From: Kiritimatiellia bacterium
GTDB taxonomy: Bacteria; Verrucomicrobiota; Kiritimatiellia; RFP12; UBA1067
Direction of reading: 5' to 3'
Assembly: GCA_017563185.1 (NCBI GenBank)
Contig: JAFXIL010000177.1
Span: forward strand, 1 to 42,215
Length of the DNA: 42,215 nucleotides
Shown piece by piece: positions 1-42,215 of this stretch (positions are counted from its first letter, which is position 1; each line of letters opens with the position of its first letter). Made by a program: the position numbers and the translations under genes. The notes under the pieces are model-generated. The model did not search any database. It worked only from the letters and a program-made list of their open reading frames with translations, and was not told the DNA's origin.

Positions 1-71
1 CCGAACCTGCGCGGACGCGACAGGAAGAACAGCTTGGAGCCAACGGTAGTCACAAGACGATGGATGAACAT
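1..71 (-). CDS. Possible N-terminus of a gene leaving the left edge (tentative)
   Basis: On the minus strand an ATG at 71 opens a frame that stays open to the window edge (23 codons, beginning MFIHRLVTTVGSKLFF, basic and hydrophobic). A good extended -10 element on the same strand lies at 155-163, about 85 bases upstream, which is the main reason to suspect a gene here. There is no clear Shine-Dalgarno, and the first codons overlap a perfect inverted repeat. I do not recognise the product. It may equally be untranslated leader. Confidence 0.25.
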   Translation of the reverse strand, partial: MFIHRLVTTVGSKLFFLSRPRRF

Positions 72-79
72 CGTCTTGT
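52..79. repeat. Perfect 10-bp inverted repeat, 8-nt loop
   Basis: ACAAGACGAT (52-61) and ATCGTCTTGT (70-79) are perfect reverse complements around an 8-base spacer. No T-tract follows on either side, so it is not a classic terminator. It could be a protein-binding site or an RNA hairpin in the leader of a leftward gene. Confidence 0.5.
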
Positions 80-154
80 CAACGTAAATGCAGCCATCCC
101 GTCTCATGGACGGAAAGTCGTGCGTGTCTGTGGCTATCGGTCTCATTGCCAAAC

Positions 155-167
155 ATTATACCAAAAT
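155..167 (-). promoter_or_regulatory. Extended -10 promoter, leftward
   Basis: Minus strand reads TTTTGGTATAAT: a perfect -10 (TATAAT, 160 to 155) preceded by TGn. There is no good -35. Near-identical elements precede other minus-strand genes in this window (14799-14811, 20236-20248, 38988-39000), which strengthens the call. It points toward the window edge, away from the serine hydrolase. Confidence 0.45.
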
Positions 168-263
168 GGCCGAGCCAGGCGCAACCGAGTAATTGGGCAG
201 TGGCTCGTGGTTCGTGGGAATTCGCAATTGCAAGACGCGGCCGAATATGATAGGCTATTGAAT

Positions 264-1700
264 ATGAAAACAACATCTATTCTCGCATCGTTCTTCATCT
301 TCGCATCGATGGGTGCCTCCGCCGCGCTCATGGAGAAAGCGACGCCCGAGTCGCAGGGCGTGCCATCTTCGGCCATCGTCGCCTGGATAGACGCCTGCGA
401 ACGGGAGTTCGGGCCAGACAACGCACTTCACGGCTTCGTGATCGTGCGCCATGGCCATGTGATCGCCGAGGGCACATGGGCACCTTACGACACGCTGAAC
501 AAGCCGCACATGCTCTACTCGCACTCGAAGAGCTTCACCTCGACGGCGATCGGATTTCTCGTGGACGACGGCAAGCTCGACCTTGACGCGCGCGTCATCT
601 CCTTCTTCCCCGACAAGATCCCGCAGAACCCCTCGCTCAACCTCCGCTCCATGCGCGTGCGCGACCTCCTCACGATGAACGTGGGCGCCAGCTACTCCGA
701 CGCGGAGAACAAGGATCCCTTCGGCGACTGGGTGAAGGCGTTCCTCGCCAATGACATCGACAGGGAGCCCGGCACCGTGTTCAAGTACGATTCAGGCGCC
801 ACCCACATGCTTGCAGCAATTGCGGAGCGCGTCTCGGGCATGAAGCTCATGGACTTCCTTAAGCTACGCCTCTTCGATCCACTCGGCATGACAAGCCCGT
901 GGTCCACGGTCTCCCCCACCGGCATCGCCTGCGGCGGGTGGGGCATGAACATGACAACGCGCGACCTCTCCCGCTTCGGGCAGCTCTACCTCGACAAGGG
1001 CATGTGGAACGGCCGGCGCATCCTCTCGCGCGAATGGGTGACGGCAGCCACCTCGCGCCAGACGTGGTCCGGCGCGATCGCCGTCACGGGCGAGGACGGC
1101 AGCGACTGGCACCAGGGCTACGGCTTCCAGTTCTGGCGCTGCCGCCACAACGCCTTCCGCGCCGACGGAGCGATGGGCCAGTACACGATCGTCATGCCCG
1201 ACCAGGACGCCGTCGTCTCCATCCACGCCGGACTCGGCAACATGCAGCACGAGATCAACCTCGTGTGGAAGCATCTCCTGCCCGCGTTCGGCCCCTCCGC
1301 CCTTCCCGACGACGCCGCGGCCCAGAAGGCGCTCGCCGAGCGCTGCGCCTCGCTCAAGCTCCCCATGCAGAGAGGTTCCGCACCCGCCCCTGCGCTCCCC
1401 ATCGCCGGCGCCAAGGTCTCGAAGAATCCTCTGGACTTCAAGAACGCCACGATAGAGAAGACTCGGCAGGGCTGGACGCTCGTGCGGCCCGACGGTTTCC
1501 GCTTCGCCGTTGGCGACGGTTCATGGGCCACGACAACCTACACCTTCCCGCAGAACATCGAGATACTGTTCGCCCTCGTCGGAACGCGCGACGTGGCGGC
1601 GTCGGGCGCATGGACCGCGCCAGGCGTCTTCACCGTGCGCTGGTACCTGCTCGGCGCGCCGCAGCACGGCAAGTTCACCGTCACCGTTCCCGGCAAATGA
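264..1700 (+). CDS. Exported serine hydrolase, class C beta-lactamase/PBP-like fold
   Basis: 478 residues from the ATG at 264, chosen because it begins a clear signal peptide (MKTTSILASFFIFASMGASA); the frame is open further upstream but that part does not look like protein. The family motifs are visible. SxxK is SHSK (nucleophile Ser86, Lys89). The Y-x-S/N element is the YDS in FKYDSGATHML. An HAG triad (IHAGLG) stands in for KTG/HxG. About 100 residues after the catalytic domain form a separate, probably beta-rich tail. Members of this fold include DD-peptidases, esterases and true beta-lactamases, and sequence alone does not say which this is. Periplasmic or surface location is likely. It stands alone on the plus strand and its 3' end overlaps a degraded kinase fragment on the other strand by 20 bases. 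No strong Shine-Dalgarno is seen. Confidence 0.85.
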   Translation: MKTTSILASFFIFASMGASAALMEKATPESQGVPSSAIVAWIDACEREFGPDNALHGFVIVRHGHVIAEGTWAPYDTLNKPHMLYSHSKSFTSTAIGFLVDDGKLDLDARVISFFPDKIPQNPSLNLRSMRVRDLLTMNVGASYSDAENKDPFGDWVKAFLANDIDREPGTVFKYDSGATHMLAAIAERVSGMKLMDFLKLRLFDPLGMTSPWSTVSPTGIACGGWGMNMTTRDLSRFGQLYLDKGMWNGRRILSREWVTAATSRQTWSGAIAVTGEDGSDWHQGYGFQFWRCRHNAFRADGAMGQYTIVMPDQDAVVSIHAGLGNMQHEINLVWKHLLPAFGPSALPDDAAAQKALAERCASLKLPMQRGSAPAPALPIAGAKVSKNPLDFKNATIEKTRQGWTLVRPDGFRFAVGDGSWATTTYTFPQNIEILFALVGTRDVAASGAWTAPGVFTVRWYLLGAPQHGKFTVTVPGK

Positions 1701-1998
1701 CATCGGTGCGCGACGGAAGGATTATCGAGAACCTGCATCCATGACCGGTCTGTGATTCCAGCGCCACGTCGCCGCCGTGGAGCCGGGCGATGTGCTTGAC
1801 GATCGCAAGCCCAAGGCCGGTGCCGCAGTGCGAGCGGCTGCGCGTCTTGTCAACGCGGTAGAAACGCTCGAAGATGCGCTTCTGGTGTTCCGGCGCGATT
1901 CCCACGCCGTGATCCGCCACCGTAATGCGCGCGCGATCCCCTTCGGCGGCGAGCGTCACCACCACATCATCCGACTCCGAATAGCGCAGCGCGGGCAC
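1681..1998 (-). pseudogene. C-terminal stub of a sensor histidine kinase (ATPase lobe only)
   Basis: About 105 residues carry only the second half of a HATPase domain. ALRYSES is the end of the N-box, DHGVGI is the G1 box, FERFYRVDKTRSR the F-box and GTGLGLAIVKHI the G2 box, followed by a normal ending FSIILP. The dimerisation/phosphoacceptor domain, any sensor and the Asn of the N-box are absent. Reading upstream in frame gives five more codons and then a TAG, all inside a palindromic repeat. The closest relatives are PhoR-type kinases. The fragment cannot be an active kinase. The GTG at 1998 is only the first possible start, not a believable one. The response regulator that would pair with it is not nearby; the intact pair at 30.6-32.7 kb is a different system. 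Confidence 0.8.
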
Positions 1999-2032
1999 GC
2001 GGGACGCGTGCCCCTACCATAGCCGAACTATG
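1993..2032. repeat. REP-like double hairpin at the kinase breakpoint
   Basis: Two adjacent perfect hairpins. GGGCACGCG (1993-2001) pairs with CGCGTGCCC (2005-2013) around GGA, and CATAG (2018-2022) pairs with CTATG (2028-2032) around CCGAA. Paired short palindromes of this size resemble REP/BIME elements. The first hairpin abuts the truncated histidine kinase. A weaker related sequence sharing GCGTCCCGC lies at 41861-41883. Confidence 0.6.
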
Positions 2033-2073
2033 TCCTTCACGCCGGTGTGGCGCGAATTGGCAATGGCATACCG

Positions 2074-2111
2074 CAAAATCGCCCGCGAAGCAAGCATGCG
2101 ACGCGGGCGAT
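2074..2111 (-). terminator. Rho-independent terminator after pgi
   Basis: On the minus strand ATCGCCCGCG (2111-2102) pairs perfectly with CGCGGGCGAT (2087-2078) around a 14-base loop and is followed by TTTGC. It lies about 50 bases past the pgi stop. The T-tract is short, so efficiency is uncertain. Confidence 0.6.
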
Positions 2112-2164
2112 CAAGCCGACTACGGAAAGTCGGGGTTCTGCGGTGCCTTATACCACGAAGTCGT

Positions 2165-3802
2165 CTACGCGAGGCCCTTGGCCTTGCGGTAGCGCGCGAT
2201 GAGGGCGTTGGTGGAGGAGTCGTGCTTCAGTACGGGCTTCTTCTTCGCCGTGAGGTCGGCGAGCACGCTCTTCGCGAGCACCTTGCCAAGCTGCACTCCC
2301 CACTGGTCGAACGAGTAGATGTTCCAAATCACGCCCTGCGTGAACACCTTGTGCTCGTAGAGCGCGATGAGCGAGCCGAGCGTCTCGGGGGTGAGGGAGT
2401 CGGCGAGGAGAGTGTTCGTGGGGCGGTTGCCCTCGAACGTGCGGTATGGGGCGAGCTTCTCGTCCACGCCCTCCTTGCGGCACCACTCCACGGCCTGGTC
2501 GTGGTCAAGGCCGAACGCGAGCGCCTCGGTCTGCGCGAAGAGGTTGGCCATGAGCTTGTCGTGATGGTCGCCGATGGGGTTGTGGGACTTGCAGAAGCCG
2601 ATGAAGTCGCAGGGAATGAGATGCGTTCCCTGGTGGATGAGCTGGTAGAAGCTGTGCTGGCCGTTCGTGCCGGGTTCGCCCCACTCGATGGGACCGGTTG
2701 AGTACGTCACGCGCGTGCCGTCCTTCGCCACGCTCTTGCCGTTCGACTCCATGTCGAGCTGCTGGAGATAGGCGGGCAGGCGGCTGAGGTACTGGTCGTA
2801 CGGAAGCACGCAGTAGCTCTCGGCGCCGTACACGTTGGAGTAGAGGATGCCGAGAAGCGCCATAACCACGGGCATGTTGCGCGCGAGGGAAGCGGTGCGG
2901 AAGTGGCGGTCCATCTTCCAGTATCCCTTGAGAAGACGCTGGAAGTTGCGCGGACCGATGGAGATCATGAGCGAAAGGCCGATGGCGCTCGGAAGCGAGT
3001 AGCGGCCGCCCACCCAGTCCCAGAACGCGAACATGTTCTTCGGGTCGATGCCGAACTTCACAACCTCGGCCTCGTTCGTGGAGAGCGCCACAAAGTGCTT
3101 CGCCACCACGTCGTTCGCCTTGCCCTTGATCTTGGAGAGCAGCCAATCGCGCGCGGACTGCGCGTTCGTCATCGTCTCCTGCGTGGTGAACGTCTTGGAC
3201 GCGACGATGAAGAGCGTCTGCTCCGCCTTGACCTCGCGCAGCACCTCTGCGAGATGGGTGGCGTCCACGTTCGAGACGAAGTAGCTGCGGATGTAGCGCT
3301 TGGAAAACGGCGCGAGCGCGATGGTGGCCATTACGGGGCCGAGGTCGCTGCCGCCGATTCCGATGTTGACCACGTACTTGATGCGCTTGCCGGTGTAGCC
3401 CTTGTGCGCGCCGGAGCGCACGGAGTCTGCGAAGGCGCCCATCTGCTTCAGGACGCGGCGCACCTGCGGCATCACGTCCTTGCCGTCAACCTTCACCTTC
3501 GCCTTCGGGTCGCAGTTCCTGAGCGCGGTGTGCAGAACGGCGCGGTTCTCGGTCTCGTTGATCTTGCGGCCGGTGAACATCTTCTCGATCTCGGCCTTGA
3601 GGTTGGACGCCTCGGCGAGCTTGAGAAGCGCCTTCATCACGTTCTTGTCAACGCGGTTCTTCGAGTAGTCTAGCGTCCAGCCCGCAGCCGTGAGCGTGTA
3701 CTTCGCCGCGCGCTCTGGATCCGCCGCGAAAAGCTGCTTGATCGTCGTGCCCTTGGCCGCCTCCATGGCGGCCTGCACCTTCTTGAATGCTTCTTCGTTC
3801 AT
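2165..3802 (-). CDS. pgi: Glucose-6-phosphate isomerase
   Basis: 545 residues, the normal length for Pgi. It interconverts glucose-6-phosphate and fructose-6-phosphate in the cytoplasm (glycolysis/gluconeogenesis). Visible signatures are [11 protein letters not shown] in the first SIS domain, [27 protein letters not shown] with the catalytic region, and the C-terminal PGI signature [20 protein letters not shown]. The frame extends 31 codons upstream, but ATG 3802 (MNEEAFKKV) is preferred: it has AAAGAGA about 8 bases upstream and the extension would run back into the M1 peptidase gene. It sits 61 bases downstream of the peptidase gene on the same strand, so probably co-transcribed with it. 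A hairpin terminator follows. Confidence 0.97.
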
Positions 3803-3863
3803 TGATGTTCTCTTTCGTTTTGATGTTCCGGGAAATTTGACAATCTTGAAATGCGCGCAACCG

Positions 3864-6320
3864 CTACGCGAGCAGATCGGCGATGCGTCCGCCAAGAGAC
3901 GGATGCTTCTCGCGAGGCAGCGCGGCGGCGAGGCGCTCCAGAAGGGCCTTCACCTCTGCACGCAGGCCAGGCTCGAACCAGCGCCACGTGAGGAACGGCG
4001 AGAGGAGGCGCAGCGCGTTGTACTCGCCGCACTGCGCGTACTTGACGATCGTGCGCTCGATCCACGCGAGGCCCTCGTCCGTCCAGAGCCTGTCGGCGTT
4101 CGCGGTGAAGCCGCAGTACAGCGCGCGGGAGAGAGCAGGATGCGACATGCTCCATCCTTCGCGGCGCTCCTCCACGTCGATCGCCGCGAACACGTCCTCG
4201 TGCGGATCGCATGCGACGATGCGCAGATAGCTCGAATAGCCGTTCGTCGTCCTGCGCAGCTTCTCGCCTTCGGCCTCAAGAACTTCCTTCCTGCGAGGGC
4301 TCTCCCCGCGCACGAGCGCCGACAGCGCGTTGAGGCGCGCGGTGATGTTCTCGGCGCGATCGAGGTAGCCTTCGATCGCCGCCCACGCGCCAGGCGTGTT
4401 CAGCTCGGCGAGCATGTCGAGCACCACCTTGTCCCACGCGCGGCGCACTATCGACGCGGCGTCGATTCCGTTCGCGCTCTCTCCGCCGAGCGACGCTACG
4501 AGCGCGGCCTCTCCGATCGCCTCCGCGGCGGCCTTGCGCAGTGCATGCATCTCGGCGGCGTTCTCGCGCACGAACGCGCGCCGTCTGCGGTCGAGCGAAT
4601 GAACGCCCACGGAGAGCATCGCCTCCTTGGCGCCGAGGTCGAGCGACCCGTCGGCGAAGATCTCCTTGTAGAGCTCGAGCCACGCCTTCACGGCGCCGCG
4701 GTCGCGCAGCATCTTCATCGCCTCAGCGCGGTTGAACGCGTCGGGGTCCTTGCGCACCTGGCACACGAGCTCTTCCTCCGAAGCCTCCACTTCAAGCACG
4801 CCGTAGAATCCGCAGCCGCGGTTCCACGAGATGAAGTCGGGCTTCGGACACTTCGTGCGAAACTGCTGCATCGCTCCGTCCAGGACGAACGCGCCCGAGG
4901 CGACGTCGCGCCCGTCCTTCACGAGCGCGTACGGCACGGGCACCACGTAGTCGCCTTCGCGCACGAGCGTCACCGTCAGCTCTCCCGCCGCCCATGTCCA
5001 GCTAGCACGCACCGTGGGGTGTCCGCTCGAGAAGAGCCATGGACGCATCAGCGCGCCGATGTCGCGCCCCGTCGTCTCGGAGAACACCTTAAGGAAGTCC
5101 TCGGTGTTGGCGTTCCCTCCGTCGAAGCGGCGGAAGTATTCGCGCCACGCCTTGTCGTAGGCATCGGCGCCGATGAGGCTGCGCAGCGTGTTGAGCACTT
5201 CCGGCGCCTTGTCGTACGTGATGGCGTCCACCACGTCGTCGGGATCGTTCACGCCCTCGCGCACGATCGCGGGCGCGGAGCCGCTTTCGTCCTCGGCGAG
5301 CGCGCCGCCGTCCATGCGCAGCCCAGCCACGTCCATCGCGCGCGTGAACGCGGCGCCGAACTCGCGCGCGAGGAACGCGCGCTCCACGTTCACGGTGTAC
5401 GCCTCGTTGAGCCACATGTCGAACGGCGTCTCCATCGTCACGCCGCTGCCGCAGTGGCTGTGCTCGTACTCGTGCGGGATCACGCCGTGCGCATAGACGA
5501 GCCGCGCGTCGGATATCGACGAGTCGATGAGCGCGGCCTGCGTGACGATCGTTGTGTTGCCCGTGTTCTCCATGCCGCCGTAGAGCGACTTCTCCATGCA
5601 GATGGTGCGGTACGTCTCGTAGGGATACACGAAGCCCGTGAGCTCGTGCTGGAAGATGATCGACTTCTTGAGAATCTCCATCGGAACGCGCGCGCCGTCA
5701 ACGTGGCCCGGCGGAACGAGGTACTCAAGCTTCACCGTCTTGCCGATGTCGGGATACGTCACGCTGTCGGAGAGGACGTCCCACGTGCCTGCGCACGCGA
5801 TGAAGAGATACGGCGCCATCGGCTTGCGGTTCTCGTAGGTCCACGCCATGCGGCCGGGTCCCGCGGACCTCTTCTCCACGAGGTCGCCGTTGGAGATGAG
5901 ATGCGTGTATCGCTCGTCGCCTTCGAGCGTGGTGCGGAACGTGCATTTCGCCGTGCAGTCGTCGACGATCGGAAGTATGCGCTGGAAGCCGAACTGCTGG
6001 CACTGGCTCATGTACTGCTGCGGCGCGCCGGGAGGCGTCACGTCGCGGTAGATGCCCTCAAGGCGTACGCCGTCGGGATGCGACACATGGCCCACCTTCA
6101 CCGTAAAGCGCTCGCCCGGCGCGTACTCGCGGTCGAGGGCGTACGGCACCTTTGCGCCGTCGCAGTCGAGCGGCATCTCGCCGATGGCCTCGCGCGCCAC
6201 GAGATGCAGCACGCCCTCCGCCTCCACTCGGTCCTCGAAGAACCTTATCGTTGCGTCAACGTGCTCCAGCTGGGCCGGTGGCCGCCTGAACTCGCTGCGC
6301 CTGAACTTCCATTCTTGCAT
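3864..6320 (-). CDS. M1-family (aminopeptidase N-like) metallopeptidase, divergent
   Basis: 818 residues from ATG 6320. A GAGGA motif sits 5 bases before this ATG; the in-frame ATG at 6330-6332 overlaps that motif and has no ribosome site of its own. The gluzincin motif is present as HEYEH (about residues 283-287) with the third zinc ligand in WLNEAYT (Glu at about 306, the expected 19 residues on), and the substrate-binding GAMEN loop appears as GGMEN (about 248-252). It should remove N-terminal residues from peptides using one zinc ion. It is unusual in that the HExxHxWxGN context reads [11 protein letters not shown] and the loop has G for A, so it lies off the main PepN branch. The C-terminal half is helical and repeat-like, as in PepN. 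No signal peptide is seen, so it is probably cytoplasmic. A small membrane-protein gene lies upstream and pgi downstream. Confidence 0.85.
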
Positions 6321-6368
6321 TGCATTCCTCATGGTACATCAACTCAAATCGCATTTCGTCTCGCCCGG

Positions 6369-6611
6369 TCACAGAACCGCAATCGCGAACGCCGCCAGCA
6401 CAAGCGCAAACGCAAGCGCGCGTCGCCACGCCGGCACTCCTCTGCGCTCCTCGCCGCGCGGCGTCTCGCCAGATCCGGCGTCGCGGCCCATCACCTTCCT
6501 GATTCCGCGCAGCGCAAGAGGCAGCCTGCCCTTCTCCATCGCGAGCGCCGCTGCGGTTCCCAGCAGCGCCACCACCACAACAAAGCGGTACTGATGAAGG
6601 ATATCGCCCAT
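6369..6611 (-). CDS. Small two-helix membrane protein, unknown function
   Basis: 80 residues from ATG 6611. Two hydrophobic stretches, RFVVVVALLGTAAALAM near the N-terminus and ALAFALVLAAFAIAVL at the extreme C-terminus, flank a basic, charged loop rich in Arg, Gly and Glu, so a hairpin membrane protein with the loop probably cytoplasmic. It ends 48 bases before the M1 peptidase start on the same strand, suggesting co-transcription. The ribosome site is weak (AGGCGAG). I do not recognise a family. The clear membrane segments and correct spacing argue that it is real rather than a chance frame. Confidence 0.6.
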   Translation of the reverse strand: MGDILHQYRFVVVVALLGTAAALAMEKGRLPLALRGIRKVMGRDAGSGETPRGEERRGVPAWRRALAFALVLAAFAIAVL

Positions 6612-6647
6612 AGTCCACGCTCGCCTGTCTGCGCCGTTTCCCCCGTT

Positions 6648-6705
6648 AAAAAAGAACTTGCCCGCCGATCGGCACGGGCAAGCTCCAGCAGTTTCGGGAA
6701 CTGCT
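6648..6705 (-). terminator. Rho-independent terminator after the H1-like gene, with an extra hairpin
   Basis: On the minus strand CTTGCCCG (6682-6675) pairs perfectly with CGGGCAAG (6664-6657), with an inner CCGATCGG palindrome, and is followed by TTCTTTTTT. This is a textbook intrinsic terminator. A second perfect hairpin, AGCAGTT/AACTGCT (6687-6705), lies just before it, between the stop codon and the terminator. The small membrane-protein gene starts about 40 bases further on. Confidence 0.85.
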
Positions 6706-6721
6706 CTCGGGGGGGAGGAAC

Positions 6722-7015
6722 TTACTTCTTCGCCGCCTTCTTGGCAGGGGCCTTCTTGGCCGGAGCCTTCTTCGCAGGGGCCTTCTTGGCCGGAGCCTTC
6801 TTCGCAGGCGCGGCCTTCTTGGCAGGAGCCGCCTTCTTGGCGGGCACGGCCTTCTTGGCAGGAGCCGCCTTCTTGGCGGGCACGGCCTTCTTCGCAGGAG
6901 CCGCCTTCTTCGCAGGAGCAGCCTTCTTCGTCGCGCAGCAGCAACCGCACTTCTTGGCGGGAGCCTTCTTAGCAGGGGCGGCCTTCTTCGCAGGAGCCTT
7001 CTTGGTGGTAGCCAT
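6722..7015 (-). CDS. Histone H1-like Lys/Ala/Pro-repeat protein with a Cys cluster
   Basis: 97 residues made almost entirely of AAPAKKA/APAKK units, resembling the C-terminal tail of histone H1 and bacterial H1-like proteins (for example those of Chlamydia and Bordetella). It is expected to bind and compact DNA through charge, without a folded domain. The start is ATG 7015, with AAAAGGA 9 bases upstream. The odd feature is a KKCGCCCATKK segment near residue 25: four cysteines in five residues interrupt the repeat and could bind metal or form disulfides. The gene has its own promoter (7087-7114) and a strong terminator, so it is a single-gene unit. The repeat is near-exact at DNA level too, so copy number may vary between strains. 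Confidence 0.8.
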   Translation of the reverse strand: MATTKKAPAKKAAPAKKAPAKKCGCCCATKKAAPAKKAAPAKKAVPAKKAAPAKKAVPAKKAAPAKKAAPAKKAPAKKAPAKKAPAKKAPAKKAAKK

Positions 7016-7086
7016 GTGTCTGTCCTTTTTTTTTGTTCGCTCACGGCGCACCGTACGACGGCGCAATCACCGTTTGCTTACTCAAT

Positions 7087-7114
7087 ATGATACTATTTTT
7101 TTCTGCATTTGCAA
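7087..7114 (-). promoter_or_regulatory. Sigma-70-like promoter of the H1-like gene
   Basis: Minus strand TTGCAA (7114-7109), 16-base A-rich spacer, TATCAT (7092-7087). Predicted start of transcription near 7080, giving a leader of about 65 bases before the ATG at 7015. Confidence 0.5.
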
Positions 7115-7159
7115 GTGCATAATGTTTACAAGCGAAAAAAATGTGCCGTGACATGCTTT

Positions 7160-9697
7160 TCATGGCGTCAAGCCGCTTTTTTCACGCCGCCGATTCGACA
7201 GCAGCAGCACGGGCCCCATGAGCCCCGCGTCGCGAAGCGGCCACTTCGCCGCGTCGAACGGACGATAGTCGCGACCGACGATGTTGATGTCGTTGAATAT
7301 CTTCCACTGCACCTTGCGCTTGTCAAGGTCGCGCACGCGGTTAGCGCCAACGTTCGTCACCTCCACCTCGAGCACGTTCTTGCCATTCTTGAGCGCGCCT
7401 GACGGAATCTCCACACGATACGGCGACATGATGCACGCGCCCACTTCAACGCCGTTCACGCGCACTCGCGCAGAGTCGCACACCTTTCCAAGGTCCAGCG
7501 TCGCTCCTTTCGCCGCATGCGCTGCTTCTGCAACGAACGTCGCCCGATAGCGCACAGTGCCGCAGAACGGATTCTCCGAGCCATCCTCATTGCGCGCCCA
7601 CGACGTGAGCGACTTCATCGTGCGCGGCCAGCCGTTCTCCATGTCGGGTCCGCCGCAGACAGGCTCGAGAAGCCACGGGCCTTCTATTCTGCACACTTCG
7701 TGCGAAGATGCGGACGCATCTGCAGCGGCCGGCATCTCCCTCTTTTCCGGGCTGCACCACAGCCACACGCTGCCACCCTTCTCAAGCGAAATCGCGACTT
7801 CTCCGTTCTTCGCCACCACTTCCCTTATGGCGCCTGTCATGGGATCGAGAGTCCACGCGCCGCCTGTCTTCGCCGTGGGACGAAACTCGCCGCTCACCTC
7901 GCCGCCTGAAATGTTGACCACGTAGTAGAGCGTATCCTCGCCGCGACGGAAGCGCGTATACGCAAGACCACGCGCCTCAACGAACGGCTCGCGCCTCACA
8001 GCGCCCTTCACATCCTCGGATCTGATTTCCGCAAGAATCTTTGCGAGCGCGGCGCGTCCGGACTCCACGTCCTTAAGTCCCGGCACATCCGCAGGACGCC
8101 GCCCGTCGAACACGATCTTGTACCCCGCCTTCGAAAGGGCCGCGAGGCTCTGCGCCGTCACCACCGGCATCGTCTCGCAGTCCGGCACGACGATCGCGTT
8201 CCATTTTCTCTTCGGCTGCTTGGCGAGCGCGGCGAGCTGGCGATCCGAGATGAAGTCGAACGCCGCGCCCTCCGCGTAAAGCCGCCGCGCCGTCGCGCCA
8301 ATTGCCGTCTTCGCGAACCACTCCTTGCCTGCCACGCTCAGGCCGTATGTCAGTTCAGGCTGGTTGCGCCAGTAGTCGTGGAGCGTCCAGTAGATGAGCG
8401 CGTCCTCGTCAGGCACGGATGTCTGCGCGAGCGACTGAACGCGCGTGATCCATGCGTTGAGGACCGGCGCATCGCGCCAGATCGGGTTGCGCGGGTTCAT
8501 CTCAAGCGACGCGTAGAAGCACCATCCCGGCCATGCGGCGTCGGCGGGCGAATAGCAGCAGCCATGGTAGTACATGTGGTTGACGCCGGAGAGGAAGAGC
8601 CTGTCGAGGAACACCTTCACCTCTTCGAGCGTGGCGTTGAAGTGCTCGTTGATCCACGTGCAGCTTTCGCTGGCGACAAGGCGCGTGCCCTTCACGTGGG
8701 CGGCGGACGAGGCGAACTTAGAGACGAGGATGTCGCGGTCCTTGTTGAACATCTCGGTCTCGGGGATGTCGGCGAGCGCGTAGAAGTCGAGCCAGTTGGA
8801 GGGCGAGCCGTGGGCCTCGTTGCGGGTGGTGATGCCACGCGCGCGGCACCAGTCGGACCACACCGCGAACGTGTCGAGAATAAGGTCGGAAAGCGTCTCG
8901 CGGTAGTCGTGGCGAACGCGGAGCTGCTCCTCCCTCGTGCCGCCCGCACCCGCGAACGCGGGCATGTGGTCGCGCAGGTCGTAGCCGCGCTTCGCCTTGA
9001 ACGCCTCGAACAGGGCGGGCGTCCAGGAAGCGCCGTAGTATTCATACGAGTCGTGGTAGAAAGCGCGCGGGGGAACGGCGCCAGGACGGTCAAGCGCGGC
9101 GGCGAACGGCTTCAGATGCTCGCGCATGGCAGCGGGCGAGAACGGATCGATCATCAGTCCCTTGCCGGACGCCGGCGGACGCTTCACCCTCATGCCCGTA
9201 GGCACGGAATAGAGGGCCATGCGCCTTCCCTGGCCGTTCTTTCCCTCCCATAGGAGACGAGCCCCGGCCTGTCTGGGTCTCTCGTCGTCCCTCATGCGCG
9301 CAAGATGCCATCCCCCGTTTTCATTCGAGACCCACGGGCCGCCGAAGCACCAGCCGCATCCCATCGAGAGATCGACTCCAAGACCCTGCGCACGCGCCGT
9401 TTCGTCCGCAGTGTTGAAAAGTCGCGTCCACTCCTCCGAGAGAAACGCGACCTTCGGATGCTTCTCCTCCTTGGCCTCGTATATCGGAATCACATGGTAG
9501 CCGCCCATGCCGGCCTCGACGAACTGCCTGGCCTGGAGTTCGAGTCCAGCCTTGTCGGCGGCGCAGCCCATCCACCAGTTGTAGGCCCAGGGGCGCATCT
9601 CCTTCGTGACAGCCGGCCAGGAAGGTTCAGCTGCGTACAAACCGAAAACACCCGCGAACACCGCCGCGGGAATCGCCCTGAGAACGGAACGAATCAT
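7160..9697 (-). CDS. Exported glycoside hydrolase, GH106 alpha-L-rhamnosidase-type
   Basis: 845 residues with an N-terminal signal peptide (IRSVLRAIPAAVFAGVFGLYA). Features typical of the GH106/rhamnosidase-like group are visible: an N-terminal barrel segment starting RPWAYNWWMGCAADKAG, then CGWCFGGPWVS, FYHDSYEYYGASW and ITTRNEAHGSP with candidate acidic catalytic residues, NHMYYHGCCYSP, and a C-terminal jelly-roll with VRVNGVEVG, the usual galactose-binding-like carbohydrate domain. It likely removes alpha-L-rhamnose from plant or bacterial glycans outside the cytoplasm. The start is well supported by AAGGAGG 6 bases before the ATG. It lies 23 bases after the ruvB stop on the same strand. 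Substrate specificity cannot be read from the sequence. Confidence 0.82.
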   Translation of the reverse strand: MIRSVLRAIPAAVFAGVFGLYAAEPSWPAVTKEMRPWAYNWWMGCAADKAGLELQARQFVEAGMGGYHVIPIYEAKEEKHPKVAFLSEEWTRLFNTADETARAQGLGVDLSMGCGWCFGGPWVSNENGGWHLARMRDDERPRQAGARLLWEGKNGQGRRMALYSVPTGMRVKRPPASGKGLMIDPFSPAAMREHLKPFAAALDRPGAVPPRAFYHDSYEYYGASWTPALFEAFKAKRGYDLRDHMPAFAGAGGTREEQLRVRHDYRETLSDLILDTFAVWSDWCRARGITTRNEAHGSPSNWLDFYALADIPETEMFNKDRDILVSKFASSAAHVKGTRLVASESCTWINEHFNATLEEVKVFLDRLFLSGVNHMYYHGCCYSPADAAWPGWCFYASLEMNPRNPIWRDAPVLNAWITRVQSLAQTSVPDEDALIYWTLHDYWRNQPELTYGLSVAGKEWFAKTAIGATARRLYAEGAAFDFISDRQLAALAKQPKRKWNAIVVPDCETMPVVTAQSLAALSKAGYKIVFDGRRPADVPGLKDVESGRAALAKILAEIRSEDVKGAVRREPFVEARGLAYTRFRRGEDTLYYVVNISGGEVSGEFRPTAKTGGAWTLDPMTGAIREVVAKNGEVAISLEKGGSVWLWCSPEKREMPAAADASASSHEVCRIEGPWLLEPVCGGPDMENGWPRTMKSLTSWARNEDGSENPFCGTVRYRATFVAEAAHAAKGATLDLGKVCDSARVRVNGVEVGACIMSPYRVEIPSGALKNGKNVLEVEVTNVGANRVRDLDKRKVQWKIFNDINIVGRDYRPFDAAKWPLRDAGLMGPVLLLSNRRREKSGLTP

Positions 9698-9720
9698 GAG
9701 TCCTCCTTGTGCTTACGCCG

Positions 9721-10779
9721 TCAGAGAAGCGACATCTGTCTGCCGCCGGGTGACGACAATCCCAGTTTCTTCCATGCAAGCTCTGTAGCCACGCGTCCCT
9801 TGGGCGTGCGGTCCAGATAGCCTTCCATTATGAGGAACGGCTCGTACGCCTCCTCGATGGTGTCCGGCTCCTCGCCCACGCTAACGGCAATGGTGGAAAG
9901 GCCCACCGGCCCGCCGTTGAACTTCGTGCAGATGGTCTCGAGGATGCGGATGTCCATCTCGTCGAGGCCGTGGGGGTCTATCTCGAGCAACGTGAGGGAA
10001 TCCACCGCCACCTGGCGCGTGATGAGATTATTGGCCTTCACCTGCGCGTAGTCGCGCACGCGCCTGAGGAGGTTGTTGGCTATTCGCGGGGTGCCGCGAG
10101 AACGCGCGGCAATCTCAAGAGCGCCGTCTGGCTCGATGTCCACGCCCAGCTTCGCGGCGGAGCGCTTCACTATCTCCGCGAGTTCAGCGGGCTCGTAGAA
10201 GCTCAGACGGTTGACGAGGCCGAAGCGGGCCCTGAGAGGAGCCGCAATCAGGCCGATGCGCGTCGTTGCGCCAACGAGGGTGAAGCGGGGCAGCTCAAGG
10301 CGGACGCTGCGCGCGTTCGGGCCCTGGTCGATGAGAATGTCTATTGCGAAGTCCTCCATCGCGGAGTACAAGTACTCCTCCACCGTCTTCGCCATGCGGT
10401 GGATTTCGTCGATGAACACAATGTCGCCGGCCTCAAGGGACGTGAGAAGTCCGGCAAGGTCGGCGGGTTTGTTGAGCACTGGGCCGCTCGTGGTCTTCAC
10501 ATACACGCCCATCGCATCGCCAAGAATGTACGATAGCGTGGTCTTGCCAAGGCCGGGCGGACCCGAGAACAACACATGGTCCAACGTCTCACCGCGATCC
10601 TTCGCCGCCCTTACTGCCAGTTCAAGGCGGTCGCGGATCTTCTGCTGGCCCACGAAATCAGAGAACCGTCCCGGACGCAACCTGTTGTCAAAGGTCACGT
10701 TCCTTTTGTTGAGTTCGTCGCTTGGACGGTCTTTCCGCATTAGCAAGAACGGGACAAGCCAAGGGCCTGTCCCATTCAT
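9721..10779 (-). CDS. ruvB: Holliday junction branch-migration helicase RuvB
   Basis: 352 residues if begun at ATG 10779, 339 if begun at ATG 10740; both fit the family. RuvB is the hexameric AAA+ motor that works with RuvA and RuvC in recombinational repair. Visible are FSDFVGQ, Walker [10 protein letters not shown], Walker B FIDEIH, sensor-1 GATTRIG, RARFG with the arginine finger region, and the C-terminal winged helix ([24 protein letters not shown]). The start is uncertain. 10779 has AAAGGGA just upstream and lies 20 bases after acpP, but the added residues ([13 protein letters not shown]) come from a palindromic repeat and look unlike RuvB. 10740 (MRKDRPSDE) looks more natural but has no ribosome site. 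Neither ruvA nor ruvC is in the window. Confidence 0.96.
10751..10773. repeat. Short hairpin between acpP and ruvB
   Basis: GGGACA (10751-10756) pairs with TGTCCC (10768-10773), and inner GCC/GGC pair around AAG with one mismatch. It lies between the two candidate ruvB starts, so it is either leader RNA or codes for the first residues of RuvB. It could be a short palindromic repeat or a weak attenuator. Confidence 0.5.
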
Positions 10780-10799
10780 CCCTTTATATGGCTATAGAA

Positions 10800-11066
10800 T
10801 CACTGGGCGGGAGCGGTGCCGTCGTCGCCGTAGCCCTTGCTCTTGAGGTACTCGATGACCTTGCCCACGTGCGTCAGCTTCTCGGCGTCCTCTTCGGGAA
10901 TCGCCGCGCCAAACTCTTCTTCAAATGCCATAATCAACTCAACAGAGTCGAGGGAGTCCGCGCCCAGATCGTCTATAAACGACGCTTCAAGGTTAACCTG
11001 CTCGGCGTTGACGCCAAGCTGGTCCACGATAATCTCTTTGACGCGATCTTCAAGCTTACCTGCCAT
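10800..11066 (-). CDS. acpP: Acyl carrier protein
   Basis: 88 residues, acidic. The phosphopantetheine attachment site is [19 protein letters not shown], with the serine of DSLD modified to carry acyl chains during fatty acid synthesis. Start ATG 11066 has AAGGAG 9 bases upstream. A promoter is visible at 11100-11128, so it can be transcribed on its own, with ruvB following 20 bases later. The C-terminal [11 protein letters not shown] extends a little past the usual end. Fatty acid synthesis genes that often flank acpP (fabF, fabD, fabG) are not adjacent. Confidence 0.97.
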
Positions 11067-11099
11067 TTTTTAATTCTCCTTTGGGTTGGAACGTGTAAT

Positions 11100-11128
11100 A
11101 GTATACTAAATTATTCGGGTTTCCGCAA
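11100..11128 (-). promoter_or_regulatory. Sigma-70-like promoter of acpP
   Basis: Minus strand TTGCGG (11128-11123), exactly 17 bases, TATACT (11105-11100). Predicted transcription start near 11093, about 27 bases before the acpP ATG. The -35 overlaps the region just past the stop of the phosphatase gene. Confidence 0.65.
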
Positions 11129-11139
11129 GGGGGAAAGAT

Positions 11140-12408
11140 TCACAGGGGAAAAATGATTTCGGACGCGAAAGACCTGGCGATCGCCTGCATCGAGTCGCCG
11201 GAGACGCGCGAAGACGTGCTGGCCCAGGCGATGGTCGAGGGGCGGCCATGCGTGCCTTTGACGCGGGAGGGGTCCTGGCACGTCTTCGGCGGGAACGACC
11301 GGTCGAAGAAAAGCTCGCACGGATCGAATCCGGGCTTGTTGTGGATGTCGATGTGCGTGGCCCAGTCGGGCGCCTCGGCCGTCTTCCTCCACCACGGATA
11401 CGCGCACCATCCGCCCTTCCGGGCCATGAGCAGCACCTCGCCCGCAGATTCCGCCGCCCATTCCTGGCCACCGCGCACTTCCACGGACTCATAGTCGCCC
11501 GTGGAGCGAAAGAGATCCGCCACATGCGCCACGTCGGCCTCGTCGCGCACGTACACGTGGGCGATCTCGTGGTCGCACATCGCGAAGGCGCGGGAAGTGT
11601 GGAAGTCGGGATAGGCGCGGCCCGCGACGGGACGCGTCCTGAACAGACCGGCAGCCCGAAGCGTCTCGTTCGGACGCGCCGGCTGGCGGTCTGCCGCCGC
11701 TATCTCGTAGTCGCCGCACACCGTCAGCTCCGCGCCGTTCTCCTCTGCGAACGCGGCGAGGCGCGCGAGCTGCGCCTCGAACTCGTCGAGAGCCGCGTCC
11801 GCGCGCCTGCCTTCAGGCCCCCACCGCTGCGCCTCGTAGTCCAGCGACGGCATATAGAGAAACGCGAAGTCGACGGGATTCGCACGCTCCATCTCCAGAA
11901 AGTTGGCGATCACCGCGCGGCCGACCTTCGGCGACGCGAGCGGCCCCCAGTAGCGGTGCAGAGGGAACGTGCCGCAGCGCCTGTCAAGGGCGTCGCCCAT
12001 CTCGGCCGGCTGCGCGTAGTTGCGCATTATCATGCCGCCGCCGTGCTTGTGGATGGGCGCCGGGGAGACCACGCTGTCCACGCTCTCGCCGAGCGACTGC
12101 TGCCAGAAGTACAGCCCCGCCGTCGCGCCGCGCGCGCGCGCCGCGTCCCACACGCGCGGCCCCTTCACGAGCGCGGAGCTCTGCTCCCAGAAGAACGACC
12201 TTCGCAGAGCGCGGGAGAAGATGCCGTTGCTCGTCATGCCATGCTCGCGCGGAGCAGACGCCGTGCGGAACGTGGCCTGCGCCACGCACGTCACCGCCGG
12301 AAACACGCTTTTCGCCGGACGGAACTCCATGCCGGCGAGGCGCGTGCGGCCGCGCCTTTCGAGCCCGGCGTATCCAAGCCCCGCCGCCATCACCATCAGA
12401 TGCTTCAT
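11140..12408 (-). CDS. Alkaline-phosphatase-superfamily phosphodiesterase/pyrophosphatase-like enzyme
   Basis: 422 residues. The N-terminal AP-superfamily layout is visible: FPAVTCVAQATFRT with the candidate Thr nucleophile, HGMTSNG, then FWEQSSALVKGPRVW, LYFWQQSLGESVDS and SPAPIHKHGGGM, followed by DFAFLYMPSLDYEAQRWGP, CGDYEI and a late HIDIHNKPGFDPCELFF that can complete two metal sites. I recall these blocks from the nucleotide pyrophosphatase-like group whose members include EboF-type proteins; that assignment is from memory. ATG 12408 overlaps the stop of the polyprenyl synthase gene (TGATG), so translation is coupled; a TTG one codon earlier is less likely. No signal peptide, so probably cytoplasmic. 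The coupling suggests a substrate linked to prenyl diphosphates or a prenylated lipid, but this is inference. Confidence 0.72.
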   Translation of the reverse strand: MKHLMVMAAGLGYAGLERRGRTRLAGMEFRPAKSVFPAVTCVAQATFRTASAPREHGMTSNGIFSRALRRSFFWEQSSALVKGPRVWDAARARGATAGLYFWQQSLGESVDSVVSPAPIHKHGGGMIMRNYAQPAEMGDALDRRCGTFPLHRYWGPLASPKVGRAVIANFLEMERANPVDFAFLYMPSLDYEAQRWGPEGRRADAALDEFEAQLARLAAFAEENGAELTVCGDYEIAAADRQPARPNETLRAAGLFRTRPVAGRAYPDFHTSRAFAMCDHEIAHVYVRDEADVAHVADLFRSTGDYESVEVRGGQEWAAESAGEVLLMARKGGWCAYPWWRKTAEAPDWATHIDIHNKPGFDPCELFFDRSFPPKTCQDPSRVKGTHGRPSTIAWASTSSRVSGDSMQAIARSFASEIIFPL

Positions 12409-13166
12409 CAAAGAACGCCCTCCACGTCGAAATGGCCGCGCAGACGCGCCGCGGCGGGAAGAGCCGCCAGAGTGCGGGCGCGCTCAACGCGCAGCGCCTT
12501 GAGTTCAGGATGCGCCGTGCCGTCGGCAAGATCGTCGTTGATCTGGAACAGCACTCCGTACGCAAGGCCAAACTCGCGCCATTCGGCATCGTCCGCTCCT
12601 GCGGCGATCGCGCCCAGCTGCGCCGCGAGGGCGAAAGCCTCGCCCGTCTTGCGCTCGCACACGGAAAGATAGGCGGCCTCGTCGAACTTCTCCGCCTTTA
12701 GCGGATTCGCCGCGGGCATCAGGAGGTCGTCGCCCTGCCCCTCGCAGAGGCGCACATGGCTTGCCACCGTGGCGGCGAGCATCTGCGGGGCGCTCTGGAA
12801 GCCGCTTTTGAGAATCAGCTCGTAGCCATGCGCCACAAGCCAGTCGCCCACGGCGATCGCCGCCGCAACGCCGTGCTCCTTCCACACGGCTGGACGGCCG
12901 TAGCGCGTCTCGTCGCCGTCCTGGATGTCGTCGTGCACAAGCGACGCCTTGTGGAAGCACTCCACTGCGTCGCACACGTCCGAAATGTTGCCGCGCGAGA
13001 AGGCCTCATTGAAGCGCCAACGCAGAAAGAGGATGGCCGGTGCAAAAAAGCGCGAAGCAAGGGATGTGCCGCCGCAGACAGTGAAAACGGCTTTGCAAAG
13101 ACGCGGCCGCAATCTCTTGCCGCCGCGTCTCATGAAGTCAATCGCTATGTCTGCGACTGCCACCAT
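12408..13166 (-). CDS. Short trans-type polyprenyl diphosphate synthase
   Basis: 252 residues, against roughly 290-330 for usual FPP/GGPP/octaprenyl synthases. Present: GGKRLRP (residues 15-21, binds isopentenyl diphosphate), the first Asp-rich motif in LVHDDIQDGDETRYGRP (79-83) and the second in FQINDDLAD (211-215), so both magnesium-binding motifs are intact. Missing or altered: the helix before GGKRLRP is short, and the C-terminal tail after DDLAD is only about 37 residues and lacks the conserved GK...GDL...KxT stretch. It should condense isopentenyl units but chain length is unclear. ATG 13166 lies 8 bases after the upstream gene and has AAGG 6 bases before it. The next gene overlaps its stop codon. 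No dedicated isoprenoid genes are seen nearby. Confidence 0.82.
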   Translation of the reverse strand: MVAVADIAIDFMRRGGKRLRPRLCKAVFTVCGGTSLASRFFAPAILFLRWRFNEAFSRGNISDVCDAVECFHKASLVHDDIQDGDETRYGRPAVWKEHGVAAAIAVGDWLVAHGYELILKSGFQSAPQMLAATVASHVRLCEGQGDDLLMPAANPLKAEKFDEAAYLSVCERKTGEAFALAAQLGAIAAGADDAEWREFGLAYGVLFQINDDLADGTAHPELKALRVERARTLAALPAAARLRGHFDVEGVL

Positions 13167-13174
13167 CCAAGGCC

Positions 13175-13837
13175 TTACTTGCCGAAGACCTCGATCTCGA
13201 TGTAGTTGTTCGTCGGCTCGCTGGACGAACCGGCGGAGTAGACGCGCACGTAGCGGCCCTTGGTGAGCTTGGCGTCAACGGGACGGCCGTCGTTGCGCTC
13301 GCGGTACTCCTTGTCGGGGCCCTTGCCGAGGCCGAGCTTGGAGGTCTGGTCGTGGTCGTTGTTGAAGACGGTGGTGATCTTCGTCTTGTCGGCGAACTTC
13401 TCGTCGTTCGAGATCTGCATGATCACGTCCTTGTACACGCGGTCGTCGCCCTGGTCGTGCCACACGCAAATGGCCGAGATCGTGTGCTCAGCGCCAAGGT
13501 CGAGCTGCACCCACTGAAGGCCGCTGGGCAGCTGGAGCATGGCGGTGGCGTCGAGGGTCTTGTCGCCATCGACCACGTATTCGGCATCGCCTGTCACGGG
13601 CTCTTCGGAGGTGGTCACCTTCGTGTCCTCGTTCGTGAGTTTCTTGGCGTACTCGGGCTCGACCATGATCGGTGGACGAAGCTTGCCCTGGCCGCGGTCG
13701 GGCTCCAGGTTGTCGCTCTTGATTTCCTTTGGAGTGCCGGTGATGTGGGGCGGAGGAAGCACGAACTTGATGGCCACCTTCTCGGCCATGACGGCCGTTG
13801 CGCAGAGGGCTACGCCCAGGAACAGTATCTTCTTCAT
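13175..13837 (-). CDS. Exported discoidin (F5/8 type C)-like protein
   Basis: 220 residues with a signal peptide (MKKILFLGVALCATAVMA). The C-terminal 140 residues look like a galactose-binding/discoidin beta-sandwich: VQLDLGAEHTISAICVWHD, then strands ending GRYVRVYSAG and NYIEIEVFG, the typical end of this fold. Such domains usually bind carbohydrate on the surface or in the periplasm. Start ATG 13837 has AAAGGAAAGGATAG upstream. It sits between the sugar isomerase gene (70 bases upstream) and the polyprenyl synthase gene (8 bases downstream), an odd position for a secreted protein inside a run of cytoplasmic enzymes. No catalytic residues are evident. Confidence 0.75.
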   Translation of the reverse strand: MKKILFLGVALCATAVMAEKVAIKFVLPPPHITGTPKEIKSDNLEPDRGQGKLRPPIMVEPEYAKKLTNEDTKVTTSEEPVTGDAEYVVDGDKTLDATAMLQLPSGLQWVQLDLGAEHTISAICVWHDQGDDRVYKDVIMQISNDEKFADKTKITTVFNNDHDQTSKLGLGKGPDKEYRERNDGRPVDAKLTKGRYVRVYSAGSSSEPTNNYIEIEVFGK

Positions 13838-13907
13838 TGTATTCTATCCTTTCCTTTCAGAAAACTTCTTGTTATTCTATCAAAAAACGGACGATTTGTC
13901 CACCGTC

Positions 13908-14741
13908 TCAAATGGCACGCAGGCGCTGGACGGCAAGGGCGATGTCGGCCGTGCGGCTATTGCCACCCTCGCGCTCCACCGCTAGCGCGCCAGTGTAGCC
14001 CGCCTTGTCGAGGGCGGCGATGAACGCTTTGGCGTTCACCTTGCCGTCGCCCCAGGGCGTCTCTTCGCCCCATTCAAGGCCGGGCTTCTTCGAAGGCAGT
14101 GCGTCCTTGATGTGCACGTGGCGGATCCACGGGGCGAGCTTCGCCACGGCGGCCACGGGGTCGCCCATGCCGTAGAGCAGCATGTTGGCGGGGTCGAAGT
14201 TCACCCACACGTTCTTGACCGTGCCGAGGAAGCGCACGAGGTCATCGGCCGTCTCCTGCCCGGTCTCGAGCAGCAGCTTAACGCCGTTCGCGCCGCATTC
14301 GTCGGCGAGGAACTTGACGCGGTCGGTGAACTTCGCGACGGCGGATGGACTCTTCTCGTCGAGATAGCCGGCGTGGAGCGAGAGGTAGGGCGTCTTGAAC
14401 TGCGCGGCCATCTTCGCGGCGTTGCGGATAAGCGTCTTGTTTGCCTCCCAATGCTCGTCGGGCACGATGCCGCCGGTCTTGCGGATCGTGACGGGAGTGG
14501 TGTAGTCTTCGTAAGAGAACGAAAGCATCGCCGCTGTCACCTTCCACGCGCCGGAGTCGATGAGCCCCTCCACGTATCCGCGCACAAGCGCGCCCTCGGC
14601 CGCGCCATGGCGGGCATCGCCCTCCAGAAACGGCTGCAACGCCAGATGCACGCACTTGACGTTAATGCGCCGCATCTCCTCCGCCACCGTCATCAGCGGC
14701 TTCTGATATGACCAGGAACAGACTCCTATTGGATGCTTCAT
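13908..14741 (-). CDS. Sugar phosphate isomerase/epimerase, xylose isomerase-like TIM barrel
   Basis: 277 residues forming one AP-endonuclease-2/xylose-isomerase-like barrel. Candidate metal ligands appear in order on successive strands: Glu in KLLLETGQE, Asp in VNFDPANMLL, His in RHVHIKD and Glu in LAVERE. The strand LSLHAGYLDE is also typical. Members isomerise or epimerise sugars, sugar acids or inositols, and the exact substrate cannot be read. No signal peptide, so cytoplasmic. The start at 14741 has AAGGAG 9 bases upstream, and a promoter-like extended -10 lies at 14799-14811. It begins the run TIM barrel, discoidin protein, polyprenyl synthase, phosphatase. Confidence 0.85.
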   Translation of the reverse strand: MKHPIGVCSWSYQKPLMTVAEEMRRINVKCVHLALQPFLEGDARHGAAEGALVRGYVEGLIDSGAWKVTAAMLSFSYEDYTTPVTIRKTGGIVPDEHWEANKTLIRNAAKMAAQFKTPYLSLHAGYLDEKSPSAVAKFTDRVKFLADECGANGVKLLLETGQETADDLVRFLGTVKNVWVNFDPANMLLYGMGDPVAAVAKLAPWIRHVHIKDALPSKKPGLEWGEETPWGDGKVNAKAFIAALDKAGYTGALAVEREGGNSRTADIALAVQRLRAI

Positions 14742-14798
14742 GCCTATTTCTCCTTGGTTCCGCGCCGGAAAGCCACAAAGCGCCCGGCTGTGTTTTCA

Positions 14799-14811
14799 AG
14801 TATATCAAAAA
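14799..14811 (-). promoter_or_regulatory. Extended -10 promoter of the sugar isomerase gene
   Basis: Minus strand TTTTTGATATACT: -10 TATACT (14804-14799) with TGn in front. About 58 bases upstream of the ATG at 14741. No convincing -35. Confidence 0.5.
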
Positions 14812-14844
14812 GGCACCGCCCTTTCAAGCCCGCCGCACAAATCT

Positions 14845-14935
14845 CAATTGTTCAAAAATGTCACAATTGCCGCAAATACCAATTTGCCATTTGCGATTTG
14901 TGAACAACTATGACAATTGCGATTTGTGGACGATT
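14845..14935. repeat. AT-rich intergenic block with direct repeats
   Basis: The 200 bases between rtcB and the sugar isomerase gene are much more AT-rich than the flanks. TTGCGATTTGTGAAC (14891-14905) and TTGCGATTTGTGGAC (14917-14931) form a direct repeat of 26-base period, and CAATTG occurs several times around them. No gene or T-tract terminator is seen. It may hold regulator-binding sites or be a repeat remnant. Confidence 0.5.
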
Positions 14936-14943
14936 TCTCAATC

Positions 14944-16179
14944 CTATCCCTTCAGCGAGGCGAGGGGGACGAGGCGGACGAGAGGCTCTACGAGGTCTTG
15001 CTCTGAGGCGATCACGTCCTCGATGTCCTTGTACGCCTGCGGCGCTTCGGAGAGGTCAAGCCGCCCCTTCGCCTTGCCGAAGCCCTTGTACTTGTGCCAA
15101 CGTTCGCACACGATGCCGTCCATCGCCTTGTCGCACTCCTCAACGGTGAGCGTGGTGGAGGCCGCGATGCGGCTCATGCGCCGGCCAGCGCCGTGCGAGC
15201 AGCTCATGAACGAATCCGGATTGCCGAGTCCGCGCACGATGTACGAGGCCGTGCCCATCGAGCCAGGGATGATCCCGATTTCGTCGAGCTTCGCTGAGGT
15301 TGCGCCCTTGCGGTGCACGCACACCTTCTCGCCGAAGTGCTCCTCGAACGCGGCGTAGTTGTGGTGGATGTCGATCGTACGCAAGAAGTTCGCGTTTGGC
15401 ACGAACTCGGCGAGCGTCGCCTTCATCATCTCCATCATGCGCCGGCGGTTCTCCTTCGCGTAGCGGAGGGCGAAGAGCATGTCGGTAAAGTAGTCATGGC
15501 CAGTCGGTTCCTCAATGGGTAGAAAGGCGAGGTCCTTGTCCGGCAACGGGGCATGGAACCGCTCGCACATCCTCGCCGCGATGCGGTGGTAGTGTTCCTC
15601 GATGCGCTTTCCGAGGTTGCGCGAGCCGGAGTGGATCATCAGCCACACCTTCGCGCCGCCTTCTGGGTCGCCCGAGCCGTCGAGCGCGGTTGACTTCTGC
15701 AGCTCGATGAAGTGGTTTCCTCCGCCAAGCGTGCCGAGGTTCATGCGGTCGAGCTTCGACGGCCAGAGGCTGGAGCGCATGCCGTTGTGCGCGGTGTACT
15801 CCTCAAAGCCTTCCCAGTTCTGCGTGGACTTGTGCGACTCTCCCTCGCCCACGGGGATGCGCTCCTTGAGCTTCTCCTGGAACGCGCGCCGGAACGACAT
15901 CTCTGCGAACACCTCTGCGGGGATGTCCGTCTCCGTGGCGATCATGCCACAGCCGATGTCCACCCCAACTGCAGCTGGGATCACGGCATCCTTCGCCGCC
16001 ACCACGCCGCCGATGGGCATTCCGTAGCCCTGATGCGCGTCGGGCATCAGCGCCACATGATGCACAAGAGCCGGATGGTGCGCAAGATTCACCGCCTGCT
16101 TGACGGCGCCCTCCTCGCAGTTCTCGCACCAGCTCTTCACGGGCATTGCATACCCGGCTTCAAACTTTTCCCACTTCAT
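14944..16179 (-). CDS. rtcB: RNA-splicing ligase RtcB
   Basis: 411 residues, slightly shorter than archaeal RtcB but within the bacterial range. RtcB joins RNA 2',3'-cyclic phosphate or 3'-phosphate ends to 5'-hydroxyl ends using GTP and manganese. Visible signatures: LMPDAHQGYGMPIGGVVA, GVDIGCGM with the metal-binding Asp and Cys, LGGGNHFIE, SGSRNLG, and SCSHGAGRRMSR with the histidine that is guanylylated. All key residues look intact. Start ATG 16179 has AAAGGA upstream. The neighbours give no RNA-repair context: no RtcA, archease or RtcR is seen, so it is a stand-alone copy. Downstream lies an AT-rich repeat block. Confidence 0.95.
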   Translation of the reverse strand: MKWEKFEAGYAMPVKSWCENCEEGAVKQAVNLAHHPALVHHVALMPDAHQGYGMPIGGVVAAKDAVIPAAVGVDIGCGMIATETDIPAEVFAEMSFRRAFQEKLKERIPVGEGESHKSTQNWEGFEEYTAHNGMRSSLWPSKLDRMNLGTLGGGNHFIELQKSTALDGSGDPEGGAKVWLMIHSGSRNLGKRIEEHYHRIAARMCERFHAPLPDKDLAFLPIEEPTGHDYFTDMLFALRYAKENRRRMMEMMKATLAEFVPNANFLRTIDIHHNYAAFEEHFGEKVCVHRKGATSAKLDEIGIIPGSMGTASYIVRGLGNPDSFMSCSHGAGRRMSRIAASTTLTVEECDKAMDGIVCERWHKYKGFGKAKGRLDLSEAPQAYKDIEDVIASEQDLVEPLVRLVPLASLKG

Positions 16180-16270
16180 TTTCGTTTCATCCTTTCACGC
16201 AATGCATAGCATACCCCGTGCCAACGAATCTGTGGATTTTGAGCCCCTTTACCATCGCAATTCCTATAGA

Positions 16271-16279
16271 TGCTATAAT
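16271..16279 (+). promoter_or_regulatory. Extended -10 element between rtcB and murJ, plus strand
   Basis: TGCTATAAT is a perfect extended -10 on the plus strand. No plus-strand gene follows; transcription would run antisense into the 3' end of murJ. The surrounding 16180-16336 is AT-rich and otherwise holds only the rtcB leader. A chance match is possible. Confidence 0.3.
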
Positions 16280-16336
16280 AAAATATAGTCTGACGATGCA
16301 GATCCTTTGCCGGACGCCTTGAGACGGCGGTCCATG

Positions 16337-17938
16337 CTAGGGCTTTCCTGCGCTGCGGCGACCGCGGAAGTCGCGCACGAGGCCCAGGAGAACGTCACGC
16401 CCGAACGCGCCCATCACCGCGAAATAGACTCCTGCGCCCACAACGACGTATGCCGCCATCGCGGCCATCTCGCCGGCCGTGCCCGAACTGGCCAAGCCCG
16501 CGCATAGAGCACGCAGCCCCACGAGCGCAGCGGCCATCGCGGCGCAGGCCGCGAGCATCAGCGCCACGGGACGCGCCAGGCGGTGCCAGCCGAGCGCACC
16601 GTTGCGCTGCCGCGCCACATGCGCAAGCCACGCGCACGAAATTCCGGCGCAAAACACGGTGGACGCAGCAAGCCCCACATGCCGCCACTCGACGGGCAGG
16701 CCGAATACGGCCGCGATGTTCAGCGTCGCGTTCAGGAACACCATCTTCACCGATATCTTGAGCGGCGTGGTGAGATCCTTCTGAGCCTGGAACCAGGGCG
16801 TGAGCGTCTTCTGCACGCAGAAGAAAGCGAGTCCGGTCGAATAGCAGGCTACTGCGCGCGCCACGCGCACCACGCCCGCGTCGTCGAAGCGTCCGCCATG
16901 ATACACAAGCCGCGTCATCTCCGGCGCGAGCACCACCAGCGCGACTGCCGCGGGCAGCACCACGAGCAGCATGTTGCGCGTTGACGAGACGAACGCCGCG
17001 CGCGCCCCATCCTCGTCCCCGCGCGCGAAGAAGCCGGAGAACGTGGGCAGAAGCACTGTGCCGAACGCAGTGCCCACGATTCCCAGCGGCAGCTCCATCA
17101 GGCGGTCGGCATAGCCGATAACGCCTGCCGCCCACTCGTTCGCCTTGAGGGCCAGCGCCTGGTCCAGCATGTAGTTGATCTGCACCGCGCCTGCGCCCAC
17201 GCATCCAATCGCCATGTTGCGCCACACGAGGCGCACGTTCTCGCTGCGCCAGCCCCTGAAAGAGGGCCATGGCGGAATGCCCTTCTTCGCCATGGCGCGC
17301 ATCATGAACGCCATCTGCAACAGTCCCGCCACGAGAATCGCAACGCATATCGCGGCGACCTTCCCGCGCACGTCAAGCGAATCGCCAACGACGAAGAGCA
17401 GCACCGCAAGCGCGACGATCCACACGATGTTCAGTATGCTCGGCATCAGCGCCGCCGCCGCGAAGCGTCCGAACGAGTTCATCACGCCCATTCCGAACGC
17501 CGCCGCGCAGATGAACAGCATGTAGGGGATGAGCAGGCGCAGATACCTCAGCGTAAGGCCCCACTTGCCGGAGAGGAAAGCGTCGCCGCCGCACCAGAAG
17601 GCACCGCCTATTATGCACCAGGCGAGAATCACGCCTGCCGCGAGCATGAGCATCGTCATCGTCATCACGGCGCGCGAGAGGCGACGAGCGCGTTCAAGCG
17701 ACGCGTCGGCCTCAAGCTCGCCTTTGAAGACCGGCACGAAGGCGGCGGTTAGCGCGCCCTCGCCGAACATTCGCCGGGCCATGTTGGGAATCGCGAAGGC
17801 GACGGTGAAGGCGCTCTGCTCAACGCCGGCGCCCACGAGGCGGCTCTGAAGCATCTCGCGCACGAGGCCGAGCACGCGCGAGCAGGCGGTGAGAAACGCG
17901 ACTACGGCGGTGTTCTTAAGTATGCTTGGGCTTGACAT
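16337..17938 (-). CDS. murJ: Lipid II flippase MurJ (MviN family)
   Basis: 533 residues, about 14 hydrophobic segments, normal MurJ size. It moves lipid-linked peptidoglycan precursor across the inner membrane. The N-terminus is characteristic: SILKNTAVVAFLTACSRVLGLVREML with the conserved SRxLGxxRE, followed by FAIPNMARRMFGEGALTAAFVPVF. Later ELPLGIVGTAFGTVLLP is also typical. ATG 17938 lies inside the end of lpxK (23-base overlap) and has no clear ribosome site of its own, so translational coupling to lpxK is likely. It is the last gene of the thioredoxin-lpxK-murJ envelope operon. Confidence 0.95.
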   Translation of the reverse strand: MSSPSILKNTAVVAFLTACSRVLGLVREMLQSRLVGAGVEQSAFTVAFAIPNMARRMFGEGALTAAFVPVFKGELEADASLERARRLSRAVMTMTMLMLAAGVILAWCIIGGAFWCGGDAFLSGKWGLTLRYLRLLIPYMLFICAAAFGMGVMNSFGRFAAAALMPSILNIVWIVALAVLLFVVGDSLDVRGKVAAICVAILVAGLLQMAFMMRAMAKKGIPPWPSFRGWRSENVRLVWRNMAIGCVGAGAVQINYMLDQALALKANEWAAGVIGYADRLMELPLGIVGTAFGTVLLPTFSGFFARGDEDGARAAFVSSTRNMLLVVLPAAVALVVLAPEMTRLVYHGGRFDDAGVVRVARAVACYSTGLAFFCVQKTLTPWFQAQKDLTTPLKISVKMVFLNATLNIAAVFGLPVEWRHVGLAASTVFCAGISCAWLAHVARQRNGALGWHRLARPVALMLAACAAMAAALVGLRALCAGLASSGTAGEMAAMAAYVVVGAGVYFAVMGAFGRDVLLGLVRDFRGRRSAGKP

Positions 17939-19097
17939 TGCAGATGTGGTCCACTGCGGCGGCGAAGTTCTCGGCGCCCTTTAGGATTTCTATGTCCACG
18001 CGCAGGTAGTAGCATGGCACGGGAGTGGTCTCGAAGCGGGGGAAGCGAACGGCGTCCTTCTCGGTGGTTATGAGAGCGTCGGCATGAAGGTCGGCGGTCT
18101 TGTTGAGTGCGTAGAGGATTTCCGAGGAGTCGTAGCGGTGGTGGTCCGCATAGCGCTCGCACCAGATCACCTTCGCGCCGAGCTTGCGCAGGGAATCCTC
18201 GAACCCCTGCGGCACGGCGATGCCCGAGAGGGTGGTGAGCGTCTTGCCCTTGAGCCATTCGAGCGGAAGCTCCTCTCGGCTCCACACGTCCTTGAGAAGG
18301 CGCGGGGCATGGCGGCACTCTATGATCTCGGCCTTGTCGTTGTATTCGCGGATGCGGCGGATGACGTCGGCTGAGTCGCCGTCGCTCTTCGTGACGAATA
18401 TGAAGTCGGCGCGCGAGATGTGGCTGGCGGGCTCGCGCAGCACGCCGCGCGGCAGCATGTGGCCGTTGCCGAAGGGATTGGTCTTGTCGACGAGCACCAC
18501 CTCGTGCGTGTGCTTGAGGCGCTGGTACTGGAAGCCGTCGTCGAGGATGAGCGTGTCGCATCCGAAGCGGGAGATCGCGTAGCGGCCGGCCTTCACGCGG
18601 TTGCGGTCCACTACAACGCACACGCCGGGAAGGTTGGCGGCGAGCATGTAGGGCTCGTCGCCGCCAGTCGCGGCGTCGAGGCGGATGCGCTTGCCGTCGG
18701 AGACGACGAGAGGCGGCTCCACCACGTCGGAGAACATGCGCTGCCACCATGGACGTTCCTTGCGGCGGTAGCCGCGCGAGAGGATGGCCACCCTACGCCC
18801 GGCGGCGGAAAGCTCGCGTGCGAACTTCTCGGTGACGGGCGTCTTGCCCGTGCCGCCCGCAGTGACGTTGCCTATCGAGATCACCTGGCAGCCGAGCGGG
18901 AATCGGCGCAGTATGCCCACGCGGTAGAAGAAGTAGCGCACCGCCACCACGGCGCGGAACACGCACGAGATTCCGGAGAGCAGGGCAAGCACCATGCGCA
19001 TTCCGGCCGGCTGGTTCTGGTCCGCCCCGGGCTGCTGAATCACCTTCACGAGCGAATGCTCGAGGCGTTCCACAAAACTGACCTTCTGCCGCTGCAC
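17916..19097 (-). CDS. lpxK: Tetraacyldisaccharide 4'-kinase LpxK
   Basis: 393 residues, somewhat longer than the usual 330 because of a 50-residue N-terminal extension. LpxK phosphorylates the lipid A precursor at the 4' position at the inner membrane. The P-loop is in SIGNVTAGGTGKTPV, preceded by a membrane-associated helix (LLSGISCVFRAVVAVRYFFY). ILSRGYRRKE, GDEPYMLA, LILDDGFQYQRL and LPRGVLREP are family signatures, and ALITTEKDAVR is near the end. A GTG start at 19097 is chosen for AAGGGGAG 8 bases upstream. It shows that this organism makes lipid A, so it has a Gram-negative outer membrane with LPS or LOS. murJ overlaps its 3' end. Confidence 0.95.
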   Translation of the reverse strand: MQRQKVSFVERLEHSLVKVIQQPGADQNQPAGMRMVLALLSGISCVFRAVVAVRYFFYRVGILRRFPLGCQVISIGNVTAGGTGKTPVTEKFARELSAAGRRVAILSRGYRRKERPWWQRMFSDVVEPPLVVSDGKRIRLDAATGGDEPYMLAANLPGVCVVVDRNRVKAGRYAISRFGCDTLILDDGFQYQRLKHTHEVVLVDKTNPFGNGHMLPRGVLREPASHISRADFIFVTKSDGDSADVIRRIREYNDKAEIIECRHAPRLLKDVWSREELPLEWLKGKTLTTLSGIAVPQGFEDSLRKLGAKVIWCERYADHHRYDSSEILYALNKTADLHADALITTEKDAVRFPRFETTPVPCYYLRVDIEILKGAENFAAAVDHICNVKPKHT

Positions 19098-19130
19098 GTC
19101 TGAATCTCCCCTTGTTCCGCGCGCGTCACG

Positions 19131-20156
19131 TCATCTGCGGGCGCGCCGTGTGGACGCCGCCTCGAGCGCCTTCTCGCAGTCCCTAAGCTCTTCGGCGTAG
19201 ATGCGCGCCTCCTTCGCCACCGCGGCGTTCTTGCTGGCATCGAGCGAGGCGAGCGCGGCGAGCGCGCCCTTCACCTCCGCGAGCGCCTTCTTCGCGGCAT
19301 ACGGCGTCTTGGGGTCGAAGTCTCTGTACACGTCAAGCGCGGCGCGCGCCTTTGCGCACTTGGCGACATCCGGATCGGCAGCAAGTTCCTTGTACTTTGC
19401 CTCGCACTCCTTCGCCTCCGACGGCCACGTCTGGCGGAACTTGACCATAGCCGCGAGCGCGGCCGCGGGGCGCTTCGTCTGCAGCCGCTCCATATCCTCC
19501 TTGAGCGCATCGTGCGTTTCGCCTATCGCCTTCAGTAGCGCGGCCGCCTCCTTTGCCTTGGCGTCGGTTCCCTTTGCGGCGGACTTCAGCTGCCGCACGG
19601 CTCCCTCGCAGGAACGGCCGAGCACCAGCTGCCTTGCGAGCGACCTGAACTTCACCGGCGTCACGCCTCCGCAGAGATCAGTCGGCGAGGGTGTGTCGCT
19701 GAGCGCGTTCACCACCGCCTCAAGCGCCCCGCGGTCGCTGCGGCCGGAATACACAATCTTGCCGCGCGCATCGACAACGTAGATGAACGGAACGCCGCCG
19801 CCATTGTCCGGCTCGCCTGCAAGACCGGCGCCCTGATAGATGGGGTACGTGAGGCCGTGCTTCTTCACAAGCTCCGCCACGGCTTCGGCATTGCGCCCCT
19901 GTCGATGCGAGCCGAGAAGCACGAACGGCTTCGTCTTGAAAGAATTCCATATCTCCGCCATGCGTGGGAGAAGCTCGATGCACGGGCCGCACTTGGCGCC
20001 CCACTCGTCCACCATCACCACCTTGCCGCGCAGGCTCTCCGCGTCAAGCTTGCGCCCGGAGTACCAGTTGTCCTCGGAAAGCCCGTTCCACTCCACGTCG
20101 GCGCTCGCGACGGCGCAAACCAGCGCGGCCGCCGCGAAGACACTTCTTCTAGTCAT
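19131..20156 (-). CDS. Exported thioredoxin-like protein with a long helical tail
   Basis: 341 residues from ATG 20156 (MTRRSVFAAAALVCAVASA, a signal peptide, with GGAAAG upstream); the frame runs on 23 codons before this but through promoter DNA. Residues 30-165 are a TlpA/ResA-type thioredoxin domain: EWGAKCGPCIELLPRM has the redox CGPC pair (Cys56, Cys59), though with K in place of the usual W before the first Cys, then VPFIYVVDARGKIVYSGRSDRGAL with the cis-Pro. The C-terminal half is Ala/Lys/Glu-rich and probably alpha-helical. It is expected to reduce or isomerise disulfides in the periplasm. It heads the operon with lpxK and murJ, 33 bases before the lpxK GTG, and has an extended -10 promoter at 20236-20248. 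Confidence 0.8.
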   Translation of the reverse strand: MTRRSVFAAAALVCAVASADVEWNGLSEDNWYSGRKLDAESLRGKVVMVDEWGAKCGPCIELLPRMAEIWNSFKTKPFVLLGSHRQGRNAEAVAELVKKHGLTYPIYQGAGLAGEPDNGGGVPFIYVVDARGKIVYSGRSDRGALEAVVNALSDTPSPTDLCGGVTPVKFRSLARQLVLGRSCEGAVRQLKSAAKGTDAKAKEAAALLKAIGETHDALKEDMERLQTKRPAAALAAMVKFRQTWPSEAKECEAKYKELAADPDVAKCAKARAALDVYRDFDPKTPYAAKKALAEVKGALAALASLDASKNAAVAKEARIYAEELRDCEKALEAASTRRARR

Positions 20157-20235
20157 CGCTCTCTTTCCTTTCAAGATACGAAACTCGCCCTTCCGCAGGC
20201 GACTCTCTGACTTGTCCTTTTCCATTGCGGACTAC

Positions 20236-20248
20236 ATTATACCAAAAA
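20236..20248 (-). promoter_or_regulatory. Extended -10 promoter of the thioredoxin-lpxK-murJ operon
   Basis: Minus strand TTTTTGGTATAAT: consensus -10 (20241-20236) with TGn in front. About 80 bases upstream of ATG 20156. No good -35 hexamer. The 253-base divergent region 20157-20409 otherwise holds only the rightward promoter at 20341. Confidence 0.6.
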
Positions 20249-20340
20249 GACGCCGTGCGTTGCGCACAAAACTTGCTTTCGTTTCGCATGACGCGCACCG
20301 CATGTCACATAGTCAAAACGATCAGACCTTGAATGCGACA

Positions 20341-20369
20341 TTGACAAGCAAATGGAAATAATGTAAACT
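20341..20369 (+). promoter_or_regulatory. Sigma-70 promoter of the rightward operon
   Basis: TTGACA (20341-20346), exactly 17 bases, TAAACT (20364-20369): a consensus -35 with a 4-of-6 -10. Predicted start near 20376, leaving a leader of about 34 bases before ATG 20410. It is the strongest canonical promoter in the window. Confidence 0.75.
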
Positions 20370-20409
20370 TTTAGACGCTGAAAACAATTGTTAGTCCAAT
20401 GGGGGTAAA

Positions 20410-21504
20410 ATGGCAGACGCATCAGAAGAAACTCGGCCCATCGACGAGCCTCGGCGGCCAACGCTGCGCGTTGGCATCGCAGGGCTCGGAAGAGCGGTTT
20501 TTTTCGGACATCTTCCGGCGCTTAAGGCGCTGCCGGAGCTCTACAGCGTTGTTGCGGTGTGCGACCTGTTGAAGGAACGGCGCGATCTCGTGGAAAAAGA
20601 CTTCCCCAACGTGCGCACGTACAGGCGCGTCGAGGACATGCTAGACGATCCCGACATCGACCTCGTGGACGTGGCCCTTCCATCCGCGGAACACGTGAAC
20701 GTGGCGATGTCCTCGCTCCAGCGAAACAAATGGACGCTCGTGGAGACGCCTCTCGCCGTCTCGCAGGACGACGCCAAGATACTCCAGGCCGCGGCAGTCA
20801 AGACGCGCGGCAAGCTCATTGCATATACGCCCGGCCTCTTCTCTCCCGACTTCCGCCTCGCACTGAGCCTTGTGGAGGATCCCCGCCTCGGAGACGTGTT
20901 CGAAGTCCACGTGCGCCACCAGGACTACGTGCGCCGCGACGACTGGCAGAGCGTAAAGCGCTGCCTCGGCGGATGCGTGTGGCACTCCGGCACGGACGCC
21001 GTCCTCCAGGCGCTCGCCCTCATGCGCTCCCGCCCCGCCCAGCTGTGGAGCGAGCTCAAACGCGTGGTGTCGCTGGGCGACGCCGAGGACTTCGCCCACA
21101 TCGTGCTCAAGGCCCGCACTAACGTCTCGGCCGCAGTCGAGCTCTGCGGCGGGCGTCTAGCGCCCTACGCCCCCTCATTCACGATCTGCGGCACGCGCGG
21201 CTCCTTCTCCGTGGCGCCCGGCGCCGCAGAGGGCGTCATGCACGTCATAGACCCTGCGTTCCGCTTTCCACGCCGCCGCTCGAGCGTGCGCACGCCGCCG
21301 CTCTGCGACATGCACGAGAGCTTCCCGGTCGTGGACATCCCCTGCTCGCTCCTGCCCGGCACCGACACCGGCCCAGCCGCGTTCTGGCGCGCGCTCTACG
21401 CGACGATCCGCACCGCCGCCCCCTTCCCGGTTGCGCTCGACGACGTGCTGGAGACAGTGCGATACCTCCAGATCGTAAAGAAGGCCTCTCCCTTCTCCAC
21501 ATGA
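20410..21504 (+). CDS. Gfo/Idh/MocA-family protein with altered catalytic motif
   Basis: 364 residues. The N-terminal NAD(P)-binding Rossmann fold is clear (LRVGIAGLGRAVFFGHLPAL, VVAVCD), and IDLVDVALPSAEHV is typical. The family's EKP motif, whose lysine takes part in catalysis or cofactor binding, reads ETP here (VETPLAVS, Thr113 in place of Lys), and the later GG...D/H active-site region reads GGCVWHSGTDAVL. It may have lost dehydrogenase activity, act on a different substrate, or be a binding or regulatory relative. The GGGGG run 5 bases upstream of the ATG is a plausible ribosome site. It is transcribed from the promoter at 20341. The next genes (zinc ribbon, half glycosyltransferase, nuclease) follow on the same strand after a 106-base gap with a second promoter. 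The second family member at 34725-36044 keeps EKP. Confidence 0.8.
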   Translation: MADASEETRPIDEPRRPTLRVGIAGLGRAVFFGHLPALKALPELYSVVAVCDLLKERRDLVEKDFPNVRTYRRVEDMLDDPDIDLVDVALPSAEHVNVAMSSLQRNKWTLVETPLAVSQDDAKILQAAAVKTRGKLIAYTPGLFSPDFRLALSLVEDPRLGDVFEVHVRHQDYVRRDDWQSVKRCLGGCVWHSGTDAVLQALALMRSRPAQLWSELKRVVSLGDAEDFAHIVLKARTNVSAAVELCGGRLAPYAPSFTICGTRGSFSVAPGAAEGVMHVIDPAFRFPRRRSSVRTPPLCDMHESFPVVDIPCSLLPGTDTGPAAFWRALYATIRTAAPFPVALDDVLETVRYLQIVKKASPFST

Positions 21505-21533
21505 AGCGACGCGCAGCACGCCGAGAAAAGCAC

Positions 21534-21567
21534 TTGATTTTTTCGCGCGAAAGGAGTATTCTACTCC
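21534..21567 (+). promoter_or_regulatory. Promoter with overlapping inverted repeat
   Basis: TTGATT (21534-21539), 17 bases, TATTCT (21557-21562). The -10 lies inside a perfect inverted repeat, GGAGTA TTC TACTCC (21553-21567), which could be an operator. Just after it an ATG opens a five-codon frame (MKEST, 21570-21587) before the zinc-ribbon gene; this may be chance. Confidence 0.4.
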
Positions 21568-21610
21568 CATGAAAGAAAGCACATAAAGCAACAAGACGGA
21601 CTAGCAGAAA

Positions 21611-21832
21611 ATGGCAGACGAAATCTCATTTGTTTCATTCGTGTGCAGCGCCTGTTCCCAAGAGCTCGAGGCGCCTCGCGAAACAATCGGCCAGACGGTC
21701 GAATGCCCGGCGTGCGGCGCCCACATCCTCGTGGCGCCGCCCACGCCAGCACCCGCGCAGCAGCAGTCCACGCAGGCGCAGCTTGACGCCATGAAGTCGC
21801 GCACGATCCGCATCGAGCTGGGAGATCTCTAG
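21611..21832 (+). CDS. Small zinc-ribbon protein
   Basis: 73 residues. Two CxxC knuckles, VCSAC (about residues 12-15) and CPACG (about 32-35), make one zinc ribbon of the kind found at the start of many bacterial regulatory or membrane proteins. It is followed by a Pro/Ala/Gln-rich linker and a short charged end (MKSRTIRIELGDL). No DNA-binding or enzymatic domain is attached, so it probably acts through protein or nucleic acid contact. ATG 21611 has only weak purine-rich sequence upstream. The glycosyltransferase-like gene begins 13 bases later, so the two are probably co-translated. Confidence 0.7.
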   Translation: MADEISFVSFVCSACSQELEAPRETIGQTVECPACGAHILVAPPTPAPAQQQSTQAQLDAMKSRTIRIELGDL

Positions 21833-21845
21833 GCCCGCCGGAGCC

Positions 21846-22502
21846 ATGCCGTCCGCCGTTCTGATCATCGCCTCCACACGCGTCCACTCGGACGTGCAGG
21901 AGATCTTGCGCATCCAGGACACCGCGGCCTCCCTTATCGAGCAGGGCCGGGCCGTGGATTTGCTCGTGCCGCGCACGTGCGCCCTTCTCTTGGCCGCCCT
22001 CGCCTCAACCGTGCGCGTCTTCACCGTTCCAGAGTTTCCCTTCTGCGGCGCCCCTCCACCGCGCGCGTCCCTGCGCCGTTTCATAATCGGATCTCTCATG
22101 TTTCTGCGCGGCGTTGCGCTCGTCTCCCGGCGCGACTACGCGGCCCTGCACGGCATGAACGACGGCGCCATCGTGGCAAAGGCCATCGCACGGGCCTCGC
22201 TTCGCCGCCTGCCGTACGTGGCAGAGTTCCACCTGCCGTTCGCGGCTCCCGGCCTCAGACGCGGCATACACACCACCATCGCCCGCGCCATGGAGCGCAG
22301 CGCCTTTCGCCACGCGGCCGCGGTAGTGCTGCCCGACGAGGCGACGCTCGCGTGTTTTCCCCCGCGCCTGCCGAAGGCGCGCGTGTCGCTCATTCCAGAC
22401 CCACATTCAGAAATAACGCCAAACGCCTTCACGCTTGGCGAATTCACCGCGGCCCTCGCACATCTCTACGACTACATCCTTCGTCCACAGCAAAAGAACT
22501 AG
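21846..22502 (+). CDS. Glycosyltransferase family 4-like N-terminal half protein
   Basis: 218 residues resembling only the acceptor-binding (N-terminal) Rossmann domain of GT-B glycosyltransferases. AVLIIASTRVHSDVQEILRI, VDLLVPRTCALLL, ALHGMNDGAIVAKAIAR, PYVAEFHLPF and FRHAAAVVLPDEATL match the pattern of a first domain ending with a secondary nucleotide-free segment. The second, sugar-nucleotide-binding domain with its E-x7-E motif is missing. The short tail (HSEITPNAFTLGEF) reads into an adjacent helix and stops. It may be a truncated enzyme, or half of a two-subunit enzyme whose partner is elsewhere. Its stop is 2 bases before the nuclease ATG, and the frame has no internal stops, so it does not look decayed. 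Confidence 0.6.
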   Translation: MPSAVLIIASTRVHSDVQEILRIQDTAASLIEQGRAVDLLVPRTCALLLAALASTVRVFTVPEFPFCGAPPPRASLRRFIIGSLMFLRGVALVSRRDYAALHGMNDGAIVAKAIARASLRRLPYVAEFHLPFAAPGLRRGIHTTIARAMERSAFRHAAAVVLPDEATLACFPPRLPKARVSLIPDPHSEITPNAFTLGEFTAALAHLYDYILRPQQKN

Positions 22503-22504
22503 CA

Positions 22505-23563
22505 ATGTCCAAGACCACACGCAAAAGCCTGCTGAAGCCAAAGAAGAAGAGAAAATCCAAGGCGCCGCGCTCGCTCGCCCGCCGCATCGCCTTAATCGTC
22601 TCCTGCGCCGTCATGGCGACATTCGCCGCGCTCTGCTCATTCGGCGTCGCCTACGTGCGCCATTCTCCGGAGTGGCTTTCGGAACACCGTTCGCTTCTCA
22701 CAATGCCCCTTGAATACCTAGGCGACAGAACGGCGTTCATCACGGACGGTCTTGGCTGGACCGGACACGACTGCGTGTACGAATTCGACGAACCCGCCCC
22801 AGACGGGCAGGTTCTCTTCGCCGGCGCACCCGTCCGCATCGGCGCTCCCGCCCCTTCTGACCTCGTCACTCTCGACCGCGGCGACTTCCTCATCGGCTGG
22901 TCCCCCTCCCTCCGCCGCCCCGTCTGGGCCGCATACCACGTGCCGCGCGACGCCCGCTTCGAGAACAGCAAACGCCCCGCGTTCCAGAAGGACCGCTCAG
23001 TTGCAACCTCCCCCATCCCCGGCGACTACCGCAACACCCCATACGACCGCGGCCACATGGTGCCCAACCGCGCCATCGTCACGCGCTTCGGCCCAGACGT
23101 GCAGAAGAAGACCTTCCTCATGACGAACATCGCCCCGCAGCGCCCAGCCCTCAACCGCGGCCCCTGGCGCGAGATGGAGCAGCGCATCTCCGACCTCTGG
23201 ACGCAGAAGTACGGGGAGCTGTGGGTGATAGTGGGCGCGCTCTCAAGCCCATCCCCCACTTCTCGCGAAAGCCTGCCAGGCACCTCGGTGAACGTGCCCG
23301 AGAAATACTACATGATCGTGGCCGGCCAGGGACCGGACGGCATGCGCGCACTCGCTGTGCTGCTCGACCAGGGCGCAGGCCGCTGGGACTTCCCCGTGCA
23401 CAACATCGTGACGATAAGCGAGCTTGAGAAGCTCTCCGGCCTCGAGTTCTTCCCCGACATGCCGAAGTTTCTGAAGACGCCTCTCAAGCTCGACCGCCCC
23501 ACGCGCCTCTGGCCCGTGAGGCTGCAGGACATCTTCAAGCTGATAATGATCCGCTTCGTCTAG
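22505..23563 (+). CDS. Membrane-anchored DNA/RNA non-specific endonuclease (NUC1 family)
   Basis: 352 residues from ATG 22505, two bases after the preceding stop. Very basic N-terminus (KPKKKRKSKAPRSLARR), one membrane segment (IALIVSCAVMATFAALCSFGVAYV), then a beta-beta-alpha-metal nuclease domain. The catalytic motif is YDRGHMVPN (residues 180-188; His184 is the general base), and NIAPQRPALNRGPWREME holds the magnesium-binding Asn and nearby helix, as in Serratia nuclease and mitochondrial endonuclease G. It likely faces the periplasm or outside and degrades nucleic acids for nutrient uptake or defence. No dedicated inhibitor gene is recognisable next to it. A palindrome follows at the convergent junction with the surface-protein gene. 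Confidence 0.88.
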   Translation: MSKTTRKSLLKPKKKRKSKAPRSLARRIALIVSCAVMATFAALCSFGVAYVRHSPEWLSEHRSLLTMPLEYLGDRTAFITDGLGWTGHDCVYEFDEPAPDGQVLFAGAPVRIGAPAPSDLVTLDRGDFLIGWSPSLRRPVWAAYHVPRDARFENSKRPAFQKDRSVATSPIPGDYRNTPYDRGHMVPNRAIVTRFGPDVQKKTFLMTNIAPQRPALNRGPWREMEQRISDLWTQKYGELWVIVGALSSPSPTSRESLPGTSVNVPEKYYMIVAGQGPDGMRALAVLLDQGAGRWDFPVHNIVTISELEKLSGLEFFPDMPKFLKTPLKLDRPTRLWPVRLQDIFKLIMIRFV

Positions 23564-23564
23564 C

Positions 23565-23586
23565 ACGGCATGGCGCGCCAGGCCGT
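23565..23586. terminator. Palindrome between convergent genes, possible bidirectional terminator
   Basis: ACGGC-A-TGGC / GCCA-G-GCCGT pair around a GC loop with one mismatch. It fills the 22-base gap between the nuclease stop (23563) and the surface-protein stop (23588-23586). There is no T-tract, so termination would be weak or need other factors. Confidence 0.45.
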
Positions 23587-26500
23587 CACCTCACGAGTAT
23601 CGCGAAGAACTTCGTGCCCACGATTACGCCGTCGGCCACCTTCTCCAGCCTGAAGCGGTCCCGGTCGGCGGCCGTGGATTCAAGCGCGAAACTGCAGCTC
23701 GGCGCATGGCCAACCTTCCACTTGAAGAGATACTCGCCCTTCCCAAGCTGGCGCGCTCCCGTCTTGAGCTTGATCACGCCAGTAGCCGCGAATGCGTCGT
23801 CGGCGGGCTGATAGACGCTGTCCTCGTCGGTGAGATCAAGCCCCGTGCCGCTAGAGGCTGAGACGGAGCCGAGCGCGTTGGCCAGGTCGTTGACCTTGAG
23901 GTACCCCTCCTGCAGCGTGAGAGAATTGCCGCTGTCGCCGAGCTTCGCGCCCTCCAGCAGCTCCAGCGTGCCGCCGCCCTTCTTGACCGGCGGCTGCTTC
24001 AGAGGCACGGCGATCCTCAGCAGCGCGCCGTCCTCCACCTGCAGAACGCCCGGCACATTGTAGTCCGGGTCGTTCTGGAACGCCAGCTTCGCGGAGCTTC
24101 CGCTCGCTCGATGCACCGTGGTCGTGCCAGAGAGAACTGACAGCGCGCTGTGGACCACGATGCCGTCGTTGTTGTACGTTGCGCCTGTTCCCGAGAACAC
24201 GATCTCGCTCTCTCCGTGCATTCCCGCGATGCGCGTGTGGAGATGGGATTTCATCTCGCTCGTCGCCTCCACGACGCCGTTCGACACGACTAGCCACGGC
24301 GACTCGACCTGCTGCGTCACGTTCACGCCGCGGAACATTATCCTTCCGCCGTCGTAAACGTACACGTAAGCATTGTCCGGCAGACGATTGAACACCTGGC
24401 TGCCGTAGAGGGAGAGGATCGAGTTCTCTCCGTGCACGCGCACCGGCCTCTCCGCCGTGGCGGTGAAGCCGTTGAACTGCGCGTTGACGTGCAGAAAGGC
24501 GCCGTCCCTGATCTCGACCTCGCCCTTGAAGTTCGGGGAGTTCTGCGTGATGTCCATGTGCATGTTGCCGCCCTGCGTGGATAGGATGAACTTAGAGGTG
24601 GAATCCGAGACCATCGGCGCCGCAGGCACTACAGAGGCGCCCGTCGTGTAGCCCAGGCTGAACTCCAGCGTCTTGCCGGCGCCGATTGTGATGGCGCCCG
24701 GATTGCGCGGGCTGGAGTTGGAGAAGTTGACCTTCACCATTCCGCCGTCGGCCGCAGGCACGGTGATCGCGCCGATCGTGCCGCGTATGTCGCCGATCGT
24801 CTGGTCCTGCGTTGTTGCGGCGAACGTCAGGCCGCCCAGGCCGATGTAGAGCGGCACGTCGATCTCATATCCGGCGCCTACCGTGCCGGCGCTGAACGTC
24901 GGCACCGTGATCGAGCCTGCACCCGTGAAGAGGTACGGAGTCTCCTCGGTGTCGAAGTCGAGGGAGATCACCGTCCGGTCGCCAGAGACGTCCACCGTGG
25001 TGAGCGCCGTGGCAACGCCGTTTGTGCTGTCCTCGAACGTGACTTCGTGGTATCCGTCGCCGTTGTACCCTTCGGGATCCTGGTTCCATTGCCGCTCGCC
25101 CCATTCGCCAGACTGCGTGTTCCAGTAGATGTGCTTGGGCTGCTTGGCCTTGACGAGAGAGAGCCCGCCCACGCTTGCGACGGTCCAGCCCTCGGGAATC
25201 GAGGAGAACGCGAACCGCGAGCCCATCGTCTCGGTGAAGCCGCTGTACGCGAGTATTCTCACGGGCGCTTCGCGTCCCGCGAAGTCGATCGCCGAGAGAT
25301 CCACAGCGACCGAGCCGTTTTCGGGGAGCGTGAGCGTGGTGGTGACGGTGAGCGGCGCGCCGCCAAGCGGCCTGACAATAGTGCCGGCAGAGATGTTCAG
25401 GCGCGGCACTCTGGAGCCGGTGAGCAGCGTTCCCTCCTGCATAAGGAACGTTGCCGTGCACTTGGTCTGATCGACGGTGTCGGCAAACCGCACCGCGCCG
25501 GGACCGGTCTTCGCAATGTTCTGCATGAACGGTGTGCCCCACACGACCGAAGATCCTTCCGAGACCACTACCGGCACGGCGGCCTCGCCATGAATCGCGT
25601 TCGGAATGCCCTCCGCCGCCTCGAACGCGCACTCGCCGTCTATGAAGAACTTGCCGCTGTTCGAGAAGAAGTAGATGCCGTTGTTCTGGTAGGCGCCCTT
25701 CGCGCCCTGGAGGCGGAACGTGGAGTCCTTCATGTGGATGTTCTTGAACTTGATGTGCTCGCTGCCGGTGGCGCAGTCGACGCGCAACATGCCGTTAGTA
25801 AGCCAGAACTCGGGAATGTGGCTGGAGAACGGATTGACGCCGCAGACGTGTATCTCGCCGCCGTCAACCACCACCTGGCCGTTCTGCGGCAGGCGGTTGT
25901 TCACCTGCGAGCAGTGCGGGATGTACGCCTTCGCGCCCTCGCCCACGTAGAGGGAGCTGAAGCCGAGAATCGAGCCGTTGATGGTGACCTGCCCCTCCGT
26001 GACGGCGAACGCGCCGCCGAACGTGCCGCCCGTAATAGTGAGCGTGCCCGCGCCAAACTTTTCCTTTGTGCCCGCGCCGGTGAGATTTAGCGCACCAGAA
26101 GAGACGTCCTGATCAACTTTGAATGCGAACGAACCTTCCTCGGAAATGATCGCATGGTCGGGCAGACCGGGATACGTGACGCGCCCAGCGCCGATCTTCT
26201 TGAACTTTGAGGTGATGTCGGCCAAAGTGAACGTGGCGCCGGCGATGTCCCATTCCTCGCCCGCCGCCGCATACACGAGGAAGTTGCCGTTTGCCGGCAG
26301 AAGCACCTGGCCCTGCAGCGCGTTCGGACCCGCCACGCCGAACTCAGCGGTTGTGCCGGTGGCGTCGACCGCCGCCGTGAGCTGATGGTCGCCCGCAAGC
26401 ACTACCCGCGCCTCGGTTACGTCAACGCCATTCGTAATCTTCAGGAGTCCCGCGTATGCGTTGGCATCCATCGACACGATGTTGTTGCCCGTGGCTACGA

Positions 26501-28775
26501 ACATTGCCTTCATCACCTCGCCGAAGGCGGTTGGATAGCTCGCTGCGGCGCCACCGCTTGTCCAGGGGAGCGAATACCATGCGCCGTTCGTGACGTCAAC
26601 CAACGCCGCCGCGAAGTCCGCGTGCGTGGTGACATAGAGCGCGCCGTCCTCCACCGTGAGCACAGCGCTGGGAACCACGATACCGTTCGCGTCCTGCGTA
26701 ATCGTCGTGACGTTCTCCACCGAGAAGCCGCTCGCCACTCCGATGATGCGCTGCTTGCCGCCGCTTGTGATGACGACCTTGATCGTGCCCGCGCAGTCCG
26801 CGGCAAGAGTCGCCTGCGAGCCGCCGGCGATCTCGGCCGTGGCGCCGGCTGCGACCTTCACAACGCCAGTTCCCAGCGAACCTGAAGTTCTGGCGATCAA
26901 AGTGCCGGACTGCACGTCAACGCCGCCCGCGAATGTCGCATCCCTGTCGAGAACAAGCGTGCCCGCGCCACTCTTGGAGACGCCGCCTACGCCCTTCGGA
27001 CCCCATCCGAGCGCGACCGTCTTGCCGGCGGCGACGTCAAGCAGGAACCCGCCCGCCGCGATCGTCACGTTCTCGGCGGAGTTCTTGCGGAAGTCGAAGT
27101 ACTTCGCACAGTCTTCATTGACCTTGAAAGTTGTGCCGTTGAATGTGACAACGTCGATGTCGTCGTCGTACATCAGGAAGCCGTTGGGGCAGATCGCCTC
27201 GCCGCCGTTGAAGTTGACCGTGGCGAGCGAGCGGGTGGTGGAGTTGGCGCCGAACACGAACTTGTCCTGCAGCTCCACGGTGCCGCCGCCGATGTTGACC
27301 GTGCCGGAGGACGTGACGCCGGTTGTGTCGTTGTCCCAGCCGGCCGCCACGCGCAGGCGGCGCGTCACCACGCGGCCGCCCGTCATCGTCATGAAGCCGC
27401 GGCCGCCCTTCTGCTGCGTGCCGATGGTGATGTCGCGGCCAACCTTGTTGCCGTCGGTCGCGTTCGTCACCACAAGCGTGCCGCCGCGGATGTCGAGGTA
27501 GTTGTCGGTATTCGAGTCGCAGGTGACCACAAAGGGCCCGGCGATCTCGGAGACGCCCGCGCCCTCGGCGAGAACGAGCGTCATGCCCTTGTCGATGAAC
27601 GTGCGCCAGTAGGTGCTCTTGCGCAGCCCCGCGCCGTCCGCCAGCGTGAGGGTTACGCCCTGCGCCGGACGGAACTCGGCCCAGAAGTCGAGGTGGAACG
27701 TGCCGTTCTTCCATACGACGTCGCCGGAGAGCGCGGGATTGCCGATGACGTTGTACACGCCGCCGCCGAGGTCGAGAGCGCCGCCGGTCTGCGTTATGCG
27801 GCCCGAGGCGTGGACGCCGTTGGCGAACGCGAGCGTCCCGCCGCCCTTGAACTGAAGGTCGGCGGCGTAGACAGGGGCGCCAAAGGTAGCAGTCGCTCCG
27901 CTTTCCACGTATAGCTCCCCGGGCAGCGAGTAGGTCGACCCCGCGGAGCCGACAGTCTCGTCGAGCGTGAAGGTTGACGCGGCGGGCGCGGCGAACGCGC
28001 CGGCGACGTTCCGCCATCCGCCGTTGTTCCACTTTGCGTCGAGGTAGTCGTAGACGGCGGTACGCTCCTCGTCCGTCAGCCCGCGCGTGAAGATGATCAC
28101 CTCCGAGAGGGCGCGCGCGCCGTTTCGCGAACCCACGTAGTCGCGGTCGCGGGAGAGCTGGTTGCTGCGCGTGTTGCCCGCGGTGGCGATGGCGATGATG
28201 TTGCGCGCGTTCGCGACGGGCGCGGCCGCGTCTGGGTTGGAGACGGCGGCCGTCGCGCTGTTGAGGTAGAAGGTGGGCTTGCCGGGGTAGCCGGAGCTGT
28301 CCTTCGCCCAGGCCTCGTTCCACACGTAGCCGGACTTGCCGCGGTGAAGATCGAAGTACGTGTCGTCGCCGAGAAGCGGCTCGAGATTGTCGTCGAGGAT
28401 GAACCGGCCGACGAGGAACACGGTGCGGATGGTGGATATGCGCTCGTAGCGGAGGTCCACGTCGCTGCCGCTCGCGCCCATCTGGAAGGCGGGCGCGCCG
28501 TCCACCAGCTGAACGCCGCCGTAGATCACGCTGCTGGAGCAGTCGCCGCTGGTCTGGTTCCTCACCTTGTAGGCCACGGCGTCGCCGTACGTCGCCTTGC
28601 CCGAGCCCTTGTTGAGCCACTTCTCCACGCCGCCTCGCCCGTTGAACTCGAAGTTCGCGGGCGACGACGCGTCGAGCCACATCGCCGCCTCGCCGAGAAG
28701 CGAATCAACGTTGACGGCGGCGGAAGCCGCAACGGCCGCAGCCGCGAACAACAAACCAACCACAGTCTTCTTCAT
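23586..28775 (-). CDS. Giant exported surface protein: LamG-like domain plus beta-helix repeats
   Basis: 1,729 residues from ATG 28775, which has AAGGAG 9 bases upstream and starts a signal peptide (MKKTVVGLLFAAAAVAASAA). Residues about 25-245 resemble a LamG/concanavalin fold: LGEAAMWLDASSPANFEF, RTVFLVGRF and EVIIFTRGLTDEERTAVYDYLDAKWN. The rest is Gly/Thr/Val-rich parallel beta-helix of the autotransporter-associated repeat kind (TQTGGALDLGGGVYN, GVSKSGAGTLVLDRDATFAGGVDV). Two long stretches (coding roughly 25,960-25,360 and 24,480-23,900) are related: both contain NRLPxN, DGGxI, VNx and Y(Q/N)NxGI in the same order. No outer-membrane barrel or PEP-CTERM tail is seen; it ends VIVGTKFFAILVR. 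It probably binds glycans or acts as an adhesin. Promoter at 28825. Confidence 0.85.
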   Translation of the reverse strand: MKKTVVGLLFAAAAVAASAAVNVDSLLGEAAMWLDASSPANFEFNGRGGVEKWLNKGSGKATYGDAVAYKVRNQTSGDCSSSVIYGGVQLVDGAPAFQMGASGSDVDLRYERISTIRTVFLVGRFILDDNLEPLLGDDTYFDLHRGKSGYVWNEAWAKDSSGYPGKPTFYLNSATAAVSNPDAAAPVANARNIIAIATAGNTRSNQLSRDRDYVGSRNGARALSEVIIFTRGLTDEERTAVYDYLDAKWNNGGWRNVAGAFAAPAASTFTLDETVGSAGSTYSLPGELYVESGATATFGAPVYAADLQFKGGGTLAFANGVHASGRITQTGGALDLGGGVYNVIGNPALSGDVVWKNGTFHLDFWAEFRPAQGVTLTLADGAGLRKSTYWRTFIDKGMTLVLAEGAGVSEIAGPFVVTCDSNTDNYLDIRGGTLVVTNATDGNKVGRDITIGTQQKGGRGFMTMTGGRVVTRRLRVAAGWDNDTTGVTSSGTVNIGGGTVELQDKFVFGANSTTRSLATVNFNGGEAICPNGFLMYDDDIDVVTFNGTTFKVNEDCAKYFDFRKNSAENVTIAAGGFLLDVAAGKTVALGWGPKGVGGVSKSGAGTLVLDRDATFAGGVDVQSGTLIARTSGSLGTGVVKVAAGATAEIAGGSQATLAADCAGTIKVVITSGGKQRIIGVASGFSVENVTTITQDANGIVVPSAVLTVEDGALYVTTHADFAAALVDVTNGAWYSLPWTSGGAAASYPTAFGEVMKAMFVATGNNIVSMDANAYAGLLKITNGVDVTEARVVLAGDHQLTAAVDATGTTAEFGVAGPNALQGQVLLPANGNFLVYAAAGEEWDIAGATFTLADITSKFKKIGAGRVTYPGLPDHAIISEEGSFAFKVDQDVSSGALNLTGAGTKEKFGAGTLTITGGTFGGAFAVTEGQVTINGSILGFSSLYVGEGAKAYIPHCSQVNNRLPQNGQVVVDGGEIHVCGVNPFSSHIPEFWLTNGMLRVDCATGSEHIKFKNIHMKDSTFRLQGAKGAYQNNGIYFFSNSGKFFIDGECAFEAAEGIPNAIHGEAAVPVVVSEGSSVVWGTPFMQNIAKTGPGAVRFADTVDQTKCTATFLMQEGTLLTGSRVPRLNISAGTIVRPLGGAPLTVTTTLTLPENGSVAVDLSAIDFAGREAPVRILAYSGFTETMGSRFAFSSIPEGWTVASVGGLSLVKAKQPKHIYWNTQSGEWGERQWNQDPEGYNGDGYHEVTFEDSTNGVATALTTVDVSGDRTVISLDFDTEETPYLFTGAGSITVPTFSAGTVGAGYEIDVPLYIGLGGLTFAATTQDQTIGDIRGTIGAITVPAADGGMVKVNFSNSSPRNPGAITIGAGKTLEFSLGYTTGASVVPAAPMVSDSTSKFILSTQGGNMHMDITQNSPNFKGEVEIRDGAFLHVNAQFNGFTATAERPVRVHGENSILSLYGSQVFNRLPDNAYVYVYDGGRIMFRGVNVTQQVESPWLVVSNGVVEATSEMKSHLHTRIAGMHGESEIVFSGTGATYNNDGIVVHSALSVLSGTTTVHRASGSSAKLAFQNDPDYNVPGVLQVEDGALLRIAVPLKQPPVKKGGGTLELLEGAKLGDSGNSLTLQEGYLKVNDLANALGSVSASSGTGLDLTDEDSVYQPADDAFAATGVIKLKTGARQLGKGEYLFKWKVGHAPSCSFALESTAADRDRFRLEKVADGVIVGTKFFAILVR

Positions 28776-28824
28776 GACGAATTCTCCTTTTATGAAGATT
28801 GCTCTGCACATCCAAATTGTGATT

Positions 28825-28835
28825 ATTTTACCATA
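28825..28835 (-). promoter_or_regulatory. Extended -10 promoter of the giant surface-protein gene
   Basis: Minus strand TATGGTAAAAT: -10 TAAAAT (28830-28825) with TGn in front; TTGCGC lies 18 bases further upstream as a possible -35. About 50 bases before ATG 28775. The rest of the divergent 28776-28952 gap holds small palindromes only. Confidence 0.5.
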
Positions 28836-28952
28836 ATTTCGGACTCTGGCGCAATTGGAAATTTTCGCCATGAAACGCCGAATGGCGGCAGATGGTCAAA
28901 TGGCCATCTTCAGGTGAAGTGCCTACCATGTCGCTGGTGTAAACTAATAGGC

Positions 28953-29810
28953 ATGAATACAGCACCATCCAGCATCACGCCATCCATGCCCGCACAGCGC
29001 GCCACGCTTTCCGTGGGCGTGCTGAGCTACCGCGCGCCAGAAACGCTTGCACGGACCATGGAATCGTACAGGGAAGGCGGGCTCGCAGAGTGTGCGGACG
29101 AATGCTGCGTGTTCTTCAACGCGATGACGCAGGCCGACGAAGAACAATGCGCGCACTATGGATGGCGCTGCGCGGGATCGCCAGAGAACCTTGGTCTGCT
29201 CGGCGGCATGGACGCGCTTGCGCGGACGATGACGGGCGACTACCTGCTGATGCTGCAGAACGACTGTCCGCTCATCGCGGACGCCGCCTTCACGCGCCGC
29301 TATCTCGCGGAGGCGACCGCCCTTCTCGCCTCCGGCGAGGCCGACATCGTGCGCTGCCGCTCGCGCACGCAGCCCGGCCAGGGCTTCGCCGACGGCAAGA
29401 AGTTCGCCCGCTACCACGGCCATGGATGGCGCCCCGCCCTCCTGCGTCTGCTGCGCCCGTTCAAGGCGCGCCGCGCAATCGGACGCGCCCCCTACGCCAT
29501 AGCCGACGCCGAACGGCGTTTCCCCGCCTACATCGAACGCAAAGGCGACTTCCTCATAGTCGATTCGTCCGTCATCAACTTCACCGACCAGCCTTTCCTC
29601 ATCTCGCGCCCGCTCATGATGCACCTGCTCGACTGGGCGAAGTCGCATCCTAAAAGGCGCACTCTCAACGGATTCCAGGTGATGGAAATCAACCTCAACT
29701 CCCGCTGGTGGCGCACGCAGCACTTCAAGATCGCCGTCGGCGAAGGCATTTTCACGCACGCCCGGCTCGACGGCGGCTTTCGCGCTGCGGCCAGGCATTC
29801 CAAAGCGTAA
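28953..29810 (+). CDS. Glycosyltransferase, GT2-like (GT-A fold)
   Basis: 285 residues. ATG 28953 is chosen because the frame upstream is antisense to the surface-protein gene and because a TAAACT -10-like hexamer sits about 15 bases before it. TLSVGVLSYRAPETLARTMES is a typical GT2 opening, NLGLLGGMDALARTMTGDYLL is the nucleotide-sugar region, and LLMLQNDCPLI stands where the DxD metal motif is expected, though reading NDC. IVDSSVINFTDQPFLISR and a Trp-rich acceptor segment follow. It should transfer a sugar to a surface glycan in the cytoplasm. The following glycosyltransferase gene begins 10 bases later. The acceptor and donor are unknown. Confidence 0.75.
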   Translation: MNTAPSSITPSMPAQRATLSVGVLSYRAPETLARTMESYREGGLAECADECCVFFNAMTQADEEQCAHYGWRCAGSPENLGLLGGMDALARTMTGDYLLMLQNDCPLIADAAFTRRYLAEATALLASGEADIVRCRSRTQPGQGFADGKKFARYHGHGWRPALLRLLRPFKARRAIGRAPYAIADAERRFPAYIERKGDFLIVDSSVINFTDQPFLISRPLMMHLLDWAKSHPKRRTLNGFQVMEINLNSRWWRTQHFKIAVGEGIFTHARLDGGFRAAARHSKA

Positions 29811-29820
29811 AGGAGCAACC

Positions 29821-30615
29821 ATGGTCAACGTCATATGCATCAAATACGGACGCTACTACGGAGCGTTCTACGTCAACCGCCTCTACGCCGGCGTCAGGAA
29901 GCACCTCTCGCGCCAGTTCCGTTTCGTGTGCGTCACGAACGACCCAACGGGCATACGCCCTGAAGTGGAATGCGTGCCGTTCGCCGAAAACCCCGGCGTG
30001 CCCGGACGGAAATGGCCGAACATCTTCTCGAAGCTCACGCTCTTCAAGGACGGCTTCGCCGGCCTCGAGGGGCCTACGCTCTGCCTTGACATCGACGTGC
30101 TGATTACAGGCCCACTCGACAAGTTCTTCGACTACCGCCCGGGCGACTTCTGCATCATCCGCAACTGGGTCGAGTTCTACAAGCGCATCTTCCGCAGGGC
30201 GCCCCTCATCGGCAACTCGTCCTGCTTCCGCTTCGACGCCGGCCGCTCGAACGCCGTGTACGAGTTCTTCCTGCGCGAGAAAGACGATCCGTCGAAGGCC
30301 GCTCTCTTCACCAAGGGATCGCAGAAGCTCCAGACGCGCGCCATGTTCAGCGCAGGCAAGGTAAGCTGGTGGCCGCGCGGATGGGTCGCCTCCTTCAAGC
30401 GGCAGTGCATCCCGCCCTTCCCTCTGAACAAGTTCATCGCGCCGCGCCAGCCGAAGAATGCTTCCGTGATCGCCTTCCACGGCCACCCCGACATCCCCGA
30501 GGCGCGCTCAGGGTACACGTTCCGCGACACGAAGAGCGGGCGCGTGCAGGTCAAGAGCCATCTCACGTGCCTTCCTACGCCGTGGATTGACTCGCTATGG
30601 CACGACCAGTTATGA
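29821..30615 (+). CDS. Glycosyltransferase-like protein with DxD motif (GT8/GT32-like)
   Basis: 264 residues. NVICIKYGRYYGAFYVNRLY opens a GT-A fold and TLCLDIDVLITGPLD carries a DxD manganese-binding motif (Asp-Ile-Asp), followed by GDFCIIRNW, GNSSCFRFDAG and a late AFHGHPDIPEA. This arrangement matches glycosyltransferases of the GT8/GT32-like group that add sugars to polysaccharide. AAAGGAG sits 6 bases before the ATG, a strong ribosome site. No signal peptide or membrane segment. It follows the GT2-like gene by 10 bases and precedes the response regulator by 22 bases, so the two-component system may be transcribed with it as well as from its own promoter. Confidence 0.75.
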   Translation: MVNVICIKYGRYYGAFYVNRLYAGVRKHLSRQFRFVCVTNDPTGIRPEVECVPFAENPGVPGRKWPNIFSKLTLFKDGFAGLEGPTLCLDIDVLITGPLDKFFDYRPGDFCIIRNWVEFYKRIFRRAPLIGNSSCFRFDAGRSNAVYEFFLREKDDPSKAALFTKGSQKLQTRAMFSAGKVSWWPRGWVASFKRQCIPPFPLNKFIAPRQPKNASVIAFHGHPDIPEARSGYTFRDTKSGRVQVKSHLTCLPTPWIDSLWHDQL

Positions 30616-30621
30616 TAGAAT
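30613..30621 (+). promoter_or_regulatory. Extended -10 just upstream of the response regulator
   Basis: TGATAGAAT (TGn plus TAGAAT) overlaps the stop codon of the preceding glycosyltransferase. Transcription would start near 30628, only about 10 bases before ATG 30638, giving a nearly leaderless message; the regulator gene also lacks a clear Shine-Dalgarno. Confidence 0.4.
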
Positions 30622-30637
30622 ATATGGCTGCAACGCC

Positions 30638-31306
30638 ATGAACATTCTCATCATAGAAGACGACACGGCGACGGCCGAATTCGTGGCTGGCGCCTTCAAG
30701 CAGGTAGGCTACGCCACGATGCACGTCGCGGACGGCGAAGCCGGCCTTGCCGCCGCGCTGCACGGCCCCTACGACGCTGCCGTGGTTGACATCATGCTGC
30801 CGCGCCTCGACGGGCTTGAGATCATCCGCCGCGTGCGGGCGGCAGGGCGCGCCCTGCCGATCATAGTGCTCTCCGCTCGCGGAAGCGTGGACGCGAAAAT
30901 CCACGGCCTCGAAGCGGGCGGCGACGACTACCTCGCCAAGCCCTTCTCCGTCGCCGAGCTAGTCGCGCGCGTCCAGGCGCTTCTGCGCCGGGCCAGCCGC
31001 GCGGAAGAGACGACCATACTCAAGGTCGAGGACCTTGTGATGGACCTCGTTACGCACCGCGTGACGCGCGCGGGCGAACCGATCGACCTCCAGCCCCTCG
31101 AGTACCAGCTGCTCGAATACCTGATGCGCAACAGGGGGCGCGTAGTCACGCGCAACACGATTCTCGACCGCGTGTGGAACTACAGCTTCGACCCGCACAC
31201 GAACGTTGTCGAGTCGCGCGTGTACCACCTCCGGGAAAAGATAGACCGCCGCTTCGAGCGCAAGCTCATACGCACCGTGAGGGGCTTCGGCTATGTCCTC
31301 GGCTAG
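30638..31306 (+). CDS. OmpR/PhoB-family response regulator
   Basis: 222 residues from ATG 30638 (MNILIIEDD). The receiver domain has the acidic pair EDD, phosphoacceptor Asp51 in AAVVDIMLPRLDG, the Ser in IIVLSARGSVD and the Lys of LAKPFSVAEL. The C-terminal winged helix is complete (LQPLEYQLLEYLMRNRGRVVTRNTIL, VESRVYHLREKID, IRTVRGFGYVLG). It should bind DNA as a dimer when phosphorylated by the kinase encoded next, with which it overlaps by 14 bases. The neighbouring glycosyltransferases suggest a surface or envelope signal, but targets are not visible. Confidence 0.95.
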   Translation: MNILIIEDDTATAEFVAGAFKQVGYATMHVADGEAGLAAALHGPYDAAVVDIMLPRLDGLEIIRRVRAAGRALPIIVLSARGSVDAKIHGLEAGGDDYLAKPFSVAELVARVQALLRRASRAEETTILKVEDLVMDLVTHRVTRAGEPIDLQPLEYQLLEYLMRNRGRVVTRNTILDRVWNYSFDPHTNVVESRVYHLREKIDRRFERKLIRTVRGFGYVLG

Positions 31307-32690
31307 AAGAGCCCCATCGCTGCGCCGGTACATCGTAGCCGTGTCGCTCTCCGCTGGCGCGCTCCTCTTTCTGCTCTCGGGCGCGCTGATCCTCTTCGGA
31401 TCGTGGTCGTTCATGAAGTCCGCGTACGAGGGATTCCTCGACCGAAGCACGGCGGACCTCGTGGAGGAATACGCAGAGTCCGGCGGCGACCTCAAGAAAA
31501 TGCGCAGCGTATTCGTCGAAGACGTGGAGGAGCACGGCGCAGACGGCATCTTTCTGCTAATCACGGACCCTGCGGGCAGGGAAGTGCTGAGCGCCTGCTC
31601 GGACAAGACGATTCTGCGCACCATGCTCTCCCGCGCGCAGAGAGACCTCCCCGCCTACCGCATCAGCAAGGAAAGCGCCCAGCCCCACCGCCGCCGCATA
31701 GTGCTGCGCGCGAAGACCACGATTCTGCCCGACGGGTTCAAGCTCTCGGTCGGGCACAACGTGACGGCCTTCGAGCAGCATCTGCAGTTCCTCTCCATAA
31801 CGCTCGGCGTCGCGTTTCTGCTCTCGCTGCTGCTCGGCGGCCTGGCGACGGACTGGCTGGCGCGACCGTTCGTGCGATCGCTGCGGAACGTAACCGACGC
31901 CGCCCGCAGAATCAAAGCCGGCGAATGGGCCACCCGCGTCAAGCCCTCGCACGAAAGCCGCGAGCTCATTCTGCTGGAAGGCGCCTTCAACACGATGTGC
32001 GACCAGAACGAAAAAACCATCACGGAGCTGCAGACGCTGACCGACGACATAGCGCACGACCTGCGCACGCCCCTCACCCGTCTGCGCACGGCCGCCGAAT
32101 TCGCCGCGATGGGCGGCGAACTGAAGCGCCCGCTCCCCGAGATGCTTTTCGAGCAGTCGTCCGACATGCTGGAGCTGATCAACACCATGCTTGAGATCTC
32201 GCAGACGGGCTGCAGAATCGACCGCACGCCGCGCGAGGACATCAATCTGTGCGCCTTCCTGCGCGAGACGGTGGAACTCTATGCGACTGTGCTGGACGAC
32301 CAGAAGCTCGCCGTAAACCTCGACCTGCCGAAGGAGAGCGTTGTATTCTCCGGCCATCGCGGCCGCCTCCAGCGCCTGCTCGGCAACCTCCTCGACAACG
32401 CAATCAAGTTCACTCCGGCCGGGGGCGTGATCACCCTGTCGCTGGTGCAGACGGCCTCCGGAATCGTGCTGCGCGTCTCCGACACAGGCTGCGGCATCGC
32501 CCCCGAGGAGATTCCGCAAGTCTTCCGCAGATTCTGGCGGTCGGACTCCAGCCGCTCCCTGCCCGGCAACGGCCTCGGCCTGGCGCTCGCCAAGGCGATA
32601 GTCACCTCGTACGCCGGCACGATCACATGCGAGTCGTCGCCCGGCAAAGGCACAACGTTCACAATCACCATTCCAGGCGGTGTGAACTAG
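31293..32690 (+). CDS. Membrane sensor histidine kinase
   Basis: 465 residues. Two membrane segments (about 18-40 and 165-190) bracket a roughly 120-residue periplasmic sensor region without a recognisable fold. Then come a HAMP linker (RNVTDAARRIKAGEW), a phosphoacceptor site in DDIAHDLRTPLTRLR (His255) and a complete ATPase domain: GNLLDNAIKFTP (N-box), DTGCGIAPEEI (G1), FRRFWRSDSSRS (F-box) and GNGLGLALAKAI (G2). It phosphorylates the response regulator encoded just upstream. All catalytic boxes are present, in contrast to the stub at 1.7-2.0 kb. The ligand is unknown. It converges on the uronate operon, 34 bases from the uxaC stop. Confidence 0.94.
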   Translation: MSSARRAPSLRRYIVAVSLSAGALLFLLSGALILFGSWSFMKSAYEGFLDRSTADLVEEYAESGGDLKKMRSVFVEDVEEHGADGIFLLITDPAGREVLSACSDKTILRTMLSRAQRDLPAYRISKESAQPHRRRIVLRAKTTILPDGFKLSVGHNVTAFEQHLQFLSITLGVAFLLSLLLGGLATDWLARPFVRSLRNVTDAARRIKAGEWATRVKPSHESRELILLEGAFNTMCDQNEKTITELQTLTDDIAHDLRTPLTRLRTAAEFAAMGGELKRPLPEMLFEQSSDMLELINTMLEISQTGCRIDRTPREDINLCAFLRETVELYATVLDDQKLAVNLDLPKESVVFSGHRGRLQRLLGNLLDNAIKFTPAGGVITLSLVQTASGIVLRVSDTGCGIAPEEIPQVFRRFWRSDSSRSLPGNGLGLALAKAIVTSYAGTITCESSPGKGTTFTITIPGGVN

Positions 32691-32702
32691 TTTGACGTCG
32701 AA

Positions 32703-32716
32703 CGCCCTAGGGGGCG
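32703..32716. terminator. Small hairpin between convergent kinase and uxaC genes
   Basis: CGCCC (32703-32707) pairs with GGGCG (32712-32716) around TAGG, in the 34-base gap between the convergent stops. The stem is short and there is no T-tract, so this is a weak candidate. Confidence 0.3.
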
Positions 32717-32724
32717 ATCTTCGG

Positions 32725-34128
32725 TCAGCGGGCGCCGAAGAAGTAGCGGTTGGCGTTGTTGTAGGATATGTCGGCCACTATGCCGCCAACCCACGGGATG
32801 TCGTGGGGGATCTCGCCGCGGGCCATCTCCTCGCCGAGCTTCGCGCAGAGAATGCGGCGGAAGTACTCATGGCGGGTGTAGCTGAGGAAGCTGCGGGAGT
32901 CTGTGAGCATGCCCACGAAGTTGCCGAGGCAGCCGAGGGCCGAAAGCGCCTCGATCTGCTTCTTCATGCCGTCCTTCTGGTCGAGGAACCACCATGCGGC
33001 GCCAAGCTGGATCTTGCCGCGGTCGGGGCCCTTCTGGAAGCTGCCCATGAGGGTGGCGAGCATCTCGTTGTCCTTCGGGTTGAGGGAGTAGAGAATCGTG
33101 CGCGGCAGAGCGTCCTCGAGCTCGAGGCGGTCGAAGAGACGCGCGAGGGATTCGGCCACGTTCCACTCGCCGATGCAGTCGAAGCCAGTGTCGGGGCCGA
33201 GAAGGCGCATCATGCGCGTGTTGGCGTTCCGGAGGCAGCTGTAGTGCAGCTGCGTGGTCCAGTTGGCGCGCGCGTCGGCACGCAGGCCCTCGTATAGCCA
33301 TGCGCTCTTGAACTTGAGCGCCTCGGCGGGCGTGGCCGCGCCGCCTTCGCGCACCTTCTTGAAAATCGCCTTGATCTCCGCCGTCGTGTAGGGGGCGGCG
33401 AATATCTCGGTTATGCCGTAGTCGGAGAGCACGCAGCCGCGGCTCTCGAAGAAGGCGTGGCGGCGGTCCATCGCGTCGAGGAAGTCGTCCCACGTCTTCA
33501 CGGGCGAACCGGCAGCGGCGGCAAGGCGGTCCATCCAGTCGTTCCACGCGGGAGCGTCCTCGATCTTGCTCGCCTTGTCGCTGCGCCATGCTGGAAGCAC
33601 CTTAACCGCGAAACCGGAATCGGCAACGGCCTTGTGGTGCTCAAGGGAGTCCACGGGGTCGTCGGTGGTGCACACCACCTTCACGTTCGAGCGCGTCATG
33701 AGCCCCCGGGCGGAGAAGCCCGGCTCGACCATCCGGGCGTTGCAGCGCTCCCATATCGACTCCGCGGTGGCGCGCGAGAGGCGCTCCTCCACCCCGAAGT
33801 AGCGTGCAAGCTCCAGATGGCTCCAGTCAAAGAGCGGGTTCTTGAGCAGCACCTCCATCGTCTCGGCGAACTTCACGAACTTGTCGTGCCAGTCGGCGTC
33901 GCCTGTGATGAACTTCTCGTCCACTCCGTTCGAGCGCATCTGGCGCCATTTGTAGTGGTCGCCGCCGAGCCACACCTGGGCTATGTTCTCCCAGCGCCTG
34001 TCCTCCGCGATCTCCGCGGGGGGCAGGTGGCAGTGGTAGTCGATTATGGGCATCTTCTCGGCATAGCCGTGGAACAGCTCCTTCGCCTCGTCGGTCGTGA
34101 GCAGGAAGTCATCGTTGATGAAGGCCAT
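32725..34128 (-). CDS. uxaC: Glucuronate isomerase
   Basis: 467 residues, as expected for UxaC. It converts D-glucuronate to D-fructuronate (and galacturonate to tagaturonate), the first step of bacterial uronate breakdown. Seen: PIIDYHCHLPPAEIAED with metal ligands His32 and His34, VVCTTDDPVDSLEHHK, and the C-terminal LTDSRSFLSYTRHEYFRRILC, all family signatures of this amidohydrolase-related barrel. ATG 34128 has AAGGAG 7 bases upstream; the frame continues upstream through the neighbouring gene out of register, so it is not used. It is the last gene of the operon GH2, phosphoesterase, oxidoreductase, Cys-rich protein, uxaC. The following pathway enzymes (UxuB, UxuA, KdgK) are not in the window. 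Confidence 0.95.
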   Translation of the reverse strand: MAFINDDFLLTTDEAKELFHGYAEKMPIIDYHCHLPPAEIAEDRRWENIAQVWLGGDHYKWRQMRSNGVDEKFITGDADWHDKFVKFAETMEVLLKNPLFDWSHLELARYFGVEERLSRATAESIWERCNARMVEPGFSARGLMTRSNVKVVCTTDDPVDSLEHHKAVADSGFAVKVLPAWRSDKASKIEDAPAWNDWMDRLAAAAGSPVKTWDDFLDAMDRRHAFFESRGCVLSDYGITEIFAAPYTTAEIKAIFKKVREGGAATPAEALKFKSAWLYEGLRADARANWTTQLHYSCLRNANTRMMRLLGPDTGFDCIGEWNVAESLARLFDRLELEDALPRTILYSLNPKDNEMLATLMGSFQKGPDRGKIQLGAAWWFLDQKDGMKKQIEALSALGCLGNFVGMLTDSRSFLSYTRHEYFRRILCAKLGEEMARGEIPHDIPWVGGIVADISYNNANRYFFGAR

Positions 34129-34154
34129 TTCGCTCTCCTTCTGCGCCCGTGGCG

Positions 34155-34697
34155 CTACTTGATTTCGTCGACCACCCAGTCGATGAAGGATTTCACGTTG
34201 TCGGATACGGCGCAGCACTTGAGCTTGCACACGTCGTCCTTGCAGGCCCTGCAGCAGCACCAGCGCAGCTGGTCGAGCAGGAACGTCTGCACGTATTCGT
34301 CCTTCGTCTTCTTGAACGCGTCGACGAGCGCCAGGTTCCACACCTTGCGCGGGCACGGCGCGGCGCCGGGCGTCTTGCAGAGCTTCTGGCATCCGCCGGG
34401 ACGGCCCACCGAGGCGTCCATCGAGTACTGCGACACTGCGGCGACCACGGTGAGGTCGAGCGGCTCGCCCTCGTAGGCGCCCTTCACGCGCGCGAGAAGC
34501 GCGGCGGCCGACTTGGCGTCGCGCAGATGCGCCTTGAGCGCAGCGGGCGCGGTGGCCGCGGCGATCGCGGCGTTGTTGGCGTTCTGCCATTCCACGGCCG
34601 TGGGGTTGCCTACCTTCTTCGCCATCGCCGCGCCGTAATCGGCGTTCGGGTTCGGATCGACGTAGGGCTTGGCGGGCTTCTTAGAATCTTTTGCCAT
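34155..34697 (-). CDS. Cysteine-rich protein in the uronate operon, unknown function
   Basis: 180 residues, no signal peptide, no recognised family. The N-terminal two thirds is Ala/Lys-rich and helical (NNAAIAAATAPAALKAHLRD, AAALLARVKGAYEGE). The C-terminal third holds ten cysteines in two clusters: GGCQKLCKTPG with a nearby APCP, and WCCCRACKDDVCKLKCCAV, ending with VKSFIDWVVDEI. The spacing could hold zinc or an iron-sulfur cluster. Start ATG 34697 has AAAGGA upstream. It sits 27 bases after the Gfo/Idh/MocA gene and 26 bases before uxaC, so it is translated as part of the operon. A redox partner or metallochaperone is possible, but this is only context. Confidence 0.65.
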   Translation of the reverse strand: MAKDSKKPAKPYVDPNPNADYGAAMAKKVGNPTAVEWQNANNAAIAAATAPAALKAHLRDAKSAAALLARVKGAYEGEPLDLTVVAAVSQYSMDASVGRPGGCQKLCKTPGAAPCPRKVWNLALVDAFKKTKDEYVQTFLLDQLRWCCCRACKDDVCKLKCCAVSDNVKSFIDWVVDEIK

Positions 34698-34724
34698 TTC
34701 TGAAATCCTTTCCTTTGAGGGCTA

Positions 34725-36044
34725 TCAGCCGAACATGTACTTCTTCCAGGGCTCGCGCATTCCCTGGTAGAGGAAGCGGTCTGCCGCCTGGTCGTTTACG
34801 GCGTGCAGCGTGTCGGGGTCGAACTTGAACCCGCGGCCGAGGCGCTCGGCGGCGATGCCGAGGTTGAACATGGTGCAGGAGCGGAAGCCGTTCGACTCGT
34901 TCAGCGCGAACGTCTTGCGGTTCTTGCAGGAGTCGATGAAGTCGGTCTGCTGCTTCGCGGGCTTGGGCAGCTCGGCGAGCTTGGCGAGCACCTTCTCCTC
35001 TGGCCACCAGCCGTTCGCGTCCTTGATGCGCAGCGTCTTGCCGCCCTTGGCCTTCGGATACACGCAGAGGCCGTTGGCGCCGCGCAGCAGGGGCTCGCCC
35101 CTGAGCTTCTCGTCGCCGTCGAGGGCCACGGTGGTGCCGTCGGCGTAGGTGAGGGTGATGCGGTCGAAGCGGCCCACGGCCTCGGGATGGTGGCGGGGGC
35201 CGATGTACTCGACCTTGACGGGGCTCGTCTCGTCCTTGCAGAGCAGGTACTGGAGAGGATCGAGGTAGTGCTGCGCCATGTCGCCGAGCCCGCCGGAGTC
35301 GTAGTCCCAGTATCCGCGGAAGGACGAGCCGGCGCGGTGGGCCGTGTAGGGCTTCCAGGGGGCCGGGCCAAGCCACATGTCCCAGTCGAAGTCGGGCGGC
35401 AGCGGCTCGGGCTGCGCGTTCACGCGGCCGGACCAGCCGAACTTCCAGCTGAAGCCCTGGCCCGCGCCGAAGGTGCACTTGATCGGCCCCTTGCCGAGCA
35501 GGCCGTTCTCCACGATCTGGCGGATCGGCTCCACAGTGGTGCCGAAGCCGTAGAACGTGCTCTGGAAGCGGAACCACGTGTTGAGGCGGAACATGCGCTT
35601 CTTGGCCTTCACCACCTCCATCACGCGCTTGCCCTCGCCGACGGTGCGCGTCATCGGCTTTTCGCACCAGATGTCCTTGCCGGCGTTGGCGGCCATCACG
35701 CTCATGCAGCCGTGCCAGTGCGGCGGCGTGCAGATGTGCACGATGTCCACGTCCTTGTCCTCAAGCAGCTTGAGGAAGTTCTCGTAGCCCTTGATCTTGC
35801 CCCACTGCTTCTGGGCAAGGCGCAGGCCGTTGCGCACGCGCGCCTTGTACGGGTCGCAGAGGCCGATCAGGCGCGAGCCCTTGAAAGCCAGGTGGTTTTC
35901 GCTGTGCGCGATGCCGCCGAAGCCGATCAGCGCGCGCGTGAGCTGGTTCGAGGGGGCCGTGTCGCCGCGCAGAACCCCTGCGGGCACGATAGTGAAGAGG
36001 GAGGCCCCGGCCGCCGTCTTCAGCATGTCTCTTCTTGTCAGCAT
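34725..36044 (-). CDS. Tat-exported Gfo/Idh/MocA-family oxidoreductase
   Basis: 439 residues. The N-terminus is a twin-arginine signal (MLTRRDMLKTAAGASLFTIV), so the folded protein with its bound nicotinamide cofactor goes to the periplasm. The Rossmann start is degenerate (RALIGFGGIAHSENHLAF), but VHICTPPHWHG and the EKP motif are intact (WCEKPMTRT, Lys129). A C-terminal alpha/beta domain with GDMAQHYLDPLQYLL supplies the substrate site. Periplasmic members of this family act on glycoside sugars, including oxidation-assisted cleavage, which would fit a uronate-containing glycan here, but the substrate is not known. GGAAAG lies 6 bases before the ATG. The metallophosphoesterase gene ends 60 bases upstream. 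Confidence 0.87.
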   Translation of the reverse strand: MLTRRDMLKTAAGASLFTIVPAGVLRGDTAPSNQLTRALIGFGGIAHSENHLAFKGSRLIGLCDPYKARVRNGLRLAQKQWGKIKGYENFLKLLEDKDVDIVHICTPPHWHGCMSVMAANAGKDIWCEKPMTRTVGEGKRVMEVVKAKKRMFRLNTWFRFQSTFYGFGTTVEPIRQIVENGLLGKGPIKCTFGAGQGFSWKFGWSGRVNAQPEPLPPDFDWDMWLGPAPWKPYTAHRAGSSFRGYWDYDSGGLGDMAQHYLDPLQYLLCKDETSPVKVEYIGPRHHPEAVGRFDRITLTYADGTTVALDGDEKLRGEPLLRGANGLCVYPKAKGGKTLRIKDANGWWPEEKVLAKLAELPKPAKQQTDFIDSCKNRKTFALNESNGFRSCTMFNLGIAAERLGRGFKFDPDTLHAVNDQAADRFLYQGMREPWKKYMFG

Positions 36045-36104
36045 GTACTTTCCTTTCTTTCGGATTGGACAGTTGGATGAAATCTCTTAAGTTCCCCGGC
36101 GCCG

Positions 36105-37064
36105 TCATGTGAATGTAATCTCGGCGCCGTGGAAGAGGAAGTTGCCGCCCACCACGTACTCCTTCGCCGTGGGCGAGAAGCGGTCGACCACATCGATGTG
36201 GAGGTGCCCGGCAAGGATTCCCTTCAGAAGCGGCTGCGCCTTGAGGTAGGCCACGAAGTCCCGCGTCGTTGGATCGCTCATCTTGCACTGGTACTTCGAC
36301 GCGTCCGGTATCGCGAAGAGGTTCTTCTTCGCCCAGAACTTCGTCGCCGCGCGCCAGATGTGCGGCGTGTTGAACGGCACGTGCATGCAGAGAATCGTGG
36401 GGAGGCCCTTCTTGAACTCCGCCTCCACGCGCGCCGCCTGCGCGGCCGTCACCGTTCCGGGAGCGTCGTCTATCGCCACGAAGTTGACGCCGTTGACGAC
36501 GGTCGAGGCGAGGTCGTTGTTGAACGGATACGCCGCCGCAAGGGCCGCGCGCACGGCCTCCTTCTTCACACCGTCATCGCCCAACCACATGTTGGGCGAA
36601 TGCTCGTGGTTGCCTAGGCAGCCGAACATCTTGGCGCCGCCCTCGCCATAGTATTTGCGCACGAGGTCGAAATTGGCCTCGCTCTGCCAGTCGATGAGGT
36701 CGCCGGTGTGCAGCACGTAGTCCACGTGCTGCTTCGCCCACGCAAGCGAGTCGCGCAGCGCCTCCTCCTGGCGGCCGCCGAACGTCTGCGAGCGCATGGT
36801 CTTCAGCCGCTGCTTCTTCTCCCCCTCCCGGGGATAGGCCGCGGTGAGATGCGTGTCGGAGATGTGGAGAAGCGAAAACGGCTTCTCGGCGCCTGCCTTG
36901 ATGTGGTGGCAGGCGATGGAGAGCCGCTCGAAGCGTCCACGCTTCGGGAAGAGCGCGGGATCGTCTTCTGCGACGGACGGCAATGCGCACGCGGCCACGA
37001 GGCCGCCTAGCGCAAGAGAGCCGCCGCGGAGGAATTCGCGCCGCGAGATCTCCGCCTCGCTCAC
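36105..37064 (-). CDS. Tat-exported calcineurin-like metallophosphoesterase
   Basis: 319 residues. Twin-arginine signal SRREFLRGGSLALGGLVAAC; the Cys could also be lipidated. The five metal-binding blocks of the fold are present: HISDTHL (Asp70, His72), GDLID, LGNHEH, CMHVPF and the final GHLHIDV. It hydrolyses phosphomono- or diesters outside the cytoplasm. The GTG start at 37064 overlaps the TGA of the GH2 gene (GTGA), so translation is coupled; no ATG is available earlier. Together with the GH2 enzyme and the oxidoreductase it may strip phosphate from a substituted glycan or liberate phosphate, but that is inferred from position only. Confidence 0.87.
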   Translation of the reverse strand: MSEAEISRREFLRGGSLALGGLVAACALPSVAEDDPALFPKRGRFERLSIACHHIKAGAEKPFSLLHISDTHLTAAYPREGEKKQRLKTMRSQTFGGRQEEALRDSLAWAKQHVDYVLHTGDLIDWQSEANFDLVRKYYGEGGAKMFGCLGNHEHSPNMWLGDDGVKKEAVRAALAAAYPFNNDLASTVVNGVNFVAIDDAPGTVTAAQAARVEAEFKKGLPTILCMHVPFNTPHIWRAATKFWAKKNLFAIPDASKYQCKMSDPTTRDFVAYLKAQPLLKGILAGHLHIDVVDRFSPTAKEYVVGGNFLFHGAEITFT

Positions 37065-38929
37065 TTGCCCTCCACCTTCCGGCGCACTTCGTCGTGGGCC
37101 TTCTTGAGGACGGCGGGATTGTACTTGAGAACCTTGCGGTCGTACGTTAGAAGGCCGTTGATCTCGATCTCCACGTCCGTCGTCTGCGTGTAGATGGATC
37201 CGGCAAGCCCCTGCTCCGCATACTCGCCGAGTTTCTCCATGAGGCCAAGATATGTCTTCTCGAGGCCTTCAGGCGTCTTCGTATCCTCAATGCCGCCGTA
37301 GCCCCAGTTGCCGGTCTTCTCGCCCAGCACCCTGCCCTGCGCGAACTCGCGCCAGATGTGTCCGGCTACGGGATGGCCGAGGCCGCCGAACTCGCCGAGG
37401 AAGGAGATGCGGCGATCGTTGACGGGCGGCATCGCGGGGCCGCGGTACGCATGGTAGTCCACCACGTCGGCCGCCTCGCACTTGTCGGCGGGAAGGTGCC
37501 TGGTGGTGATGCGGCCCCTCTTGTCGCGCTGGAATGTGGAGCCGCCCTCGAAGTCGCACCAGCCGGAAGGTCCATCGACAAGGCGCGTGGGGTCGTACTT
37601 CTTCACGAAGTCGAGCGTGGAGTGGGTGAGGAACGGATCGTGCTGGCTCCAGCCCTCGTTGTATGGCACCCACATCACGATAGACGGCACCTTGCGCAGA
37701 AGATCGACGAGGCCCTTGAGCTCGCGGCGGTAGAGGCTGTAGCCCTTGGTGACCTCCCAGCGGAACGGGTCGTTCGCGTTGTGCGTGGTGCTGGGCATGT
37801 CCTGAAGCACCAGAAGGCCCATCCTGTCGCAGAGCGCGTAGTACCGGAGAGGCTCCACCTTGATGTGCTTGCGCATGGTGTTGAAGCCGCAGTCCTTGAG
37901 CGTCTGGATGTCGAAGGCCATCGCCTCCTCCGAGGGCGGGGTGAGAAGCCCGTCGGGCCACCAGCCCTGGTCGAGAGTGCCCATCACGTAGTATGGCTTG
38001 TTGTTGAGGAAGAAGCGCAGAACGCCCTTCGAGTCCCTGCGCTTCTCGAACTTGCGCATTCCGAAGTAGCCCTTGATCTCGTCCCTGCCGAACTTCGCCT
38101 TGAAGTCGTAGAGCTTGGGCGATTCGGGGCTCCACAGCCCGAAGCCCTTCGGCATCTTGAGGACGCACTGCTCGCCCGGGCAGAAAGTTCCCTCGGCCAC
38201 GGCCTTCCCGCCGTCAAGCACCGTAACGCTGCCCTTCTCGGAGTCGCCGTACCTGAGGCCGCACACCTTGAACTTGAGCGACACCTCGCCCTTGTCTATG
38301 TCGGTGACGACGTCGTAGTCGGCAATGTGCTTCTCGGGGACGGTCTCAAGCCACACGGTCTGCCAGATGCCGCTCATGCGCGTGTAGAAGCAGGCGTACG
38401 TCCTGAAGGACTGCTTGCCGCGGCTGTTGACGAATGCCTCGGTCGGGTCCCACACCAGCACCGTGAGCGTGTTCTCGCCCTTCTTCGCGTACGGAGTCAG
38501 GTCCACCGTGAACGGCAGCTGGCCGCCCTCGTGCGGGGTGCAGCCCACCTCGTCGTGGCCGAGATAGACGCTCGCGCGGAAATCCACCGCCCCGAAGTGA
38601 AGCAGAATCTTCTCGCCGGGCTTGGGGTCTAGCGCTATCTTGCGCGTGTACCATAGATACTGATGCGGCTCCAGAAGGCGCCCCCCGCAGCCGGAGATCG
38701 GCGACTCCAGGGCGAACGGCACGGTGATCTTGCCGTCCCACTTCTCCGGGCGACCGTCGGTCTTCGCGATGTCGGTCACGGCGTAGTCCCACTGGCCGTT
38801 CAGGTTCGTCCAGCTCTCGCGCACCAGCTGCGGACGCGGATACCCGCGCCACGCGTTTTCGGGCGTCACCTTCTCGCCCCAAGTCGTCAACATCGTCGCG
38901 GCCGCGGCCGCAATCATCATTCCGCTCAT
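37061..38929 (-). CDS. Glycoside hydrolase family 2 enzyme (beta-galactosidase/glucuronidase type)
   Basis: 622 residues from ATG 38929 (AGGAGAACGAA upstream); the frame upstream has no such site. The N-terminus (MSGMMIAAAAATMLTTWG) is a short possible signal. A jelly-roll (NLNGQWDYAV, RLLEPHQYLWYTRKI, FGAVDFRASVYLG), an immunoglobulin-like domain and a TIM barrel are in the standard GH2 order. Catalytic residues are visible: acid/base Glu in WVPYNEGW and nucleophile Glu in SFLGEFGGLGH. It cleaves terminal beta-galactoside, beta-glucuronide or related sugars. Because uxaC lies in the same operon, beta-glucuronidase activity is a reasonable guess, but not read from the sequence. It is the first gene of the operon and has an extended -10 promoter at 38988-39000. 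Confidence 0.9.
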   Translation of the reverse strand: MSGMMIAAAAATMLTTWGEKVTPENAWRGYPRPQLVRESWTNLNGQWDYAVTDIAKTDGRPEKWDGKITVPFALESPISGCGGRLLEPHQYLWYTRKIALDPKPGEKILLHFGAVDFRASVYLGHDEVGCTPHEGGQLPFTVDLTPYAKKGENTLTVLVWDPTEAFVNSRGKQSFRTYACFYTRMSGIWQTVWLETVPEKHIADYDVVTDIDKGEVSLKFKVCGLRYGDSEKGSVTVLDGGKAVAEGTFCPGEQCVLKMPKGFGLWSPESPKLYDFKAKFGRDEIKGYFGMRKFEKRRDSKGVLRFFLNNKPYYVMGTLDQGWWPDGLLTPPSEEAMAFDIQTLKDCGFNTMRKHIKVEPLRYYALCDRMGLLVLQDMPSTTHNANDPFRWEVTKGYSLYRRELKGLVDLLRKVPSIVMWVPYNEGWSQHDPFLTHSTLDFVKKYDPTRLVDGPSGWCDFEGGSTFQRDKRGRITTRHLPADKCEAADVVDYHAYRGPAMPPVNDRRISFLGEFGGLGHPVAGHIWREFAQGRVLGEKTGNWGYGGIEDTKTPEGLEKTYLGLMEKLGEYAEQGLAGSIYTQTTDVEIEINGLLTYDRKVLKYNPAVLKKAHDEVRRKVEGK

Positions 38930-38987
38930 TTCGTTCTCCTTTTTCGGGCTGGCGCCGCCGTTCGGCCATACCGCGCCCACACCAAAG

Positions 38988-39000
38988 AGTTTACCAAAAA
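38988..39000 (-). promoter_or_regulatory. Extended -10 promoter of the GH2/uronate operon
   Basis: Minus strand TTTTTGGTAAACT: -10 TAAACT (38993-38988) with TGn in front. About 59 bases upstream of ATG 38929. It has the same T-run plus TGn layout as the elements at 155, 14799 and 20236. Confidence 0.55.
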
Positions 39001-39017
39001 GCGGAGCTTTGCGCAAG

Positions 39018-39455
39018 TTAGCGGATGAAGATCGTGAGGCCCTTCTTCACGTAGATTCCGTCGTCGGCCACGATGATGCGGGCGAGCGTGGACGAACGGC
39101 TATCCTGATCCATCACGAACGTGACGCCTTCCGGACGCGCCTCCCACGCGACGATCCGCTCGCCGTCGCGCAGGTTGCGCCCGGCAAGATACAACGTGAC
39201 CGTCGAGTCTGGCGCGTACGTGATAGAATCGCACCCCCAGGCAAGCGGACACCGCACGGGCAGTTCGCCCGAAAGCGCCGAAAGGTCGAGCGTCAAGGGC
39301 GTGTGGTTCTGGTTTATGAAGCCATACGTGTTTCCCGTCACGTCGATCACAGAATCTGCGCCCAGGCGAACGTCGGTCAGCATGATCTTGTTCCACGAGC
39401 TCGCAGGCGTCGCCGAGCTTTTCAGCGTGCCGCCGTTCAGGCGTGACGACCACGA
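39018..39455 (-). pseudogene. C-terminal fragment of a surface beta-helix protein
   Basis: About 145 residues in one open frame, beginning near LNGGTLKSSATPASSWNKI and ending at GIYVKKGLTIFIR. The content (LTDVRLGADSVIDVTGNTYG, LTLDLSALSGELPV, STVTLYLAGRNL) is the C-terminal part of a large beta-strand-rich exported protein like the one at 23.6-28.8 kb, and the final residues echo that protein's ending VGTKFFAILVR. In frame upstream a TGA lies at 39480-39482, after a few codons that no longer look like this family. There is no start codon or signal peptide, so the gene is broken. The missing upstream part seems to lie inverted next to it (39443-39631). Confidence 0.75.
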
Positions 39456-39763
39456 CGACGGGACTTGGTGCGGGCGATTTCACGTCCGGCAACGAGGTGG
39501 GGCTTTTCGCATCGCACTACAACGGCATCAATGCAAACCTCAACAACTACTGCTACTGTCGCCTCTACCACTTCAAGGTGACGAAAACCGACGGAACCGT
39601 CGCGTGTAATCTTGTCCCCGCGGTGCAGAATCCATGCAATCGGCTCCCGGGCATCAGGGAACCGATCAGCCAGATCGCCGTAGAAATTCCCGCCCAAGGC
39701 GTACGCAATCATCAAGAACAAAAGCAGACCAACGCTGAACAATGTCATCAATACCGCCTTCAT
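39437..39763 (-). pseudogene. Short membrane protein N-terminus fused to antisense sequence
   Basis: The first roughly 45 residues look like a genuine protein start: MKAVLMTLFSVGLLLFLMIA, a membrane or signal segment, then ALGGNFYGDLADRFPDAREP. The ATG at 39763 has AGGAG 11 bases upstream and overlaps the previous stop as ATGA, so translation is coupled. From about 39631 on, the frame is antisense to the inverted LamG fragment (for example EVVEATVAVVVEV), so the original C-terminus has been lost or replaced. Whether the chimera is still made is unknown. I do not recognise the family of the intact part. Confidence 0.5.
39443..39631 (+). pseudogene. Inverted LamG-domain fragment of a surface protein
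   Basis: About 63 codons that read well only on the plus strand: TTTTTGLGAGDFTSGNEV, then GLFASHYNGINANLNNY, CYCRLYHFKV and TKTDGTVACNLVPAVQNP. The RLYHFKV plus NLVPAVQNP pattern is the end of a LamG-like surface-protein domain, where a GLYDLV-type sequence should follow; instead the frame runs into antisense of the next gene. No start codon context or signal is present. It lies head-to-tail against the C-terminal fragment on the other strand, so this is probably an internal piece of one ancestral gene that was inverted. Confidence 0.65.
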
Positions 39764-40509
39764 TGTTGTTTTCTCCTGCTACTACTGTTTAGAATATGCA
39801 CTTGGTCGTATTTCTCGGGCATTTTGCCTATCTCAACCTTTCCTGAATAAACTTTAAATCTGCAACCGACGGAATTGCAGACATTCGTCAACGCATCCCA
39901 GGCCGTTGTTGCCCCTATACCGTCGCAGGGAATCAAGGCAGTTTCCAGTTTCGGCTTTTCCGGCCCAGTCTTCGCGGCAACAGAATCCGCGCAAACGAAC
40001 GTTATTCCTCGGCTCTCAAGCGGAATGTCTGGGCTGTCGAAGTCTTTTGTCGCCCGACTCATATACTCAACGAAATCCTTCATCGTGACAGGGGCATAAA
40101 AGTACACTTCTGGCATCGTGATCGCCTTCAGACGGCGAACCGTTTCCGCGTGTCTCCAGTTCCACGGACGCGGCCATTCCCGCTGAAAGCGCCCGTCGTC
40201 ACCCTCGTCGCCGGTCCTGTCGAACAGGCGACCGTCTGGACCATATACAAGGACGACCGGCCCCGACGCGAGGAACCTGCACGGCTTTAAAACAACCAAC
40301 GTGTAATTCGTCCCGTCGCGATCGTAATCCAGCGTGGCCGTAATGTCGTCCTTCTCTGCAACCATCAACGCCTTCATATCTGAATAAGAACAATAACGGT
40401 GAAAACGCTTGCCTCCCGGGATGTCGAGTACAATGCTTAATGCCGCCAGCAAAGCAAACACGGCTAAAGCCCCTGCCACGCATCCAAGTGCCATAATCAT
40501 TCTCTTCAT
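39760..40509 (-). CDS. Exported or membrane-anchored protein with STN-like C-terminal half
   Basis: 249 residues from ATG 40509 (GGAAAGCGACG upstream). The first 30 residues form one hydrophobic segment (MIMALGCVAGALAVFALLAA). The C-terminal 110 residues resemble the short secretin/TonB N-terminal (STN) fold seen at the start of secretins: MKDFVEYMSRATKDFDSP, LESRGITFV, TTAWDALTNVCNSVGCRFKV and GKVEIG in the order beta-alpha-beta-alpha-beta. Such domains bind peptides or partner proteins in the periplasm. No secretin or TonB-dependent receptor follows. It lies 34 bases after a lipoprotein gene whose 5' leader is nearly identical, and is coupled (ATGA) to the broken gene downstream. The region is lower in GC than the rest of the window. 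Confidence 0.55.
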   Translation of the reverse strand: MKRMIMALGCVAGALAVFALLAALSIVLDIPGGKRFHRYCSYSDMKALMVAEKDDITATLDYDRDGTNYTLVVLKPCRFLASGPVVLVYGPDGRLFDRTGDEGDDGRFQREWPRPWNWRHAETVRRLKAITMPEVYFYAPVTMKDFVEYMSRATKDFDSPDIPLESRGITFVCADSVAAKTGPEKPKLETALIPCDGIGATTAWDALTNVCNSVGCRFKVYSGKVEIGKMPEKYDQVHILNSSSRRKQQ

Positions 40510-40543
40510 CGTCGCTTTCCTTTCTTTGCGGCCTTTGCATTCC
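40507..40543 (-). repeat. Duplicated 5' leader, copy 1
   Basis: Start codon plus 34 bases upstream match the segment at 41774-41810 with two differences (one at each of two positions) over about 37 bases. Both copies contain GCAAAGGCCGCAAAGAAAGG (minus strand) and the ribosome site GGAAAG. The signal peptides that follow are also similar. Confidence 0.75.
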
Positions 40544-41776
40544 TTAAGGCGAACCATCAATATTCACGACATACCCGCTGTTGCGCCCGTATGAATCTTT
40601 GCCGGGAATCTTTTCACCATTGAAATTGCCATCCGCGCCGACGGTCCAGATGATACCACGTCCCGAATCGTAATTCAACGCCTTCCCGCAATCAAATGGG
40701 TCAGTCGGCACCGACGGCAGAAACTTTGGCACAAGCGCATCGAGCGTGTCTGGGAAACCGCCACCGTTTGCACGACTCCAGCGACGCACTGCCACCATAA
40801 CCTGCGCGGCCCTTACTTTAAAACATTGCTCAGCCGTCATACTGATTATCGCCTTGCAGTTTTTCGCATGCTCATGCGAAATTAAGATCCCAATAGAATT
40901 CGGCGTAAACGTTCCTACATCTAGCTTCTTGCAGAAGTCTGAAGCGACTTCTCCCCGTAAGGCTTTGCGCGTGATCTCGTTTAGGTTCGACATGGTCTCG
41001 TTCCTGTGCAATGCAAATCTGGCATAAGCCAACTGCCAGAAATGGAGATTTTGCCTGGGCCTTAACTCGACAATCGCTTTCGCCAACGTATAGGCGTTTT
41101 TGACAGACCGTTCCAAGCTCGTATTTGACGGCTCAAGTCCTTCAAGCATCTTTGCTATGCGTTCAAGCGTTTCTAACGTGGTGTTTTGACCTCGTGCAAT
41201 ATCTTTCAGATTTTCACATGCCGACTTTACTATGGACACAGCAAATGCAAGCGAGATGAAAGTATCTGCATCTTCTTCCACCAACTTGCCAAACCTGATC
41301 AATATCACGATGTGCCGCAGTGCCATCGGAATGTCGCTAGCTTCCATTGCACGTTCTACACGCATCCCTAGAAGGCGCAAATATTCAACCATAATGTCTA
41401 GCGGTATCTCGGTGCGTTCTAGGTTTAAGAAATCCAAGGTTCCCATAACCGTGCTGTGAAAACGAGGTCGTCGTAACGCCGTCTCAACAGCTGTGAAAAA
41501 CGCCGCGTTTTCGGCAAGCAGTCTGTCCTTTTGCTCCGTCGAGATTGGTTCATTCTCATCATCGGCACACTCGTCTTCAACGCGATGCAGCAGATTCGTT
41601 GCAGCAATCAGCGGAATAAAAGCGTTGTCCTCGTCAGGTACCGGAACCTGTTCGTATAGAAGCGCGTCATCGACATCAACGCTGTCCACATCGCACTCAT
41701 ACAGACGGCATCCAGCCAGATTCACCACCGCTGCGAGCATCGCCACATATCCGAGCGCAAGCATCATTTTCTTCAT
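40544..41776 (-). CDS. Lipoprotein with type II secretion pseudopilin-like C-terminus
   Basis: 410 residues from ATG 41776 (GGAAAGCGAAG upstream). Signal peptide with lipobox (MLAAVVNLAGC), so probably anchored in a membrane by lipid. The middle is helical, without a recognised domain (ILIRFGKLVEEDADTFISLA, SVKNAYTLAKAIVELRP). The last 80 residues match the end of secreted proteins related to GspG pseudopilins: GGGFPDTLDALVPKFLP, VPTDPFDCGKALNYD and IIWTVGADGNFNG, a family found in many planctomycete and Kiritimatiellota-type genomes. GspG-type assembly is not implied, since the N-terminal prepilin motif is absent. The next gene starts 34 bases later. Confidence 0.65.
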   Translation of the reverse strand: MKKMMLALGYVAMLAAVVNLAGCRLYECDVDSVDVDDALLYEQVPVPDEDNAFIPLIAATNLLHRVEDECADDENEPISTEQKDRLLAENAAFFTAVETALRRPRFHSTVMGTLDFLNLERTEIPLDIMVEYLRLLGMRVERAMEASDIPMALRHIVILIRFGKLVEEDADTFISLAFAVSIVKSACENLKDIARGQNTTLETLERIAKMLEGLEPSNTSLERSVKNAYTLAKAIVELRPRQNLHFWQLAYARFALHRNETMSNLNEITRKALRGEVASDFCKKLDVGTFTPNSIGILISHEHAKNCKAIISMTAEQCFKVRAAQVMVAVRRWSRANGGGFPDTLDALVPKFLPSVPTDPFDCGKALNYDSGRGIIWTVGADGNFNGEKIPGKDSYGRNSGYVVNIDGSP

Positions 41777-41810
41777 CTTCGCTTTCCTTTCTTTGCGGCC
41801 TTTGCGTTCT
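41774..41810 (-). repeat. Duplicated 5' leader, copy 2
   Basis: Partner of 40507-40543; nearly identical over 37 bases including the ribosome site and start codon of the lipoprotein gene. The following signal peptides (MKKMMLALGYVAMLAA and MKRMIMALGCVAGALA) are alike while the mature proteins are not. Confidence 0.75.
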
Positions 41811-41860
41811 TCATTGCCTTTGTCAGTTTCCGCATCTTTCATCTACTCCTTTCGCTTGCC

Positions 41861-41883
41861 GCCGCAGGGCGCGTCCCGCCAGG
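41861..41883. repeat. Possible degenerate copy of the REP-like palindrome
   Basis: The segment GCAGGGCGCGTCCCGCC shares GCGTCCCGC with the hairpin at 1993-2013 and is itself imperfectly palindromic. It lies in the 140-base gap between the lipoprotein gene and the SIMPL-domain gene. One short shared word is weak evidence. Confidence 0.3.
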
Positions 41884-41916
41884 AACCCGCGCTAACATCA
41901 CGTCCACAACCACTAT

Positions 41917-42215
41917 TTATTTTATCTTCCACTTTATGCAGACGGTCTCGGACAACACGATGTCTCGCAACGATGTCACAGACCCGGAGCCATCGTATGC
42001 AGATGATGGAGTAGCATGGTTGGTGTATGTATAGTCCCGGGCCTCAAACCCGGTGTAAATGATTTCGTTGATTCCGCAAAGTGTTACGTCCGCGTCCATG
42101 GCCATTCTTTGGGCGAGATCACGGGCATTCTTTACCGCCAGCGTCCTGGCCTCGTTTCTGGCGGCGGCAGGATCGAACAGTTCAAACGAGTTACTCAGCG
42201 ATTTGACCGCCTTAC
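41917..42215 (-). CDS. SIMPL-domain (DUF541) protein, C-terminal part
   Basis: The last 99 residues of a gene that enters from the right edge; its start is outside the window. The frame is open to 42215. The text ARNEARTLAVKNARDLAQRM with DADVTLCGINEIIYTG is the helix-strand unit of SIMPL/DUF541 domains, and the ending LRDIVLSETVCIKWKI is the usual final strand. These proteins are typically periplasmic or outer-membrane-associated, with poorly defined roles in stress resistance. The downstream neighbour on the same strand is the lipoprotein gene, 140 bases away. No terminator is obvious between them. Confidence 0.7.
   Translation of the reverse strand, partial: KAVKSLSNSFELFDPAAARNEARTLAVKNARDLAQRMAMDADVTLCGINEIIYTGFEARDYTYTNHATPSSAYDGSGSVTSLRDIVLSETVCIKWKIK

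Follow-up and report, generated by a model that had tools for sequence, protein, structure and literature searches.

A composite of surface-protein and membrane-gene remnants with one reversed piece, probably assembled by illegitimate recombination, in a Kiritimatiellia bacterium

The window analysed here, a stretch of 42,215 nucleotides, makes up all of contig C141 in a Kiritimatiellia MAG of 206 contigs and 3.2 Mb. Between a GH2-family glycoside hydrolase gene and a gene for a 266-aa protein lie the C-terminal end of a surface-protein gene, the end of a LamG-like domain in reverse orientation, and the start of a membrane-protein gene (Table 1). All three coding pieces, which the initial annotation had placed within 750 bases, are present and not due to chance; the internal join J0 at 39283-39293 is additional to that description. 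Scans for tRNA genes and Rfam families over the window returned nothing, nor did PADLOC on the genes adjoining the composite, and a literature search on these surface proteins found no study. Those relatives of the neighbouring gene that carry names belong to MAGs of Kiritimatiellae, Verrucomicrobia, and Lentisphaerae, one of them from roe deer omasum.

Further observations were made elsewhere in the window. Positions 23586-28871 encode a surface-type protein of 1761 aa, which matches PATR weakly and lies near a two-component system on the opposite strand (30587-32690). The leader GCCGCAAAGAAAGGAA occurs twice, at 40517-40532 and 41784-41799, close to where the 266-aa and 432-aa genes begin (chance expectation for the repeat, 0.02); similar stretches precede genes in SIG88, UBA7008, and G252, and the window genome holds one further near-match.

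Table 1 Features of the composite locus and its flanking genes. Positions are those of the window; a dot denotes a feature without strand.
Feature	Position	Strand	Remarks
GH2-family glycoside hydrolase gene	37061..39016	-	Pfam Glyco_hydro_2 domains; downstream of the composite; synteny anchor with G013
C-terminal surface-protein fragment, whole	39018-39441	-	Two modules joined in frame at J0
Surface-gene C-terminal end, 91 codons and stop	39018..39293	-	94-95% DNA identity to L051 (1129-1404); same GH2 neighbour
Internal join J0, 11-bp motif ACGCTCGACCT (encodes TLDL)	39283..39293	-	Common to both parents; window, L053, and L051 aligned
Upstream module LNGGTLKS...TPLTLDL of other surface-gene type	39283..39441	-	90% DNA identity to L053 (G011, contig C123); homology ends at 39441
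J1, minus-strand surface module / plus-strand LamG	39441..39443	.	L053 homology ends at 39441; LamG reading starts at 39443
LamG-like domain end, reversed	39443..39622	+	Similarity to ...LVPA; segment may extend to 39629
J2, LamG / membrane gene	39623..39630	.	LamG similarity ends at 39622; membrane-gene homology ends at 39630
108-aa fusion ORF, membrane N-terminus and antisense LamG	39437..39763	-	Open reading frame; stop at 39437
ATGA-coupled membrane gene, first 44 codons, truncated	39630..39763	-	84% DNA identity to L108; end exact at 39630
266-aa gene	39760..40560	-	Upstream of the broken membrane gene, ATGA-coupled; 94% DNA identity to SIG88

The C-terminal fragment belongs to a family that is very large in the window genome, where 43 matches were obtained, the fragment itself included (best other match: 60% identity, E 5e-33). 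Over the final 276 bases it shares 94-95% identity with the terminus of an open gene (L051) on contig C432 of G013; this surface gene has at least 467 codons, adjoins the same GH2 gene, and carries its LamG end on the same strand. Judged from its sequence, the terminal part of the fragment is orthologous to the G013 gene. The description of the locus as a surface-protein remnant is borne out; among the genomes examined, a surface gene adjoins the GH2 gene in the window genome and G013 only. The fragment is about 140 codons long, against at least 467 in the G013 gene, and over 140 codons its frame is still open. Counted by codon position (1:2:3), the fragment differs from G013 at 5:2:8 sites, too few for relaxed selection to show. 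Contigs C62 and C432 of G013 both end within surface genes: the protein on C62 already nears its C-terminus, and C432 starts inside LamG. If these two contigs were adjacent, the surface gene would lie between the 266-aa gene and the GH2 gene.

The upstream module reads in frame with this end. Its counterpart in G011 (L053) spans at least about 900 codons and encodes a surface protein with LamG directly after an apparent signal peptide. The order expected for intact relatives, LamG first and the C-terminal part after it on one strand, was indeed seen. The minus-strand placement of the fragment was likewise correct, but its limit has to be moved from 39455 to 39441, where homology to L053 stops. 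Because L053 holds the motif ACGCTCGACCT twice, 321 bp apart, J0 can be explained by in-frame deletion between the repeats or by recombination between two genes. Separately, a surface-protein tail standing by itself, about two dozen residues long and ending ...RIIVADDGITVKKGFAIFMR, was noted in G000 (contig C90, 4043-4153; L117, 2044-2154), after an apparently unrelated carbohydrate-type gene and before a topoisomerase-like gene; a 62-bp stretch of it is also found in contig C50 of G013 and contig C5 of G011, with 89% identity to the window. This tail may be another small remnant or may have a role of its own.

The LamG piece matches surface proteins of the window genome and of relatives at E 1e-12 to 1e-15, and in tblastn it matches L104 (E 5e-15) and L105 (E 2e-14). 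Its closest kin are the L104, L105, and L107 proteins (46-48% identity); it shares 17 of 54 residues (31% identity) with the LamG that the G013 surface gene encodes at the corresponding locus. The piece is real and lies on the plus strand, as annotated, and ends at about 39622-39629 instead of 39631. A search for its donor at the DNA level, carried out across the genus, gave only short stretches of 71-80% identity, and the window genome holds no close DNA match to it elsewhere. Neither Pfam nor NCBIfam matched the fragments or the membrane protein significantly; on the LamG domain Pfam gave a bare detection (E 0.037), and a sequence-profile search of solved structures gave no match. A single-sequence model of a full-domain relative was unusable (pLDDT 32); with eight sequences pLDDT rose to 84, and the model matches laminin-G and pentraxin structures (against the laminin alpha2 LG region, 2wjs: Z 14.6, rmsd 2.9, 153 residues aligned). 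The domain of the intact relative is predicted from this model to be a laminin-G-type jelly-roll beta sandwich, of which the window has only the last third.

G252, which belongs to a different genus, has the membrane gene intact (L108; 171 aa; 84% DNA and 82% protein identity), and 44 of the 171 codons are retained in the window. Searches of the pieces against related genomes have in this way returned as intact parents the G013 surface gene and the 171-aa gene of G252. The ATGA overlap with the 266-aa gene was confirmed, and the minus-strand frame continues into antisense LamG as had been described; the resulting 108-aa fusion ORF is probably meaningless. In SIG88 (L080) the membrane gene carries a 419-bp frameshifting deletion, next to a neighbouring gene 94% identical to that of the window; G010 and G013 (L052, and L082/L119) lack it and keep its 3' flank as in G252; in UBA7008 (L081) it is the 266-aa gene that passes into another gene's tail. 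These differing kinds of damage indicate a locus that has repeatedly been losing genes. There, at 5732-5861, the cut 266-aa gene gives way to the tail of a lipoprotein-like gene, the one situated ahead of the membrane gene in G252, which makes another mosaic join at this locus.

At each junction homology to the parents (L051 and L053, L108) is lost sharply, and at the three joins the parents overlap by about 11, a few, and no more than 8 bp. No inverted repeats were detected in 39380-39700, nor any flanking the segment in a wider scan; the junction sequences were not found in viral contigs, and no recombinase is present among the proteins annotated here.

An inversion of about 190 bp inside a single surface gene had been favoured as the simplest explanation, in keeping with the LamG-first order of the relatives. 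Such an inversion, however, would leave the same gene on both flanks, and the right flank is an L108-type membrane gene. The spacing between LamG and LNGGTL is about 530 bp or more in L053 and in contig C82 of the window genome, and this spacer is missing here; the LamG subtype also differs, as the protein is 31% identical to the LamG of G013, whereas the C-terminal end is 94% identical to the G013 gene in DNA. We consider a simple inversion very improbable. Phase-variation-like invertible DNA, which would switch a surface or membrane gene, had been named as well, and a coding segment does lie reversed between two broken frames; but the inverted repeats to be looked for at 39.44 and 39.63 kb are absent, and flipping the segment would restore neither gene because most of both is missing. 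Almost no credence can be given to it.

Assembly error deserves more weight. Every junction at 39.0-39.8 kb is known from one metagenome assembly, a second assembly with these junctions was not found, and the fragmentation of the MAG and its many surface-protein paralogues would favour a contig that wrongly joins several surface-gene pieces and a membrane gene. Repeats that usually mislead short-read assemblers are longer than the overlaps seen here, however, which reach 11 bp at most, and the GH2-adjacent surface gene and the pair of 266-aa and membrane genes each occur in independent assemblies; a chimera is thus unlikely. The 108-aa ORF might instead yield a short membrane protein whose tail is new, given that its start codon, ATGA coupling, and hydrophobic N-terminus survive and 108 codons are open. 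Yet its tail is antisense LamG, coding relatives of it were not found, and a gene that is broken or lost in SIG88, G010, and G013 fits loss over use, so that a new functional fusion appears exceedingly improbable.

The locus is best read as a case of ordinary decay of genes within a surface-protein family that has expanded; decay had been one of the options first offered. It is probably a composite of scraps from at least three broken genes, one of them reversed, formed by illegitimate recombination. The surface gene beside the GH2 gene would have lost most of its body, and the cut gene would have been joined, through junctions without homology, to a membrane gene truncated after its 44th codon. 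A LamG scrap of roughly 180-190 bp would have been captured in reverse between the two, its donor probably being another surface-protein gene; as a donor was not found at the DNA level, the scrap might also stem from the same gene after module exchange. The surviving end of the surface gene would in addition have been shortened or recombined, in frame, at the 11-bp repeat. This order of events is a reconstruction, and the composite would presumably be without function. For the mechanism we infer joining by microhomology or slippage; classical end joining is not a likely route, because a search of 16 genomes of the genus found no Ku. With homology to intact genes of which much is missing, the remnant is by sequence a gene remnant or pseudogene.

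It may also be asked whether, in these Kiritimatiellae, short conserved motifs (TLDL, LNGGTL) are the sites at which surface-protein genes are shuffled module by module, with the locus as a failed product or donor archive. We regard this as decidedly doubtful; if it were true generally, module exchange at short motifs would offer a route to study surface diversification in Kiritimatiellae. On its own the locus matters little, and it serves as an example of gene loss and mixing in a large surface-protein family of an uncultured gut lineage. It also advises caution, in that oppositely oriented adjacent fragments need not imply inversion.

Phase variation of surface genes through invertible segments is a known kind of system, and the locus resembles it in having a reversed coding segment among surface genes; it differs in that inverted repeats and an annotated recombinase are lacking and a flip restores nothing. 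The functional-pseudogene archive of Anaplasma msp2 (PMC2789410) is similar in that truncated copies of a large surface-protein family are kept in the genome, and dissimilar in that the LamG scrap here is without a close DNA match elsewhere in its genome. Bacterial chimeric pseudogenes produced by illegitimate recombination differ from the present case, where one scrap is reversed, so that what is left of one gene continues into antisense sequence of another family. They resemble it in combining truncated pieces of several genes with short or no homology, beside intact genes, and the neighbours of the window genome show other stages of losing one parent gene.
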